In this document: piece by piece, positions 1-64,000 of the stretch
How positions within the stretch are numbered: the stretch's first letter is position 1
Layout: the number at the start of each line of letters is the position of its first letter
NCBI RefSeq assembly: GCF_039645565.1
Contig: NZ_CP147914.1
Location: 741,573-805,572 of the forward strand
DNA length: 64,000 bases
Source of the DNA: Sulfurimonas sp. HSL1-2
Lineage (GTDB): Bacteria; Campylobacterota; Campylobacteria; Campylobacterales; Sulfurimonadaceae
Direction of reading: 5' to 3'
The notes under the pieces: generated by a model
Told to the model about the DNA's origin: nothing
What the model saw: the letters and a program-made list of their open reading frames with translations, nothing else
Database searches by the model: none
Position numbers and translations under genes: made by a program

Positions 1-145
1 GTTCCAGTGGAGCATCATAATGAATAATGTCGAAATGTTTACCTTTTAAAGAGGCGTGTTGATCCTCTGGTAGCGGCTGGACGCTTTTATTGGCACAGCC
101 AGCGAGCAATATCATGAACACAACGGCTGAAGTGAGAAACTTCAT
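1..145 (-). CDS. Small lipoprotein, cut by window edge
   Basis: Partial gene: only the first 48 codons lie inside the window and the frame runs open off the left edge. The start reads MKFLTSAVVFMILLAGCANK, a signal peptide with a lipobox (LLAGC), so Cys17 should be lipidated and the protein anchored in an envelope membrane. A strong AAGGAG ribosome site lies just upstream of the ATG at 145, with a TATACT -10 box further up. I do not recognise the mature part. Confidence 0.7.
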   Translation of the reverse strand, partial: MKFLTSAVVFMILLAGCANKSVQPLPEDQHASLKGKHFDIIHYDAPLE

Positions 146-196
146 TGGCCTATCTCCTTTTATATGGTGTTCGCCGTGTCTGAAGCGGCTGGAAAA

Positions 197-202
197 AGTA
201 TA
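197..202 (-). promoter_or_regulatory. -10 box for the left-edge lipoprotein gene
   Basis: Reading on the minus strand, TATACT follows AT-rich sequence and lies about 52 bases before the lipoprotein ATG. The 180-base gap 146-325 otherwise holds no frame I can support. Confidence 0.45.
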
Positions 203-325
203 GTAACACTTTTTGTTTTTAATTAACTGAAATATTTATAACTTCAGAAAAAATTGACGGAAAAGTCTTTAAGCGTTGGGTACTTTGTTTACTCCAGGAG
301 AGAATAGCGAAGGGAAGAAGGATAG

Positions 326-679
326 TTAACGGGCGGTTTCAAGTGCAACGACGGCGATGGCGAAGCCGCCGTCGTGGGTGATGGAGAGGGAGGCGTCGGT
401 GATGCCGAAGCGTGCGCGGACGGTTTCGGAGAGGGCGAGCCGGGGAGCGCCGCGATCGGTTTTGCTGAGGATGATATCGTGGAACCCGCACTCGCTTCCG
501 ATGCCGCAGCCCAGCGCTTTGGCACAGGCCTCCTTGGCGGCCCAGAAACCTGCGGCGGTGTGGGGCTTGCCTACGAGGGCGATCTCATCGGGAGAGAGAA
601 AGCGCTGCAGTGCCCGTTCGCCATGCCGCGCGATCAGCCCTTCGATCCGCTCGATTTTGACGAGGTCGATGCCGATCAT
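326..679 (-). CDS. acpS: Holo-[acyl-carrier-protein] synthase
   Basis: Transfers 4'-phosphopantetheine from CoA to the serine of acyl carrier protein, activating it for fatty acid synthesis in the cytosol. At 117 aa it has the normal family length. The N-terminal [10 protein letters not shown] carries the metal-binding Asp5, [11 protein letters not shown] (residues 45-55) holds Glu50 and Lys54, and LSITHDGG (98-105) is the third conserved block. Its ATG overlaps the stop of the upstream carbonic anhydrase gene by four bases (ATGA), so the two are probably translationally coupled. Confidence 0.96.
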
Positions 680-1344
680 AACTGTTCGTAGTCGGCGATC
701 TGTTGCTGTTCGGCGAGGTCGCTCAGCGGTACAAAACGCTTCTGTTCGGGGTCATAATAGCTGATATGCCCCGTCTCGATGTCGTAGTACCAGCCGTGAA
801 TGAAGAGTTTCTCCTCTTTGACCAGTTTGTTGACATAGGGGTAGGTGAGGAGGTTCTCGATCTGGGAGAGGATGGAGAACTGTTCGGTGAGACGCAGCAG
901 CGCTTCGCGGTCCCCGTCCATCCCCAGGACGGCAACCGCATTCTCTTTGGCCTTCATCCCCAGGGAGAGCCATTTGCGCGTATGGATGAGCCCGGGGTCG
1001 CTGATCTCCTCAAAGAGCGCCTGGCAGGCACCGCAGTGGGTATGGCCGCAGATGATGATCTCGGAGACCTTGAGGACGCTGACGGCATATTCGATGGCCG
1101 TGGCGGTGGCGTGGAAATCTTCGTCGGGCTTGTAGACGGGCACGAAGTTGCCGACGTTGCGCATGACAAAGAGGTCGCCCGGCTTGCTCTGGATCATCAG
1201 GTCGGGGATAACGCGTGAATCGGAACAGCCGATAAAGAGGGCCTTGGGGCTCTGCCCCTCTTTGGCGAGGCGGAGCAGTTCGGCCTCATGCTCTTTGAAG
1301 TAGACCTTTTGAAAGAGTTCGTTGCCTTCGGCGTATGTCTGCAT
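676..1344 (-). CDS. can: Beta-class carbonic anhydrase
   Basis: Interconverts CO2 and bicarbonate; in an autotroph this feeds carboxylating enzymes. The zinc ligands are visible as Cys40 (in CSDSR), His101 and Cys104 (in HTHCGAC), and the Asp42-Arg44 dyad is intact. The protein has 222 aa and no signal peptide, so it should be cytosolic. It is followed by acpS with a 4-base overlap and preceded by a small gene nine bases upstream, forming a short minus-strand operon. Confidence 0.95.
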
Positions 1345-1353
1345 GGGAGGTGA

Positions 1354-1629
1354 TCAGAGTTTGCAGCGCTCGATGTTGAGCATCTTCATCAGCTTTTCGA
1401 AGACGGCACCTGCTTCGCGGTCGTAGTCGTCGTGGTATTCGATGACGATGAGCTTGCGCCCGTTGGCGCTTTCGGTCAGGTAGACGCTGCGGTCCAGTTT
1501 ATGCTCTTCGTGGATCTGCGCCAGGGCGGCATTGATCTGTTTATACTGATCCTCGGTGTCGTAAGCCAGTGTGATTTTGGTGTAACGCTCTTCGCCTTTG
1601 TAATCCGCATCAATGCATGGTGCTGCCAT
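1354..1629 (-). CDS. Small protein of unknown function
   Basis: A 91-aa soluble protein, acidic in its middle, with no signal peptide or membrane segment. Two cysteines lie near the ends (Cys5 and Cys89). I do not recognise a family. It precedes the carbonic anhydrase gene by nine bases, so it probably belongs to that transcript. An AGGATTCC-type ribosome site lies close upstream of the ATG at 1629. Confidence 0.7.
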   Translation of the reverse strand: MAAPCIDADYKGEERYTKITLAYDTEDQYKQINAALAQIHEEHKLDRSVYLTESANGRKLIVIEYHDDYDREAGAVFEKLMKMLNIERCKL

Positions 1630-1718
1630 AGGAATCCTCTACCGTTTATCTTTGGGTTGATTATACTGAAACTCTTTTGAAGGAAGCAAATCCCGGGGGC
1701 GTTTGCGCGCCGGGGTGC

Positions 1719-3026
1719 TTAACGTGCTTCGATTCTGACCTCCAGATGGGCTGCGGCGGTATCGGCGATGAGTTTTTCCATGTCGGGACGGCGGTCCGGG
1801 GAGGGCGGCAGGGCCGTCAGCTGTCCCATCAGCAGGCTGAAAAGCTGGATGGCGCTCAGTCCACTGCGGTTGATGACGCTGATCTCCAGGGTGTCGGCCC
1901 GGCCGCGCAACAGGGCAGAGAAGGCCGATTCCGCTTCGGTGATCCAGCGGGTCAGTGTGGGGCTGTAGGCGAATTTTTCGCGTTTTCTGTCGAACGTACG
2001 CCGCAGCAGGATGTCATATTGGCCGATGTAGGCGGCGAAACGCTTGTCCGTTTTCAGCAGCTCGCGGTAGGCTTTGCCGTCGGTGCTGCTCTGTGCGTGG
2101 AGGGAGTTGAAAAGCAGGTCGGGCAAGCCGGGGGGCTGAGGGGTGCGGGCCGGGGTAAAGAGTGCCGAGGCGTTGCGGAGGGTGAGGTGCAGCGCCATGG
2201 TATCGCTGTTGCCCCGTTCGTTACCGTTTCGGGATCGGAAACGGGTATCGATGGTGTCGTTGCCTTCAAAGCTGTTCGTGAGTGCAAAGCTGCCGGAGAA
2301 GGGAGAAGCCATTTCGGCGGCATAGAGGGTGTGGAGTCTGCTGCCGACATAATCGGCCCGTTCGGTGTCATTCGTGTCGAACCACGCCTCAAGCAGGTTG
2401 GGGGTCGCCGCGAAGGCGCTGTCCGACGCGTTCGTCTCGAGGGTAGCCCCGCGGTAATCGAGTATGACGCTGCCGATGACGCGTTCGGCAAAAGCGGCCC
2501 CATCCGCCGTGCGCTTCATCCTGTTGGCAAAATGGAGCGCGTCGATATGCAGGTGGGTAGAAGGCGCCTGGCGGTAGTGGTCGAAGCCTGTGATGTCGAG
2601 CGCTTCAAGGTTGCCGACGATGGCCCGTTCCAGGGCATCCACCCCCGGGGTTGGCGGCGGGGGAATCTCAGGCCCTTTGGCGGCGAGATACTGCCGCCGG
2701 AGACGTTCGACCTCCTCGAGTTCTTTGGTTGTCGCCTCGAACGTCTCTTTTTGCAGCAGCACTTCCAGCGCCCGGTTGAAGGCGACGGTACCCTTTTCGA
2801 ACGCAGTGACGACGGTGGCATTGTCCTCAACTTCCTCCAGGGCCTGGCGCACCGCCTCGCAGACAAATTGCGTTTGGGTTGTACGGCACTCCGGGGAGAG
2901 CTTCCCTTCCGAACGGAAGCTGAGGTAGTGCGTGAGGTTCTCCGCGGGGTTGTCCGTGGCTTTGGGGACGGGAACGGCGAAAAGGAGCGCCGCCGGCAGG
3001 GCAGCGATGAGGAGAATAGGTTTCAT
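1719..3026 (-). CDS. Predicted periplasmic protein, unknown family
   Basis: A 435-aa protein that begins MKPILLIAALPAALLFAVPV, a clear secretion signal without a lipobox cysteine. The mature part is rich in charged helices (for example around residues 55-125, with a short PPPPTP linker near 125), and I recognise no catalytic motif. It stands alone between the carbonic anhydrase operon and the DsrE-like gene. The opposite strand carries a long open frame here, which I judge to be a GC-driven shadow because this strand has the signal peptide and ribosome site. Confidence 0.75.
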   Translation of the reverse strand: MKPILLIAALPAALLFAVPVPKATDNPAENLTHYLSFRSEGKLSPECRTTQTQFVCEAVRQALEEVEDNATVVTAFEKGTVAFNRALEVLLQKETFEATTKELEEVERLRRQYLAAKGPEIPPPPTPGVDALERAIVGNLEALDITGFDHYRQAPSTHLHIDALHFANRMKRTADGAAFAERVIGSVILDYRGATLETNASDSAFAATPNLLEAWFDTNDTERADYVGSRLHTLYAAEMASPFSGSFALTNSFEGNDTIDTRFRSRNGNERGNSDTMALHLTLRNASALFTPARTPQPPGLPDLLFNSLHAQSSTDGKAYRELLKTDKRFAAYIGQYDILLRRTFDRKREKFAYSPTLTRWITEAESAFSALLRGRADTLEISVINRSGLSAIQLFSLLMGQLTALPPSPDRRPDMEKLIADTAAAHLEVRIEAR

Positions 3027-3075
3027 GGGAACATCCTTGAAATCTCATTGTACTTCAAGAAACCCAACAGGCCGG

Positions 3076-3537
3076 TCAGTCGCCGACGGGAAGGTAGGCG
3101 TACCCCTCGTTCTGCTTTTCGATCAGGCCGACACCGGCGTTCAGGACCGTCGCAATGCCGGGGTAGATATCCTTGGCGTCGATCTTCTTCTTGGTCATTC
3201 CCGCCTGGCACATCAGGAAGGTGACGTCATAGGTCTCTGCCAGCGCGGCAATGCGTTTGGCGAGCTCCGGGGCGGCTTTTAGCAGTTCCGGCTCCTTGGC
3301 AAAGTCGTACCGGGCCGGCTCTTTGAGAAAGAACTTGTAGGCGTTCCCGTGGATGACGACGGCGACGTCGAGCTCTTTGAGTTGGTTCTCAAAGTAGGTC
3401 TTGTGGGCGACGATCCCTTTGAGGATCTTCTGTTCAAAGGTGTGCATGTCGCCGGTGGTCAGGTCGATGACGACTTTGGGGTTCGCTTCGGCAAAGAGCG
3501 AGAGCGCGGTCAGCAGGACGAGGAAGAGTTTTTTCAT
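3076..3537 (-). CDS. Periplasmic DsrE/DsrF-like protein (distal copy)
   Basis: A 153-aa protein with a signal peptide (MKKLFLVLLTALSLFAEA) and a DsrE/F-like fold: VVIDLTTG near 22-29, AVVIHGNAYKFF near 59-70 and the cysteine-bearing FLMCQAGM with Cys110. Related proteins carry or relay sulfur as persulfides. The ATG at 3537 is chosen over upstream in-frame starts because an AAGGAG ribosome site lies eight bases before it and the signal peptide starts exactly there. It has its own promoter, sharing a tandem-repeat block with the sox promoter. Specific role in thiosulfate oxidation is inference. Confidence 0.85.
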   Translation of the reverse strand: MKKLFLVLLTALSLFAEANPKVVIDLTTGDMHTFEQKILKGIVAHKTYFENQLKELDVAVVIHGNAYKFFLKEPARYDFAKEPELLKAAPELAKRIAALAETYDVTFLMCQAGMTKKKIDAKDIYPGIATVLNAGVGLIEKQNEGYAYLPVGD

Positions 3538-3558
3538 ACGGTCTCCTTGGTGGAGTGC

Positions 3559-3592
3559 ATCATATCGGGGGAAAGTAAAAACTATGTAAAAA
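3559..3592 (-). promoter_or_regulatory. Tandem-repeat promoter of the distal DsrE-like gene
   Basis: The plus strand reads GGAA-a-GTAAAAAC-t-ATGTAAAAA at 3570-3592: two GTAAAAA units 11 bases (one helical turn) apart. On the minus strand a -10 box (TATGAT, 3564-3559) follows after five bases, so the repeats sit where a -35 would be. The same block with only two differences, and the same five-base gap, lies before soxX at 12077-12110. This is the layout expected for a dimeric OmpR-type activator. Which regulator binds is inference. Confidence 0.7.
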
Positions 3593-3604
3593 TCGCGATC
3601 TAGT

Positions 3605-3722
3605 GTCCGGTCCCCGTGGCTGCCTGCGGTTTGTGACGGAACGAACGTAGGAGTAGAAGAATGAATCAAACCAGTTCGGCAGGGAGGGGGGCCGAGGTTG
3701 CAGGCAGCCCCGGGGACCGGAC
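3605..3722. repeat. Long inverted repeat between DUF302 and DsrE-like genes
   Basis: Two 23-base arms, 3605-3627 and 3700-3722, are reverse complements with a single mismatch, separated by 72 bases. The outer ends read GTCCGGTCCCC and GGGGACCGGAC. The element begins six bases after the stop of the DUF302 gene and ends just before the promoter block of the next gene. No run of T follows either arm, so it is not a standard intrinsic terminator. It could insulate transcripts, stabilise the upstream mRNA end, or be a small mobile remnant. Confidence 0.75.
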
Positions 3723-3728
3723 GGAGGG

Positions 3729-4655
3729 TTACTCCGTCAGGTCGCCCAGGAGGGTCTCGAAATCGTCCTGGGCTTTCATGAGCTCGGCCGTGGCCGCGGC
3801 ATCCTGGACGCGCGCGCTGCTCATCCAGTTGTAGACGCCGGGGAAACCGATGACGATCTTGTCTTCGCCTTTTTTCTTGTACATCATCATCGTACAGGGC
3901 GCGAAGGCCGAAGCCTGCGGGCGCGTCCTGGCGACGTTGTAGATCACCTTCAGCTTGCAGATGGAGTAGCTGTCATAGAAATCAAACGGGTTGTCTATGC
4001 TTTCATCTTCTCCGACGACCATCTCGAAGTCGAGGGTATTGGAGAGCACGAAGCCTTTGGGGCTGAGGCCGCCCTGGATCCCCATAGCGAGCTCCTCTTT
4101 GGCATCTTCGTACTCGTCCCCTTCCACTTCGAGGCTGTAGGTTGAAACCAGCGGTCCCGTCGCCGGGAGCGGGTTCTCGTTTTCGATTTCCATGGAGGCC
4201 TTCGGCATCGCTTTTTCCAGGGCTTTCATCGCGGCCGTCTCGATGTTTTTCAGGATCGGTTCGACACTGCCAAGGCCGATGATCTTCGCCATCGCCTCGG
4301 CGGTCAGGACGGAGACGTGCAGCTGCTTCTCGCCCTTGTGCTGGTAGATCCCGAAGCCCATCGGCACGAAGATACCCGCGTCGGGGTATTTCACGACGAG
4401 CTTGCGGGAGAGGTCCGTATGGTAGGCCGTCAGCAGGTAAAAGACGTCGAAGTCGCTCTGCTGGAACTGGATGTTGAACGGTTTGTTCATCTCCGTATTG
4501 GCGGCGATGGTGAAGCCGTTGGCTGCAAGTGAACGTTCGATCACCTGCGGCAGGTCGCTCTTGGGATCGTTGTCGACGCTGTAAATGCGCAGGTCACCCT
4601 GGGCATGCAGCGCGACAACGGCTGTCAACAGGAAAAAAAGCATCTTTTTCATCAT
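3729..4655 (-). CDS. Periplasmic DUF302-domain protein
   Basis: A 308-aa protein with a signal peptide (first about 18 residues) and two similar halves. The first resembles the DUF302 fold (region around 45-130, including FDVFYLLTAYH and YPDAGIFVPMGFGIY); the second half repeats the pattern less clearly, ending in KIVIGFPGVYNWM. DUF302 proteins are frequent beside sulfur-oxidation genes but their reaction is not established. It is preceded by a DsrE-like gene eleven bases away in the same direction and followed by a long inverted repeat. Confidence 0.8.
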   Translation of the reverse strand: MMKKMLFFLLTAVVALHAQGDLRIYSVDNDPKSDLPQVIERSLAANGFTIAANTEMNKPFNIQFQQSDFDVFYLLTAYHTDLSRKLVVKYPDAGIFVPMGFGIYQHKGEKQLHVSVLTAEAMAKIIGLGSVEPILKNIETAAMKALEKAMPKASMEIENENPLPATGPLVSTYSLEVEGDEYEDAKEELAMGIQGGLSPKGFVLSNTLDFEMVVGEDESIDNPFDFYDSYSICKLKVIYNVARTRPQASAFAPCTMMMYKKKGEDKIVIGFPGVYNWMSSARVQDAAATAELMKAQDDFETLLGDLTE

Positions 4656-4666
4656 GGTGTTATCCT

Positions 4667-5098
4667 TTAGGGTTTGATGTAGACCCAGCCCTCTTTGACC
4701 CGCTCGATCATCTCGACGATGCCGGCGGTGACGACTTCGACGTCGTCGATCAGCTGGTCTTCGGTAATGTTTTTGGTCCGCATTGTATTGCCGCAGGCGA
4801 CAAACGTGACGTCGTACAGCATCAGCGTGCGTACCCGCTCCGCAATCTTGGGATTGTCCTTGAGCACGGTACGGATCCCGCCGGAATAGGCGACGATCTC
4901 CATCTGGACCTTCTCCGGTCCGTAGAACTTCAGCACGTTGTTGGCGGAGCTGAGCACATGGTTGATCGCCTCGTCACTCCCTTCGGTCACCGAGAAAACG
5001 ACCTGGCGGGGGTTGTCAAGGGCCGGCTTGGGGTCGGCGAACTCCGTATCGGCACTCAGCCAGGCGGCGAATGCCAGTAAGATGATCAGAAAACGCAT
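4667..5098 (-). CDS. Periplasmic DsrE-like protein (proximal copy)
   Basis: A 143-aa protein with an N-terminal signal (MRFLIILLAFAAWLSA) and a DsrE/F-like body: VVFSVTEGSDEAINHVLSSA near 33-52, QMEIVAYSGGIRTVL near 65-79 and a cysteine-bearing FVACGNTM with Cys102. Such proteins bind sulfane sulfur or act as structural partners. It follows the thioredoxin gene by one base and precedes the DUF302 gene, so it is probably the penultimate gene of the long sox transcript. It differs clearly in sequence from the copy at 3076-3537. Confidence 0.82.
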   Translation of the reverse strand: MRFLIILLAFAAWLSADTEFADPKPALDNPRQVVFSVTEGSDEAINHVLSSANNVLKFYGPEKVQMEIVAYSGGIRTVLKDNPKIAERVRTLMLYDVTFVACGNTMRTKNITEDQLIDDVEVVTAGIVEMIERVKEGWVYIKP

Positions 5099-5099
5099 G

Positions 5100-5477
5100 T
5101 TACTCCTTTGTGCACGCCGCTTCGGTCAGCGCGGTAAAATCTTCACGGTTCCATGAGCCGGGCACCGTCTTGATGACATGGCCCTGCGGGTTCAGGATGA
5201 CGAAAGTCGGGGTCATCGGGACCCGGGCTTCGAAAGGGACACTCTGCCGTGAAAGGTTTATTTTCACCGGCACGAAACACCCCTCCACCCAGCGGCTCAT
5301 CTCCGCGTCGTCAAAGACGGCACGCTCCATGTCGTGGCAGTAGTGGCAGTCGTCGCGGACCAGGGCGGCGAGGATGTTCCTGCCGCGCTGCGCAGCTTCG
5401 GCCGTCCCCTCTGCCCAGCTGCGCCACTCGACGGCGTCGGCGAGCAGCGGCAGCAGCAGCCACAGCAGCCTATTCAT
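5100..5477 (-). CDS. Periplasmic thioredoxin-fold protein, SoxW-like
   Basis: A 125-aa thioredoxin-fold protein with a short signal peptide and a CxxC pair at Cys44-Cys47 (CHYC), plus a cis-proline block (PMTPTFVI). Its likely task is keeping cysteines of Sox or cytochrome proteins reduced in the periplasm, in the manner of SoxW. The ATG at 5477 is chosen because the signal peptide begins there; this makes an eight-base overlap with the upstream hydrolase gene. Assignment as SoxW is by context and size, not by a diagnostic motif. Confidence 0.85.
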   Translation of the reverse strand: MNRLLWLLLPLLADAVEWRSWAEGTAEAAQRGRNILAALVRDDCHYCHDMERAVFDDAEMSRWVEGCFVPVKINLSRQSVPFEARVPMTPTFVILNPQGHVIKTVPGSWNREDFTALTEAACTKE

Positions 5478-6378
5478 CGTCCCACTCCAGCATCCGGTAG
5501 GCCACCTCGACGTTTTGCGCATGCATCGCGTCATAGAGGGCGACACTGCGGAAAGCGTCGAGGCGGATCGTTTTGGTGGCCTCGGCAATGCCGATGCCGT
5601 CGTCGATGGCATCGCGGACACGGTCGCGCAGCTGCGTCAGGTAAACATAGGTCATCTGCAGTGCGTCTTTGCCGGTGCTTTTGCCGTGGCCGCCGATGAT
5701 ATGCTTCAGCGGCATCGCCTGCACCGTCTCCAGCGCGGCGATCCATCCGTGGAGGTCGCCGTCGCGCAGGGAGGGGATACGGTCGTTGAAGACGAGGTCG
5801 CCTGCAAAGAGCGTTTCACGCTTCGGCAGATAGACCATGAGATCCTCTGCCGTGTGGGCCTTCCGGGTGAGGCGGATGATTTGGAGCGTTTCACCGTCAA
5901 CCTCGAGCGTTTCATTGGTATCGATGCTGTGTGAGGGCAGCACGACTTGAGTCCCGGCATAGGCTTCGGGGCTGATGCGTTTCTGCATCCGCGTCGTCTC
6001 CTGCGGGTTGACCGCTTTTTGAAAGAGGCCGGGTCCGTAGACGGGGATGCCCGCTGCGGCGAAGTAGCCGTTGCCGAGCCAGTGGTCGTCATGCACGTGG
6101 GTGTCGATGACCATGGCGGTCGGCTGGGCTTTGATTGCCTGCATCTTGGCCGCGGCCTCTTTGGCATAGGCATGGGTCGGGCCGCTGTCGATGACGAGCC
6201 AGCGGCGGCCGGTATCGACGTAGCAGCTGTTGACCATATTGCCGTTGTTGACGGTGTTCATCACCTCCGGCTTTCCGAAAAAACAGTAGATGCCCTGGGC
6301 AACATTGACCGGTTCGAGACGGTACTCGAACGCCACTGCCGATGTGAAGCAAAGCCACAAAAACCAGAGCATTTTCAT
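5470..6378 (-). CDS. Periplasmic metallo-beta-lactamase-fold hydrolase, SoxH-like
   Basis: A 302-aa protein with a signal peptide (first 16 residues) and the metal-binding signature THVHDDH (His94, His96, Asp98, His99). Later metal-site blocks appear as KAHTAEDLMVY and GGHGKS. SoxH-like members of this superfamily occur in sox clusters, with an unproven role in thiosulfate or thiol-ester chemistry. It is followed by the overlapping thioredoxin gene and preceded by the porin gene 13 bases away, indicating co-transcription. Confidence 0.85.
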   Translation of the reverse strand: MKMLWFLWLCFTSAVAFEYRLEPVNVAQGIYCFFGKPEVMNTVNNGNMVNSCYVDTGRRWLVIDSGPTHAYAKEAAAKMQAIKAQPTAMVIDTHVHDDHWLGNGYFAAAGIPVYGPGLFQKAVNPQETTRMQKRISPEAYAGTQVVLPSHSIDTNETLEVDGETLQIIRLTRKAHTAEDLMVYLPKRETLFAGDLVFNDRIPSLRDGDLHGWIAALETVQAMPLKHIIGGHGKSTGKDALQMTYVYLTQLRDRVRDAIDDGIGIAEATKTIRLDAFRSVALYDAMHAQNVEVAYRMLEWDDE

Positions 6379-6391
6379 CTGTCGATCCTTC

Positions 6392-7948
6392 TTAGAAGAG
6401 GTAGTTCAGCTCGAAGCGGTACTCGTTGTAGGAGTCTTTGTCATACCCCGCTTCGCGATCTTTTGCATCGACCAGGCCGATACGGACTTTGGCTTCCAGG
6501 CCCGGAACCGCTTTGATCTGTTCAATGATATCGATATGGGCAATATTGCTGTCCGCCTGGACGCCTGCCGCCTGCTTATCCTCGTCGAAGTCCTGCATGG
6601 CGTAGCGGACCATTGCGCTCAGGCCCGGAACCAGGCCGGCCTTGTCGAAGTTGTAGTTCACCTGCGCGGCGGTCGTTTTGGTATTGGCGTACCAGTTGTA
6701 CTGCGCCATCGCACGGGTATAGCCGCCCGTCGGGAAACCGCGCCACGGTGCGACGATGTCCGCTTCGTCGGCGACGGCAGAGTATGCGACCATCACCTTG
6801 AGCGGACCGCCTTCGGCGACGAGGCGCGCCATCCAGAGGCTGGAGTCGAGGCTGTCCGGCGTCGCGTAGCCTTTGGTGTCGTCAAAGACGGCCGTGCCGC
6901 CCGTCCAGTCGACGAGGGTGCCTTTGAGAGACGCCCCGCCGACTTTCCCGCCGCCGTCGTCCATCTGCTGCATGTAGCGCGCACCCGGCGTGACCGTCCA
7001 GCCGCCGACAGGGATGGCATAGTTGATCTCACCGGTCAGGGAGCTGACGACGCCCGGCACGCCGGCGTAGGTCAGGTCGAGCTGCAGGTTCTTGATCGAC
7101 TTGTTCTGAATGTCGGCGACGATCAGCGAATGGGTGATGTCATCACCCGCCGCGCGGAAGTTGTTGACGCTCAGACCCTTGTGGACTGCGGAGTCGTCGT
7201 TGCCGTCCCAGTGCGACTTGATGCTCGTGTTGGAGTCGTCATAGGTGAGGACGTCGTGGAAAGTCTCGTGGTCACGCAGCTTCTGCTGGTAGAACCAGGC
7301 ACCGCGGATCCGTGTCTGCGGGAGCTCCTTGGTCGTAAAAGAGTACCCTTCGAAGGTGTTCGGGATCATCTTCGTGTCGTTGGACTTGGTCAGGAAGCTC
7401 TCGAAGATCTGACGGCCGGCGACGAAGGAGGTCTTGGAGATGTCGTACTGGACATAGGCCTGTGCCAGCGTCGCGAAACCGTAGTTGCCGAGGCGGTTGA
7501 CGTTGTAGCGGCTGGTCGTGTCTTTCCCGGCCTTCAGGTAGCCGATGTTCGCTTCGGACATACGTTCGCCCGGGAACGGGTTGTCCGTGTAGTAGAGACC
7601 GGCCGTGGCGCTCAGGCCGTACAGGGAAGCGGTTTTATAGATCAGGTTACCGCCGAGCCCCAGGGCACGGTTGTCTTTGTTCTTGGTCTGGGCCGTATCG
7701 TCGTTCTTCCAGTCCCAGTTGAAGGAGTTGACGCGAAGGCGGCCGTAGACGATCCCTTTTGAGAACATCTCCGTAATGGTGTCCGCTTTGCCCGGAACAA
7801 CATTGTAGACTTCCATCATATTGCCTTTCAGGGAGCGTTTGACCTTGAATGCTTCACCGTCGTCCGCATACGCGTTGCTTGCCAATGTACAGGCCAGTGC
7901 TGCTGCCGCAGCCGCCGAAATGAATTTGATTGATTGAATAGTAGCCAT
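6392..7948 (-). CDS. Outer-membrane porin, OprD-like
   Basis: A 518-aa protein with a signal peptide ending near ASNAYA and a body of alternating aromatic and polar strands typical of an outer-membrane beta barrel. It ends in ...YRFELNYLF, with the C-terminal phenylalanine that barrel-assembly machinery recognises. It resembles the OprD-type porins common in Campylobacterota. Its position directly after soxB suggests a channel for thiosulfate or sulfate, which is inference. The long plus-strand frame opposite it is a shadow. Confidence 0.88.
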   Translation of the reverse strand: MATIQSIKFISAAAAAALACTLASNAYADDGEAFKVKRSLKGNMMEVYNVVPGKADTITEMFSKGIVYGRLRVNSFNWDWKNDDTAQTKNKDNRALGLGGNLIYKTASLYGLSATAGLYYTDNPFPGERMSEANIGYLKAGKDTTSRYNVNRLGNYGFATLAQAYVQYDISKTSFVAGRQIFESFLTKSNDTKMIPNTFEGYSFTTKELPQTRIRGAWFYQQKLRDHETFHDVLTYDDSNTSIKSHWDGNDDSAVHKGLSVNNFRAAGDDITHSLIVADIQNKSIKNLQLDLTYAGVPGVVSSLTGEINYAIPVGGWTVTPGARYMQQMDDGGGKVGGASLKGTLVDWTGGTAVFDDTKGYATPDSLDSSLWMARLVAEGGPLKVMVAYSAVADEADIVAPWRGFPTGGYTRAMAQYNWYANTKTTAAQVNYNFDKAGLVPGLSAMVRYAMQDFDEDKQAAGVQADSNIAHIDIIEQIKAVPGLEAKVRIGLVDAKDREAGYDKDSYNEYRFELNYLF

Positions 7949-8028
7949 TTTCTCATCCTTTTTTTATGAGTGGCGTGAGATAATGTCCATGGTGAAGAAT
8001 CACTGTCCATGCGACATTCTCACTGCTT

Positions 8029-8051
8029 GGCGGCAGGTACCAGCTGCCGCC
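8029..8051. other. GC-rich hairpin between soxB and the porin gene
   Basis: GGCGGCAG (8029-8036) and CTGCCGCC (8044-8051) form a perfect eight-pair stem with a seven-base loop. No T-run follows on either strand, so it is unlikely to be a full intrinsic terminator. In the 149-base gap inside the sox transcript it may block exonucleases and let soxB and porin messages be made at different levels. Confidence 0.6.
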
Positions 8052-8097
8052 TTCCTCTGGTTGAAACCCTACACTCCGTGCACGAAAGCCGTGCCGC

Positions 8098-9867
8098 TTA
8101 CGAACATCCCCCGCCTTTTGCAGGACAGCCGCAGTCGTAGTCGAGCAGTTTGACGTTGCCTGCATTGCTGACATCGACCGTTTTCTTGCGGCGGATGTAG
8201 TCGCGGACGACGTCGTAGACCGGGCGGGTCTTCCCTGTTTGGAGGTTGGAACCCGCATTCTGCAGGTTGCCGCCCCAGGAAGAGACCACGTAGGTCTTCT
8301 TCGGGTCGAGCGGCTTGCCGCCGACGCGCAGGTTGCTGATACGCTTGCCGCGCGGGTTGCCGACGGTGATCTCGTAGGTCATCCCGCCCAGGCGGCTCAT
8401 GTCGCCGCCCTGCTGATAGAGCGGGTTGGCGTTGAAGACGTTGTCGGCGATATCCTCGAGCAGGGCGGCGATACGCTCGCCTCCCAGTTCGAAGGTATAG
8501 ACGTTGGGGTAGGTGATGCCGCACATTTCGTAGACGTTGTCCATCAAAATGTCGTCGCCCGGCAGGACCGTCGTCCCCCAGCGGTAGCCCGGCGTGAAGG
8601 AGATGTCACACTTCATCTCGTCCATGATCGCGTCGTTGATGAGCTGGTCGAAGGTCGAGAAGAAGGTGTCGCGCTTGTAGAGCAGCCCCTTCGTTTTCCC
8701 GAGCACTTCGTTGAACTCCTTGTCAAACGGTGCATAGAGCTCCGCGACGAGCTTCTCGCCCGCCGGGTCCGCCGGAATGATGTTGGACGCGACCGGGATG
8801 AGCTTGTACTCGTACCCCTTGACCTTGTGGTCACGGATATCGATATCGAGGCGGCCGACGTATTTGCCGTGGCTGCCCGCAATGACGATAACCGTACCGT
8901 CAATGACAATCGGCTTCGGCGAGGGGTCATGCGTATGGCCGCTCAGGATGAAGTCGATGCCGTGGACCTTGCGGGCCACCTCCTGGTCGACGCTGAAACC
9001 GTCGTGCGACAGGACGACGACACAGTCGACCTTGTGCTCTTCACGCAGCTCGTCGACATACTCCTGAAGGGTGTCAAGCCGCAGTCCGAAGCTCCACCCC
9101 TCGGTGAACTCTTTGGGGTTCGCCGTCGAGGTGAACGGGAAGGACTGGCCGATAATGCCGATCTTTGCCCCGCCGCGCTCTTCGATGGTGTACGGTTCGA
9201 AGATAAGCTCTTCGTACTCCTCGGCAAAGGGATCGTCCCCGATGATGTTCTGGGAAACGAACTTCGCATCGAGCATCCCGATGAGCTCCTTGACACGCTC
9301 TTTGCCGTAGGTGAACTCCCAGTGGCCGACCATGACGTCGACGCCGAGGTAGTTCTGCGCCTTGACGATCGCTTCGCCCTCTGTTTTCAGCGCGACGCCG
9401 GTACCCTGCCAGGTGTCGCCGGAGTCCAGCAGCAGGACCCTGTCCTTGCCGCGGCGCTTCTCGACCTCGTCGATGAGGGTCTTCATGTGGGCGATACCGC
9501 CCATCTTTCCGAATTTTTTCGCCAGCGTTTCGAAATCCATGTGGGTATCGAAGTAGGCGTCAAGGGAACTCGGCTCCAGCCCGTAGTGCTTGGCGAAGGA
9601 TTCGCCGCACAGGAACCCGGGCGTTCCGACGAGGTTCGGCGCCGAGATCAGCGTCGAAGGCTCGCGCCAGTAGAGCGGCTTGATGTGCGCATGCAGGTCA
9701 CAGATGTGCAGCAGGGTCACATTGCCCGTCTCTTTGAAATCGTACAGATCGGCAAGCGTGATGTCCGCGGGGCTTTTCCCCCCGACGGTCGTCGCGTAGC
9801 TGTTGGAAACCGTCACCAGTCCCAGTGCTGCCGCGATCTGCAGAAAATCTCTTCTCGAAATATCCAT
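8098..9867 (-). CDS. soxB: Thiosulfohydrolase SoxB
   Basis: Hydrolyses the sulfate group from the thiosulfonate attached to the SoxY cysteine in the periplasmic Sox cycle. The 589-aa protein begins MDISRRDFLQ, a twin-arginine export signal. Metal-site motifs of the 5'-nucleotidase family are present: CDLHAH (Asp57, His59), LDSGDTWQGTG, LSHDGF and SGHTHDPS. The C-terminal nucleotidase-like domain covers roughly the last 200 residues. It follows soxA by 12 bases. The presence of SoxB with SoxXYZA defines a core Sox system. Confidence 0.97.
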   Translation of the reverse strand: MDISRRDFLQIAAALGLVTVSNSYATTVGGKSPADITLADLYDFKETGNVTLLHICDLHAHIKPLYWREPSTLISAPNLVGTPGFLCGESFAKHYGLEPSSLDAYFDTHMDFETLAKKFGKMGGIAHMKTLIDEVEKRRGKDRVLLLDSGDTWQGTGVALKTEGEAIVKAQNYLGVDVMVGHWEFTYGKERVKELIGMLDAKFVSQNIIGDDPFAEEYEELIFEPYTIEERGGAKIGIIGQSFPFTSTANPKEFTEGWSFGLRLDTLQEYVDELREEHKVDCVVVLSHDGFSVDQEVARKVHGIDFILSGHTHDPSPKPIVIDGTVIVIAGSHGKYVGRLDIDIRDHKVKGYEYKLIPVASNIIPADPAGEKLVAELYAPFDKEFNEVLGKTKGLLYKRDTFFSTFDQLINDAIMDEMKCDISFTPGYRWGTTVLPGDDILMDNVYEMCGITYPNVYTFELGGERIAALLEDIADNVFNANPLYQQGGDMSRLGGMTYEITVGNPRGKRISNLRVGGKPLDPKKTYVVSSWGGNLQNAGSNLQTGKTRPVYDVVRDYIRRKKTVDVSNAGNVKLLDYDCGCPAKGGGCS

Positions 9868-9879
9868 AACTGCTTTCCT

Positions 9880-10650
9880 TTAGCGTTTCAGACCGGGGAT
9901 GGCGATCGTTTTGTTCTTCGCCTTGGCCAGATTGGTCACGTAGACCTCCAGCCCCACCATCTCGTCCGAACCGATCGGCAGCACCGCCAGAAGGGCGTTT
10001 TCCATACACCCCTGGAAGCGGCGCTGAAGCGTCCGCAGCTGTGACTTGGTCATCCGGTAGGCCGGCCAGGTCGCGCCGGCGGCGTTTTCACCGAGATCCG
10101 GCAGGGGCTGTGTGCGCAGGACGGAGCCGATGATGTCGGCCGAGTGGCAGCTGTTGCACGAAAGCCCGCGCCCGCCGCGTGCGGTCATAAAGACCTCCTC
10201 GCCGAGTTTGTAGGCTGCGCGCATCTGCGGGTTGGCGTTGACGTCGACACGCACCGGTTCTTCGTTTGCCAGCGATTTGGCGTAGGCCAGCATCGCGAAC
10301 ATCTCTTTACTGCTGAGCTTGAACGGTTTGTGGCCGTTCTTGGCCATCAGCGCCTGCATCACCTGGTCGACGCCGAGGACGGCGTCGAACGGCTTGATGT
10401 AGCGCGGGAAGCCCGAGATGTATTCGGGGAGTTTCGCTTCGGAGACGCCCATGAACTTTGCCAGGCCGGCGTCGCCGCCGCAGTACTCTTCGACGAGTTC
10501 GCCGCCCCATTGGACGTCCATCTCCGCGGGGTTGTTCTCCAGCAGTTCGGCATAGAGCGCGCGGTCGGCGTCGCTCATGGCGAACTGCTCACCGCCGATG
10601 GCCAGCGTGCCGAGAAGCAGGGTGGCTGCAATGATTGATGTAGCTTTCAT
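9880..10650 (-). CDS. soxA: SoxA, c-type cytochrome subunit of SoxAX
   Basis: With SoxX it couples thiosulfate oxidatively to the SoxY cysteine. The 256-aa protein has a signal peptide and one heme motif, CNSCH (Cys165, Cys168, His169); the cysteine that acts as axial ligand and sulfur carrier is Cys215 in RRFQGCMENAL. Only one CxxCH is visible, so this is a mono-heme SoxA. It begins three bases after the soxZ stop. Confidence 0.96.
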   Translation of the reverse strand: MKATSIIAATLLLGTLAIGGEQFAMSDADRALYAELLENNPAEMDVQWGGELVEEYCGGDAGLAKFMGVSEAKLPEYISGFPRYIKPFDAVLGVDQVMQALMAKNGHKPFKLSSKEMFAMLAYAKSLANEEPVRVDVNANPQMRAAYKLGEEVFMTARGGRGLSCNSCHSADIIGSVLRTQPLPDLGENAAGATWPAYRMTKSQLRTLQRRFQGCMENALLAVLPIGSDEMVGLEVYVTNLAKAKNKTIAIPGLKR

Positions 10651-10653
10651 GGC

Positions 10654-10989
10654 TCAGCCTTTCGGTTTGAGTTTTTTCGACTGCTCTTGGACTTCGCCGG
10701 TGTTGGTCTTGTAGACGACTTTCAGTGTCCCTGCGGCGGGTACTTTGAAGTTGATCGTGAAGACCGGGTTCGTCGAAACGGATTCCCAGACCTGCATCGT
10801 CGTGAAGGGGGTGTCGTTGTAGAAGAACTTCACCTCCGTGATGTAATCGGCGGGGACGATCTTGCCGCTCTTCTTGTCTTTGCGCATCCCGGTTTCCATC
10901 GGGTGCATGACCATGAAGTTGACCTTGACGATGTCGCCGCTCTTAAACTTTTTCGGTTTGATCTTGATCAGTGATTTTCTTTCTGCCAT
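10654..10989 (-). CDS. soxZ: SoxZ, partner of the SoxY carrier
   Basis: The 111-aa immunoglobulin-like subunit that binds SoxY and presents its swinging arm to the other Sox enzymes. It shows the family pattern KFKSGDIVKVNFMVMHPMETG near residues 15-35 and the later EVKFFYNDTPFTTMQVW. It has no signal peptide, which is normal because SoxZ is exported together with SoxY through the Tat route. Confidence 0.96.
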   Translation of the reverse strand: MAERKSLIKIKPKKFKSGDIVKVNFMVMHPMETGMRKDKKSGKIVPADYITEVKFFYNDTPFTTMQVWESVSTNPVFTINFKVPAAGTLKVVYKTNTGEVQEQSKKLKPKG

Positions 10990-11030
10990 TGTCTATCCTT
11001 TTATGTTGTTGCTCGGGTATTGCGCGGCGA

Positions 11031-11507
11031 TCAGCCGCATCCGCCGATCGTGACTTTGACGCTCTGCTTTGCGCTGAGGAATTCGCCGGTGCTGGTTTCG
11101 GCGACAACAAGGACGTCCTGGGAGCTGCCGAGTTTGATCCGTGTCGCGAACATCGCCGCGCCGTTGGCCGGTGTCAGCATGATGTCGGCACAGCGGACGT
11201 TGCTGTTTTTCGTCGCGAAGACGTGGATTGCCTTGACGTAGTCGTCGTTGGTCATCGGGGAGTCTACCTCGATAGTAACGGGTACGACGGCGCCGTTTTC
11301 CGCGATTTCAGGGGCTTTGAGGTGCACTTTCTTCGAAGGTGTCACGGCCTTGCCGCCGGTGATGGCCTTGAGGGCTGTATCGATATCCATCGTGTTGGGC
11401 CCTTTGGGCGCTTCCGCCGCGAGCAGGCTCTGCGGGGTGAGGGTTGCGGTTGCTGCCGTGGCCGCTGCGGCCAGTCCGATACGTTGTAAGAAGCTTCTTC
11501 TTTGCAT
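11031..11507 (-). CDS. soxY: SoxY, covalent sulfur carrier
   Basis: A 158-aa protein that carries the sulfur substrate on a C-terminal cysteine. The tail reads KVTIGGCG, giving the required cysteine one residue from the end; the usual GGCGG is shortened by one glycine. The start MQRRSFLQRIG is a twin-arginine signal. It lies 11 bases downstream of soxX and 41 bases upstream of soxZ. Confidence 0.96.
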   Translation of the reverse strand: MQRRSFLQRIGLAAAATAATATLTPQSLLAAEAPKGPNTMDIDTALKAITGGKAVTPSKKVHLKAPEIAENGAVVPVTIEVDSPMTNDDYVKAIHVFATKNSNVRCADIMLTPANGAAMFATRIKLGSSQDVLVVAETSTGEFLSAKQSVKVTIGGCG

Positions 11508-11518
11508 AGGGTTCTCCT

Positions 11519-12049
11519 TTAGTGTTTGATGGAAACGATATACGAGGTGATATCGCAGATTTCACGTTCGGTAAAGAGACCGGTCGTGAGGTTGATCGTC
11601 ATATGGGTGTTCGGATTGTCGACGCGCGCATCGGCAATCTTCTGGTAGACGAACGGATTGTCGCGGGTACCCGTTTCAATGAAAAACGCGTGATAGTTTG
11701 TCAGGTCCGGCCCGATATTCCCGGCGCCTTTGGCCCCTTCGATATTGTGGCAGGCGACACAGTTGCCGTACTGCTTCGGCGAGCCGTCCGCATTCTTTTT
11801 CGTCAGGCCCGCGGGCAGGTCGCCTTTGGCTTTTTCTCCATTGAGGTTATGGAAAATATAGGCGCCCCGTGCGATCGCGTCCTTGTCGTCCGTGATACAT
11901 CCTGCCGGCATCGTGTAGGCCTTGGCCGGCCCGAACAGATCCTTCTGGATGATCGACGCCGCTTCGGGGCGTTCGATGGCATCGGACAGGTTGGACGCGA
12001 ACGCCACACCCAGACCGATGGTTGTACTGAGTAGCAGCCATCTCTTCAT
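11519..12049 (-). CDS. soxX: SoxX, c-type cytochrome subunit of SoxAX
   Basis: First gene of the soxXYZAB transcript. The 176-aa protein has a signal peptide and one heme site, CVACH (Cys97, Cys100, His101), followed by the mono-heme cytochrome pattern KGAGNIGPDLTNY; a methionine in NTHMTINL is a good axial ligand candidate. Together with SoxA it forms the heme enzyme that starts the cycle. Its promoter carries a tandem GTAAAAA repeat shared with the distal DsrE-like gene. Confidence 0.95.
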   Translation of the reverse strand: MKRWLLLSTTIGLGVAFASNLSDAIERPEAASIIQKDLFGPAKAYTMPAGCITDDKDAIARGAYIFHNLNGEKAKGDLPAGLTKKNADGSPKQYGNCVACHNIEGAKGAGNIGPDLTNYHAFFIETGTRDNPFVYQKIADARVDNPNTHMTINLTTGLFTEREICDITSYIVSIKH

Positions 12050-12076
12050 CGTGTTTCTCCTTGCTTGGTTTCGAAA

Positions 12077-12110
12077 ATTGTAACGGTGGAATGTAAAAAC
12101 AATGTAAAAA
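12077..12110 (-). promoter_or_regulatory. Tandem-repeat promoter of soxXYZAB
   Basis: The plus strand reads GGAA-t-GTAAAAAC-a-ATGTAAAAA at 12088-12110, two GTAAAAA units 11 bases apart. On the minus strand a TACAAT -10 box (12082-12077) follows after five bases and the soxX ATG comes 27 bases later. The block is identical at 21 of 23 positions to the one at 3570-3592, with the same spacing to its -10. Occupation by the adjacent OmpR-type regulator is inferred from layout and proximity. Confidence 0.7.
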
Positions 12111-12156
12111 AATATAAAGATTTTTGATGCGGGGAGAAAAAAGTTTTATTACCTGT

Positions 12157-13332
12157 TTAAATAGCAGGTTTTTGGCAGAGTTCCGGCGGGAAAACGTAGG
12201 TGAATGTGCTTCCCTGTTGCGGTGCGGAGGTGACTTCGAGAGCGATGCCGGCCTCCTCCATGATCGCCTTGACGATGTTGAGCCCGATGCCGAAACCGCC
12301 CTTTCCGGTCTCTTCGCGGTAGTAGCGCTCAAAGATCTTCTCGGTGTTCTCGATCCCGAGACCGTAATCCTTGAAGGTGAGTTCGCAGCGGTGGTCGTAC
12401 TGTTTAAGCGCCACCTCGACGATGCTGTTCTCGTGGGAGTACTTGATGGCGTTGGAGATGTTGTTGTCGATGATGCGCTGCAGCTGGGTCTGGTTGAAGT
12501 GCAGGATCACCCCTTCATCGATTTCCGAGGCGATGGTGATCCCTTTCATGGCGGCGACTTCGTTGAAGTAGAGGATCCGCTCGCGCACGAAGGCACTGAC
12601 ATCGATGTCGTCGTACTCGAAAACGATCTGGCGGTTCTTGATGAGGTACTCCATATCGTTATAGATGTTCGAGAGGGTCTTGGAGGCCGCTTTGATGCGC
12701 TGCAGGTATTTGCTCTGCGGGTTTTTGCGGTTGTAGAGGTCGATGTTGATGTTGATGATCGAGAGCGGGGTGTTGATCTCGTGGACGGTGTCTTTGATGA
12801 AGTTGTCCAGCTTCTGATTGACGCGTTTGAACGGCAGGGCGAAACGCTGCAGGAAGAGCAGCGAAAGGAAAAAGACAAGGACGACGATGGCGATCAGGAT
12901 CACGGCGACGCGCTCGTAGACGGGCGCGTAATTGAGGTGGTTGGCGACGATGAGATACTCCGCACCGAAATAGCGTTCGCGGGGGAGGGGGATGATAAGG
13001 TAGGCGCTGCGGCTTTCGTCGATGTGGTAGCCTGCGGCGAAGTGCTCCATCGGGAAATCGATCAGGGTGAAGACCGGTTTGAAGTGCAGGTCGTAAAGCC
13101 CCGAGACGATCCGTTTGAAGCGGGGGTACTCGAAGTAGTTGTCGCGGTTTTCGTCATACTCCTCCATGGCGCTGATGATGCGCGAGGCGTGCTGTTTGAG
13201 CATCAGTTCGTTCTGGATCCCGTGGATCTGCTTCATATAGACCGTGTAGACGTAGAGCGGGGCGAGCAGGATCACCGTGATCAGTCCCGTGTAGAGCGCG
13301 GCGTTTTTGAGGGCGTACTGGCTATCTTTCAA
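12157..13332 (-). CDS. Sensor histidine kinase
   Basis: A 391-aa membrane kinase. One transmembrane segment lies near residues 12-34, a periplasmic part runs to about 140, and a second segment spans about 142-163. The phospho-acceptor is His184 in TVHEINTPLS; the N box (DNNISNAIKYS) and the glycine-rich GKGGFGIGLN complete the ATPase domain. No HAMP or PAS domain is apparent. It overlaps the response regulator gene by 11 bases and sits immediately upstream of soxX on the same strand, so sox control is its likely job. Confidence 0.93.
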   Translation of the reverse strand: MKDSQYALKNAALYTGLITVILLAPLYVYTVYMKQIHGIQNELMLKQHASRIISAMEEYDENRDNYFEYPRFKRIVSGLYDLHFKPVFTLIDFPMEHFAAGYHIDESRSAYLIIPLPRERYFGAEYLIVANHLNYAPVYERVAVILIAIVVLVFFLSLLFLQRFALPFKRVNQKLDNFIKDTVHEINTPLSIININIDLYNRKNPQSKYLQRIKAASKTLSNIYNDMEYLIKNRQIVFEYDDIDVSAFVRERILYFNEVAAMKGITIASEIDEGVILHFNQTQLQRIIDNNISNAIKYSHENSIVEVALKQYDHRCELTFKDYGLGIENTEKIFERYYREETGKGGFGIGLNIVKAIMEEAGIALEVTSAPQQGSTFTYVFPPELCQKPAI

Positions 13333-13975
13333 TGATATATCCTACCCCGCGGCGGTTCTTGATAATGTCGGCGGGCAGTTTTTTGCGCAGGTTGTTGATC
13401 TGGACGCGGATGTTGGCCGGGTCGACGTATTCGCCCCACACCTCGTCCTGGAACATCGCCATGGAAACGGCCTGGTTCGTGTGCCGCAGCAGGACCTCCA
13501 GGATATCATTCTCCGTCTTGCTCAGCGTGATCGGCTCTTCTTTGTAGCTCAGCTGCATCCGTTTCGTATCGTAGTGCAGATCGGGGGCGAGTTCGATCGC
13601 TTCGCTGTGCTTGTAGTAGTAGCTGCGCAGCGCATGCTCGATGCGCAGCTGCAGCTCGGTGAGGTCGAAGGGTTTGCGGATGTAGTCGCAGCAGCCGCGC
13701 TTGTACCCCTCTTCGAGGTCCTTGGTCTGGGTGCGGGCGGTGATGAAGATGGCGGGGGTCTCGTTGCCCTCGGCGCGCAGGGTTTTGAGCAGTTCGAAGC
13801 CGCTGAGGCCGGGAACGTTGACGTCGAAGAGGAAGAGGTCGAAGTGGGCCGCGCAGGCGGCGTCGAAAGCGTCGTCGCCGTTGGCGTAGGTCTCGACGGT
13901 GAAGTCCAGATCTTCGAGAAACTCCTCGATGCTGACGCGCAGGGCGTATTCGTCTTCGAGCAACAGAATTTTCAT
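13322..13975 (-). CDS. OmpR-family response regulator
   Basis: A 217-aa two-domain regulator. The receiver domain has the acidic pair Glu7-Asp8, the phospho-acceptor Asp51 in FLFDVNVPG and the conserved lysine in IRKPFDL; the C-terminal winged helix (about 125-217) ends in NRRGVGYIIE, the usual OmpR-type wing. Such regulators bind tandem direct repeats about 11 bases apart, matching the blocks before soxX and at 3570-3592. It overlaps the sensor gene on one side and the kinase gene on the other. Confidence 0.94.
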   Translation of the reverse strand: MKILLLEDEYALRVSIEEFLEDLDFTVETYANGDDAFDAACAAHFDLFLFDVNVPGLSGFELLKTLRAEGNETPAIFITARTQTKDLEEGYKRGCCDYIRKPFDLTELQLRIEHALRSYYYKHSEAIELAPDLHYDTKRMQLSYKEEPITLSKTENDILEVLLRHTNQAVSMAMFQDEVWGEYVDPANIRVQINNLRKKLPADIIKNRRGVGYIIER

Positions 13976-15105
13976 CGTATCTCTCCTTCGATCTTGCGGG
14001 CGAGTTTGTAGTGGAGCATCAGCGCGATCAGCTCCTCTTTGGTGTAGGAAGAGAGCACGTCGCGCGCCTCCTCCATAAAGAGTTCCCGGTCCTCCTCGGG
14101 CACGGTGTCCTTGAGCGAGAGCAGGGCCTTGTCGTAGCCGCTGTGGTAGACCTTGTTGTCGTACTGCTCTTTCTTGACGATGTCGTAGAGGTTGTTGCGC
14201 GAAAAGGCAAGCAGGAAAGAGAGGTCCTCCCCGGTGCGGGCAAAGTGGTCGATGCTCTGCTTGGGCATGACGAAGACGAAGGCGCCGATGGTCTCGCCGT
14301 CGCCGTTGTGCATGGGCTCGAAGAAGATGTATTTGTTCTCCCGGAGCATGACGCGCTCTTTGCGCAGCTGTTTCATGTCCAGGCGCTGCAGGACCTTGAG
14401 GTTGACGTTGTTGTAGCGGCGGTTGCCGACAAGGTACCAGGCGACGGAGGGGTTGTTCTGCATCAGCACGGCGGTGTTGTAGTAACTGTCGTCGAGCAGT
14501 GCGTAGAGGTCGATGCCGAACTTGTGGAAGAAGTCGGTACTGGCGTCGAAGAATTTCAGCACCTCGACGAAACCGATGAGCTCGCCTTCTTCGTACATCG
14601 GCACCGTTGCTTTGATCCCCAGCCGCCGTCCGACTTCGATGGAGGCGCGCGGTTTTTTATGGAGGATGATCTCTTCGAGGTCACGGCGGTAGGTGTCGAG
14701 CGGCATGCCCGAAAAGAGGTTGTCCGCATCCCAGCTGCGGGCGAAGAGCCGCGAGTCCGCGGTGATGATCTGGGCCCGTACGAGCTCGGAGGTGTTCTGC
14801 TGGACGGTCTGGATCATCCGTTTGAGCAGGGCGAAACCGGTCTCGTCGTCATCCTCTTTGAGGGCGTTTCGCAGCGTGTCGTTCTCGGAGAGGATCAGCG
14901 CGAAGCGCAGGGCATCCTCCCTTTCGTTGCGCAGCTCGGTACGGAGCGAAAGGCTGAGCTGGTCGCTGACCTCGTCGACGACCTGCCAGGAGACCTCTTT
15001 GTTCAGGGAGTAGACGGTCCACGAGAGCAGGGCAAGCATGGCTGCAAAGGGGAAAATGAACCAGAACCGCTTCGGTGTGATGATCGTCAACTTCTTCTCC
15101 GTCAT
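13972..15105 (-). CDS. Membrane-anchored Cache-type sensor without output domain
   Basis: A 377-aa protein with one N-terminal membrane segment (about residues 13-30) and a long extracytoplasmic part that looks like a Cache-type ligand-binding domain: a long helix with charged residues (45-75), then VRAQIITADSRLFARSWDADNLFSGMP in pieces, and IGFVEVLKFFD. No kinase, cyclase, HAMP or chemotaxis signalling domain follows, so it cannot signal alone. Its stop overlaps the response regulator start by four bases, suggesting it works with the adjacent kinase as a separate sensory subunit. Confidence 0.78.
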   Translation of the reverse strand: MTEKKLTIITPKRFWFIFPFAAMLALLSWTVYSLNKEVSWQVVDEVSDQLSLSLRTELRNEREDALRFALILSENDTLRNALKEDDDETGFALLKRMIQTVQQNTSELVRAQIITADSRLFARSWDADNLFSGMPLDTYRRDLEEIILHKKPRASIEVGRRLGIKATVPMYEEGELIGFVEVLKFFDASTDFFHKFGIDLYALLDDSYYNTAVLMQNNPSVAWYLVGNRRYNNVNLKVLQRLDMKQLRKERVMLRENKYIFFEPMHNGDGETIGAFVFVMPKQSIDHFARTGEDLSFLLAFSRNNLYDIVKKEQYDNKVYHSGYDKALLSLKDTVPEEDRELFMEEARDVLSSYTKEELIALMLHYKLARKIEGEIR

Positions 15106-15343
15106 AAGGGAGTGATGATAGCCGGATAATATAAATTTTGTATAAAGATTTCAAATCTGTTGCGCAGTTTTTCAGGACACGGTTCGGACCTATTTCAAAT
15201 TGTTGATCTGAGAACACAAAAGCTGCATGCGGAATAAAATTTAAAAAACCGTCCGTAATCGTTAAAGTTGGTTTGAGTACAATGGCCGCAACGGATTCGG
15301 GCGCCGGGCGCGTACCGAAAATGACGAGACAAAGGATGGCGGG
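15106..15343. promoter_or_regulatory. Divergent promoter region
   Basis: A 238-base gap with no supportable gene. On the minus strand TATATT (15133-15128) is a plausible -10 for the Cache-sensor operon. On the plus strand TACAAT (15278-15283) precedes the secreted protein gene, whose ribosome site AAAGGATG lies close to its ATG. The GTAAAAA tandem repeat of the sox promoter is not present here, so I see no sign of simple autoregulation through that site. Confidence 0.45.
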
Positions 15344-16183
15344 ATGTTCAGAAGTATTCTGGTGACGGTGATGTTGCTCTCGGGCCTGCAGGCGCAGGCG
15401 GCACCGAGCGTGACGCTGAAGGTGAAACAGCAGGAACAGCAGCTCTACAAAACGGTGACGAAAACGGTGACGGTCAACGTGTTCGACATCAAGGGGTCGA
15501 AGGAGACGATGGATCAGATCGCGGCGGCGGGTGTGAAGCTGCCGATGGAAGTCAACCAGACGCAGGCCATGACGAAGATCCTGAAAACGGGCCGCACGGC
15601 AAAGAGTGGAAAACTCCCCTTCTCCGGAAGCCTGGAAACGGCGGCCAAGGCCAGCAGCAGCCGCGGTGCCCAGGATTCGCACAAAAAGTTTGAAGTGACC
15701 GGCACGCTGGAAGGCGCCAAACCCGTCATCGAAACTGTCAAGGGGGAGGGGATCACCCCGGAGCTTGAGGGGCGGGTGAAACAGGCCCTTGCCAATGCCA
15801 TGGCCACGCCCGTATACCCGGAAAAACCGCTCAAGGTCGGCGAACACTTTACGCAGCAGGTGCCGGTTACGCTGCCGATGCAGGGGGCGGCGCCGATCCA
15901 GATCGTGCTGACGACCGAATATACCCTGACAAAGATCAAGGGTTCCAACGCCTACTTTGATATCGTGCAGCAGTACGCCCCCGCGCCGGGTACGGACGGG
16001 GAAGCGGTCCGACTCAGCGGAGCAGGGAAAGGGAAGATGACCTATGACAGCAAACTGCTGCAGGTCCTGGCGCTGAAGACGGAATCTGTGATGGATATGA
16101 GCGTCAAAAGCGGCGACAAAGTGTCAATGATCAAGACGAAAACGTCCAGCGATATCACGACGACCGTCACGCCGGTCAAATAA
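15344..16183 (+). CDS. Predicted secreted protein, unknown family
   Basis: A 279-aa protein with a signal peptide (MFRSILVTVMLLSGLQAQA) and a lysine- and threonine-rich mature part that looks mostly beta-stranded. It has no cysteine and no motif I recognise. It is transcribed away from the Cache-sensor operon and converges on radA, with only 30 bases between the stops. Location in the periplasm or outside is inferred from the signal peptide alone. Confidence 0.75.
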   Translation: MFRSILVTVMLLSGLQAQAAPSVTLKVKQQEQQLYKTVTKTVTVNVFDIKGSKETMDQIAAAGVKLPMEVNQTQAMTKILKTGRTAKSGKLPFSGSLETAAKASSSRGAQDSHKKFEVTGTLEGAKPVIETVKGEGITPELEGRVKQALANAMATPVYPEKPLKVGEHFTQQVPVTLPMQGAAPIQIVLTTEYTLTKIKGSNAYFDIVQQYAPAPGTDGEAVRLSGAGKGKMTYDSKLLQVLALKTESVMDMSVKSGDKVSMIKTKTSSDITTTVTPVK

Positions 16184-16213
16184 TTTCTCTCTTTGAGCGG
16201 CCCGAGCGGCTGC

Positions 16214-17560
16214 TCACATCCAGTCAATTAATTTGGTGACTTCGTCGACGGCGTAGCATTTCACGCCGTGGCTCTGCTGTGGCTTTTTGGCCACCAGTGC
16301 CTTCCCGATGCCGTGCATGGAAAGTTCGCGCAACCGGGTGTCGAGCTGGAAGACCTCACGCACGTCCCCCACCAGGGAGACCTCGCCGATGAAGACGGTC
16401 TCCTTGGAAACGGTACGGTCGCGGAAGCTGCTGATGATCGCGGCGAGTACGGCGAGATCGGCGGCGGTTTCATTGATCTTGATCCCGCCGGTGATGTTGA
16501 TGAAGACGTCGTAGGAGTTCAGCGGGAGCTCCAGTTTGCGCTCGAGCAGCGCCAGGAGCATGTTGAGGCGGTTGGTGTCGAAGCCCGTCGCCTGGCGCTT
16601 GGGGTTGGAGGCGTGCGACTCGCTGACCAGGGCCTGGACTTCGAGAATGATCGGACGCGACCCCTCCATGATGACGGTGAGCGCCGAACCGCTCTGCGCA
16701 CGGTTTTTGTCGAAGAAGCGCGACCCGATGTCCTTGGCGCTCACCAGCCCCTCGTTGCGCATCTCGAAGACGCCGATCTCGCTGGTGGGGCCGAAGCGGT
16801 TTTTGAAACCGCGCAGGATCCGCAGTTCCTGGGCGCTGTCCCCTTCGAAGTAGAGCACGGTGTCGACCATATGTTCCAGCACCCGCGGCCCGGCGATGGA
16901 GCCCTCTTTGGTGATGTGGCCGATGATGAAGATGGCGATGCGCCGCTCCTTGGCGATACGCATCAGCTCGAAGGTGATCTGGCGCACCTGGGTGACGGAG
17001 CCGGGGGCGGAGGTGACGGCTTCGCTGTAGAGGGTCTGGATGGAGTCGATGATGAGGCACTCGTAGCTGCGGTGGGCCAGTTCGGAGAGCACCTGCTCCA
17101 GACGGATCTCGCTGAGGAGGTAGAGGTTGTCGGCATTGGCGTCGAGGCGGTTGGCGCGCAGTTTGACCTGTCCTTCGCTCTCTTCGCCGGTGACGTAGAG
17201 GGTGTTGCGGCCCCCCTTGGCGATGTTGGCGCCGATTTTGAGCAGCAGGGTCGACTTGCCCACACCGGGGCTGCCGCCGATGAGCGTCAGCGATCCGGGG
17301 ACGACCCCGCCGCCGAGGACCATGTCGAGTTCGACGTCGTCGGAGCTGAAACGCTCCACCTCGGTATGGGCGATCTCGTTGATGGGCTGTGCCTTGGACT
17401 TGCCGATGACGGAGGACGCGGTCTGTTTCAATACCTCCTGCTGCTGGTCACTGAGCTCTACGAGAGAGTCCCACGCCCCGCAGTTTGGGCATTTGCCCAT
17501 CCATTTGGCCGAGGTGAAACCGCAGTGCTGGCATTCGAAGAGGGATTTTTTCTTGGCCAC
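16214..17560 (-). CDS. radA: DNA repair protein RadA
   Basis: A RecA-related branch-migration helicase acting in recombinational repair. The 448-aa product starts with a four-cysteine zinc finger (Cys10, Cys13, Cys24, Cys27), then the ATPase with Walker A GSPGVGKST near 90-100, the RadA-specific KNRFGP motif and a C-terminal Lon-protease-like domain. The GTG at 17560 is preferred over an upstream ATG at 17596 because GGAGG lies about seven bases before it and family members begin at this point (AKKK...). Confidence 0.95.
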   Translation of the reverse strand: MAKKKSLFECQHCGFTSAKWMGKCPNCGAWDSLVELSDQQQEVLKQTASSVIGKSKAQPINEIAHTEVERFSSDDVELDMVLGGGVVPGSLTLIGGSPGVGKSTLLLKIGANIAKGGRNTLYVTGEESEGQVKLRANRLDANADNLYLLSEIRLEQVLSELAHRSYECLIIDSIQTLYSEAVTSAPGSVTQVRQITFELMRIAKERRIAIFIIGHITKEGSIAGPRVLEHMVDTVLYFEGDSAQELRILRGFKNRFGPTSEIGVFEMRNEGLVSAKDIGSRFFDKNRAQSGSALTVIMEGSRPIILEVQALVSESHASNPKRQATGFDTNRLNMLLALLERKLELPLNSYDVFINITGGIKINETAADLAVLAAIISSFRDRTVSKETVFIGEVSLVGDVREVFQLDTRLRELSMHGIGKALVAKKPQQSHGVKCYAVDEVTKLIDWM

Positions 17561-17648
17561 GATGCCTCCGTATATCCGTATTGTGTGGGAAAGCATAGCA
17601 TACCGCCGGCGCGGGCGGCCATACTATGACGCAGTGTCAGAAGGGTGT

Positions 17649-18527
17649 TTAGGCCTCCGCCTCAAAAATCGGGTCGAGGAAGCCGTCGATAAACTCGAAC
17701 TTGTTGAAAGGCACGAGGTCATCGGGCTGTTCGCCGACGCCGACGAAGAAGATCGGCAGGCGCAGCGCGTAGGCAATGGAGAAGATCGATCCCCCCTTGG
17801 CCGTGCCGTCGAGCTTGGTGATGATGATGCCGTCGACGTCGACCATGTCGTTGAAGGCCTTGGCCTGCGCGATGGCGGAGTTGCCCTGGGTGCCGTCGAT
17901 GATGAGAATCTTGCGGTGCGGGGCACCGGCATGCGCCTTGTCGCAGATGCGGACGATCTTTTTGAGCTCCTCGGAGAGGTTCGTCTGGGTGTGGAGCCGC
18001 CCGGCGGTATCGATAATGACATGCTCGAAACCGCGCGCCTTGGCCGATTCGATGGCGTCGTAGGCGACGGCGGAGGGGTCGTGCCCCTGGCGCGAAGAGA
18101 CGATGGGGACGCCCAGGCGGTCGGCCCAGCGGGTCAGCTGTTCGATGGCCGCGGCGCGGAAGGTGTCGGAGGCCCCCAGCAGGACCCGTTCCCCCGCGTT
18201 CATGTAGTGCTGGGTGAGTTTGGCGATCGTCGTCGTCTTCCCGGCGCCGTTGACCCCGATGATGAGGTCGACGAAGGGCTTTTCATGGTCGGGCTTTTCA
18301 TAGTTCGCCCAGGCGAGGGTCGCCATCAGCTTCGATTCGAGCTGTTCGCGGGTCACGTCGTCGGTGTAGAGCTCGCGCATGATGATCTCGATGAGATCAT
18401 ATTCGACGTCCGCTTCAAGCAGAATGTCCTCGAGTTCATCCTTTGGGATGCGTTTGCGTTTTTTCGGGGCGACGCTTTTCATCGCCTCCGCGGTCTTCTG
18501 GAGCCCTTTTTTGAAGAAACCGAGCAT
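17649..18527 (-). CDS. ftsY: Signal recognition particle receptor FtsY
   Basis: GTPase that docks SRP-bound ribosomes at the inner membrane. The 292-aa protein has the short helical N domain and the G domain with GVNGAGKTTTIAKL, the box DTFRAAAIEQL, DTAGR and the guanine-specificity motif TKLDGTAKGG. It lacks the long acidic A domain of E. coli FtsY, as is usual in this phylum. It is three bases from the end of the upstream TlpA-like gene. Confidence 0.96.
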   Translation of the reverse strand: MLGFFKKGLQKTAEAMKSVAPKKRKRIPKDELEDILLEADVEYDLIEIIMRELYTDDVTREQLESKLMATLAWANYEKPDHEKPFVDLIIGVNGAGKTTTIAKLTQHYMNAGERVLLGASDTFRAAAIEQLTRWADRLGVPIVSSRQGHDPSAVAYDAIESAKARGFEHVIIDTAGRLHTQTNLSEELKKIVRICDKAHAGAPHRKILIIDGTQGNSAIAQAKAFNDMVDVDGIIITKLDGTAKGGSIFSIAYALRLPIFFVGVGEQPDDLVPFNKFEFIDGFLDPIFEAEA

Positions 18528-18530
18528 GGT

Positions 18531-19106
18531 CTATTGTGCCTCCGCCAGCGCTTTCAGGTCGGATTCGAGCATCTCCTCGGGGACGAGACCCGAGTAGTAT
18601 TTGACGAACCGGCCGTTTTTGTAGACGACCATCAGCGGAATGGGGAAGTCCTGCCCGACCCCGATGGCGCCGGCGACGGCACGGGAGAACTTCTGGTTGT
18701 CAGGCGAGTTTACGAGGCTGTATTCCACACCGATGTCTTCTGCAAAACGCGCGTAATAGGCGTTGTCGTTCCCCTCTTCGATGGTCACACCGATGATCTT
18801 GACCTTGCCCTCGAATTTTTTCTGCAGGCTGCTCAGGTGCGGCGCCTCGGCGCGGCAGGGCGGACACCAGGTGGCGAAGATGTCGTAGACGACGACCGGT
18901 TCGGGGATGCCGCTGATACGGAAGTCCGTCCCGGATTTGGTCACTTCGTAGCTCGAGCCATTAATGTCGTTGAGGGTGTAGACGGTCTTGGCGATCAGCG
19001 TTTCCGCGTCGCTTTCCTGTCCGCCTTTTTTGCTGTCGCTGCAGCCGCCGAGCATCATCAGGGCGACAAGTGCGGTTATCGTAAACTGTTTTACCATCAT
19101 TTTCAT
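18531..19106 (-). CDS. TlpA/ResA-like lipoprotein thioredoxin
   Basis: A 191-aa envelope thiol-disulfide protein. The signal peptide ends in a lipobox (MMLGGC, Cys22) and the active site is FATWCPPCRAE with Cys81-Cys84, followed by IIGVTIEE and IPLMVVYKNG, a typical AhpC/TSA-Redoxin fold. It probably reduces cytochrome c or other periplasmic thiols. Several closely spaced methionines (MKMM) leave the exact start uncertain by three residues. Confidence 0.9.
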   Translation of the reverse strand: MKMMVKQFTITALVALMMLGGCSDSKKGGQESDAETLIAKTVYTLNDINGSSYEVTKSGTDFRISGIPEPVVVYDIFATWCPPCRAEAPHLSSLQKKFEGKVKIIGVTIEEGNDNAYYARFAEDIGVEYSLVNSPDNQKFSRAVAGAIGVGQDFPIPLMVVYKNGRFVKYYSGLVPEEMLESDLKALAEAQ

Positions 19107-19196
19107 ACCTGTTTGTTAAAATGGCCGATATTATAACCCATCTCCGGTAAAGCCCCATTGTCCGGGCCGCGGAGGTGGTTTCGAACGAGGTGCATC

Positions 19197-19796
19197 ATGA
19201 CGAAAGCCGCATTCCGCGACATCTGCCTGGAGAAGCAGCGGTCGGTCTGGGAACACAACCGGCTCGAGCGGGATAAACGGCTCTGCGATGCCCTCTATGC
19301 GGAGGTGCGTACAACGGGCGGGAGAGACATCCTGCTCTTCTGGCCGCTTGGCAGCGAACCGGACCTGCGGCCGCTGCTGCATCGCTTGCGCCGGGAGGGG
19401 TGGAACGTCTATCTGCCTTTTATGGTCGGTGCAAGCTTCCGGATGGTACCATTTAGATACCCGATGTACCGTAAAAAATTTGGGATTTACGAGCCGGGAT
19501 ACAGTAACAGAAACATTAATAAGATTGATATAGCTGTGGTGCCAGCCGTCGGGGTTGACGCACAGGCACGCCGCATCGGATTCGGCAAGGGGATGTACGA
19601 CCGTTTCTTTGCCCGATTGAACAGAAAACCAAAAACGATCTTTGTTCAACTCGAAGAGTGTATGACAAACGAGAAAATTTGCGATGATTACGATGTTTCG
19701 GCTGATGTGCTGTTGACACCGTCGGCCCGCTACGAAGCAGCGGGGACGATACATGATAAACGAAATACTCTCCGGAGGCGCGATCGCCACGATTAG
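19197..19796 (+). CDS. 5-formyltetrahydrofolate cyclo-ligase
   Basis: ATP-dependent conversion of 5-formyl-THF to 5,10-methenyl-THF, recycling a dead-end folate. The 199-aa product has the family blocks ILLFWPLGSEPDLRPLL, VVPAVGVDAQARRIGFGKGMYDRFF and a C-terminal DVLLTPS region. ATG 19197 is chosen because it directly precedes TKAAFRD, the usual beginning, and upstream in-frame codons lack family similarity. Its last 44 bases overlap the start of rny in another frame. Confidence 0.92.
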   Translation: MTKAAFRDICLEKQRSVWEHNRLERDKRLCDALYAEVRTTGGRDILLFWPLGSEPDLRPLLHRLRREGWNVYLPFMVGASFRMVPFRYPMYRKKFGIYEPGYSNRNINKIDIAVVPAVGVDAQARRIGFGKGMYDRFFARLNRKPKTIFVQLEECMTNEKICDDYDVSADVLLTPSARYEAAGTIHDKRNTLRRRDRHD

Positions 19797-21321
19797 CGGT
19801 GTGGTGGGCTTTTTCATTTCGAAAAAGATCACGAGCGCCCACCTGGATTTTTATACGGAACAGGCGAAAGCCAAAGCAAGAACGATTGAAAAAGAGGCGG
19901 AGGCCCTGCTGATCAGCGCGTCGGAACGGGCGCGCAAGACCGAAGAGCGTGCCGAACACCGCTACGAGGACGCCGTAAGGCGTGCCGAACACGACATGGC
20001 CGAACGCGAATCGAGCATGTCCCGCCGCGAAAAGGACCTGGAGCGTTTTGTCCGCCAGGAGCGAGAAGCGGTCGAACATGAACTGAAAGTGGCCGGCAGC
20101 AAACGGCTGGCCGTCGAGCGCCGCGAGAAAGCGCTGATCCAGCTTCAGAACGATTTCGAACGCCGGACGGACGAGGCGATCCGTGCCGTCGAGCGCAGCG
20201 CCGGTATGACGAAGGAGGAGGCGCGCCAGCTGCTGCTCTCCCAGGTGGAGGCGCGTTCGCGCGACGAGATTGCCCACATCGTGCGCCGCTACGAGACCGA
20301 GGCGCGGGAGCAGGCCGAGCGTCATGCCAACTTCCTGCTGGCCCAGGCGACGAGCCGTTTCGCGGGGACGTTTGCTTCGGAGCGCCTGATCAGTGTCGTG
20401 CACCTGGACGATGACGAGCTCAAGGGGCGCATTATCGGGAAGGAGGGGCGCAACATCAAGGCCCTGGAGATGGTGCTGGGCGTCGATATCATCATCGACG
20501 AGACGCCCAAGGAGATCGTGGTGAGCAGCTTCAACCTCTACCGCCGCGCCATCGCGACGCGCACGCTGGAGCTCCTCATCGAGGACGGGCGCATCCAGCC
20601 CGCAAGGATCGAGGAGATCCACGCCAAGGTGACGGCCGAGTACGAGGAGAAGATCCTCCGCGAGGGCGAAGAGGTCGTCTTCGAAACCGGCGTCGGCCCG
20701 ATGCACCCGGAGCTGATGAAGCTGATCGGGCGGCTGCGCTACCGGGCGAGCTACGGGCAGAACGCCCTGGCGCACACCCTCGAAGTCGCCAATATGGCGG
20801 GGATCATCGCCGCGGAACTCGGCGGGGACCCGAAGATGGCGAAGCGGGCCGGACTGCTGCATGATATCGGCAAGGCGCTGACGCATGAGCATGAAGGGAG
20901 CCACGTGGACCTCGGCGCCGAAGTGTGCCGCCGGTATGACGAGGATACCATCGTTATCAATGCGATCTTCGCCCACCACGGCCAGCAGGAGATGGACTCC
21001 ATCGAGTGTGCCGCCGTCTGTGCGGCCGACGCCCTCTCCGCCGCCCGTCCGGGCGCGCGCCGCGAGGTGCTCGAGAGCTTCCTCAAACGGGTGACGGAGA
21101 TCGAGGAGATCGCGTCGCGCCACCCGGGCGTACGCCAGGCATACGCCATCAATGCCGGCCGCGAAGTGCGCGTCATTGTCAATGCCGAAGTCGTCAGCGA
21201 CGACGAAACGGCGCTGCTGGCCAAGGAGATCGCCGACGAGATCGCCCAGAGCGTGAGCTACCCGGGCGAGATCAAGGTCAACGTCATCCGCGAACTGCGC
21301 AGCGTGGAGTACGCACGCTGA
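19753..21321 (+). CDS. rny: Ribonuclease Y
   Basis: Membrane-anchored endoribonuclease that initiates mRNA decay. The 522-aa protein has an N-terminal membrane helix (about 6-22), a long coiled coil (about 30-190), a KH domain with GRIIGKEGRNIKALE, and an HD domain with LLHDIGKAL and IFAHHGQ. Family length and domain order are complete. The ATG lies inside the end of the cyclo-ligase gene, so the two are translationally linked. Confidence 0.96.
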   Translation: MINEILSGGAIATISGVVGFFISKKITSAHLDFYTEQAKAKARTIEKEAEALLISASERARKTEERAEHRYEDAVRRAEHDMAERESSMSRREKDLERFVRQEREAVEHELKVAGSKRLAVERREKALIQLQNDFERRTDEAIRAVERSAGMTKEEARQLLLSQVEARSRDEIAHIVRRYETEAREQAERHANFLLAQATSRFAGTFASERLISVVHLDDDELKGRIIGKEGRNIKALEMVLGVDIIIDETPKEIVVSSFNLYRRAIATRTLELLIEDGRIQPARIEEIHAKVTAEYEEKILREGEEVVFETGVGPMHPELMKLIGRLRYRASYGQNALAHTLEVANMAGIIAAELGGDPKMAKRAGLLHDIGKALTHEHEGSHVDLGAEVCRRYDEDTIVINAIFAHHGQQEMDSIECAAVCAADALSAARPGARREVLESFLKRVTEIEEIASRHPGVRQAYAINAGREVRVIVNAEVVSDDETALLAKEIADEIAQSVSYPGEIKVNVIRELRSVEYAR

Positions 21322-21337
21322 AACACGGTAACTGTGT

Positions 21338-21352
21338 CCGTTTCTTAAACGG
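21338..21352 (+). other. Small hairpin after rny
   Basis: CCGTTT-CTT-AAACGG forms a perfect six-pair stem 16 bases beyond the rny stop. It is followed by A-rich rather than T-rich sequence on this strand, so termination is doubtful. A TAGAAT -10 box at 21373-21378 just beyond probably starts transcription of the CZB-domain gene. Confidence 0.4.
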
Positions 21353-21436
21353 AAAATGTTATTAAACAGTGCTAGAATGCCCGCTGCATTTTAAGATCGG
21401 TTTTTAGTGAACCGAATGACGCCAAGGAACGTATCG

Positions 21437-21892
21437 ATGGATAAAGCACAGACGCTTGAACAGCTCAGCGCGGCTAAAACAGCGCACATCAAATGGGTCA
21501 ACCGTGCGAAGGCTCTTGTCGGGGGGCTTCCGGTGGAAAAGGACGCCATCCCCGTCGACAGTACCGACTGCCAGTTCGGCCAGTGGTTTTACGGCGAGGG
21601 ACAGAAGCTGCATGCGATTCCCGGCATGGACCGCCTCAGTACGATCGAAACCCTGCATTTTACGCTGCACGACACCTATCTGAAGATTTTCGGACTCTAT
21701 TTCGGGGAGATGAACCGCTCGTTTTTCAGCAAACTCTTCAATATGAAACCCAAGATCTCCGACAGTGACAAAGCGTTGGCAAAGGAGTATTTCCAGCAGC
21801 TCGAAGGGGTCTCGAAGCAACTGCTCGACGAGATCGGTCGGCTGGAGCGGCGGCTCAACGCGATGAGCGCGGAGAGCTTCGAGGAGAAGTAG
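21437..21892 (+). CDS. Stand-alone CZB (zinc-binding) domain protein
   Basis: A 151-aa cytosolic protein made almost entirely of a chemoreceptor zinc-binding domain: His17 in TAHIKW, Cys45 in DCQFGQWFYGEG, and His59, His74 and His78 are the candidate zinc ligands. In other proteins this domain is fused to chemoreceptors or diguanylate cyclases; here no partner domain is present. A membrane segment is absent. ATG 21437 has an AAGGA ribosome site eight bases upstream; an earlier GTG lacks one. Confidence 0.87.
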   Translation: MDKAQTLEQLSAAKTAHIKWVNRAKALVGGLPVEKDAIPVDSTDCQFGQWFYGEGQKLHAIPGMDRLSTIETLHFTLHDTYLKIFGLYFGEMNRSFFSKLFNMKPKISDSDKALAKEYFQQLEGVSKQLLDEIGRLERRLNAMSAESFEEK

Positions 21893-21899
21893 GCGGAGC

Positions 21900-22475
21900 C
21901 TAGTGCTTGACGGTGACGACGACCGCGCCGCGCAGGTCGTTCATGCGGTAGCCCGTCGCTTTGTCTTCGGGGTAACGTTCACGGATCGCTTTGGCGAGCT
22001 CCGGCAGCTTGTCGATGTCGCCGTGGCATTTGAGGCAGGCCTCTTTGTTGATCAGCAGCGGCTTGTAGTATTTGTAGACGCCGTCCCCGATGACTTCGAC
22101 GACCTCGTCGGGCAGAACGACCCCGTTGGCCTGAAGGGTTTCGAGGGACTCGAGGATCGCTTTTTCACTCCCCTGGGGTGCATTGACCGGGTTGCGGTAC
22201 TTGAGACTGATGCGCTTGACGCTGACATCGGAGCCCATGGACTGGTCGACGACCTCCGTCATCGTATAGGCGTGGTCGCTGCAGAACCCGAAGGCCTCCA
22301 TCGGGCCGCCGGATTGAAGGTGCTTCTGAAGGTTGCCGCCGAGGCTTTTGAGCAGGGCGGCCGAAGCCTTCTGGCCGGTGGCTTTGACGGCGGCGATCTC
22401 CTCGGGTTTGCTCTCATAGGGGTTGGCCAGCAGGGCCGCCGCAACAAAAGTGGTCGTCAAAAACAATTTTTTCAT
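21900..22475 (-). CDS. Periplasmic Tll0287-like (DUF3365) heme protein
   Basis: A 191-aa exported protein with a signal peptide (first about 18 residues) and one c-type heme motif, CLKCH, near residue 145. The surrounding pattern (SCxDHAYTMTEVV, KYRNPVNAPQ, YYKPLLINKEACLKCHG) fits the Tll0287/DUF3365 family, heme sensor-like domains also found in signalling proteins. Here it is free-standing. It converges with the CZB gene, whose stop is eight bases from its own. Confidence 0.85.
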   Translation of the reverse strand: MKKLFLTTTFVAAALLANPYESKPEEIAAVKATGQKASAALLKSLGGNLQKHLQSGGPMEAFGFCSDHAYTMTEVVDQSMGSDVSVKRISLKYRNPVNAPQGSEKAILESLETLQANGVVLPDEVVEVIGDGVYKYYKPLLINKEACLKCHGDIDKLPELAKAIRERYPEDKATGYRMNDLRGAVVVTVKH

Positions 22476-22553
22476 TTTTATCCTCCAAAAGTAATGTAGT
22501 GTAATTCTAACGCTTTTTTCAGCAACACCGAACGGCAGGGGCTGTCCGGCTGT

Positions 22554-23459
22554 TTAGGTGGCGTAGAGCTGTTCGACTTCCATCTCGTTGATGTCCGAAT
22601 CGTCATAGGGATCGGTGTGGATGAAGGGGTGGACCCTGTCGTTGGGAAAGAGCATCCGCATCATGCTCTCGACCTGGTCGCTGACCTTGTGGGCGTCGAG
22701 CAGGGAGGTCGCGTCGTCAAAGACGAGGTGGACGGAGACGAAGATGTCGCTGCCCGCCCGCCGTGTCTGCAGATGGTGGTGGCCGTTGATCCTCTGCAGC
22801 CGGTTGAGCATCGTCGTGATGCGGGCGATCTCCTCCTTGCTCAAAGAGACATCCAGCAGCATCATCAGCCCCTCTTTGAGAATAGGGAAAGCGGAGTAGA
22901 TCATGTAGATCGCGATCCCTATCCCCAGCAGCGGGTCGATCAGCTCGAAGCCGCTGAAGTGGATGATCCCCAGAGAAAGGAGGATCGCCCCGTTGGTGAA
23001 GAGGTCGGTCTTGTAGTGCAGCGCGTCGGCACGGATGACGAGGTTGTTGTTCTTTTTCGCGACGTGGTTCAGAAAGAGGACCAGCGCGCCGGTGAGGATG
23101 ATGGAAAAGAGCATGACCCCCATCGAGGCCTCCATGTACTCGATCGCCCGCGGCGTGATGATCTTGTCGATCGCGCTGTAAAGGATGAAGAGTCCGGAGA
23201 TGGAGATGATGGTCCCCTCGACAACGGAGGCGACCGCTTCGAGTTTGCCCAGGCCGAAGTTGAAGTTTTCGTCCGGTTTGCGCTCGGACTGGTGGAGGGC
23301 AAAAAAGTTGAAGATGGAGACCGAAAGGTCCAGCAGGGAGTCGATCGCGGACGCCAAAACGGCAACCGAACCGCTGACGATCCCGATGGCCAGCTTGAAG
23401 AGGACGAGGACACCCGCCGTTGTACTGGAGATTAAAGTCGCTTTTTTCTCGATACGCAT
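22554..23459 (-). CDS. Cation diffusion facilitator (divalent metal exporter)
   Basis: A 301-aa membrane transporter of the CDF family, exporting Zn2+, Fe2+ or similar ions by proton antiport. Membrane segments are visible at about 12-34, 40-60, 80-100, 115-137, 155-175 and 180-200; the metal-site aspartates lie in SAIDSLLDL and HYKTDLFTN. The cytosolic C-terminal domain has HHHLQTRRAGSDIFVSVHLVF. The closest well-known relative by pattern is FieF, but substrate cannot be read from sequence alone. Confidence 0.93.
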   Translation of the reverse strand: MRIEKKATLISSTTAGVLVLFKLAIGIVSGSVAVLASAIDSLLDLSVSIFNFFALHQSERKPDENFNFGLGKLEAVASVVEGTIISISGLFILYSAIDKIITPRAIEYMEASMGVMLFSIILTGALVLFLNHVAKKNNNLVIRADALHYKTDLFTNGAILLSLGIIHFSGFELIDPLLGIGIAIYMIYSAFPILKEGLMMLLDVSLSKEEIARITTMLNRLQRINGHHHLQTRRAGSDIFVSVHLVFDDATSLLDAHKVSDQVESMMRMLFPNDRVHPFIHTDPYDDSDINEMEVEQLYAT

Positions 23460-23526
23460 GAGGCCGATTTTAGCGAAAGATGGCTAAAATGCGTCTCATA
23501 AGGGCCTAGGTCAGCAAGGAGTTTTC

Positions 23527-24273
23527 ATGCAGTTACCCCAGATTTCCATCCCCCTGACACTGCCGTTCGAGGTGCCGGCGATGCTGCACCCGGTCATCAT
23601 CCATTTCGCACTCGTACTGCCCATCATCGTCCTGCTCCTGGAGCTGGCGAACCTCGGTTTCAAGCGCCGTGCGCTCAGCCTCTCGTCGCTCGGGCTGCTG
23701 CTGCTGTCGGTACTCTTCTATGTGGCGGCCTATTTCACCGGCAAGGCGGACGGCAGCGAAGCCTTCGAACTGCTCGGCGATGAGGCGCGCGAAGCGCTGG
23801 GCGCGCACAAGATGCTCGGTACCTACCTCGTCTACGCGCTGCTCATTCCATTGGCGTTCAAACTGGTGGCGATGCTGCTGGCGCAGAAATGGGCCCGCGG
23901 GGCACTGATCGTGACGCTTATCATGTTCATCAGCTTTATGGTCAAACAGGGGTATGACGGCGGCGAGCTCGTCTACCGCTACGGTGTCAACGTGGCGGCG
24001 GTAACGGAGGCACAAGCAGCCGCCTCCGACGCGCGCGACGAGCTGGCGGATATGAACGAGACGGTCACGGAGCAGGCCGCGGAGATCGAAACCCTCAAGG
24101 CGCAGATCGCGGCGATGCAGCAGCAGGCCGGCGAGAGCTTCGGGGAGAAGATGGACAAGGCGGTGACCGATGCCGTCTCCAAGGTGAAGAAAATCTTCAG
24201 CGACGACAACGCTACCAAAGCGGCGCCGCAGGAGGAGAAGGCCCCTTCAGCCGAGACAAACGGGACGATTTGA
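23527..24273 (+). CDS. DUF2231 membrane protein with C-terminal coiled coil
   Basis: A 248-aa protein with four predicted membrane segments between about residues 15 and 145 and the DUF2231 signature [17 protein letters not shown] at the start. Residues 155-205 form a coiled coil, followed by a charged, alanine-rich tail. Function of the family is unknown. Its stop overlaps the start of cmoB by four bases, but no functional link to tRNA modification is evident. Confidence 0.85.
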
Positions 24274-25187
24274 ACGTGACGGTTTCTCCTCTCGATGCCG
24301 TCCGCCGCGAACGCGAAGCGTGGATGGGATGGAAAAACATCGCCCCGCTGCGGGAGGCACTCGCGGCACTCCCGGAGATCGAGACGGCCTGCAGCTACGG
24401 CGATACGGTCCGCCTGAGTACGGAAGCAACGATCGATCATATGCAGATCGAAGCGGTCGCACGGATGATGATGCCGTGGCGCAAAGGGCCGTTTGAACTC
24501 TTCGGACTCTTCATCGATACCGAGTGGCAGAGCTTTATGAAATACAACCTGCTCCGTCCCCACTTCAACCTGCGGGGGAAGCGGGTGGCGGACATCGGCT
24601 GCAACAACGGCTACTACCTTTTCCGAATGCAGGAGGATGCCCCGGCGAAGCTGGTCGGGTTCGACCCCTCGGCGCTCTACAAGACCCAGTTCGATTTTAT
24701 CAACCATTTCGCGAAGACGGAGATCGTCTATGAACTGCTGGGCGTCGAACACCTGCCGCAGTACGAAGAGAAGTTCGATACGATCTTCTGCCTGGGGGTG
24801 CTCTACCACCGCAGCGATCCCGTGGCGATGCTTAAGCAGCTTTACAAGGGGCTTGAGAGCAGCGGGGAAGTCTACCTCGATACCTTCATGATCGACGGGG
24901 AAGAGGAGATCTGCCTCAGCCCGGCGGGGGCGTACTCCAAGATCCCCAACATCTACTTCGTCCCCACCGTCCCCGCGCTGCGCAACTGGTGTCTGCGGGC
25001 AGGCTTCAGCGGCTTTGAGCTGTTGGAGACCTCTGTGACGACCCCCGAAGAGCAGCGCAAAACGGAGTGGATCGAGGGACAGAGCCTGGAAGATTTCCTC
25101 GATCCCGAAGACCCCTCCAAAACCGTCGAGGGGTATCCCGCCCCCAAACGGGTCTACGTCCGACTGACAAAGGAGCCCAAAGCATGA
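24270..25187 (+). CDS. cmoB: tRNA uridine-34 carboxymethyltransferase CmoB
   Basis: Transfers a carboxymethyl group from carboxy-SAM to 5-hydroxyuridine at the tRNA wobble position. The 305-aa protein has the SAM-binding core [15 protein letters not shown], the Y-x-x-Q-F-x-x-I motif, and CmoB-typical [17 protein letters not shown] and [10 protein letters not shown]. The reading frame opens with TTG at 24270, with a GTG two codons later as alternative. Its stop overlaps the following hotdog gene. The CmoA partner is not in this window. Confidence 0.93.
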
Positions 25188-25567
25188 TGCTCAACACCCA
25201 CCTTAAAATAGACAAGGGCCTCTGCGGGACTGTCATTACCCTGAACGAAGGGTATGCGGCGGTCGAATTGGAGACGACGCCGGTCATGGCGGCGGATGAA
25301 GAGGGGCTGGTGCACGGCGGCTTCGTTTTCGGCGCAGCCGACTACGCGGCTATGGCGGCCGTCAATGAACCGACCGTCGTTCTGGCGGGGAGCAGCTGCC
25401 GCTTTCTTGCCCCGACACGCGTGGGGGAAACCCTGCTGTTCAAAGCGCGGTGTATGGAAAGCGACGGCAGAAAATATAAGATCACGGTAAATGCATTTTG
25501 TGGCGAAACGGAAGTGTTTTCGGGGGATTTCAAAGCCGTGGTCCTGCCCAAACACGTGTTGGGTTGA
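25184..25567 (+). CDS. Hotdog-fold thioesterase-like protein
   Basis: A 127-aa protein of the PaaI/hotdog thioesterase type: [21 protein letters not shown] is the characteristic central helix block (residues 42-62), followed by [17 protein letters not shown]. Enzymes of this fold hydrolyse acyl-CoA thioesters; the natural substrate is unknown here. The ATG overlaps the cmoB stop (ATGA), indicating coupled translation. Confidence 0.88.
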
Positions 25568-25642
25568 GCGGTTTCTACACAGTTTTTGTATAAAAAAATC
25601 AAAAAAGTTCGATTTCCTCTAAGTTATTTAATTTTTTGATAG

Positions 25643-25648
25643 TACAAT
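25643..25648 (+). promoter_or_regulatory. -10 box before the 194-aa lipoprotein gene
   Basis: TACAAT in a strongly AT-rich stretch, about 31 bases upstream of the TTG start. The T-run just upstream (TTTTTTGATAG) fits the T-rich region that replaces a -35 box in this phylum. Confidence 0.45.
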
Positions 25649-25678
25649 TTTATCACATTGTTTACAAGGAGTAGTAAG

Positions 25679-26263
25679 TTGAAAAACGTAATGACAGCAG
25701 TAGCTGCAATCATGATGACCTTCATGATCAGTGGTTGTTCGACAATGCACATGGGATGGACCGCGGTAACGCAACAGTACAAACTGGACGACAAGGCAAT
25801 GGATGCCTACGACAACATGTTCACGAAAGTCACTGAGTACGGTGACCCGGCAAGAGCTATGATGCAGGAGTGGCTGGTCAAAGACGATATCGCGAACGAC
25901 GATGTCGCCGAGACGATCAAATCACTGGCAGAAGAGTACAACATGCGCGTCACGGGCGACATCAAGATGTACACAAAAGACGATGCGGCACCGACCGAAG
26001 TCAAGCACGCGCGTATCTTCTCCCTGTGTAGCCTTCCGATCGCGAAAGTCTTCCTGAACTATTCACGCTACTACGGCGGTTTCATGCCGTGCCGTATCAT
26101 GCTGGTTGAATACGGCAACGGTGAGCGCTGGCTCGTCAGCATGGACATGACACTGGCGATCCACGGCGGTTACGAGCTCCCGGCTGATATGCTCAAAATG
26201 GCACTCAGCGTCAAAAAAGCAATGGACGAGATCCCGGCACGCGCTGCTATCGGCGACTTCTAA
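25679..26263 (+). CDS. Lipoprotein of unknown function
   Basis: A 194-aa exported protein with a lipobox in FMISGCSTM. The start is taken as TTG 25679 because AAGGAG (25666-25671) is seven bases before it; ATG 25691 is the alternative. The mature protein has a DUF302-like flavour in its second half (FSLCSLPIAKVFLNYSRYYGGFMPCRIMLVEYGNGERWLVS), but I would not assign it. It has its own promoter and is followed by a strong hairpin, so it is monocistronic. Confidence 0.78.
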   Translation: MKNVMTAVAAIMMTFMISGCSTMHMGWTAVTQQYKLDDKAMDAYDNMFTKVTEYGDPARAMMQEWLVKDDIANDDVAETIKSLAEEYNMRVTGDIKMYTKDDAAPTEVKHARIFSLCSLPIAKVFLNYSRYYGGFMPCRIMLVEYGNGERWLVSMDMTLAIHGGYELPADMLKMALSVKKAMDEIPARAAIGDF

Positions 26264-26280
26264 GACCTCTCGCTTCCGAC

Positions 26281-26307
26281 GGTGGCGTGCTGCGGCACGC
26301 CGCCACC
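26281..26307 (+). terminator. Strong GC hairpin, probable terminator
   Basis: GGTGGCGTGC (26281-26290), a TGCG loop and a complementary arm 26295-26307 form ten pairs with a three-base bulge, 17 bases after the lipoprotein stop. There is only a weak T tract after it, so it may act with Rho or as an RNA-stabilising end. Confidence 0.55.
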
Positions 26308-26340
26308 CTCTACAACCAACTCCCCCTAAGCCGTTTTAGC

Positions 26341-26346
26341 TATAAT
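26341..26346 (+). promoter_or_regulatory. -10 box before mutS7
   Basis: TATAAT preceded by CCGTTTTAGC, 41 bases upstream of the GTG start. It matches the T-rich-plus-TATAAT promoter style seen repeatedly in this window. Confidence 0.55.
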
Positions 26347-26387
26347 CTTTCCTTACAAAAACAACGTCATCGCAAGGGTTTTATGTC

Positions 26388-29300
26388 GTGCTACACAGCG
26401 AGATTGATGGGATTCTCAACAGCAAAGACCGCCTGCTGACAGAGGTCTATTTCGACCTGCAGCGCCGTTTCGAAGAGAAGTACGGCAGCGATACGGTCGT
26501 CTTTATGGAGATCGGCACCTTTTACGAAGTCTACGAGGTCAACAATGACGACATGCAGGTGGGCAAGGCCAAGGAGATGGCCGAACTGCTCAACATCCAG
26601 CTGACCAAGAAAAACAAGAACATTGCCGAAAACAGCGTCAAGAACCCCTTTCTTGCCGGGGTGCCTTCCGTCTCGTTCGAGCGCTACCTGGGCCGCCTGA
26701 TCCAGGAGCAGCGCTATACGATCATCGTCATCCGCCAGAAGGGGGTGCCGCCGAAGCTCAGTCGCTTCATCGGGCAGATCATCTCCCCGGGCACGAACTT
26801 CGACCATACCGTTGACAACGACGACAACTACATCGTCTCCCTGCTGATCGACCGCCACAAAGATATCTACAGCGTCGGCTATGCGGCCATCGACGTGACG
26901 ACGGGGAAAACCTGGCTCTACGAGACCTACGGCACGAGCGAAGACCCCACCTATGCGCTGGACGAGGTCTTCAACCTGCTCAACATCTATCGGACGACAG
27001 AGGTGGTACTGACCTTCTTGGAGGGGGTGGAGAACCAGAAAGAGGTGATCCGCTACCTGGAGATCAGCGAGCACTACGCCTACAGCGTCAACCACGAACG
27101 CCCGAAGATCGATTACCAGAACGAACTCTTTGAAAACGTCTACCAGATCCAGTCTCTACTGTCGCCGATCGAACACCTCGACCTGGAGCGCCACCCCTTC
27201 GTCTCCGAAGCGCTGGCGACGCTGGTGCACTTCGTCATCGAACACGACTACCACATCATCCAGAAGCTTGCCCGGCCGAAGATGATCGACAATACGCGCT
27301 ACATGTACCTGGGCAACAATGCATTGGAACAGCTGGCCGTCATCTCCAAAGACCGCAGCGACATGACACTGCTCAAACTCGTCGACAAGAGCGTGACGGC
27401 GATCGGCAAGCGCCTGCTCAAGGAGCGCCTGCTCAACCCCATCCAGGAGCGCAGCGAGCTGGAGCGCCGCTACGGGCTGATCGACCGGGTGATGCCGCAC
27501 GTGCGGATGCTCGGCGATGCCCTTCGGGGGGTCTACGACCTCGAGCGTCTCCACCGCCGGATCGCCCTGGCACGCCTGCACCCCTTCGAGATGAACTATG
27601 TCCACGCCTCGCTTGTCGGCATCCGGGAACTGATGGAGTTCGTCAAACGGCACAAGCTCATCAAGACCCCCTTCAGCGAGCAGGAGGTCGACACTTTTAT
27701 CCGCGACATCGAGCAGAGCATCGACCTGGAGGTGTCGCGCCGTTTTACCGTCAGCACCGTTGACGACAACTTCCTGCGCCGGGGTGTCGACGTGCAGGTG
27801 GACGCACTGGTGGACGAAAACGCCCGGATGCTGCAGAATTTCGCGATCATCATGGACGCGATGGAACGGATGCTCGGCGAGCAGGGGGCGGCTGCGGGGA
27901 GCGGCGGCTATGTCTCCCTGGGGGTCCTGGACAAGGAGGGGCACTACATCTCCATGAGCCGGACCCGCTGGGCGATGATCGAAAAGGAGTTCGCCTCCGG
28001 CAGCGTCGACCTGGGAAACGAGACGGTCTGTTTCAGCGACTTCAGCGTCAAGCGGCTCACCAACAGTGTCAAGATCACCTCGGAGCTGACCGAACAGCTC
28101 TCCGACAAGATCATGCGCAACCAGGCGAAGATCGTCGCCCTGGTCAAGGAGCGTTTCATCGCCCTGCAGCGCACCTTCGAGCGGCGCTATACGCTCCTGT
28201 TCGAGCGCATCATCGGCTACGTGGCCGACCTCGACGTGGCCGTCGCCTCCGCGCGGGCGGCGCAGCAGTACAACTTTGCCTGCCCGACCATCGTCGATGT
28301 CCATGAGGACGAGAACTTCCTGCAGCTCATGGCGCTGCGCCACCCGCTCATCGAGATCCAGGAGCGGCAGGGGATCTACGTGCCCAACGACATTGTCATG
28401 GGCAACCGCGCCTACATGGATCTTCCCTATCCCGAAACGGTCATGCTTGATCCCGCCGTGCACGACGGCCATGATGTCAACGGCGTCCTGCTCTACGGTA
28501 TCAACTCCAGCGGGAAATCCTCGCTGATGAAGAGCGTCGGGCTGGCGGTGCTGATGGCACAAGCCGGTTTTTACGTACCGGCGTCGTCGATGAAGTTCTC
28601 GCTCTTTGAGTCGCTCTTTACCCGGATCGTCTCCCGCGACAACCTGCAAAAGGGGCTCTCCACCTTTGCCGTCGAGATGATGGAACTCAAGAACATCTTC
28701 AACCGCGCCGGGACACGGTCGCTGATCCTCGGCGACGAAATCTCGCACGGGACGGAGACGCTCTCCGGCGTCGCCATCGTCGCGAGCGCGATCATGAAAC
28801 TGGCGAAACTGCGCTCCCTTTTCCTCTTCGCCACCCACCTGCACCAGCTGGCCAACATGGAGGAGATGCGGCGGCTGGAGAATGTCGTCGACCTGCACCT
28901 GAGCGTGGAGTATGATGCGGTCAAAGACAAGCTTGTCTTTAACCGCGTGCTGCAGTCGGGCAGCGGTTCGAGCGTCTACGGCCTGGAGTTCGCCCGCTCC
29001 CTGCACATGGACTCGGAGTTTCTGGAGGCGGCGAACCGGATCCGCAAGCGCCTCTCCAACGACTTTGACGAACTGGAGCTGCTGGTGAAAAAGCGCACCA
29101 GCAAGTACAACAAGGACCTCTACGTCACCACCTGTGTCATCTGCGGGGCGAAGGCGGAAGATGTGCACCATATCGCGCACCAGTCCAGTGCGGATGCCCG
29201 CGGGTTCATCGGCCATGTGCCCGTCAACCACCGCCACAATCTCGTTCCCCTCTGCCGTGACCATCACCGGGAGATCCATGAGGGCAAGCTCGTTGTCAAA

Positions 29301-29462
29301 GGCTTCGTGATGACCTCCAGCGGGCTGGAGCTTGACGTCGAGGAGCAGCTGGCCAGAGTGCAGGTCGTCAAAGAGGAGGTCCCGGAGATCAACACGGTCG
29401 ACCTGCCAGAGCACGAGCCCGAAGCGCCGCGGAAAGCCTCCATCGACATGGACGATTTCTAG
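26388..29462 (+). CDS. mutS7: MutS7-type mismatch protein with C-terminal HNH nuclease
   Basis: A 1024-aa MutS homologue. Domain I keeps the mismatch-reading Phe-x-Glu (F45-Y46-E47 in GTFYEVY). The long core and clamp follow, then the ATPase with Walker [10 protein letters not shown] (704-712) and Walker [15 protein letters not shown]. After the ATPase comes an HNH nuclease: Cys916-x2-Cys, His927 in [17 protein letters not shown] and CRDHHREIH starting at Cys956. A MutS fused to HNH is the hallmark of the MutS7 subfamily known from Campylobacterota, giant viruses and octocoral mitochondria. The start is GTG with AAGGG nine bases upstream. Confidence 0.93.
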
Positions 29463-29476
29463 CAGGAGGACGACCG

Positions 29477-29701
29477 ATGTTCAAACCCCATTCGCAGGAG
29501 CAGCTCAAAGTCCTCAGAGTGACGGCGGGGGAGCGCTATACGATCGAGTACCGCAACAAAGACTACTTCAACGGTGAAGAGACCGTTGAACGGGGGACGG
29601 GGACGGCCGTGGTCACGGAACAGGGGATCTTTTTCAACGTTGAGGACCCCTACGGGATGGAGAAGCTTATAATGCAGGCACGGGTCATCGCCCGCGGTTG
29701 A
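29477..29701 (+). CDS. Small protein downstream of mutS7
   Basis: A 74-aa soluble protein with alternating charged and hydrophobic residues, likely a small beta barrel. It starts 14 bases after the mutS7 stop with an AGGAGGA ribosome site, so it is co-transcribed. I recognise no family, and a role in repair would be guesswork. Confidence 0.72.
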   Translation: MFKPHSQEQLKVLRVTAGERYTIEYRNKDYFNGEETVERGTGTAVVTEQGIFFNVEDPYGMEKLIMQARVIARG

Positions 29702-29769
29702 ATCGTAAGGGGCGCTTGAAACGAAGACGTTATAATCCGGTAATTGATTTGCCGGAGAAGGAGACCAGG

Positions 29770-30111
29770 ATGAAAAAAGTATGGATTGTTTTGACCGTCA
29801 CGTTGCTGATGCTCGGCGGCTGTACCCAGGAGACGCAGAACAAGCTCGGCCACGGGCTGCAGAACTGGACGGGGACGAACGGGGTGCTCGATATCTACAG
29901 CGGCGGCAAGCTCGTGATGCGCTTCATCAAGATCGGCAAGATGAGTACGGCAAAGGGGACCGACGACAGTTCCCCGAGACCCTACCGCTACAGCTACGGC
30001 GTACTTGACAGCAACTTCAACTACGAGGTGGACAGCGGCGAGAAGAAGCTCTATTTCGAGATCAGCGACTATTCGACCGAATATGTCTTCTATGAGAACC
30101 CGAAAGGCTGA
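29770..30111 (+). CDS. Small lipoprotein
   Basis: A 113-aa exported protein with a clear signal and lipobox (LLMLGGCTQ, Cys19). ATG 29770 is chosen because the signal peptide begins there and GGAGAAGGAGACC precedes it; an earlier in-frame start would add a basic stretch unlike a leader. The mature part looks beta-rich. It precedes dapE by two bases. Function unknown. Confidence 0.78.
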   Translation: MKKVWIVLTVTLLMLGGCTQETQNKLGHGLQNWTGTNGVLDIYSGGKLVMRFIKIGKMSTAKGTDDSSPRPYRYSYGVLDSNFNYEVDSGEKKLYFEISDYSTEYVFYENPKG

Positions 30112-30113
30112 GT

Positions 30114-31208
30114 TTGGACGTCGTTGAACTCTTCAAACACCTGATCGAACGCAAAAGCGAGACGCCGGACGACGGCGGCATCCTTGACTTCGTCGAAGGC
30201 TACCTGGACGGCTATACCGCCGTGCGCATCGACGTGGACGAGGTGAAGAACCTCTTTATCTATAAACGTTTCGGCAGCGGGAACCATCTCTGTTTTGCCG
30301 GGCACGTTGACGTCGTCCCGGCCGGGGAGGGGTGGGAGACCGACCCCTACACGGCCGTCGAAAAAGAGGGGAAGATCTACGGCCGCGGCGCTCAGGATAT
30401 GAAAGCCGGCGTCTCGGCGTTCCTGCAGGCGGTCAAAGAGACGGAGACCTTCGGGGGCACCCTTTCACTGCTGCTCACATCCGACGAGGAGGGGCCGGCG
30501 AAACACGGTACGGTGGAGCTTCTGAAATGGCTCAAAGCGGAGGGGATGCTCCCCGATGCCTGTATCGTCGCCGAACCGACCTGCGAAGAGCGCTTCGGCG
30601 ATGCCATCAAGGTCGGCCGCCGCGGTTCCATCAACGGGGTGATCGAAAAGCGGGGCAAACAGGGGCATGCCGCCTACCCGGAAAAGGCGAAGAACCCCAT
30701 CCATAAAGTCGCCCAGGTGCTGCACTATATGGCAGGGGTCAACCTGGACGAGGGGGACGAATATTTCAGCCCAAGCCAGTTCGTCGTGACCGATATCCGT
30801 GCGGGGATGGAAGTGACCAACGTGACGCCGGGCAAGCTGAAGATGATGTTCAATGTCCGCAACTCCACGAAAACCTCGAAGGAGGACATCGCCGAATTCG
30901 TTCACCACTATTTCAAAGAGATGGATTACACCCTGACCCTCGACCAGAGCGCCAAGCCCTTTGTCACCGACGCGAACACCCACATCGTCCGGACGATCGA
31001 CGCGGCGATCGCATCGGTAACGGGGATGCGGCCCAAACACTCCACGGCGGGCGGCACTTCCGATGCCCGTTTCATCGCCGAATACGGCATCGACGTCATC
31101 GAGTTCGGGGTGCGAAACGACACGATTCACGCCCCCAACGAATGCACGACCCCGGAGCAGGTCCGCGGGCTCTGCGACGTCTTCAAGCAGGTGATCGCCA
31201 CCTACTGA
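30114..31208 (+). CDS. dapE: Succinyl-diaminopimelate desuccinylase
   Basis: Releases succinate from N-succinyl-LL-diaminopimelate in lysine and peptidoglycan synthesis. The 364-aa M20 enzyme shows the metal-site blocks FAGHVDVVPAG, YGRGAQDMKAG and TSDEEGPA, and the dimerisation-domain GRRGSINGV. The start is TTG 30114, immediately after the lipoprotein stop, with AAGG upstream. It converges with the HATPase-GNAT gene and the two coding regions overlap tail to tail by seven bases. Confidence 0.94.
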   Translation: MDVVELFKHLIERKSETPDDGGILDFVEGYLDGYTAVRIDVDEVKNLFIYKRFGSGNHLCFAGHVDVVPAGEGWETDPYTAVEKEGKIYGRGAQDMKAGVSAFLQAVKETETFGGTLSLLLTSDEEGPAKHGTVELLKWLKAEGMLPDACIVAEPTCEERFGDAIKVGRRGSINGVIEKRGKQGHAAYPEKAKNPIHKVAQVLHYMAGVNLDEGDEYFSPSQFVVTDIRAGMEVTNVTPGKLKMMFNVRNSTKTSKEDIAEFVHHYFKEMDYTLTLDQSAKPFVTDANTHIVRTIDAAIASVTGMRPKHSTAGGTSDARFIAEYGIDVIEFGVRNDTIHAPNECTTPEQVRGLCDVFKQVIATY

Positions 31209-32650
31209 GCCTCCGCTCCCGCGGAAGCCACCCTCGCTTCATCCTCCTGGATATACTCCAGCATCGCCTTGGCGTTCTGCGAGTAGCACACCAGCTGCTC
31301 TTCGTCGACAAAACGGCTGTTTTTACGCTGCAGGCGCAGATAATCCTCATTATGATAGAAACTGAAGAACACCCCGCTGTAGAAGAAGTGGCGGCGGTTC
31401 AGCATGGTGACGACCTCGTCGATCTCCTCGATGTGGTGCAGGTTTAGATCGGCGTAGACCATTTCGCAGTGGTCGGTGTGCATCAGGTCGATCAGCTCAT
31501 CCAGCGCTTCGGGGTCGGGCAGCCCTTCGATGATGATGAAACCGACATTGATGTGGGGGTTGAAGTGGTGGGTGAGGACCTGCCGGTTGGGGTTGGCCGG
31601 GCGGCTGACGGAGGCTTCCACCCTGGCACAGCGGTAGGTGGCCTCGATCTGCTCCGCATAGCGGCCGGGCAGGAAGCGGTAGCGTTTGTGGGTGTCAAAG
31701 ACGAGGAAGCTGATCATCGCCCCGCTGCGCAGGGATGCCTTGATCTGGCGTTCGATCTCCGTCTGGGAAGGGACCTCGCCGAGCACGATCGCCGTTTCGC
31801 ACATCCCGTGGGAGAGGTTGGCCTTCTGGCTGTAGGGGTGCAGCATCAGGGCTTCCCCGTAGATGGCATTGAGGTGCATCTGTGCGGCGGTGGCGATGAT
31901 CGTATCGAACATCCGGTTCATGATCCCCATTTTCTTGAACTCGGGATCGACGGCGGCAATGGCAATCTCGGCGATCTCGGCATGGCGGGAGAGGACCAGG
32001 GCGAAGTGGCCGACGACGCGGACCCCGTAGACGGCGACGATGGAGACGACTTCACGGTCCTCGTTGAGCTGGCGGATCTTGACGGGGTCGTAGAACTGGC
32101 TCTTGTAGTAGGTGTAGTGGTAGTTCTTGTAGATGAGCTGGGCAATCCCCTCGGCGTCGGAGGCCTCGAAACGGCGGACATCCAGCCGTTCCAGGATCGT
32201 CTGCTTGTCGGGCAGGACGGTGGAGGTTTTCCCGGTACGGATGTCGTAGCTGTGCTCGAAGGCCTGGATGACGCTGAACCGTTTTCCCTTGTTCTCGAGC
32301 ATGGTGAACCAGAAGCGGTCGACAAGATCGTAGATGCGGTAAAAGCCTTTTTCGTGCACCGCCGAACGGTCGACCGCCTCGCTCATGAACGGGGTGAAAT
32401 CAAACGGCAGACCGCTGTCCTCAACGTCGATCTGCAGTTGGCGGGGGGTGATGGTGAAACGGACCGTGACGTCCATGTTTTCCATCTTGATGTAGGCGTG
32501 TTCGACGACGTTTTCCAGCAGCTGGTCGATCGCCTCTGAGAGCTGTTCGGGACGGTGCAGCGGCAGCAGCTGTCTCAGGTGCTTGCAGGTGTAGCGTAGA
32601 AGCGAAAAGTGGGTCCGGCTGGTGAGGCGGATTTCGATGAGGTCACGCAT
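31202..32650 (-). CDS. Fusion of anti-sigma-type HATPase and GNAT acetyltransferase domains
   Basis: A 482-aa soluble protein. Residues about 1-135 form a GHKL ATPase of the RsbW/SpoIIAB type, with the N box QLLENVVEHAY and a G1-like VEDSGLPFDF. Residues about 155-290 are a GNAT acetyltransferase-like domain (VRRFEASDAEGIAQLIYKNY; IAAVDPEFKKMGIMNRMF as acetyl-CoA loop). The last 180 residues are a further alpha/beta region without clear assignment. The combination suggests a switch protein linking nucleotide-dependent protein binding to acetylation; target unknown. It overlaps the M20 gene by eight bases. Confidence 0.82.
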   Translation of the reverse strand: MRDLIEIRLTSRTHFSLLRYTCKHLRQLLPLHRPEQLSEAIDQLLENVVEHAYIKMENMDVTVRFTITPRQLQIDVEDSGLPFDFTPFMSEAVDRSAVHEKGFYRIYDLVDRFWFTMLENKGKRFSVIQAFEHSYDIRTGKTSTVLPDKQTILERLDVRRFEASDAEGIAQLIYKNYHYTYYKSQFYDPVKIRQLNEDREVVSIVAVYGVRVVGHFALVLSRHAEIAEIAIAAVDPEFKKMGIMNRMFDTIIATAAQMHLNAIYGEALMLHPYSQKANLSHGMCETAIVLGEVPSQTEIERQIKASLRSGAMISFLVFDTHKRYRFLPGRYAEQIEATYRCARVEASVSRPANPNRQVLTHHFNPHINVGFIIIEGLPDPEALDELIDLMHTDHCEMVYADLNLHHIEEIDEVVTMLNRRHFFYSGVFFSFYHNEDYLRLQRKNSRFVDEEQLVCYSQNAKAMLEYIQEDEARVASAGAEAQ

Positions 32651-33833
32651 CGTCCATCGCCTCCAGGGCGGCGAGCGCCATGATTTTCATGCCGTAGCGC
32701 AGGGCGTCGTCATCGACGTCGAAGCGGGCATTGTGCTGCGGAATGCAGGTCCCCTTTTCCGGGTCGCAGGTCCCCAGACGGAAAAAGGCGCCCGGGACGA
32801 TCTCGAGGTAGCGTCCGAAGTCCTCGCCGCCCATGACCGGGTCGGCAAGGTCGATGACGTTTTCCTCGCCCAGGACGGTTCCCGCGGCACGCCGGACGAT
32901 GTCGACCATGGCGTCGTCGTTGGTGACCTCGGGGGAACCGAAACGGTAGGCAAAATCGTACGTCGCGTGCATGGAGTCGCAGATCCCTCTGATGGAGACC
33001 TCCATCATCTCGGGGATGGCGTGGCGTACCTCGTGGTTGACGGTCCGTACCGTCCCGCACACCTTGACGTGGTCGCAGATGACATTGGGGGCCTTGCCCC
33101 CTTCGACGGTCCCCAGCGAGATGACGGCGGGGTGCAGCGGGTCGATCCGCCGGGAGACGATGTGGTTGAGAGAGTTCACCGCCATCGACATGACGAGGAT
33201 CGCGTCCACCCCCTCGTGGGGGCGTGCCCCGTGCGCGCTTTTGCCGAAGATCTCGATCTCGAAGGTGTCGGCGGAGGCGAGCATCACCCCGTACTTGTAG
33301 CCGATCTGCCCGGTCGGAAGGTAGGGGTAGGCGTGCAGGCCGAAGATAGCCTTGACCCCCTCCAGTGCCCCGTGTTCGATCATCTGGGAACTTCCCCCCT
33401 CCGTGATCTCCTCGGCCGGCTGGAAGATGAAACGTAGATTCTGTCGGAGCCCGCTTTCGTTCTTCTTTAGGGCCAGGGCGGCGCCCAGCAGGACGGCGGT
33501 GTGGGCATCGTGGCCGCAGGCGTGCATAATGCCCGGGGTCTGTGAGGCATAGTCGCGTTCGGTCCGTTCCTCGATCGGGAGGGCATCGATGTCGGCGCGC
33601 AGGGCGACGAAGGGGGCGTTTTCGTCGACGATGATCTCCGCGATCAGCCCGTAGTGCTCTTCGAACGAGCGGACCCGTAGCCCCTCCGCTTCGAGAATCC
33701 CCTTGAGCATCAGGGTCGTCTGCGCTTCCGCCCCGGAGAGTTCGGGATGGGCATGCAGTTCATGCCGCAGGATCACGATCCGCTCCTGGATGGTGTCGAT
33801 CGTTTCGAACAGCGTGGTCTGGTCTGTTTCCAT
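32643..33833 (-). CDS. M20-family amidohydrolase (hippurate/N-acyl amino acid hydrolase type)
   Basis: A 396-aa dinuclear-metal amidohydrolase of the HipO/AmhX/IAA-hydrolase group: HAHPELSG near the start, MHACGHDAHTAVLLG, FQPAEE and the GGEDFGRYL block near the end. Substrates in the family include N-acyl amino acids and N-acetyl-diaminopimelate. No signal peptide, so cytosolic. Its stop overlaps the HATPase-GNAT fusion start, implying one transcript from a -10 box (TATAAT, minus strand 33863-33858). Confidence 0.88.
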   Translation of the reverse strand: METDQTTLFETIDTIQERIVILRHELHAHPELSGAEAQTTLMLKGILEAEGLRVRSFEEHYGLIAEIIVDENAPFVALRADIDALPIEERTERDYASQTPGIMHACGHDAHTAVLLGAALALKKNESGLRQNLRFIFQPAEEITEGGSSQMIEHGALEGVKAIFGLHAYPYLPTGQIGYKYGVMLASADTFEIEIFGKSAHGARPHEGVDAILVMSMAVNSLNHIVSRRIDPLHPAVISLGTVEGGKAPNVICDHVKVCGTVRTVNHEVRHAIPEMMEVSIRGICDSMHATYDFAYRFGSPEVTNDDAMVDIVRRAAGTVLGEENVIDLADPVMGGEDFGRYLEIVPGAFFRLGTCDPEKGTCIPQHNARFDVDDDALRYGMKIMALAALEAMDDA

Positions 33834-33857
33834 ACATCACCTCACCTATATGGATTG

Positions 33858-33918
33858 ATTATAGTGCACTCCGATTGAAAGCAATCTTTGATGCGGCAGC
33901 CCTCACTTATGCTAAAAT
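33858..33918. promoter_or_regulatory. Divergent promoters between M20 and thioredoxin genes
   Basis: TATAAT on the minus strand (33863-33858) serves the M20 gene and TAAAAT on the plus strand (33913-33918) serves the thioredoxin-like gene, each 20 to 30 bases before the respective start. Confidence 0.5.
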
Positions 33919-33938
33919 GAACCGACACGAGGGGACTT

Positions 33939-34331
33939 ATGCGGTACGGGCTGATACTTATTCTTTTCACGGCACTGTTGACGGCGGCACCGGCGGAGTG
34001 GGCCGAGCGTTACGACAAGGCCAGGCAGATCGCGGCACAGGAGGGGAAGATCGTCTATCTCCTTATCACCGCGCCCGGCTGCCGCTGGTGCAAACGCTTC
34101 AAACGCACTACGCTCAAAGACAAAGCGGTCCGGAAGCGTCTGGCGGCGTTGGCCGTCGGCGTGGAGGTCGAGCGTGACAGCGGCACTTATCCCGCCAAAT
34201 TCAAGGCGCCGATGATCCCCATGCACTATTTTTTAAGTGCCGATGAGAGGGTTTTGGTTAAAATGCCGGGCTACTGGAACATAGAGGATTTTATGTCCAT
34301 ACTCGACGATGTGGAAAGGAAACGAAAATAA
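33939..34331 (+). CDS. Exported thioredoxin-fold protein
   Basis: A 130-aa protein with a signal peptide (MRYGLILILFTALLTAAPA) and a CxxC site in APGCRWCKRF, followed by a cis-proline region (PMIPMHYFLS). Size and pattern match the thioredoxin_7-type periplasmic thiol proteins, related to the one in the sox cluster. Its last base is shared with the first base of ridA, so the pair is co-transcribed. Confidence 0.87.
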   Translation: MRYGLILILFTALLTAAPAEWAERYDKARQIAAQEGKIVYLLITAPGCRWCKRFKRTTLKDKAVRKRLAALAVGVEVERDSGTYPAKFKAPMIPMHYFLSADERVLVKMPGYWNIEDFMSILDDVERKRK

Positions 34332-34705
34332 TGCAGTACGTGCAGACAGCAGACGCCCCGGCGGCGATAGGACCCTACTCTCAGGCGGTCAAGGTGAACG
34401 GGATGGTGTACACCTCCGGACAGATCGCGCTGACCCCGGCGGGCGAGATGTGTGAGAACGACATTACGGTCCAGACGAAGCAGGTGCTTGCAAACCTGAC
34501 GGCAGTCCTTGAAGCGGCGGGAAGCGGGCTGGACAAAGTGATCAAGACGACGATCTTCCTCGATAACATGGACGATTTCGCGACCGTGAACGCCCTCTAT
34601 GCCGAAGCCTTCGGCGACCATAAGCCGGCACGTTCGACGGTGGCGGTCAAAACCCTGCCCAAAAACGCCCTGGTGGAAATCGACGCGATCGCCCTTGCGG
34701 ATTAA
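34331..34705 (+). CDS. ridA: RidA family reactive enamine/imine deaminase
   Basis: Hydrolyses reactive 2-aminoacrylate-type imines released by PLP enzymes. The 124-aa product has the family start APAAIGPYSQAVKVNGMVYTSGQI and the conserved end block HKPARSTVAVKTLPKNALVEIDAIA, including the catalytic arginine and glutamate. Full length and normal order. Confidence 0.95.
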   Translation: MQYVQTADAPAAIGPYSQAVKVNGMVYTSGQIALTPAGEMCENDITVQTKQVLANLTAVLEAAGSGLDKVIKTTIFLDNMDDFATVNALYAEAFGDHKPARSTVAVKTLPKNALVEIDAIALAD

Positions 34706-34717
34706 AGCCTTTTTGGC

Positions 34718-34723
34718 TATAAT
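34718..34723 (+). promoter_or_regulatory. -10 box for the rplU leader RNA
   Basis: TATAAT preceded by TTTTTGGC, 13 bases after the ridA stop. The same TTTGGCTATAAT string occurs before the nucleosidase gene at 56182. Transcription would start near 34730, leaving a leader of about 200 bases before rplU. Confidence 0.65.
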
Positions 34724-34746
34724 TCGCCCACTAAAAGAACAGGGAC

Positions 34747-34895
34747 CTCTCTTGAAGACTGAGAGTGTAACCAGAGGATTGCGCTGAAACAGCGGCATGC
34801 GTGTCGCTGATGGCTCTCCTCCATCCAGGCGCTAAAAGGCCTGATCGAACTGATTGTCACGTTTTGATGAGGCGGATACACTCTGAGTCTTTAAG
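34747..34895 (+). ncRNA. Structured leader RNA upstream of rplU, unassigned
   Basis: The strands 34751-34768 and 34878-34895 can form an 18-step helix with one G-G mismatch and one G-U pair, closing a multibranch loop. Inside are CGCTG-AAA-CAGCG (34782-34794), GAGGA with TCCTC (34774-34778 and 34817-34821) and CAGGC with GCCTG (34826-34843). The 5' strand can instead fold locally as CTCTC (34747-34751) with GAGAG (34761-34765), which excludes the long helix. It may be a ribosomal-protein autoregulatory leader or an independent RNA; it matches no class I know. Confidence 0.6.
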
Positions 34896-34930
34896 TCGAG
34901 ATTCTTTTCTATACATTACAAGGAAATGCT

Positions 34931-35239
34931 ATGTACGCAATCATCAAAAACGGTGGCAAGCAGTATAAAGTAGAAGAGGGCGATATCCTCCTGCTTGACA
35001 AAATGAGCCTCGAGCCGAAAGCAACGCTCGAGATCAAAGAAGTACTCGCGGTCAATGCCGGTGAGCTGAAAGTCGGTGCTCCTTTTGTTGACGGTGCGGT
35101 TGTTACTGCAGAAGTCATCAACGAAGGCCGCGACAAGAAAGTCACGATCTACAAAAAGCGCCGTCGTAAGGACAGCAAACTCAAGCGCGGTTTCCGCCGC
35201 AGCTTCACACGCGTTCGCATCACGAAGATCGCGGCGTAA
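34931..35239 (+). CDS. rplU: 50S ribosomal protein L21
   Basis: A 102-aa ribosomal protein binding 23S rRNA near L20. It begins [18 protein letters not shown] and ends with the basic block [22 protein letters not shown], both typical. An AAGGA ribosome site precedes the ATG. It is followed by rpmA after 17 bases and preceded by a long structured leader. Confidence 0.98.
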
Positions 35240-35256
35240 TCTAGGAGGAGTTCGAT

Positions 35257-35514
35257 ATGGCACACAAGAAAGGTCAAGGTAGTACACAGAATAACCGCGA
35301 TTCCGCGGGACGTAGACTTGGTGTGAAGAAATACGGCGGCGAAACTGTCAAAGCCGGAAACATCATCGTTCGCCAGCGTGGTACGAAAGTACACCCGGGT
35401 CAGAACATCGGCATGGGTAAAGACCACACGCTGTACGCGCTGGTTGACGGCATCGTTCAGTTCGAGCGTAAAGACAAGACCCGCAAGCAGGTCTCTATCG
35501 TACCGGCTTCCTAA
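35257..35514 (+). CDS. rpmA: 50S ribosomal protein L27
   Basis: An 85-aa ribosomal protein whose N-terminal tail reaches the peptidyl-transferase centre. [18 protein letters not shown] is the standard beginning, so no N-terminal cleavage extension of the Firmicutes type is present. [18 protein letters not shown] is the conserved core. It forms an operon with rplU. Confidence 0.98.
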
Positions 35515-35582
35515 GCTCTCTACCCCTAAATCAGGCGCTGCTTCGGCAGGGCCGCTTTCATCTATTCACCTTTATTTAACAG

Positions 35583-35588
35583 TATACT
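35583..35588 (+). promoter_or_regulatory. -10 box before obgE
   Basis: TATACT after a T-rich stretch, 54 bases upstream of the obgE ATG. Just before it, CTGC-TTCG-GCAG forms a short UUCG hairpin that may mark the end of the rplU-rpmA transcript. Confidence 0.5.
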
Positions 35589-35641
35589 TCTAACGGATGT
35601 CCAAGTCTTCTGTTGAGTGAAGCCCTACAAGGATTTAATGC

Positions 35642-36742
35642 ATGTTTGTCGATCAGATCGAATTGGAATTATCATCGGGAAAAGGCGGCGCAGGCTGTGT
35701 GGCGTTCCGCCGCGAGAAATTTGTGACCAACGGCGGTCCGAACGGCGGTGACGGCGGACGGGGCGGGGACGTCTGGTTCCGCGTCGACAACAATACCCAC
35801 ACCCTGGCACACTACCACGGCAAGCATAAGCTCGTGGCGGAAAACGGCCGTCCGGGTCTGGGCTCCAACATGACGGGCAAGTCGGCACCGAAACTCTTCG
35901 TCATCGTACCGCCCGGCACCCAGGTCTTCGACGCCGAGAGCGGCGAGCTGCTGATGGACCTCGTCCGTGAGGGCCAGGAACAACAGCTGCTGCAGGGCGG
36001 CAAGGGCGGCCTGGGCAATACCCACTTCAAATCCTCGACGAACCAGCGCCCGACCTATGCGCAGCCGGGTGAACCCGGTGAGACCCGCCGGGTCCGTCTG
36101 GAGCTGAAGCTCATCGCGGACGTCGGCCTCGTCGGCTTCCCCAACGTCGGGAAATCGACGCTCATTTCGACCGTCTCCAACGCGACGCCGGAGATCGCCA
36201 ACTACGAATTTACGACCCTGACACCGAAACTGGGACAGGTCCGCGTCAGCGATTTTGAATCCTTCGTCATGGCGGATATCCCGGGGATCATCGACGGCGC
36301 CAGCGAAGGGCGCGGCCTGGGACTGCAGTTCCTGCGCCACATCGAGCGGACGAAGACGCTGCTTTTCATGATCGACCTGGCGTCGTACATGACGATGACC
36401 TACCAGTACGAAACGCTGCAGCAGGAGCTGGAACGCTTCAGCGAACTGCTCGCCACGCGTGCCTTTGCAATCGCGCTGACCCGCGTCGACGCCCTCTCCA
36501 AAGAGGAGGCCGAGGAGAAGATCGCGGAGATGATGAAGCTGGTGGGCGTCAAGCCGTCTCAGCACAGCCGTTTCGGTTTCGATGATTCCCTGCCGTTTTA
36601 CGAGCAGGACCTCTCCGACGAGACGCAGCAGTTTGACCGCGAGAAACCCTTCTTCATGGCAGCGATCTCCTCCGTTGCCCATGAAAATATCAAACCGCTC
36701 AATTTCGCGCTGCATACCCTGATAGGAATGGAGCAAGCTTGA
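35642..36742 (+). CDS. obgE: GTPase ObgE/CgtA
   Basis: Ribosome-assembly and stress-linked GTPase. The 366-aa protein has the glycine-rich Obg fold (residues 1-157; [14 protein letters not shown]) and the G domain with [28 protein letters not shown] and LTRVDA. The variable C-terminal OCT domain of some family members is short. ATG 35642 has AAGGA eight bases upstream. The stop overlaps proB by four bases. Confidence 0.97.
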
Positions 36743-37509
36743 AACGCATCGTCCTCAAGGTCGGCAGTGCCGTCCTGACCGAGAACAACCGCATTGCCCG
36801 CGACCGGATGCAGAACCTTGTCGACCTGATCGCCCGCCTCAAAGCGCGCTACGAAGTGATTCTCGTCTCCAGCGGCGCCGTCGCGGCGGGATATACGGAG
36901 CTCAAGCTCGATAAAAGCGTCCTGGCGAACAAGCAGGCACTCGCCTCCATCGGGCAGCCGCTGCTGATGAACCGCTACAAGAAGAAGTTTGAAAAGCACG
37001 GCATCCTGCCGGCACAGGTCCTGGTGACGGCGGCGAACTTCTACACGGAGAGCCAGGCGGAAAAGGCCCGCAACACCATCGATACTCTGATTGGGAACGG
37101 GGTACTGCCGATCATCAACGAGAACGACGCCACCGCCGTCGAAGAACTGGTCCTGGGCGACAATGACCAGCTCTCCGCCTATACGGCGTACCATTTCAAC
37201 GCCGACCTGCTGGTGATCCTCTCCGATATCAACGCCTATTACGACAAGGACCCGCACTGCCACGACGATGCCTGCGTCCGGCCGCTTGTACACGCTATCA
37301 AGGCCGAGGAGCTCTCCAAAGAGGTGACACCGCACAACAGCTTTGCCACGGGGGGCATCGTCACCAAGCTCAAAGCGGCGCACTTCCTCCTTGAACGCGG
37401 CCGCAGCATGTTCCTGGCCAGCGGGTTTGACCTGGAAGATATTGAAAACTTCCTCCTGAATGATACGCAGAGCGGCGGCACGCTCTTCACCCCGGAAAGT
37501 GTCGCATGA
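36739..37509 (+). CDS. proB: Glutamate 5-kinase
   Basis: First step of proline synthesis: phosphorylates glutamate. The 256-aa product contains only the amino-acid-kinase domain ([46 protein letters not shown]). The C-terminal PUA domain of E. coli ProB is missing, which is usual for the short forms in this phylum. It overlaps obgE and fmt by four bases at either end. Confidence 0.95.
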
Positions 37510-38414
37510 AAGTGATCTTTATGGGGACGCCGGATTACGCTTCGCAGATCCTGGAAACACTGATCGCGCAGAGTGATATCGAGGTCGTTGCGGCCTACAC
37601 CCAGCCGGATAAACCCGTGGGGCGGAAAAAAGTGCTGACGCCGCCACCGGTGAAAACCGTCGCACTGGAAGCGGGCATTCCCGTCTACCAGCCCGAGCGT
37701 CTGCGCGACGATGCGACGGTCGAGACGCTGCAAACGATCCCTTGCGACTATATCGTCGTCGCCGCCTACGGGCAGATCCTGCCCAAAGCGGTGCTCGATC
37801 ACGCCCCCTGTATCAACCTGCACGCCTCCATCCTGCCGCAGTACCGGGGCGCCAGCCCCATTCAGCAGAGCCTGCTGAACGGGGACAAAGAGACCGGCGT
37901 GACGGCAATGCTGATGGAGGAGGGGCTCGACACCGGGCCTATTCTCACAATCGAACGGATAACGATCGGTGATGATGAAACCGTTGGCAGCCTGTTCGAC
38001 CGCTTGACCGACCTCGCGGCCAAGATGACGCCGGACGTGCTGCGGGCTTACCCGACCCTGACAGCGGTGCCGCAGAATGACGCCGAGGCAAGCCTCTGCA
38101 AGAAGATCAGCAAGGCCGACGGCGAGGTCGCCTTTGATGACGCCGTGAAACTCTACAATAAGTACCGTGCATTCACCCCCTGGCCTGGGGTCTACCTGGA
38201 AAGCGGCCTGAAGCTGACGAAGATGACACTGGCGGCATCAACGGGGGCAAACACCCCGGGCCGTATTTTCGCTGTCGAAAAGATGCGGGTGAAAGTAGGC
38301 TGCAGCAAAGGGGCACTCTGGGTCGAAACGGTCCAGCCGCCGTCGAAAAAAGCGATGGCGGTGAATGATTACCTCAACGGGAAACGGCTCGGCCTTGACG
38401 ATACGCTGGCTTGA
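37506..38414 (+). CDS. fmt: Methionyl-tRNA formyltransferase
   Basis: Formylates initiator Met-tRNA with 10-formyl-THF. The 302-aa protein has [15 protein letters not shown], the catalytic-loop region [18 protein letters not shown] (Asn, His) and [18 protein letters not shown] containing the catalytic Asp. The C-terminal tRNA-binding domain is complete. Its end overlaps birA. Confidence 0.96.
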
Positions 38415-39027
38415 GCAGGTCGATTCGACCCAGCGCTACCTCATTGACGCCCTGAAAACGGGGGAGACGCCCCCTTTGGCGGTGGTCGCGGATCTCCAGG
38501 AGGCCGGGCGCGGGAGCCGGGGAAACAGCTGGACAGGTTTGGAAGGCAACCTCTTTTTCTCATTTGCCGTGGCGCGCAGCGCATTGCCCCCGGACCTGCA
38601 GCTTGAATCCTCCTCCATCTATTTCGCTTTTCTGCTCAAAATGGCCCTTGAGGATGCCGGATCGGAAGTGTGGCTGAAATGGCCGAACGATTTTTACATC
38701 GGCGGGCAGAAAATCGGCGGAACGATCACGACAATGCGGCAAAATACCCTGGTGTGCGGCATCGGGCTCAACCTGAAAAATGCCCCGGAGGGTTTCGGCG
38801 TTCTAGATATCGATGTTTCACGAGAAATGTTATTAAATGATTATTTTTCAAGGGTGGAAGGATTTCCGAAATGGAAGGAAATCTTCAGACTATACGCGCT
38901 AGAATTTGACAAAAGCAGACGGTTCCAAACGCATAATAATCATCATAACTTTTCCTTAGAAAACGCGGTGTTGTGTGACGATGGATCGGTTATGTGTGAC
39001 GGGCAAAGGATATACAGCCAGCGATGA
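38395..39027 (+). CDS. birA: Biotin-[acetyl-CoA-carboxylase] ligase
   Basis: Attaches biotin to the carrier protein of acetyl-CoA carboxylase. It has the ligase core only ([52 protein letters not shown]) and no N-terminal DNA-binding domain, so it is a monofunctional enzyme. TTG 38395 is chosen because the family normally begins two or three residues before [11 protein letters not shown] 38365 is the alternative and would add ten residues. The last third is clearly more AT-rich than the rest and contains a parS-like site. Confidence 0.9.
38814..38829. promoter_or_regulatory. parS-like centromere site inside birA
   Basis: TGTTTCACGAGAAATG matches the bacterial parS consensus TGTTTCACGTGAAACA at 13 of 16 positions, including the first nine in a row. 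It lies 195 bases before parA, the usual neighbourhood for a chromosomal parS. The mismatches break the perfect palindrome on one side, so it may be a weak or secondary site. Confidence 0.5.
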
Positions 39028-39806
39028 GTGAAGTAATTGTAATTGCCAATCAAAAAGGCGGGGTAGGTAAGACGACGACTGCGGTTAATCTCGCGGCATC
39101 CCTTGCCGTTGAAGGGAAAAAGGTCCTGCTGATCGATGCCGATCCGCAGGCCAACGCCACGACATCGCTGGGATATACCCGTAATGATTACGAGTTCAAT
39201 ATCTATCATGTGCTGATCGGGGCGAAAAAGCTCGGTGACATCATTCTGACGACCGAACTGCCGATGCTGGATCTTGCACCGTCGAATATCGGCCTCGTCG
39301 GGGTGGAAAAAGAGTATTACGACTCCAGCCAGAGCAAAGGGCGCGAGCTGATCATGAAAAAAGCGATCGCGCAGGTCAAAGAGCATTATGACTATGTCAT
39401 CATCGATTCGCCGCCGGCCCTGGGGCCGATGACGATCAATGCCCTGAGCGCATCGAATTCGGTCATCATCCCGATCCAGTGCGAATTTTTCGCCCTCGAG
39501 GGGTTGGCGCAGCTGCTCAATACCGTGCGCCTGATCCGCAAAACGATCAACCCCTCCCTGGCCATCAAAGGGTTCCTGCCGACGATGTACAGTTCGCAGA
39601 ACAACCTCTCCAAACAGGTACTGGCGGATCTGCGCCAGCACTTCAAAGAGAAGCTCTTTACCGATGAAACGGATGACTGCATCGTGATCCCGCGCAACGT
39701 CAAGCTGGCGGAGAGCCCGAGTTTCGGAAAACCGGCCGTGCTTTACGACGGGCGCTCCAGCGGTTCCGTCGCGTATCAGAACCTTGCCCAGGCCATCCTG
39801 GCGTAA
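39024..39806 (+). CDS. parA: Chromosome-partitioning ATPase ParA/Soj
   Basis: A 260-aa Walker-type ATPase that binds DNA non-specifically and moves ParB-parS complexes. [18 protein letters not shown] is the deviant Walker [19 protein letters not shown] carries the switch aspartate. No N-terminal HTH extension, so it is the chromosomal (Soj-like) type. It overlaps birA by four bases and is three bases from parB. Confidence 0.97.
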
Positions 39807-39809
39807 CGG

Positions 39810-40661
39810 ATGGGTATGGCAAAAACGAAATCCCTCGGACGCGGACTGGGTGAACTCCTCGGCGAAATCGAAGAGGCCTACGACCACGAGATTCCGAAAA
39901 ATGCCCAGGTCGTAGAGGTTCCTGTCTCACAGATCCGACCGAATCCCTTCCAGCCGCGCAAACATTTTGACGAAAAAGCCCTCGGGGAGCTGGCCGCTTC
40001 CATCAAGACCCACGGCCTGATCCAGCCCATCGTCCTTGTCGAAGACGTCGACGGCTACATTCTCGTTGCCGGCGAGCGCCGCTGGCGTGCGAGCAAGCTG
40101 GCGAAGATTAAAACGATCCGTGCGGTGATCGCCTCCCTGGATGAAGCGCAGATGCGCCAGCACGCTCTCATCGAGAATATCCAGCGCGAGCAGCTCAATG
40201 TCGTCGAACTGGCCCAGGCTTACGAAGAGCTGATCAATCTGCACGGGCTCACCCAGGAGGAGCTCTCATCGGTGGTGCACAAGAGCCGCAGCCATATTAC
40301 CAATACCCTCCGTCTTCTGCAGCTCTCCAAGAAAACCCTCTCCTCATTGATCGACAGTACGATCAGTGCCGGGCATGCCAAGGTTCTGGTGGGGCTGACG
40401 GACAAAGAGCAGAAAGTGATGGTCGATTCCATCCACGGCCAGAAACTGAGCGTCCGCGAAACCGAGCAGATGGTCAAACGGATGAAAAGCCGCGGGGAAA
40501 CGGAAACCCAGGAGAAGCCGAAAGCCCCTGAATACGACCTCGGGGCCGTACGGAGCGCACTCTCGGACGGCGGTTTTGCCGTGGCCGCCGGCACGAACAA
40601 AATCACCATCACCTTCCGCGATGAGCAGGAGGTTGCCCGTTTTCTGGACATCCTCGGCTGA
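39810..40661 (+). CDS. parB: Chromosome-partitioning protein ParB/Spo0J
   Basis: A CTP-dependent DNA clamp that loads at parS. The 283-aa protein has an N-terminal ParA-contacting peptide (KTKSLGRGLGELLGE), the CTPase motifs GLIQPIVLV and GERRWRASK, an HTH domain (SSVVHKSRSHITNTLRLL) and a C-terminal dimer domain. ATG 39816 two codons later is also a possible start. Confidence 0.96.
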   Translation: MGMAKTKSLGRGLGELLGEIEEAYDHEIPKNAQVVEVPVSQIRPNPFQPRKHFDEKALGELAASIKTHGLIQPIVLVEDVDGYILVAGERRWRASKLAKIKTIRAVIASLDEAQMRQHALIENIQREQLNVVELAQAYEELINLHGLTQEELSSVVHKSRSHITNTLRLLQLSKKTLSSLIDSTISAGHAKVLVGLTDKEQKVMVDSIHGQKLSVRETEQMVKRMKSRGETETQEKPKAPEYDLGAVRSALSDGGFAVAAGTNKITITFRDEQEVARFLDILG

Positions 40662-40764
40662 CCGCTGCATTATTTTGTAACCAAAAAAATTCCCCCCTTT
40701 GTAATTTTTCTCCTTTTTCGCTTTTTCCCCTCCCAACTTAACAGGGTTTTTAATTTATAAATTG

Positions 40765-40770
40765 TATAAT
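40765..40770 (+). promoter_or_regulatory. -10 box of the ATP synthase operon
   Basis: TATAAT in AATTGTATAATCACG, 22 bases upstream of the atpF' ATG, with a perfect AGGAGGTGAT ribosome site between. The 131-base gap after parB is rich in T and C runs and holds no gene. Confidence 0.65.
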
Positions 40771-40792
40771 CACGCAACTTTTAGGAGGTGAT

Positions 40793-41215
40793 ATGTTAGA
40801 TATTAGTCCACTGCTGCTCATCAGTACAGCTGTTGTCTTCCTTATCCTTATCGCCGTTCTAAACGGTATGCTCTACAAACCTCTCTTTGCTTTCATGGAA
40901 AAACGTGACCAAGACATTCAGAATGATCTGACAGCTATCGGCTCTAACGACGCCGAAGTCAGTGCACTGAACGAAACCGCGGACTCCATTATCAGCGAAG
41001 CACGTTTGCAAGCGGCTGGGGAACGGGAAAAAGTGATTGCGGATGCAAAAAATGCGGCGGAAGCCGCCATCGGTGCCAAGCGTGCTGAGCTGGCCAAAGC
41101 TTATGAAGCCTTTGAGGCGGAACTTGCGACAGAGCGCGAGAACCTCCGGAATGCGCTTTCTGCTGAGGTCCCGGCTTACGTCGAGGCTGTTAACGCCAAG
41201 ATCAGCAAGATATAA
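40793..41215 (+). CDS. atpF': F-type ATP synthase subunit b'
   Basis: The 140-aa first of two different b-type stator subunits. One N-terminal membrane helix (about 8-27) is followed by a long charged coiled coil. A b/b' pair is normal for Campylobacterota. It opens the F1/stator operon; the a and c subunit genes (atpB, atpE) are not in this window, as is usual in this phylum. Confidence 0.92.
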   Translation: MLDISPLLLISTAVVFLILIAVLNGMLYKPLFAFMEKRDQDIQNDLTAIGSNDAEVSALNETADSIISEARLQAAGEREKVIADAKNAAEAAIGAKRAELAKAYEAFEAELATERENLRNALSAEVPAYVEAVNAKISKI

Positions 41216-41221
41216 GGAGAC

Positions 41222-41740
41222 ATGATGAAAAAACTGTTGGTTATGACCCTGTTCGTTTCAGCATCGCTCTTCGCTTCGTCCGGTGCCGAGCACGGTGCGA
41301 CAGATATCCTTCCGCGTACGGTCAACTTCCTGATCTTCGCCGGGATCCTGTGGTATTTGCTGGCGAAGCCGGTCAAAGGTTTCTTTACCGGCCGTGCCGG
41401 TGAAATCGCCGACCGTCTGAACAGCATTCAGGACAAACTGCGTGCTTCTGAAGCGGAAAAAGTCGCTGCGGAAGCCCGTGTCGAAGAGGCGAAGACCTTT
41501 GCGAGCGAACTGGCTGCGACAACGGAAAAAGAGAAAGACGTTCTCAAGAAACAGATTGAAGCCCAGTCTGCGAACGAGATCGCCGTTCTCGAAAAACAGA
41601 TGAAAGACAAAGAGAGCCTCGCGGAGCGCCAGATGGTGCGCAGTGTCGTTGAAACTGTCCTTTCAGATGTGACAGCACAGAGCACAGCCTCCCTCGACAA
41701 AGAGAAGATGGCTGACATCATTGTGAAGAAGGTGGCGTAA
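41222..41740 (+). CDS. atpF: F-type ATP synthase subunit b
   Basis: A 172-aa stator subunit. The N-terminus (MKKLLVMTLFVSASLFASSG) looks like a signal peptide, followed by a second hydrophobic helix (about 35-55) and a long coiled coil. The extra cleavable-looking leader on subunit b is seen in related bacteria. It shares one base with atpH. Confidence 0.92.
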   Translation: MMKKLLVMTLFVSASLFASSGAEHGATDILPRTVNFLIFAGILWYLLAKPVKGFFTGRAGEIADRLNSIQDKLRASEAEKVAAEARVEEAKTFASELAATTEKEKDVLKKQIEAQSANEIAVLEKQMKDKESLAERQMVRSVVETVLSDVTAQSTASLDKEKMADIIVKKVA

Positions 41741-42273
41741 TGGAAGCGATGATCGCACAACGTTATGTAAAAGCCCTGACTTCGCTGATGGATGCCGAGG
41801 CTCTGGCGAATACGAAAACACTCTTTGATGCACTCGCGGAGGCCTTCGGCGAGAAGGCGTTTGCCGATATCATCAATGACCCCAATGTCGCCGACGCTGC
41901 GAAACAGGAACTCCTGCTCGCGATCGTCGCCGGCGCAAACAGTAACGCTGTTAACAACCTGGTCAAACTCCTGGTTGAGAAGAAGCGCCTGGCGATTATC
42001 CCGGCAATTGCCGAGTCACTCCGCCTGACACTGGCAGGGATGCACAGAACCTATGAAGGCAAGGTCTACAGCAATACGGCCGTCGAAGCATCGACACTCG
42101 CCGCACTGAGCAGCGACCTTGGTAAAAAGATGGATGCGACGATCACGCTCGCGTTCGTCGCGTCGGATTATGACGGTATCAAAGTCGAAGTGGAGGACCT
42201 CGGTGTCGAAGTCAGCCTCTCGAAGAGCCGCATGAACGCTCAACTCGTTGAGCACATCTTAAAAGCAATTTGA
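41740..42273 (+). CDS. atpH: F-type ATP synthase subunit delta
   Basis: A 177-aa subunit joining the F1 head to the b stalk. It begins IAQRYVKALTSLMDAEAL, typical of delta, and ends with the conserved EVEDLGVEVSLSKSRMNAQL region. It follows atpF directly and precedes atpA by 21 bases. Confidence 0.93.
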   Translation: MEAMIAQRYVKALTSLMDAEALANTKTLFDALAEAFGEKAFADIINDPNVADAAKQELLLAIVAGANSNAVNNLVKLLVEKKRLAIIPAIAESLRLTLAGMHRTYEGKVYSNTAVEASTLAALSSDLGKKMDATITLAFVASDYDGIKVEVEDLGVEVSLSKSRMNAQLVEHILKAI

Positions 42274-42294
42274 TCTTGGAAAGGAGATAGCATA

Positions 42295-43812
42295 GTGGTA
42301 GCAAAAGTACAAGCAGATGAAATCAGTTCAATCATCAAAGAACGTATCGAGAACTTTGAACTGAACGTCGATATTAATGAAACAGGGAAGATCGTCTCTT
42401 ACGGAGACGGTGTTGCTCAGGTCTATGGCCTGTCCAATGCAATGGCCGGTGAAATGGTCGAATTCGAAGACGGGACTCAGGGTCTTGTCCTCAACCTCGA
42501 AGAGAGCAGCGTCGGTGTTGTTATCCTCGGTAAAAGCGGTGCACTGCGCGAAGGCATGAGCGTCAAGCGCCTGGGCAAACTGCTGCGCGTACCGGTCGGC
42601 GACGCACTGCTGGGTCGCGTTGTCAACGCCCTCGGTGAGCCTATTGACGGCAAAGGCCCGATCGAAGCAACGGAAAACCGTTTCGTCGAAGAGAAAGCAC
42701 CGGGCATCATGGCACGTAAATCCGTCCATGAACCGATGGCAACCGGTATCAAGTCTATCGACGCCCTCGTGCCGATCGGCCGCGGTCAGCGCGAGCTGAT
42801 CATCGGTGACCGCCAGACAGGTAAAACGACGGTTGCACTCGACACGATCATCAACCAGAAAGGCAACGGCGTTGTCTGTATCTATGTTGCTGTCGGTCAG
42901 AAAGAGTCTACGGTCGCTCAGGTCGTCCGCCGCCTCGAAGAGCACGGTGCCCTCGAGTACACTATCATCGTTTCCGCGACAGCGTCCGAAGCGGCTGCAC
43001 TGCAGTTCCTCGCGCCGTACACCGGTGTCACGATGGGTGAATACTTCCGTGACAACGCGCGCCACGGTCTGATCGTTTACGATGACCTTTCCAAGCATGC
43101 GGTCGCTTACCGTGAAATGTCCCTGATTCTCCGCCGCCCTCCGGGCCGCGAAGCGTTCCCGGGTGACGTATTCTACCTCCACTCCCGCCTCCTCGAGCGT
43201 GCTGCGAAGCTCAACGATGAGAAAGGTGCAGGTTCACTGACGGCACTGCCGATCATCGAAACGCAGGCGGGTGACGTTGCGGCATATATCCCGACAAACG
43301 TCATCTCCATTACCGACGGTCAGATCTTCCTCGAGACAGACCTGTTCAACTCCGGTATCCGCCCGGCGATCAACGTCGGTCTCTCTGTATCACGTGTCGG
43401 TGGTGCAGCACAGATCAAAGCAACCAAACAGGTTGCCGGTACACTGCGCCTCGACCTGGCACAGTACCGCGAACTCCAGGCGTTCGCCCAGTTCGCTTCC
43501 GACCTCGACGAAGTCAGCCGCAAGCAGCTCGAACGCGGTCAGCGCATGGTCGAAGTTCTGAAGCAGCCGCCGTACTCTCCGCTCACTGCAGAGAAGCAGG
43601 CGCTGGTGATCTTCGCGGGTAACGAAGGTTACCTCGACGACCTGCCGGCAAGCAGCGTTGTCAAGTTCGAAGCAGAACTGTATCCGTTCGTAGAGGCTTC
43701 TTATCCTCAGATTTTCGAGAACATCCGTTCTACATCCAAAATCGACGATGAGACGAGTGCCCTGATGAAAAAAGCGATCGAAGAGTTCAAAGCGTCTTTC
43801 GTCGCTGAGTAA
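42295..43812 (+). CDS. atpA: F-type ATP synthase subunit alpha
   Basis: A 505-aa non-catalytic nucleotide-binding subunit of F1, with Walker [14 protein letters not shown], the arginine-finger region [17 protein letters not shown] and the usual start [14 protein letters not shown]. The start codon is GTG, with AAGGAGATAG upstream. Confidence 0.98.
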
Positions 43813-43820
43813 GGACCATC

Positions 43821-46119
<2,299 letters not shown>

Positions 46120-46146
46120 TCTTTTTCAGTGCAAAAGGAATAAGTA

Positions 46147-46539
46147 ATGGATACTTTTAAACTGGAAGTGATCACGCCTAACGGTCTCATTTTTGATAAT
46201 GAAGCCGTTGAAGTCACGCTGCCGGGTGAAGAGGGTGAGTTCGGTGTTCTGCCGCGCCACGCTTCACTGACGACGCTGCTCAAAGCCGGCGTTATCGATA
46301 TCGTCACTGCAGACAAGCGCACCGAGTCCATCGTCGTTAACTGGGGTGTAGTCCAGGTGACGGAAGACAAGGTGACGGTACTGGTTGACGGTGCCGTCGC
46401 GATCCGCGGCGAAGGCGAAAGCGAAGTCGCCAAAGTGCTCGAAGATGCGAAGAAACTGCTTGCTGACGTTTCCGACTCCAAGATGGCACTGGCTTCGGTC
46501 TCAGCCAAGATCGAATCGGCTGCACACAAACTGCTCTAA
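46147..46539 (+). CDS. atpC: F-type ATP synthase subunit epsilon
   Basis: A 130-aa subunit at the foot of the shaft. The N-terminal beta barrel (LEVITPNGLIFDNEAVEVTLPGEEGEFGVLPRH) is typical; the C-terminal helical part is present but shortish. It ends the ATP synthase part; tolQ follows after nine bases without an obvious terminator. Confidence 0.95.
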   Translation: MDTFKLEVITPNGLIFDNEAVEVTLPGEEGEFGVLPRHASLTTLLKAGVIDIVTADKRTESIVVNWGVVQVTEDKVTVLVDGAVAIRGEGESEVAKVLEDAKKLLADVSDSKMALASVSAKIESAAHKLL

Positions 46540-46548
46540 GCGATCATC

Positions 46549-47124
46549 ATGTTTGAATCGCTCAGCGACTACTACCTCAAAAGCAACAGTGTCACCCTCG
46601 CGGTACTGGCACTGCTTGCGGTCTACTTCATCGTTATCAACTGGACGTTCTTCTACCGCTTCCTCGCATTGAACCGCTGGGTCGACAAAGAGACGGATTC
46701 ACTCGAATCGCTTCTGATGGGTGCACAGGGGATTGCAGCGAACTCCTACCTGAACCACTTTATCAAAAGCAGCAAACGCCTTTCGAATGAACTGTTTGAC
46801 CTGGGGCTTTTCGCCGGGACGAAAGAAGCGACGAAGGGACTGGCTATTCTCTCCGTTGTTGCTTCGACTGCACCCTTTATCGGTCTGTTCGGAACGGTTG
46901 TCTCGATTCTCGATACCTTCAACAATATCGGAAGTTCCAGCGGAACCATGGCGGTCATCGCCGCCGGTGTCTCCGACGCGCTTGTGGCGACGGCAGCCGG
47001 TATCTTCGTGGCGATTTTCGCCTATACCTACCATCAGATCCTCAAACGCCGGGCGTATGAACTGACCGGTCTGCTGCAGATGCAGCGTGATGCCCTGATG
47101 GCCAAAGTGACGGACGCGGCGTGA
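46549..47124 (+). CDS. tolQ: TolQ/ExbB proton-channel protein
   Basis: A 191-aa inner-membrane protein with helices at about 17-37, 95-118 and 130-152. APFIGLFGTVVSILDTFNNIG and AVIAAGVSDALVATAAGIFVAI are the family signatures. With TolR it uses the proton gradient to energise TolA. The downstream tolB-pal genes favour the Tol name over ExbB. Confidence 0.93.
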   Translation: MFESLSDYYLKSNSVTLAVLALLAVYFIVINWTFFYRFLALNRWVDKETDSLESLLMGAQGIAANSYLNHFIKSSKRLSNELFDLGLFAGTKEATKGLAILSVVASTAPFIGLFGTVVSILDTFNNIGSSSGTMAVIAAGVSDALVATAAGIFVAIFAYTYHQILKRRAYELTGLLQMQRDALMAKVTDAA

Positions 47125-47519
47125 GTGTCTTCGACTGGGAAGAGCGGCCGGAGCTGAACATCACACCTCTGGTGGATGTCATGCTCGTACTGCTGGCGAT
47201 CCTGATGGTGATTGCACCGAACATCGTCTACGAAGAGCTGATCAATCTCCCCCAGGGCTCGGCGCAGAAGCAGCTTGAGAAGAAGCCGCCGGTCCATATC
47301 GTCATCACGAAAGAGGGCGAGATCCTCGTCAACAAAGAGAAATTCGATCGTCTCGGCTTTATCGACAACTTCTACCGCTTTGCGCAGGAGAACCTCGATG
47401 CCAAGTCGACGGTCACGATCAGTGCCGACCGTTCCCTGGACTACGGGATGGTCATGTCGGTGCTTGCAGCGGTAAAACAGGCAGGTTTTAGTGAAGTCTC
47501 TCTCGCTACCAACGGTTGA
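47121..47519 (+). CDS. tolR: TolR/ExbD protein
   Basis: A 132-aa single-span protein. The conserved proton-path aspartate is in NITPLVDVMLVLLAILMV. The periplasmic part has SVTISADRSLDYG-like sequence (VTISADRSLDYGMVM). It starts with GTG overlapping tolQ by four bases. Confidence 0.93.
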   Translation: MSVFDWEERPELNITPLVDVMLVLLAILMVIAPNIVYEELINLPQGSAQKQLEKKPPVHIVITKEGEILVNKEKFDRLGFIDNFYRFAQENLDAKSTVTISADRSLDYGMVMSVLAAVKQAGFSEVSLATNG

Positions 47520-48270
47520 CGATCCCCGGGACTTTTACCTGGGCGGTCTCTATGCCGTTGTCCTGTTCCTCCTCATTGTATTGCTTTTTTTCCAGCTCCT
47601 GCGGGGATTGGACAAAATGCATAGCTATGCGCTGACCAAAAGTGCGACGGTTTCTGTCTCGCTGGTCGACGTACCGCTCATTACCTCCAAGCAGAACAAT
47701 ACGCCTACGCCTGTTCCCAAGCAGGAAGCGGCGCCTGAGCCGACGCCCGAACCCGAAGAGTCGCCGACGCCGGTAGAGGATATCTCGTCACTCTTTTCGG
47801 ATATCCAGACCCAGAAGATTGTTCATACCAAGCGGCCCGAACCGCAGCAGAAAATCGATACGAAACGGCTGGCCAACCTTCAGAAACGTATCAAGACGAC
47901 GAAAAAGCGTGATGCGACGGCGACCGCGGAACAGGTGAAGAACCTCAACCTGGTGCGCCCTTCACAGGAGGCCGGCGGGCAGAGTGCTTCGGGCGGCGCG
48001 GAAGTCAATGCGTATTACGCTAAAATACAGGCCACTATCTATGAGAACTTCTTCCCGCCGGTCAATTCCGAAGGTTCCGTTTCCCTGATTCGGATCTGGA
48101 TCTCGGCCGGCGGGAAGATGACACGTTTCAAAGTCCTCCGCGCTTCGGGCGAATCGTTTTTCGACCGGGAGGTCGGGCAGCTTGAAAAGCGGCTGGCGCG
48201 TGTCACGTTCGAAAGAAACCCAAAAGGAAACGAGGCCGTTCTGGATGTCAGTCTGGTCTCCAAGGAGTAA
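47491..48270 (+). CDS. tolA: TolA/TonB-like energy transducer
   Basis: A 259-aa protein with an N-terminal membrane anchor (about residues 18-40), a proline/glutamate-rich stretch (about 70-95: PTPVPKQEAAPEPTPEPEE), a charged helical linker and a C-terminal TonB/TolA-type domain ending in NEAVLDVSLVSK. It spans the periplasm to reach TolB/Pal. The start GTG overlaps tolR by 29 bases. TonB and TolA are hard to separate at this length; the operon decides. Confidence 0.85.
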   Translation: MKSLSLPTVDDPRDFYLGGLYAVVLFLLIVLLFFQLLRGLDKMHSYALTKSATVSVSLVDVPLITSKQNNTPTPVPKQEAAPEPTPEPEESPTPVEDISSLFSDIQTQKIVHTKRPEPQQKIDTKRLANLQKRIKTTKKRDATATAEQVKNLNLVRPSQEAGGQSASGGAEVNAYYAKIQATIYENFFPPVNSEGSVSLIRIWISAGGKMTRFKVLRASGESFFDREVGQLEKRLARVTFERNPKGNEAVLDVSLVSKE

Positions 48271-48272
48271 CG

Positions 48273-49514
48273 ATGCGTTTTTTCATTGCGTTGATGATGA
48301 GTGTGACGTTGATGTTCGCCGCCGATGCGACCATCGAAGTAGTAAAAGAGGCCGACAGCCTTCCATCCATTGCGGTTGAGGATGCCTCTGTCGATTTTAC
48401 CGGTACGCCGGCCAAGCGCTTTTACAACCTGCTCTCCAGCGACCTGAACGTGCTGACACTGTTCAATGTCGATCACCATTATGCAACGACCCATTTCGAC
48501 AACGCTTCCGTGCTCAACCGGGCCATGGATTACACGCTGCGTTTCCGTCTTCGCGACGATGACGCCGCTTTTGTTGCGGACATCCGCCTTTTCCAGGAAG
48601 ACAAGGTCGTCCTTCAGAAAAGCTACCGCGTTGCGAATACGGCTATGAGCCCGTTCGTCTCCCATGCGATCGCCTATGACATCAACGAATTTTTCGGCCA
48701 GGCTCCGCTGGACTGGCTCAAACGCAAGATTATCTTTGCCCGTGTAAAAGGGCGTATGGAGAGTGAAATCGTCATCGCCGACTATACGCTCTCCTATCAG
48801 CATGTCATGATCAAAGGGGGGCTCAACGTCTTCCCGAAATGGGCCGACGAAGCGCACTCGGCGTTCTATTACACGTCGCTCAGCGGCGACAAGCCGACCC
48901 TGTTCAAAATAGATGTCCGTACCGGTGCGCGTACGGCAATGCTGAGTTCGGACGGCATGCTGGTCTGCTCCGACGTCAGCCGGGACGGCCGTGAACTGCT
49001 CCTGACCATGGCGCCGAAAGGGCAGCCCGATATCTATCAGTACGATACCGTGACGAAAACCGCGAAACGCGTCACGACCTACGGCGGCATCGATGTCAAC
49101 GGACAGTTCATGAATGACGGCCGGATCGTTTTCATCTCCAACCGCCTTGGCTATCCGAATGTCTTCGCCAAGCGCTCGGGGGAAGCCAAAATCGAGCAGC
49201 TGGTCTTCTACGGCAAGGACAACTCCGCGTGCAGCGCCCATAACGAATACGTGGTCTACAAAGCCCGTGAAACCAGTGATGCGTTCGGGACCAATACGTT
49301 CAACCTGCACCTGATCTCGATGAAGACGGACTTCATCCGCCGTCTGACAGCGACGGGTGTCAACGAATTCCCGCGTTTCTCCAATGACGGGGATGCGATC
49401 ATCTACATCAAGAACTATAAGCAGCAGAGTGCCATCGGGGTGATCCGTCTGGCGCAGAACAAGAACTTCCTGTTCCCGCTGGCCAGCGGAAAAATCCAGT
49501 CACTCGACTGGTAA
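48273..49514 (+). CDS. tolB: Tol-Pal system protein TolB
   Basis: A 413-aa periplasmic protein with a signal peptide (first about 17 residues), an N-terminal alpha/beta domain and a C-terminal beta-propeller with repeats such as SRDGRELLLTMAPKGQPDIYQYD and NDGRIVFISNRLGYPNVFA (in pieces). It links TolA to Pal and the outer membrane during division. Starts two bases after tolA. Confidence 0.94.
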   Translation: MRFFIALMMSVTLMFAADATIEVVKEADSLPSIAVEDASVDFTGTPAKRFYNLLSSDLNVLTLFNVDHHYATTHFDNASVLNRAMDYTLRFRLRDDDAAFVADIRLFQEDKVVLQKSYRVANTAMSPFVSHAIAYDINEFFGQAPLDWLKRKIIFARVKGRMESEIVIADYTLSYQHVMIKGGLNVFPKWADEAHSAFYYTSLSGDKPTLFKIDVRTGARTAMLSSDGMLVCSDVSRDGRELLLTMAPKGQPDIYQYDTVTKTAKRVTTYGGIDVNGQFMNDGRIVFISNRLGYPNVFAKRSGEAKIEQLVFYGKDNSACSAHNEYVVYKARETSDAFGTNTFNLHLISMKTDFIRRLTATGVNEFPRFSNDGDAIIYIKNYKQQSAIGVIRLAQNKNFLFPLASGKIQSLDW

Positions 49515-49561
49515 ATTGGTTACTTAAAGCAAAATGCTATATTCTGTTAAGTTTTTTTTGC

Positions 49562-49567
49562 TAAAAT
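49562..49567 (+). promoter_or_regulatory. -10 box before pal
   Basis: TAAAAT preceded by a run of eight T and GC, 62 bases before the pal ATG. This gives pal-cpoB an internal promoter apart from the atp-tol transcript. Confidence 0.55.
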
Positions 49568-49628
49568 CATCAGGATTATTTTAGGACATCCTGCAAAAGG
49601 CTCTGTTCGGTCTCCCCAAAGGATTGTG

Positions 49629-50174
49629 ATGAAAAAAGTGTTGGTTTACAGCAGTGTAGTTCTGATGTTGTTGGCTGGTTGTAGCTCTAAAACACCGGCG
49701 ATCGATGAGACGCAAACAGGTGCGGATAGCAGCCAGATGGAGAGTGCGGCAGATGCCGATACTGTCGTTGTTGATGAAAATGCAGGTGTCAGTGACAGCA
49801 CGATCGAACTCGGCGAAGAGACGATGAGTGCCCTGGAGAGCCAGATGCAGTCCATCTATTTTGCGTTCGACAAATTTGACATCAGCATGGAAGCGTCTAC
49901 TAAACTGCAGACGAACGCCGCACTGATGCAGAACAAAGCAGCTGCCTTCAACATCAAAATCGAAGGTAACTGTGACGAATGGGGTAGCGACGAGTACAAC
50001 TTCGCGCTGGGTCTGAAACGTGCAAAAGCCGCCAAAGACGCGCTGGTTGCCGAAGGTGTCAATGCTGAGCGTATCAGCATGGTAAGCTACGGCGAAAGCA
50101 ACCCTGTCTGTGTTGAAAAGACGCAGGAGTGCTGGGCCAAGAACCGCCGCGACGACTTCAAACTGCTTCCGTAA
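49629..50174 (+). CDS. pal: Peptidoglycan-associated lipoprotein
   Basis: A 181-aa outer-membrane lipoprotein that binds peptidoglycan. The lipobox is MLLAGCSS; the OmpA-like domain has SIYFAFDKFDIS and GNCDEWGSDEYNFALGLKRAKAAKDAL. ATG 49629 is preferred over GTG 49626 because AAAGGA then lies at a workable distance. Confidence 0.96.
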   Translation: MKKVLVYSSVVLMLLAGCSSKTPAIDETQTGADSSQMESAADADTVVVDENAGVSDSTIELGEETMSALESQMQSIYFAFDKFDISMEASTKLQTNAALMQNKAAAFNIKIEGNCDEWGSDEYNFALGLKRAKAAKDALVAEGVNAERISMVSYGESNPVCVEKTQECWAKNRRDDFKLLP

Positions 50175-50183
50175 TCGGGACCG

Positions 50184-51095
50184 ATGAAACGTCTTTCCCT
50201 CCTTTTGGCGGGCGCGCTGCTCTTTCAGCTGCAGGCGTCCGAACCCTCCGTATTCGGTGCCGGCAACCTTGACAGCGACTCGCCATACGGGTTGACGGAG
50301 TCCGAAAAAAAGATTGTCGAGAACCGGCAAAACCTTCAAAACGCCAAACGCAAATCCCAAGAGAACAGTGCCCAGTTGCAAAGCCTGCGCGAACGCATCG
50401 ACGGGTTGCAGACGATTATTGAAGGCCTGGCGGAAAAAACCCAGGAAAACAGGCTCAAAGTCGGCGAACTGACCTCGGGTCAGGATGTGGCGGCGGACCG
50501 TGACGCCAAGGTCGCGGCGCTGGAAGAGGCCGTGCGTGCCAACGAGGCGAATATCGCTTCGCTCAAAACGGTACTGGAGAAGATGGCGGCCCAGGTTGAT
50601 GCCATCAATGCCAATTATGTCTCCAAAGATGAGTTCAATGGGCTTGTCGGAGAGATCAACGCCTTCAAACGTGACCTCGGCAAAACGCTCAAAAGCGTCA
50701 GTGCACCTGCTGCGACGGACTCCTTGCAGTCGAAATCGAGCAAGGAACTTGCCGCCGAGGCGAAGGCGAACTACAACAAGCTCTTCTTCAAAGAGGCTAT
50801 CCCGATGTACGAGGAGCTGATCCGCCGTAACTACAAGCCGGCCTATTCGCACTTCATGATCGGGGAGATGTGGCACTACCGCAAAGAGTGGTCCAAAGCG
50901 CTCTCCTACTATAAAGAGAGTGCTGCACGTTCTTCGAAAACGTCATTCATGCCGGCTCTGATGCTTCACAGTGCGGAATGTATGATGCATACCGGTGATT
51001 CGGCAAACGCGAAAAAGTTTCTCCGGTCTCTGATCGCTAAATACCCTGCCTCCAGTGAAGCAGCGGAAGCTGAACGGCTTCTGAATACTTTGTAG
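50184..51095 (+). CDS. cpoB: Tol-Pal accessory protein CpoB/YbgF
   Basis: A 303-aa periplasmic protein with a signal peptide, a coiled coil (about 35-175) and C-terminal tetratricopeptide-like repeats (AKANYNKLFFKEAIPMYEELI; SYYKESAARSS). CpoB coordinates outer-membrane constriction with wall synthesis. It follows pal by nine bases. Confidence 0.92.
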   Translation: MKRLSLLLAGALLFQLQASEPSVFGAGNLDSDSPYGLTESEKKIVENRQNLQNAKRKSQENSAQLQSLRERIDGLQTIIEGLAEKTQENRLKVGELTSGQDVAADRDAKVAALEEAVRANEANIASLKTVLEKMAAQVDAINANYVSKDEFNGLVGEINAFKRDLGKTLKSVSAPAATDSLQSKSSKELAAEAKANYNKLFFKEAIPMYEELIRRNYKPAYSHFMIGEMWHYRKEWSKALSYYKESAARSSKTSFMPALMLHSAECMMHTGDSANAKKFLRSLIAKYPASSEAAEAERLLNTL

Positions 51096-51141
51096 GCAGC
51101 TATAGCGCTACTTTTTCAGCCGCACTATAGTTAGATCGGGT

Positions 51142-51147
51142 TAGAAT
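51142..51147 (+). promoter_or_regulatory. -10 box before slyD
   Basis: TAGAAT, 27 bases upstream of the slyD ATG, with AAAGGTAA as ribosome site between them. Confidence 0.5.
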
Positions 51148-51173
51148 CCCTAAATTTTTGTAAAGGTAATATT

Positions 51174-51692
51174 ATGGCTATTGAAACGAATCAAGTCGTA
51201 TCCATCCAGTATGAAGTTCAGGCCGACGGCAAAGTCGTTGACTCCAACATCGGCGGTCAGCCGCTCGTGTTCATGTTCGGCAAGGGACAGATCATTCCGG
51301 GCCTCGAAGCGGGTATCCAGGAGATGGCAGCAGGCGAGAAAGGTGACGTCCTTGTCAAAGCATCCGACGCCTACGGCGACTACAATCCTGAAGCGACTCA
51401 GGATGTGCCGAAAGAGCAGTTCGCAGGCATCGATCTTCAAGAAGGCATGACACTCTACGGCCAGGGTGAAGACGGCGGTACCGTTCAGGTCGTCGTCAAA
51501 GAGATCAAAGACGAGAGCGTCGTCGTTGACTTCAACCACCCGATGGCGGGCAAAGATCTGATGTTCAGCGTCACGATCAACGAGGTTCGCGACGCGACGG
51601 CTGACGAGATCGCCAGCGGCGTGCCGGCAGAGAACAAGGTCGATGACGGCTGCTGCGGAAGCGGCGGCGGACATAGCTGTGGCTGTCACTGA
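51174..51692 (+). CDS. slyD: FKBP-type prolyl isomerase SlyD
   Basis: A 172-aa peptidyl-prolyl isomerase and chaperone. The FKBP part (residues 1-70 and 125-145) frames an insert-in-flap domain; GQIIPGLEAGIQEMAAGEK is characteristic. The tail CCGSGGGHSCGCH is a short metal-binding end, comparable to the nickel-binding tail of SlyD in hydrogenase maturation. The next gene starts inside its 3' end. Confidence 0.95.
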   Translation: MAIETNQVVSIQYEVQADGKVVDSNIGGQPLVFMFGKGQIIPGLEAGIQEMAAGEKGDVLVKASDAYGDYNPEATQDVPKEQFAGIDLQEGMTLYGQGEDGGTVQVVVKEIKDESVVVDFNHPMAGKDLMFSVTINEVRDATADEIASGVPAENKVDDGCCGSGGGHSCGCH

Positions 51693-52443
51693 GTTTCTCG
51701 CAGCCTCACACGCTTCGACCGAAGCGCTGCGGACGGCGACGCTGCTCAAAACCCTTCAGGTCAATGCGCTGATCAGCGGACCGAAAGGGACCGGCAAACA
51801 GACACTCGCACGGGTAATCCTGCCCGGCGCCGTCGTGCTCGACGCACGCGACTTTGACAATGTGCTCAATGCGCTTGAAAGCAATGATGAAGTTGTTTTG
51901 ACGCATATTGAACACTGTCCGAACATTACCCTGCTTTTCGAGCGGGTCAAGACGGACAAGGTGCGCATGATCGCGACGGCCTCGTCCGAGTACCTCTCCG
52001 ATGCTATCTGGGAGTTTTTCAGCGTCAAGATCGCGCTGCCTCCGCTTGTCGACCGCCCCGAAGACGTGGAACTGCTGATCAGCCATTTCAATGCCGAAGC
52101 GGACCGGATCTTCGACCTGGTGCGCGAGACATCCGCTGCAGGCAAAAAGCCGGATCTGAGCGACAACGCTTACTCCCTGCGCAAGCAGATCTATTTCGAG
52201 CGCCTGATGGGCGGGGTGAACGAAGCGGAAGTGATGCAGGTGATGGAGCGTTACCTGCAGGCGCAGATGGGGTCGCACAACGACTACCGCAAATTCCTGC
52301 ACCTTTACGAGGTCCCGTTGATCCGAACGGGGCTGCGCAAGTTCAAATCGCAGCTGCAGCTGGCGGAGCGCCTTGGGCTGAACCGCAACACCTTGCGCAA
52401 GAAGATTGCGGAAAACGAGCAGTTCGGTCTGCTTGAACCATGA
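51679..52443 (+). CDS. Reduced NtrC-like AAA+ protein with Fis-type helix-turn-helix
   Basis: An approximately 254-aa protein with a P-loop (SGPKGTGKQTLARV), a sensor-like RMIATASSEYLSD and LPPLVDRPEDVELLISHF, the pattern of sigma-54 activators, and a Fis-like HTH at the end (LAERLGLNRNTLRKKI). Only about 30 residues separate the P-loop from the next block, so the GAFTGA loop that touches sigma-54 is missing. It probably acts in another way. GTG 51679 is taken as start; ATG 51643 would overlap slyD by 50 bases. Confidence 0.75.
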   Translation: MAVTEFLAASHASTEALRTATLLKTLQVNALISGPKGTGKQTLARVILPGAVVLDARDFDNVLNALESNDEVVLTHIEHCPNITLLFERVKTDKVRMIATASSEYLSDAIWEFFSVKIALPPLVDRPEDVELLISHFNAEADRIFDLVRETSAAGKKPDLSDNAYSLRKQIYFERLMGGVNEAEVMQVMERYLQAQMGSHNDYRKFLHLYEVPLIRTGLRKFKSQLQLAERLGLNRNTLRKKIAENEQFGLLEP

Positions 52444-52456
52444 CACAGGAGGAGAA

Positions 52457-53395
52457 ATGAGTCAGAAAATCGCGATGGTGTTCCCGGGACAGGGGAGCCA
52501 GAGTGTCGGTATGGGCAAGGCGTTCTACGAAGCGTCCGATTATGCAAAAGAGATGGTCGAGAAGGCCAGTGACCGCATTGGGGTCGATTTCAAAGCGTTG
52601 ATGTTCGAGGAGAACGAGAAACTCGATCAGACTGCCTATACCCAGCCGGCGATCCTGCTGGTGTCGATGATGGCTTACAAGCTCTTCCAGGAAGCGCGCC
52701 CGACGGCGCCGACACTGCTGCTGGGGCACTCCCTCGGCGAAGTCTCCGCAGTCTGCGCGAGCGGGGCGATCGATTACCTCGACGCCGTCGAACTGGTGCA
52801 CAAACGCGGCCAGCTGATGCAGAGCGCCTGCGAAGGCGTCGAAGCGGGCATGATGGTTATCGTCGGCCTTGACGACGCGGCGGTCGAGACGATCTGTACT
52901 GACGCCCGCAACAAAGAGAACAAGCAGGTGTGGCCTGCGAACTACAACCAGGACGGCCAGCTGGTCGTGGCGGGTCTCAAGCCGGACCTCCAGAGCCTCG
53001 AAGCGACCTTCAAAGCGGCGGGGGCCAAGCGTGCCCTGCTGCTGAACATGTCGGTTGCCAGCCACTGCCCGCTGCTCTCTGCGGCGCAGGACCCGCTGCG
53101 CGCAGAGCTGGAAAAAGTGCTGCACGATCCGTTTGACGCCCCGATCATCTCCAATGTTACGGCCAAACCGTACCATACGAAACAGCAGGCGGTGGAGCTG
53201 CTCAGCGAGCAGCTGATCTACCCGGTCCGCTACAAGCAGTCCGTTGCTGCGATCGCCCCGGACGTGGACCTCGCCATCGAGTTCGGCAACGGCAAAGTCC
53301 TTGCGGGACTGAACAAACGTATTGCCAAAGAGATGAATACGCTCAACGTCTTCGACATGGATTCGCTCCAGGCTACCCTCGACGCGCTGCAATGA
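52457..53395 (+). CDS. fabD: Malonyl-CoA:ACP transacylase
   Basis: Loads malonyl groups onto acyl carrier protein. The 312-aa enzyme has MVFPGQGSQSVGMGK, the nucleophile Ser92 in GHSLGE and the catalytic His in SHCPLL. ATG 52457 sits behind AGGAGGAG. It overlaps the next gene by four bases. Confidence 0.97.
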   Translation: MSQKIAMVFPGQGSQSVGMGKAFYEASDYAKEMVEKASDRIGVDFKALMFEENEKLDQTAYTQPAILLVSMMAYKLFQEARPTAPTLLLGHSLGEVSAVCASGAIDYLDAVELVHKRGQLMQSACEGVEAGMMVIVGLDDAAVETICTDARNKENKQVWPANYNQDGQLVVAGLKPDLQSLEATFKAAGAKRALLLNMSVASHCPLLSAAQDPLRAELEKVLHDPFDAPIISNVTAKPYHTKQQAVELLSEQLIYPVRYKQSVAAIAPDVDLAIEFGNGKVLAGLNKRIAKEMNTLNVFDMDSLQATLDALQ

Positions 53396-54153
53396 CCGTC
53401 ACCCTCGTCCAGAACGCGCCCCGGCTGAACCGTACGAACCTCGAGTCGTGCGAAACGCTGGTGGCCGCCTATGCCGGACGCAACGATGTCATCGTCTTCC
53501 CCGAACTGGCCCTCAACGGCTACCTGCTTCAGGACAAGGTCTATGAAGACGCCTGGACGCTCCCCGAACTTGAACCCCTTGCCAAGGCGAGCCTCGCCTG
53601 CGATATTGTCGTCGGTGCGGCGCTCAAAGAGAACGGACGGACCTACAACACGGCGTGCTATTTCAGCGGCGGCGAACTGCGTCATGTTCACCGAAAGCTG
53701 CACCTGCCCAATTACGGGATGTTCGAAGAAGCGCGCTACTTTTTCAAAGGCAGCCGTATCGAGGCTTTCGATACGACGTTCGGCCGAAGCGTCATGCTCG
53801 TCTGCGAGGATCTCTGGCGCGCCCAGACGATGGCCGACGTTGCGGCACTGAAACCGGAGTTCGTCTATGTCATCGCCAACTCCCCGGCACGCGGATTCGA
53901 AGATGAGGGGCTGGCCATCGAAGGGCAGTGGGACGCACTGCTCAAATCACTGGCACAGCTCGCCAACGCCTATGTCGTCTTCGTCAACCGTGTCGGGTTC
54001 GAGGACGGCCTGGGCTTTTGGGGCGGCAGCCGCGTTATCACGCCCCGCGGCGGCATTGAACGCCGTCTCCCGCTCTTCGACGAGGCTGTCGAGACGGTGA
54101 CCCCCGATCATCGGCTCCACGACGTTGAAAAGTGGCTCGCAAAGATCGACTGA
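53392..54153 (+). CDS. Carbon-nitrogen hydrolase (nitrilase superfamily)
   Basis: A 253-aa amidase-type enzyme with the complete catalytic triad Glu38 (FPELALNG), Lys102 (HRKLHLP) and Cys138 (VCEDLWR). The sequence around it resembles the glutaminase half of NAD synthetases and beta-ureidopropionase-like amidases. The substrate is unknown. The four-base overlap with fabD indicates coupled translation. Confidence 0.88.
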   Translation: MTVTLVQNAPRLNRTNLESCETLVAAYAGRNDVIVFPELALNGYLLQDKVYEDAWTLPELEPLAKASLACDIVVGAALKENGRTYNTACYFSGGELRHVHRKLHLPNYGMFEEARYFFKGSRIEAFDTTFGRSVMLVCEDLWRAQTMADVAALKPEFVYVIANSPARGFEDEGLAIEGQWDALLKSLAQLANAYVVFVNRVGFEDGLGFWGGSRVITPRGGIERRLPLFDEAVETVTPDHRLHDVEKWLAKID

Positions 54154-54169
54154 CCCCTTTCCCTACCGC

Positions 54170-54189
54170 GGCGGCCTTTTCAGACCGCC
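54170..54189. terminator. Possible bidirectional terminator
   Basis: GGCGG (54170-54174) and CCGCC (54185-54189) form a five-pair stem between two convergent genes. The stem is short and T tracts are weak, so this is tentative. Confidence 0.3.
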
Positions 54190-54246
54190 CTTCACGTTAA
54201 TCAGATCAATTTTCTATTGTTTCTCTCTCGTGTATTCCACACGCGC

Positions 54247-54699
54247 TTATGCTTTGGCGTGCTCGGTCAGAAAGCGGTGCAGGGCATTGGCGAAGGCGTG
54301 CGCATCTTTGGGGCCGAAGGGCTTCGGTCCTCCGGTAACGACGCCGCTGTCGCGGACCGTCTCCATCAGGTTGCGCATGGCGAGATACTGCTTGATATTG
54401 TCCGGCGTGTAGCGCTCCCCGCGGTGGTCGATGGCATGGGCTGCTTTTGAAAGCACCCGGTCGGCCAGGGGGATGTCCGCCGTGATGACAAGATCGCCGG
54501 GGGAGAGCATTTGGACGATCCGGTCATCCGCGGCGTCGGCACCCGCTTCCACGATGACCGTCTCGATCAGGGCGGAGTCCCCCAGCCGGACGGGTTTGTT
54601 CGAGACCAGCACCAGCGGTATCTGCACCCGTTCGACAGCGCGGACGACAATGGGCTTGAGCAGGTTCGGGAAGGCGTCACCGTCGACGAAGATCGTCAC
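54247..54699 (-). CDS. YaiI/YqxD (DUF188) family protein
   Basis: A 150-aa protein of the DUF188 PIN-like family: MTIFVDGDAFPNLLKPIVVRA at the start, VIVEAGADAADDRIVQM, and VITADIPLADRVL, which preserve the acidic residues of a putative nuclease site. Function is not established. It overlaps dbpA by four bases. Confidence 0.92.
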   Translation of the reverse strand: MTIFVDGDAFPNLLKPIVVRAVERVQIPLVLVSNKPVRLGDSALIETVIVEAGADAADDRIVQMLSPGDLVITADIPLADRVLSKAAHAIDHRGERYTPDNIKQYLAMRNLMETVRDSGVVTGGPKPFGPKDAHAFANALHRFLTEHAKA

Positions 54700-56075
54700 G
54701 GCGTGATCCTGGCGCGGAACTTTTTGCCTTTGATCTTGCCGCGGTTCAGCTGCTGCAGCGCACTGTCGGCAACACCCTGTTCGACGGCAACGTAGGCAAG
54801 GGTGTCATGGATGGCGATGCTCCCTACCGACTGGCCGTCGATGTCGCCGGAGGCGCAGAGGGCGCCGAGCAGGTCCCCGGGACGCAGCTTCTGTTTCCGG
54901 CCGCCGTCAATCCGCAGGACGGCGAAACGGGGAAGCAGCAGTGCGGGATCGGCCGGCGCGAAACCGGAAGCGTCTTCAGGGACGAAGGGAATGTCGCCGA
55001 CTGCGGCCAGCCGTTCGGCGGCACTCTGCTGCTTCGGGGTGAAGAGCGTCAGCGCCATCCCGGTGCTGCCCGCCCGGGCCGTACGCCCGATGCGGTGGAG
55101 GTAGGTTTCGGGTTTTTCGGGCAGGTCGAAATTGATGACGGCGCCCAGCTCCTTGATATCGAGCCCCCTTGCGGCGACGTCCGTTGCGATGAGCAGCCGA
55201 ATCCCTCCGAGGGCGAAACGCGTCAGCACCTCGGTGCGTTCGCCCTGGCGCAGGTCGCCGTGCAGGACGGCCGCATCGTAGCCCTGCTCGGCAAGTTCGA
55301 GCGCCAACGCATCGCAGCCCGCCTTCGTATTGCAGAACACGACGGCGGATTCGGGAGTGTAGTGCCCGAGGAGACGCAGAAACGTAGCGCTCTTTTCCCC
55401 TTTAACCCTGACGAAGTGCTGTGTGAGCGTCACCTCCGTAGCACTGTTCTCGACCTCCACCGTCACAGGATCGCGCAGCAGCGCGGAAGCGATCGCGGCG
55501 ATCGTCCCGGGGAAGGTGGCCGAAAAGAGCAAGCTTTGACGGGAGGAGGGGAGGTGCGAGGCGATCTGCATGATGGCGTCATGAAAACCGAGGTCCAGCA
55601 TCCTGTCGGCCTCGTCGAGCACCAGGGTATGCACTTTCGAAAGCGAGAGCGTCTTTTTGCCCAGGTGGTCGAGGATCCGCCCCGGGGTGCCTACGACGAT
55701 GTGTGCGCCGTACGTGAGCGAGTCGCGCTGCGGCGCCAGCGGCACCCCGCCGCAGAGCGTCAGTACCTTGACGTTCGGCCGGTGGCGCGCGAGGCGGCGC
55801 AGCTCCCCGGCGACCTGTTCGGCCAGTTCCCGCGTCGGACAGAGGACAAGTCCCTGAACATCCGTTTCGTTCTCTGCGAGCTTCATGATCATGCCGATCC
55901 CGAAGGCCAGGGTTTTGCCGCTGCCGGTCTGCGCGCGGACGATGGCGTCTTTGCCCTCGAGCAGCGCCGGAAGGCTTTGTTCCTGTACCGGGGTCATACG
56001 GCGGTAGCCGAGGGTGTCCAGGTTTTCGAGCAGCGGGGCGGGAAGGGGAAGGGTGGTAAAAGGTTTGGAAGTCAC
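54696..56075 (-). CDS. dbpA: ATP-dependent RNA helicase DbpA
   Basis: A 459-aa DEAD-box helicase acting on 23S rRNA during 50S assembly. Motifs: MTPVQEQSLPALL (Q motif), AQTGSGKT (I), PTRELAEQ, LDEADRML (II), FSATFP (III), HRIGRTARAG (VI), and a C-terminal RNA-recognition fold typical of DbpA (LRIDGGRKQKLRPGDLLGAL). GTG 56075 is chosen because DbpA proteins begin a few residues before FTTLPLP; upstream ATGs would add an unrelated 32-residue tail. Confidence 0.93.
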   Translation of the reverse strand: MTSKPFTTLPLPAPLLENLDTLGYRRMTPVQEQSLPALLEGKDAIVRAQTGSGKTLAFGIGMIMKLAENETDVQGLVLCPTRELAEQVAGELRRLARHRPNVKVLTLCGGVPLAPQRDSLTYGAHIVVGTPGRILDHLGKKTLSLSKVHTLVLDEADRMLDLGFHDAIMQIASHLPSSRQSLLFSATFPGTIAAIASALLRDPVTVEVENSATEVTLTQHFVRVKGEKSATFLRLLGHYTPESAVVFCNTKAGCDALALELAEQGYDAAVLHGDLRQGERTEVLTRFALGGIRLLIATDVAARGLDIKELGAVINFDLPEKPETYLHRIGRTARAGSTGMALTLFTPKQQSAAERLAAVGDIPFVPEDASGFAPADPALLLPRFAVLRIDGGRKQKLRPGDLLGALCASGDIDGQSVGSIAIHDTLAYVAVEQGVADSALQQLNRGKIKGKKFRARITP

Positions 56076-56181
56076 GGCGGCTCTTTGTGGCAGAATGCTC
56101 CGGAAGCGGGTTCCGAAGAGATGCGCCATTGTAGCGTATTCCGCCCCGGGCCCCGATATAGGCGCTCTCAAGCTCTTTGGC

Positions 56182-56187
56182 TATAAT
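56182..56187 (+). promoter_or_regulatory. -10 box before the nucleosidase gene
   Basis: TATAAT in the string TTTGGCTATAAT, identical to the box before the rplU leader, 28 bases before the ATG. Confidence 0.6.
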
Positions 56188-56214
56188 TGCAACAATTTTA
56201 CGATGCAGGGATGA

Positions 56215-56949
56215 ATGATGAAAATTGCCATTATGGGGGCCATGGTCGAAGAGGTGGAGCCGTTCCTCGATGCGGGTGAGCACGAGCCGCTGCTCAAATA
56301 TTTCAAGAAGCACAACGACGTCGAATATGCCGGAAACCTCTACCACGAGGCGCGTTTCAAAGGGCTTGATATCGTGCTGGGCTACAGCAAGATCGGCAAG
56401 GTGAACGCGGCACTGACCGCCGCGACAATGCTCGAAAAGTTCGGCTGCGAGATGCTTCTTTTCACCGGGGTCGCGGGCGCGGTGAACCCCGAACTGAAAA
56501 TCGGCGACCTGATTGCCGCGACGCAGCTCTGCCAGCACGACCTCGATATCACGGCTTTCGGTCACCCGCACGGTTATGTGCCTGAAGGCAAGGTCTATGT
56601 CGAACCGTCCCGCGAACTCCTGCATATGGCCAAGAGCGTTGCCGAGGAGAAAGGGATCGATCTCAAAGGGGGGATCATCGCGACCGGAGACCAGTTCATC
56701 GCGGATACGGAGCGTAAAGCGTGGATCGAAAAGACGTTTGAGGCGGATGCCATCGAAATGGAAGGGGCGGCCGTCGCCGTCGTTTGCGATGCGATGCAGG
56801 TCCCCTTCTTCGTCCTGCGTGCGATCAGCGACGCCGCGGACATGGATGCAACCTTCGATTTCGACGAATTCCTGAAACACTCATCGCAGGTCAGCAGCAG
56901 TTTCGTCATGGGGATGCTGGAGAAGATCGCCGCCGCCCATGGTCAGTAA
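56215..56949 (+). CDS. mtnN: Methylthioadenosine / S-adenosylhomocysteine / aminofutalosine nucleosidase
   Basis: A 244-aa nucleosidase that cleaves adenine from MTA, SAH and, in this phylum, 6-amino-6-deoxyfutalosine in menaquinone synthesis. Motifs: IAIMGAMVEEVEPF, FTGVAGAVNPELKIGD, DAIEMEGAAVAVVC with the catalytic Glu pair region, and the purine-binding Asp in AISDAADMD. ATG 56218 is an equally good start. It overlaps the following TtcA-like gene by 11 bases. Confidence 0.96.
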   Translation: MMKIAIMGAMVEEVEPFLDAGEHEPLLKYFKKHNDVEYAGNLYHEARFKGLDIVLGYSKIGKVNAALTAATMLEKFGCEMLLFTGVAGAVNPELKIGDLIAATQLCQHDLDITAFGHPHGYVPEGKVYVEPSRELLHMAKSVAEEKGIDLKGGIIATGDQFIADTERKAWIEKTFEADAIEMEGAAVAVVCDAMQVPFFVLRAISDAADMDATFDFDEFLKHSSQVSSSFVMGMLEKIAAAHGQ

Positions 56950-57688
56950 AAAAATCATGCGGCAGCTCGGCCGCACCAACGCCGCGTTCAACCTGGTCGA
57001 GGAGGGGGACCGCATCCTTGTCGGCCTCTCGGGCGGGAAAGACTCCCTGACCCTCGTGCATGCCATGAAAGAGCAGCAGCGCCGCGCCCCTTTCAACTTC
57101 GAGTTGGTCGCCGTCACCGTCGCTTACGGCATGGGGGAGGATTTTTCCGCGCTGATTGAACACTGCAAAGAGCACGGCATCGAGCACCATATCCACGATA
57201 CGAACATCTACGATACGGCCAAAGAGAAGATCCGCAAGAACTCCTCGTACTGCAGTTTCTTCTCCCGGATGCGCCGCGGCTCCCTCTACAGCGCCGCAGA
57301 GAAGTTCGGGTGCAACAAGGTGGCCCTGGGCCACCACCTCGACGATGCGGCCGAGAGCTTTTTCATGAACCTGATCTATAACGGGCATCTGCGTTCGCTC
57401 GCCCCGAAATACCGCGCGGACAACGGGCTTGTCGTCATCCGCCCCCTGATCCAGATGCGCGAACGCCAGCTCGCGGCCGCCGCGCACGACAACGGCTGGC
57501 CGACGATCGGGGACGAGGCGTGCCCCTCGATGCGCTTTGATGTCAAGATGCCCTACGCGCGTGCCGAGATGAAAACGATGCTCTCGGAGATGGAGGGCAA
57601 GTACCCCGACCTCTTTACGTCGATCAACGCGGCGTTCGGCCACATCTCCGACGACAGCTTTTTCGACCCGGAGCGTTTTTTGCTCTAG
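56939..57688 (+). CDS. TtcA-like tRNA thiolation enzyme with altered cysteine motif
   Basis: A 249-aa PP-loop ATPase closest to tRNA 2-thiocytidine synthetase TtcA: SGGKDSLTL (31-39), GHHLDDAAESFFMN (131-144) and VIRPLIQMRER. In E. coli TtcA three cysteines bind an Fe-S cluster (Cys-x2-Cys plus one later). Here Cys105 is present in YCSFFSRMRRG but the second position is Phe108; Cys195 in DEACPS fits the third. So the cluster or thiolation mechanism may differ. Confidence 0.86.
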   Translation: MVSKKIMRQLGRTNAAFNLVEEGDRILVGLSGGKDSLTLVHAMKEQQRRAPFNFELVAVTVAYGMGEDFSALIEHCKEHGIEHHIHDTNIYDTAKEKIRKNSSYCSFFSRMRRGSLYSAAEKFGCNKVALGHHLDDAAESFFMNLIYNGHLRSLAPKYRADNGLVVIRPLIQMRERQLAAAAHDNGWPTIGDEACPSMRFDVKMPYARAEMKTMLSEMEGKYPDLFTSINAAFGHISDDSFFDPERFLL

Positions 57689-58170
57689 CGCCGCCTCCGG
57701 GAGCGGTGGCGGTGCACGGAGACGATCCAGAGCCGCTGGACAAGGTAATAGCCAGCAGCGGCAAAAAGGGTCGAGTAGAAGAGGGCTCCCGTATACAGCG
57801 GCACAACGATCGCATCGAAGTTCTGCTCAAACCACGCCAGGCTCATGGCGACGTGTGGCAGGTCGTGCATGCCGAGCAGGAAGCCGCCGGTTTTGTACTC
57901 GACATAGTAGATGAAGGGCATCGTCGCGGGGTTGGTGATCCAGACCAGGGCGATGGAGAGCGGCAGATTGAAGCGGAAAAGCGGCTGCAGCAGGACGATG
58001 GCGACCATCTGTGCCGGCATCGGGATGAAGGCGACGAAGAGCCCGACGAGAACGCCTTTTGCAACTGCATGCCTGTTCACACTCAAAAAAGCACGCGGAA
58101 TTTTGTAGCGGGTGATGAGGTCGGCGTATTTCTCGTTGAAGCGGCTGCGTTTGAAAAACCGTCGGATCAT
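57685..58170 (-). CDS. DUF2062 membrane protein
   Basis: A 161-aa protein with three predicted membrane segments (about 40-60, 70-95 and 122-145) and the DUF2062 pattern AVAKGVLVGLFVAFIPMPAQM and WITNPATMPFIYY. The family is uncharacterised. It converges with the TtcA-like gene, overlapping by four bases. Confidence 0.87.
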   Translation of the reverse strand: MIRRFFKRSRFNEKYADLITRYKIPRAFLSVNRHAVAKGVLVGLFVAFIPMPAQMVAIVLLQPLFRFNLPLSIALVWITNPATMPFIYYVEYKTGGFLLGMHDLPHVAMSLAWFEQNFDAIVVPLYTGALFYSTLFAAAGYYLVQRLWIVSVHRHRSRRRR

Positions 58171-58197
58171 GCCGTCACCCCGTGAAAAAGTCGCAGT

Positions 58198-58268
58198 ATT
58201 ATAACTGCTTTAATGGAATCGCCTATTAAGGAACAGATAAAATTTGTTTAAATGATAGACGATATAAT
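58198..58268. promoter_or_regulatory. Divergent promoters between DUF2062 and rhodanese genes
   Basis: TATAAT on the minus strand (58203-58198) faces the DUF2062 gene and TATAAT on the plus strand (58263-58268) faces the rhodanese gene, 42 bases before its ATG, in an AT-rich stretch. Confidence 0.55.
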
Positions 58269-58309
58269 TTTACCTAATTTTTATAACCGAATGATTTCAA
58301 AGGAAGAGA

Positions 58310-58657
58310 ATGTCAAGTCTTAACGTATATCCGGACAAAGAGATGCTGGAAAACTCCGATATGGTCGTCGTCGATATCCGCACCGAGATGGAGTGGATGC
58401 AGACGGGTGTCGTTCCGGGATGCAAAACAGTCACCTTTTTCCAGATGGACGGCAGTTACGATGCCGAGGGGTTTATGAAAGCGATGGATGAACTCGGCGG
58501 CAAAGAGAAAGAGATCGGTTTTATCTGCCGTACCGGTTCCCGCACGGCGCAGGTCGCCATGTTCATGAAACAGCAGGGCTACAACGTCAAGAACCTCGCC
58601 GGCGGCGTCATGAAGCTGATGAGCGAGGGCTACGAGCTCGTCCCTTACAAAGGCTGA
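58310..58657 (+). CDS. Single-domain rhodanese
   Basis: A 115-aa cytosolic sulfurtransferase domain. The active-site loop is CRTGSRTAQ with Cys73; VVVDIRTEMEWMQTGVVPG is the conserved amino-terminal strand-helix. Such proteins move sulfane sulfur, consistent with a sulfur-oxidising host, though it lies far from the sox genes. An AAAGGAAGAG ribosome site precedes the ATG. The 3' end overlaps the convergent gene by 13 bases. Confidence 0.93.
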   Translation: MSSLNVYPDKEMLENSDMVVVDIRTEMEWMQTGVVPGCKTVTFFQMDGSYDAEGFMKAMDELGGKEKEIGFICRTGSRTAQVAMFMKQQGYNVKNLAGGVMKLMSEGYELVPYKG

Positions 58658-59106
58658 TCGCCCTCCCGCGCCGCGACGAATTCGCTGCGCAGCTCCCCGA
58701 AGAGCCGCAGTATACTCTGCTGATAGGCGGTGATGTCGGGATCATCCTGGCACGCGAGCAGCGGCTCCAGCTGGGCCAGATCGATCTTCAGCGCGTAGCG
58801 CGGCACGGAACGGAGGTCGCGGATGATATCCTCGACCAGCGCATCGATGTCGAGCCCGTTGTTCTTGAGAACCTTCTCCACCATCTCCCGCGTCGTCAGT
58901 ACCAGCGTATTTGAACGGTCCTCATCGTTGTAGATCTTCATCCCCGCCTCTTTGACGACATCGAATTCACACTCGTTCGCTTCGTTGTCGGCAGAGATGA
59001 GCGCGGCAAAAAGTTTGGCACGGAATTCAAGCGAGCTGTGGTGGTAGAGGAAAAGCTCCCTGAACGCGTTGAACAGGAAGTGTTTGAAGCTGAAGCGGAC
59101 CGCCAT
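58645..59106 (-). CDS. Small helical protein of unknown function
   Basis: A 153-aa cytosolic, mainly helical protein with an acidic middle. I see a TerB-like feel in LFAALISADNEANECEFDVVKEA (residues about 30-55), where acidic residues might bind metal, but this is tentative. ATG 59106 is chosen for the AAGGGGTGA ribosome site; an earlier start would overlap the ChaN gene's leader. Confidence 0.72.
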   Translation of the reverse strand: MAVRFSFKHFLFNAFRELFLYHHSSLEFRAKLFAALISADNEANECEFDVVKEAGMKIYNDEDRSNTLVLTTREMVEKVLKNNGLDIDALVEDIIRDLRSVPRYALKIDLAQLEPLLACQDDPDITAYQQSILRLFGELRSEFVAAREGDQPL

Positions 59107-59146
59107 CGTGTCGTCACCCCTTAAGGCATTTGGGATATTATACTGC

Positions 59147-60061
59147 ATGCAATATTTCAGCGTACTTTTCCCCGCCGTTGTGCTGACATTTTTCCTGGGC
59201 TGCAGCCGGCCCGACGCCCCGCTGCAGCATACCTTTCCGCAGCCGTGCCGTCTCTATGATATGAAGCAGGCAGCCTGTATCAGCGATGCGTCGCTGGTGT
59301 CGCGCCTTGCCCCGTACCAGGTGCTTTTTGTCGGTGACCATCACGCCTCGACGGCCATGCATGCACGTTTTGCCGAACTGCTGACAACCCTGGCAGGGGA
59401 GGGGCGCCATCTCCTGCTGGCCAACGAATGGTTCGTGCCCGAGGATGATGCACTGCTGGCGCGCTATGCCGGCGGCGGCTTTGAGGGGAACTTTACCGAA
59501 GCGGTCGGATGGTCGGCGAAGGCGGGCTATCCTTTCGCATCGTACGAACCCATCTACGGGAGCATCCGCAATGCGAAGGGAAGGCTCTACGGCATCAATA
59601 TGACGAAAGCGTTCCAAAAAGCGGTCTCCGACAACAACCTCACCGCCATGAACGACGCGCAGCGTACCTTCTTTGAGCAGCTTGATCTGAACCTCAGCGC
59701 GCACCGCAGCATGCTCGCACCCTTCTTCGCCCACTGCCATGCAAAACAGACGGGCGAGGATGCGCAGCAGTGCCGGGAGCGGATGTACCGGGTGCAGGTG
59801 GCATGGGACAGCTATATGGGCGAGCAGAGCGCACGCCTCGCCGCTACGGCACTGCAGACCCCGGATGATCTGCTGGTCGTCTTTGCGGGGGCATTCCATA
59901 TGGCCTACGGTCTGGGCGTCAATGCCCGTTTCGCACGCCGCAGCGATAGGCCCTATGTCACGATCCTCCCCGTCCCGGAAGGGACAGCGGCGGCCGATGT
60001 CGGCGAAGCGGACTACCTGCTGTTTTATACCCCCGAAGCACCCTCCAAGGAGAGAGAATGA
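59147..60061 (+). CDS. ChaN-like (haem-binding uptake) lipoprotein
   Basis: A 304-aa lipoprotein (lipobox FFLGCSR) of the ChaN/Cofac_haem_bdg family: LFVGDHHASTAMHARFAELLTTL, LLANEWFVPEDDALL and LVVFAGAFHMAYGLGV, with histidines in the places where family members hold haem or metal. The length fits. ATG 59147 starts the signal peptide. It overlaps the next gene by four bases. Confidence 0.87.
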   Translation: MQYFSVLFPAVVLTFFLGCSRPDAPLQHTFPQPCRLYDMKQAACISDASLVSRLAPYQVLFVGDHHASTAMHARFAELLTTLAGEGRHLLLANEWFVPEDDALLARYAGGGFEGNFTEAVGWSAKAGYPFASYEPIYGSIRNAKGRLYGINMTKAFQKAVSDNNLTAMNDAQRTFFEQLDLNLSAHRSMLAPFFAHCHAKQTGEDAQQCRERMYRVQVAWDSYMGEQSARLAATALQTPDDLLVVFAGAFHMAYGLGVNARFARRSDRPYVTILPVPEGTAAADVGEADYLLFYTPEAPSKERE

Positions 60062-61332
60062 CGCGCGAAGCGAAGAGCATCTACGGCTGGGCGCTGTATG
60101 ACTGGGCGAATTCCGCCTATGCCACCACGGTGATGGCGGGATTCTTCCCGCTCTTTTTCAAAGCCTTCTACAGCGCCGAAGCCGATGCGACGGTCTCGAC
60201 GGCACAGCTGGGGGTCGCCAATGCGGTCTCGAGCATCATCGTCGTGCTGCTCGCCCCCCTGCTCGGCGCCATTGCCGACGCCGGCGGCATCCGCAAGCGT
60301 TTTTTGCTCCTCTTTGCCTTCCTCGGCATCCTGATGAGCGCGTCGCTTGCGCTGGTCGGCAAAGGGCAGTGGGAGCTGGCCGCGTTCGTCTATGTGCTGG
60401 GCAATATCGGGTTTATGGGGTCGAACATCTTCTACGACGCCTTCCTCCCCTCGGTGACGACGGAGGAGCGTTTCGACAAGGTCTCCGGGCTCGGGTATGC
60501 CCTGGGGTACCTCGGCGGCGGTATTCTCTTTGCGGTGAACGTGGCGATGGTGCAGCAGCCGGAATGGTTCGGCCTGGCCGACGCGGCGGCGGGCGTGAAG
60601 GCCTCCTTCGTCACCGTCGCGCTCTGGTGGGCCCTTTTCGCGCTGCCGTTCGTCTTCTGGGTCAAAGAGAAGCGCAATACCCGCAAAATCGGTACGGTGA
60701 CGCTCACCGTGCTCGGGTACCGCCGCCTGATGCGCACCTTCCACAAGATCAAGCATCTCAAAGGGCTGTTCCTCTTCCTCGTCGCCTACTGGTTCTACAT
60801 CGACGGGGTCGATACGATCATCCGGATGGCCGTCGATTACGGCATGGCGATAGGCTTCGAGGCCGGGGACCTGATCAAGGCGCTGCTGCTGGTGCAGTTC
60901 GTCGGTTTCCCGGCGACGATCCTTGTCGCGAAGCTGGCACAGATGTGGGACACGAAAAAAGCGATTTACCTGACGCTGGGCTTCTATGTGCTCATTGCCG
61001 TGCTGGCGGCTTTCATGCACGACGTGAGCTCCTTCTACCTGCTGGCGGCGATGATCGCGCTGGTGCAGGGCGGCATCCAGGCGATGAGCCGTTCGTACTA
61101 TTCGAAAATGATCCCCGCCGAGTATGCGGCGGAGTTTTTCGGCTTTTACAACTTCCTCGGAAAGTTCGCGACGGTCCTGGGACCGCTGCTGATCGGCGGG
61201 GTTGCCCTGGTGACGCACAGCTCACGGGCAGGGATCGCATCGGTCGCTGTTTTCTTCATCATAGGGGCACTGTTGCTGATGCTGGTCGATGAAAAGGCGG
61301 TGGCCAAGGAGGTCAGGGGCGCGATGCGCTAA
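60058..61332 (+). CDS. MFS transporter, UMF1/Atg22-like
   Basis: A 424-aa membrane protein with about twelve helices. IYGWALYDWANSAYATTVMAG is the UMF1-family hallmark, and LLAPLLGAIADAGGIRKR is the MFS loop between helices 2 and 3. Related transporters in eukaryotic vacuoles export amino acids, but substrates of bacterial members are unknown. The stop overlaps the convergent mutY gene by 20 bases. Confidence 0.92.
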   Translation: MTREAKSIYGWALYDWANSAYATTVMAGFFPLFFKAFYSAEADATVSTAQLGVANAVSSIIVVLLAPLLGAIADAGGIRKRFLLLFAFLGILMSASLALVGKGQWELAAFVYVLGNIGFMGSNIFYDAFLPSVTTEERFDKVSGLGYALGYLGGGILFAVNVAMVQQPEWFGLADAAAGVKASFVTVALWWALFALPFVFWVKEKRNTRKIGTVTLTVLGYRRLMRTFHKIKHLKGLFLFLVAYWFYIDGVDTIIRMAVDYGMAIGFEAGDLIKALLLVQFVGFPATILVAKLAQMWDTKKAIYLTLGFYVLIAVLAAFMHDVSSFYLLAAMIALVQGGIQAMSRSYYSKMIPAEYAAEFFGFYNFLGKFATVLGPLLIGGVALVTHSSRAGIASVAVFFIIGALLLMLVDEKAVAKEVRGAMR

Positions 61333-62269
61333 GCTGCTTCAGCACCTTGTGGTCGGCCCCGCTCAGGGCCAGGGTGTCGATCTCTTTCCTCCCGAAATAG
61401 GTGAGCTCTTCGCGGTGCGCTTCACAGAGCCAGACCTGCGCTTCGAGCCGGAAGTGCGAATAGACCTGCACGATGCTATCGAGTGCTCTCCCCTGTTCGG
61501 GCGGCGCTGTCTGTTCATGGAACCCCCAAAGACCGTGCAGAAAACGTCCTTCGCGCTGTTTTAACCCGTACTGTCCGTTGTGCCGGTAGACGACGATATG
61601 CCGTTCACGTACCGGTATGCTTTTGCGTGTTTTCGGTGCGGGGTAACGCAGCGGGTCGCCGGCGGCACCTTTGCAGGCCTTTTGAAAAGGGCACGCTTCG
61701 CACTTGGCGCTTTTCGGAAGGCAGAGCGTGGCCCCGATGTCCATCATCGCCTGGTTGAATTCATAGGGGTGTTCAGGGTCGAAGAGCTTTTCGGCCAGGC
61801 TCCAGAGTGTTTTCTCATCGGCTTCCCTGCGGCCGTAGAAACGGTAGAGGATACGTTTGACGTTGGCATCAAGGATAGGCACCGGCACGGCGTATGCGAA
61901 GGCGGCGATGGCATGGGCGGTGCTTTTGCCGATACCCGGGAGGCCCAGCAGCCCGTCGACGCTCTTTGGCATGAACGGTGCCGCCAGCTGAGCCGCCTTG
62001 TGAAGGTTCTTCGCACGGGTGTAGTACCCCAGCCCTTCCCACTGTTTCAGTACGTCGTCAAGGGGCGCGGCGGCGAGGGAGGGGAGGGTAGGAAAACGTT
62101 CGAGAAAAGGGAAATAAAAGCGTTCCAATACGGTCTTGACCTGGGTCTGCTGCAGCATGATCTCACTGACCCAGATACGGTAGGGGTCATCGGTGTTGCG
62201 CCACGGAAGGGCATGCCGGCCGTGGGTTTCATACCACTGCAGCAGTCGGTTGTGCAGATCATCTTTCAT
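61313..62269 (-). CDS. mutY: Adenine DNA glycosylase MutY
   Basis: Removes adenine mispaired with 8-oxoguanine. The 318-aa enzyme has catalytic Glu36 (SEIMLQQTQV), the HhH-GPD motif LPGIGKSTAHAI with Asp134 (ILDANVKR), the 4Fe-4S ligands Cys183, Cys190, Cys193, Cys199 and a C-terminal NUDIX-like domain. ATG 62269 is chosen because family members begin here; the upstream extension is low-complexity and runs into the riboswitch region. Confidence 0.95.
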   Translation of the reverse strand: MKDDLHNRLLQWYETHGRHALPWRNTDDPYRIWVSEIMLQQTQVKTVLERFYFPFLERFPTLPSLAAAPLDDVLKQWEGLGYYTRAKNLHKAAQLAAPFMPKSVDGLLGLPGIGKSTAHAIAAFAYAVPVPILDANVKRILYRFYGRREADEKTLWSLAEKLFDPEHPYEFNQAMMDIGATLCLPKSAKCEACPFQKACKGAAGDPLRYPAPKTRKSIPVRERHIVVYRHNGQYGLKQREGRFLHGLWGFHEQTAPPEQGRALDSIVQVYSHFRLEAQVWLCEAHREELTYFGRKEIDTLALSGADHKVLKQLSASRP

Positions 62270-62374
62270 AGGGCGGATTATAGCAGACGCCTGTCGCCGG
62301 ATGCAATTGTGGGTGCAGGATTTATGTCTGCGATCAAATTGATTTTTCTTATATGAAATTAATTTATGCCGCTC

Positions 62375-62380
62375 TATACT
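62375..62380 (+). promoter_or_regulatory. Possible -10 box for the riboswitch transcript
   Basis: TATACT after an AT-rich stretch, about 90 bases before the aptamer. Another start closer to the aptamer cannot be excluded. The region 62270-62460 otherwise contains only a short, doubtful 30-codon frame. Confidence 0.4.
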
Positions 62381-62462
62381 GGGAGGTAATGAATAGCTGT
62401 TTTTCTCACGGTTTTGTGCCAAAAGAGGAGAGGGGGGCTGTTCAAAGTTGTTTGATATTTTG

Positions 62463-62540
62463 TACTGCAAGAAAAGCCTAACCCGGTGCGAACCGGGGGC
62501 GGAAAGCTACGGATCTTCTCGAAGATGGCCGGGTTGCCAA
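62463..62540 (+). promoter_or_regulatory. Class-I cyclic-dinucleotide (GEMM-I) riboswitch aptamer
   Basis: The fold of the class-I c-di-GMP riboswitch is readable: AAGCCTAA, then a six-pair stem CCCGGT (62482-62487) with GNRA loop GCGA and ACCGGG (62492-62497), then GGCGGAAAGCTACGG, a second stem ATCTT-CTCG-AAGAT (62513-62526) and the closing GGCCGGGTTGCC (62527-62538). AAAGCTACGG and CCGGGTTGCC match the family consensus closely. Some members bind cyclic GMP-AMP instead; the sequence alone does not settle the ligand. It precedes a secreted surface protein, the usual target class. Confidence 0.82.
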
Positions 62541-62594
62541 AAGTAGGGTAACTCGGTTGAATATTTTTCACCATGGTTTCGTTACCCACTTTTT
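62539..62594 (+). terminator. Intrinsic terminator as riboswitch expression platform
   Basis: AAAAGT-a-GGGTAAC (62539-62552) pairs with GTTACCC-ACTTTT (62581-62593), about 13 pairs with one bulge, ending in a T run. The loop of 28 bases contains a smaller inner stem. GTTGCC at the aptamer's 3' end (62533-62538 region) can also pair with GGGTAAC, giving an alternative helix that would break the terminator. This is a textbook layout for ligand-controlled termination. Confidence 0.7.
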
Positions 62595-62684
62595 GATTTG
62601 AGTACTTCGCTGCCCGAACGTGTCATGCGGTCGGGTCTGGAACGTTCTTGAAAGAGACGTTCTTTGCAACAGGAGACTCTACAA

Positions 62685-64000
62685 ATGAAAGCTTCATTTC
62701 GAGAAAAATGGGGGCTGACCAAGCGCATGCTGGGAGCGGGAGCACTGCTCTTTGCCGTGGCGGCGTCGGCCAACATCGGCTATACGCTGGAAGGATGCCG
62801 CTCCACGTCTATCCCTGACGGATACGACCTGGCTGCGAACGATTATGTCTGCCCTGACGGGGCCTATACGACCGGTAACCTGAAAGGGTGGGCGGAACTC
62901 GACCTTGTGCCGCACCGGGTGACGATCGAAAACAAGGGGAGTGATCCCCAGAAATTCACCTTCACCGTCGGTGGTGACTACCTCTACGCGGAAGGCGGTG
63001 ACCTGCGTGGATGGGACTATATCTCCGTTTTGGTCCTGGATGAGGACCTTTCCAATCAGATCTGTAAAGATTGGGCCTTTGCGAACCAGGATCAGCTGGT
63101 TGTCCAGGATCTTCTGATTACCCCTGATAATGAAGGTGCCGGCGGTGTCTTTACGACGATTTACCGTCAAATCGCTGTTGCAGGCGGCGGTCCGAGGGAC
63201 GGTGCGTATGCGGCCAACGGTCTTCCCGGTGGTTCAGTGTGTGTGGCGAACTACTATCAGCGTCTCGCCCTTGGTTCGCACCTTTACTCGGGTTCATCTC
63301 TTCAGTCAAACCTCTGGGATGCGAATCTCAGCTCTTCGGGCGGTCAGAAACGTGTCCAGCTCCCCGACGTCAGAGCGATTGAAACCAGCAAAGACATGAC
63401 GGCACGCCAGGCACAGTCATATGGCTGGGCCATCTCCAAAAGCGGCCCGGCGACGGTTGATTTCGGCGACACCTGTGCACCGAGTGCCGTTACCAATAAA
63501 CTGGTTGATGTCAACGTGACCTGGACGAGACTCCCTTCAACACCGGTCGGGACCGTCGGTGTACATACGAAGATCTATGTGACGAACACCTCTTCGCGTG
63601 AAATCTACGCCAATGTCTCCGATATTGTCTACTTCAGCGGCGGTATGACCAGTGTGCAGCCGGATGCGTGTCCTCCCTACCTGATGCCATCGAACTTTTC
63701 CGGGGTGGTCTGTGAACATGATATTATCGTCCCTGAAGGAGAGAGCGGCGGACTGAACGACATCGCGACGATCAGCTTCGATGACCCGTTCCTTCCGGAT
63801 GTGCCGATTACGGTCACGCTGGAAGCCAGCGCATCTGCTTCGGTCCAACCGGGCGATACCCTGAACGCCACGGCAACGGTCAGAGACCATGAGTGGATCG
63901 AAAGTACGAACGGGCTGATGAGTTTTGCGAGCGGGGACTTCACCCCTGCGGGCATCGGTAGCTACGATGCGCCGTACGTCGCGGGTACGCAGACGGTCGG
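62685..64000 (+). CDS. Large secreted surface protein, cut by window edge
   Basis: The frame is open from ATG 62685 to the window end (438 codons). AGGAGA lies eight bases upstream. A basic start and hydrophobic stretch end in AASA-N near residue 29, a signal peptide. The mature part is acidic, glycine- and threonine-rich, predicted beta-sandwich, with spaced cysteines (in EGCRST, DYVCPDG, NQICKDW, GSVCVANYY, DTCAPSA, PDACPPY) and a last section (PITVTLEASASASVQPGDTL) like a DUF11/CARDB-type repeat. I recognise no named family. Control by the upstream riboswitch suggests an adhesin, matrix or appendage component. Confidence 0.85.
   Translation, partial: MKASFREKWGLTKRMLGAGALLFAVAASANIGYTLEGCRSTSIPDGYDLAANDYVCPDGAYTTGNLKGWAELDLVPHRVTIENKGSDPQKFTFTVGGDYLYAEGGDLRGWDYISVLVLDEDLSNQICKDWAFANQDQLVVQDLLITPDNEGAGGVFTTIYRQIAVAGGGPRDGAYAANGLPGGSVCVANYYQRLALGSHLYSGSSLQSNLWDANLSSSGGQKRVQLPDVRAIETSKDMTARQAQSYGWAISKSGPATVDFGDTCAPSAVTNKLVDVNVTWTRLPSTPVGTVGVHTKIYVTNTSSREIYANVSDIVYFSGGMTSVQPDACPPYLMPSNFSGVVCEHDIIVPEGESGGLNDIATISFDDPFLPDVPITVTLEASASASVQPGDTLNATATVRDHEWIESTNGLMSFASGDFTPAGIGSYDAPYVAGTQTV

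Follow-up and report, generated by a model that had tools for sequence, protein, structure and literature searches.

The window, that is, the whole stretch of 64,000 nucleotides analysed here (C1:741573-805572), has a G+C content of 57.7% and lies within a genome that consists of one complete contig of 2,521,190 bases (2.52 Mb). From position 15105 down to position 3076 all genes are encoded on the minus strand, and they follow one another in the order dCache_3 sensor, regulator, kinase, soxXYZAB, OprD-type porin, SoxH-like metallo-beta-lactamase fold protein, thioredoxin-like protein, DsrE, DUF302 and a further DsrE. The sox genes begin with soxX (11519..12049; above the TIGR04485 cut-off), the first gene of what is proposed here to be a controlled operon. 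The rest of that run (3729..11507) comprises soxY, soxZ, soxA and soxB together with the genes for the porin, the SoxH-like protein, the thioredoxin-like protein, a DsrE-family protein and DUF302, in an order kept in relatives. The final gene of the array (3076..3540) encodes a periplasmic-looking protein of the DsrE family (Pfam DsrE) and has a promoter module of its own, the site of which is kept at orthologues. A first-pass annotation of this DNA had described this gene as distant from sox, which for this genome is an overstatement: it is 8.5 kb off, yet it closes the same unidirectional array.

Three genes upstream of soxX encode (i) a dCache_3 sensor protein that lacks a kinase domain (13972..15105, minus strand; Pfam dCache_3) and has one N-terminal transmembrane segment, judging by the hydropathy of the protein and its orthologues; (ii) a response regulator (13322..13975, minus strand), the proposed binder of the sites described below; and (iii) a membrane histidine kinase (12157..13332, minus strand) with two predicted transmembrane segments, about 100 residues outside the membrane, and HisKA and HATPase_c domains. 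The regulator consists of a receiver (Pfam Response_reg, 6.7e-25) and a C-terminal winged helix (Trans_reg_C, 2.4e-15), both above the Pfam cut-offs, and matches the solved OmpR-family regulator 1kgs over nearly its full length (2e-26). This domain order, together with a HisKA/HATPase_c membrane kinase encoded among the neighbouring genes, places it within the OmpR/PhoB family. It would work like PhoB and is not PhoB itself, its score of 116.2 bits against the equivalog model TIGR02154 being far below the cut-off of 296.2 bits; nor, with a receiver and Trans_reg_C as its domains, is it an ArsR-type SoxR. The dCache_3 protein is proposed, from its predicted domain and topology, to be a third, extracytoplasmic sensing component.

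Between the DUF302 gene and the terminal dsrE gene, positions 3605-3728 hold a 23-bp inverted repeat that is unique in the genome and at least part of which occurs also in genomes of the same genus. The corresponding RNA folds with a computed energy of -67.7 kcal/mol (z -6.9), perhaps as a terminator or as an RNA stabiliser, and so strong a hairpin at this place makes a separate dsrE transcription unit plausible.

Two promoter modules of common design

Upstream of soxX and of the terminal dsrE gene lie two 23-base blocks, GGAATGTAAAAACAATGTAAAAA at 12088-12110 and GGAAAGTAAAAACTATGTAAAAA at 3570-3592, which are identical at 21/23 positions; on the minus strand their common reading is TTTTTACATNG TTTTTACWTTCC. 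In the direction of transcription the block reads TTTTTACATTG-TTTTTACATTC-C at soxX and TTTTTACATAG-TTTTTACTTTC-C at dsrE, each being made up of two 11-bp direct repeats of the form TTTACA-N5-TTTACA (with TTTACT as the second core at dsrE). On the minus strand a -10 box follows after exactly five bases in both cases, namely TACAAT after ACCGT at soxX and TATGAT after CCCGA at dsrE. Both the degree of identity and this spacing had been claimed by the first-pass annotation, and both are confirmed on the letters. The soxX operon promoter module occupies 12077..12110 on the minus strand (TTTACA at 12108-12103 and 12097-12092, 11 bp apart; TACAAT at 12082-12077) and the dsrE promoter module 3559..3592, likewise on the minus strand (TTTACA at 3590-3585, TTTACT at 3579-3574; TATGAT at 3564-3559). 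Outside the module the two promoters have no evident similarity, and the -35 hexamer of the soxX promoter is poor (ACATTG at 17 bp).

A scan of the complete genome, which the first-pass annotation had suggested as a check, left its idea standing: in pattern searches the 21-base core TTTTTACWTNNTTTTTACWTT occurs with 0-2 mismatches at exactly two places, the soxX and dsrE modules. Five more places appear when three mismatches are allowed, a tolerance at which the reversed pattern gives 14 matches. A weight matrix was also built from 41 soxX promoters, of which almost all come from other genera (promoters with a core equal to that of the window were dropped by the training filter, and one same-genus variant may remain). 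Within the window it ranks the soxX module first (49.1 bits) and the dsrE module second (28.2 bits), the maximum in 60 random sequences drawn from a dinucleotide model being 7.1 bits. The near identity of the two blocks is not due to chance.

Three further candidates emerged from these scans. The third-best matrix match in the window (19.1 bits), TTTAT-N6-TTTAT-N10-TATCAT at 15115..15148 on the minus strand, lies 5' of the dCache_3 sensor gene and is a weak candidate autoregulation site; it scores here and at two loci of relatives (L009 and L042) and is absent from almost all others, so that weak autoregulation is possible in the source species and a few relatives, and the idea that the sensor-regulator operon generally controls itself was rejected. 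A second sox cluster (soxC and others, at about C1:2446-2450 kb) was set aside as a target, having a best matrix score of 11.2 and poor half-sites. The pattern TTTAC-N6-TTTAC-N10-TANNNT is matched strictly at a third place in the genome, G000:C1:264148-264179 (L082, L250), 5' of a moxR-DUF58 operon. Although this site fits the pattern exactly, its score on the soxX matrix is -13 bits, and it recurs at moxR in members of the genus that yielded no sox regulator (G001 and G005), and in another form in G078 and G160; moxR was therefore not accepted as a regulon member, and its site probably belongs to another OmpR-type regulator that uses similar half-sites.

Conservation of the site and its dependence on the regulator gene

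Regulator orthologues, mostly at 55-70% identity, are found in Sulfuricurvum, Sulfurimonas and related Campylobacterota, and the order sensor, regulator, kinase, soxXYZAB is kept in most loci long enough to show it. Tandem half-sites lie 5' of soxX in 43/43 distinct promoters of these relatives. The half-site is TTTAC, apart from a first half of TTTAT in two promoters and TTCAC half-sites in one, and the -10 box begins exactly 10 bp past the second half-site in all 43 (the scan was for TANNNT with T or G allowed as its first letter, and every box found begins with TA). Hence the layout recognised by the first-pass annotation as typical of OmpR-type regulators, with two half-sites in an 11-base register over the -35 region, is borne out, and the PhoB-type arrangement of direct repeats at a fixed 10 bp from the -10 box is invariant among these promoters. 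Such strict spacing, maintained over wide sequence divergence, is the trace expected of a regulator that touches the polymerase. In close orthologues the recognition helix is nearly invariant (DPANIRVQINNLRKKL). One locus, L074, combines soxX half-sites of the form TTCAC-N6-TTCAC with a changed helix, DPGTVRAQIKNLKQAL, a pairing that, as a single case, is suggestive. At another locus (L256; G194:C40:1-1000) the stretch directly 5' of soxX resembles, by eye, the 3' end of a group II intron, which would part soxX from its promoter.

The relationship between site and regulator was examined in 200 genomes of the family by counting strict matches to TTTACR-N5-TTTACW-N9-TANNNT, with the reversed motif as control. 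The 98 genomes with a sox-adjacent regulator contain 181 strict matches versus 15 for the control, and the 102 genomes without it contain 33 versus 28. Since soxX promoters can account for no more than 98 of the 181, at least 83 other matches remain, against a control expectation of 15. Within a single genus the corresponding counts are 72 versus 11 with the regulator and 28 versus 28 without it. The Fisher tests on such counts ignore kinship among the genomes, and the effect holds inside two genera. The presence of the motif thus depends on the sox-adjacent regulator gene, and the candidate that the first-pass annotation had named, the OmpR-type regulator encoded beside sox, gains support accordingly.

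Regulator and soxX are found together in 93 genomes; 5 and 8 genomes are exceptions, the 8 being those with soxX only. Among the latter, two are contig-edge losses (G182, and G032, where the C-terminus of the regulator is visible), four have soxX at the start of a contig (G005, G060, G194 and G221), and one (G176) has a truncated regulator and lacks the motif. At this last locus (L253; G176:C22) the regulator gene is cut after about 20 codons and joined straight to soxX, the kinase and the motif being missing, an arrangement that reflects either an assembly fault or a real deletion. Seven regulator-bearing genomes have no strict motif; the three that were checked at soxX all (3/3) have a site with one mismatch.

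The dsrE gene shows a similar retention of the module. Of 12 orthologues from other genera that were compared, all with at least 47% identity, 8/12 carry the module, intact or with a single mismatch; in the remaining four the -10 box is one base further (one), the site is degenerate (one) or there is no trace of it (two). The two trace-less orthologues lie beside DUF302 or other sox-array genes and are probably inside an operon. Among more distant DsrE paralogues (below 45% identity) a comparable site occurs only at L184. In all, sites 5' of dsrE orthologues were found at no fewer than 12 loci outside the genus, including strict ones in Sulfuricurvum-type genomes, where a gene for a rhodanese with a signal-peptide-like start comes next. 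Many site-bearing dsrE orthologues are on another contig than soxX or tens of kilobases away from it, so the tie between dsrE and sox, which the first-pass annotation had drawn, does not rest on neighbourhood.

The proposal of a sulfur-oxidation regulon motif can moreover be extended, since the same site precedes other sulfur genes in relatives: YeeE/YedE-type sulfur transporters (PF04143; 4 cases), dCache_3 sensors or chemoreceptors (10), DUF302 (3) and, in single cases, a rhodanese, a SoxH-like gene and a molybdopterin oxidoreductase gene. Several of the dCache_3 targets are full-length chemoreceptors, the MCP signalling domain having been shown for one. These targets and the regulator-adjacent sensor have the same dCache_3 domain; this, along with the sensor's single transmembrane segment and its lack of a kinase domain, suggests an outward-facing co-sensor whose ligand is common to the chemoreceptors. 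A more specific version, which is tentative and probably too strong, is that the kinase is switched by the kinase-less dCache_3 protein when the latter binds a reduced sulfur anion, so that the same module would govern both sox expression and swimming toward the substrate.

A proposed sulfur-oxidation switch and its alternatives

Taken as one joint claim, to which a probability of roughly 0.87 is assigned, the two blocks are sites of the regulator at 13322-13975, which acts as a kinase-driven activator of the sox run and of dsrE within a small sulfur regulon. On this model the kinase would respond to an extracellular reduced sulfur compound, thiosulfate being the likeliest candidate, probably with the help of the dCache_3 protein. 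The phosphorylated regulator would sit as a dimer, head-to-tail, on the two 11-bp repeats, which end 10 bp short of the -10 box and overlie the -35 region of weak promoters, and would recruit RNA polymerase to soxXYZAB and the genes downstream, with dsrE transcribed separately; the same regulator and site would constitute a small sulfur-oxidation regulon in Sulfurimonadaceae and near relatives. What the computation shows is that the sites exist, that their geometry is fixed and conserved, that they depend on the regulator gene being present and that they recur at sulfur genes; physical binding, activation rather than repression, thiosulfate as the ligand and the part played by the dCache_3 protein are what we infer. 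In another genus, Sulfurovum indicum expresses sox and the neighbouring dsrE, soxW and soxH more highly on thiosulfate (PMC10045233).

The regulator might instead bind as a repressor that is freed by the sulfur signal. A protein bound over the -35 region could block polymerase, and the known Sox repressor, SoxR of Hyphomicrobium, does act by repression (PMC10451225, PMC11582611). Yet the soxX promoter, because its -35 hexamer is so poor, looks activator-dependent, and the half-sites here are placed as those of PhoB-type activators are, in tandem, 11 bp each, and upstream of the -10 box by a fixed helical distance rather than over it; repression is accordingly considered improbable. Still less probable is that another OmpR-family regulator binds the sites and that the sox-adjacent gene is a mere neighbour without direct control. 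The source genome does encode a paralogue (36% identity, C1:1802587), some relatives have a second one at 46-52%, and a similar TTTAC repeat accompanies moxR in genomes that yielded no sox regulator. Against this, the moxR site matches the soxX matrix as poorly as described above, and the enrichment of the motif vanishes wherever the sox-adjacent regulator is missing, within one genus as well as over the family.

The weakest contender, to which hardly any weight is given, treats the block as common AT-rich promoter architecture, with the near identity arising by chance or through a recent local duplication. T-rich promoters are common in Campylobacterota, and genomes of other families also contain some matches to the strict pattern. 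But in a window of this G+C content the core occurs only twice in the genome, the fixed spacing is kept in 43/43 promoters, the reversed control and the regulator-negative genomes give chance-level counts, and the two promoters show no evident resemblance outside the module.

Known relatives of the system and its significance

PhoB binds upstream of the -10 box, in place of the -35 element. Its Pho box consists of two 11-bp direct repeats, each with a conserved 7-bp and a less conserved 4-bp part (PMC2648988). The system described here resembles PhoB of Escherichia coli in combining an OmpR-family winged-helix regulator with two such repeats, but differs in its half-site (TTTACAT versus CTGTCAT), in its location beside sox with sulfur oxidation genes as targets, and in the additional dCache_3 protein encoded alongside. 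A motif of DccR (Cj1223c), WTTCAC-N6-TTCACW, is known from Campylobacter jejuni, and the TTCAC-N6-TTCAC site of L074 presumably fits it; compared by motif only, the half-sites of the window (TTTAC) differ, TTCAC being found in one relative. To our knowledge DccRS, whose reported role is in colonisation, has no link with sox. Like the present system, it is OmpR-like and from the same phylum, and it controls a few genes for periplasmic or membrane proteins (PMC9449129). PceS/PceP (TCS2) of Sulfurospirillum likewise pairs an OmpR-family regulator of a Campylobacterota respiratory energy pathway with repeats over the -35 region, but its half-sites are CTATW, 17 bp apart, and its pathway is organohalide respiration (PMC7755780).

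Control of sox itself is known from SoxR of Hyphomicrobium and other Proteobacteria, which responds to thiosulfate or sulfane sulfur. SoxR, however, is an ArsR-type one-component repressor reported to be strictly confined to Proteobacteria (PMC10451225), whereas the system here is a two-component, OmpR-type one in Campylobacterota. RsrS-RsrR of Acidithiobacillus caldus is also a two-component system for thiosulfate oxidation genes (PMC5093147), likened here by description rather than by site or architecture; it belongs to another phylum and to the tetrathionate intermediate pathway. In the literature searched, which took in few subscription papers, no sox regulator of Campylobacterota was found. 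The OmpR/PhoB-type two-component regulon and the Pho box layout are known, and the proposed sox regulator with its site in Campylobacterota would be a new example of them.

Campylobacterota are major oxidisers of thiosulfate and sulfide in sulfidic waters, vents and sediments. Site and regulator together provide a concrete sox switch that is open to test, along with a matrix for finding its targets, and they nominate further genes as new sulfur candidates: those for the periplasmic DsrE and the rhodanese that accompanies it in Sulfuricurvum, for DUF302, for the YeeE/YedE transporter and for the dCache_3 chemoreceptors.
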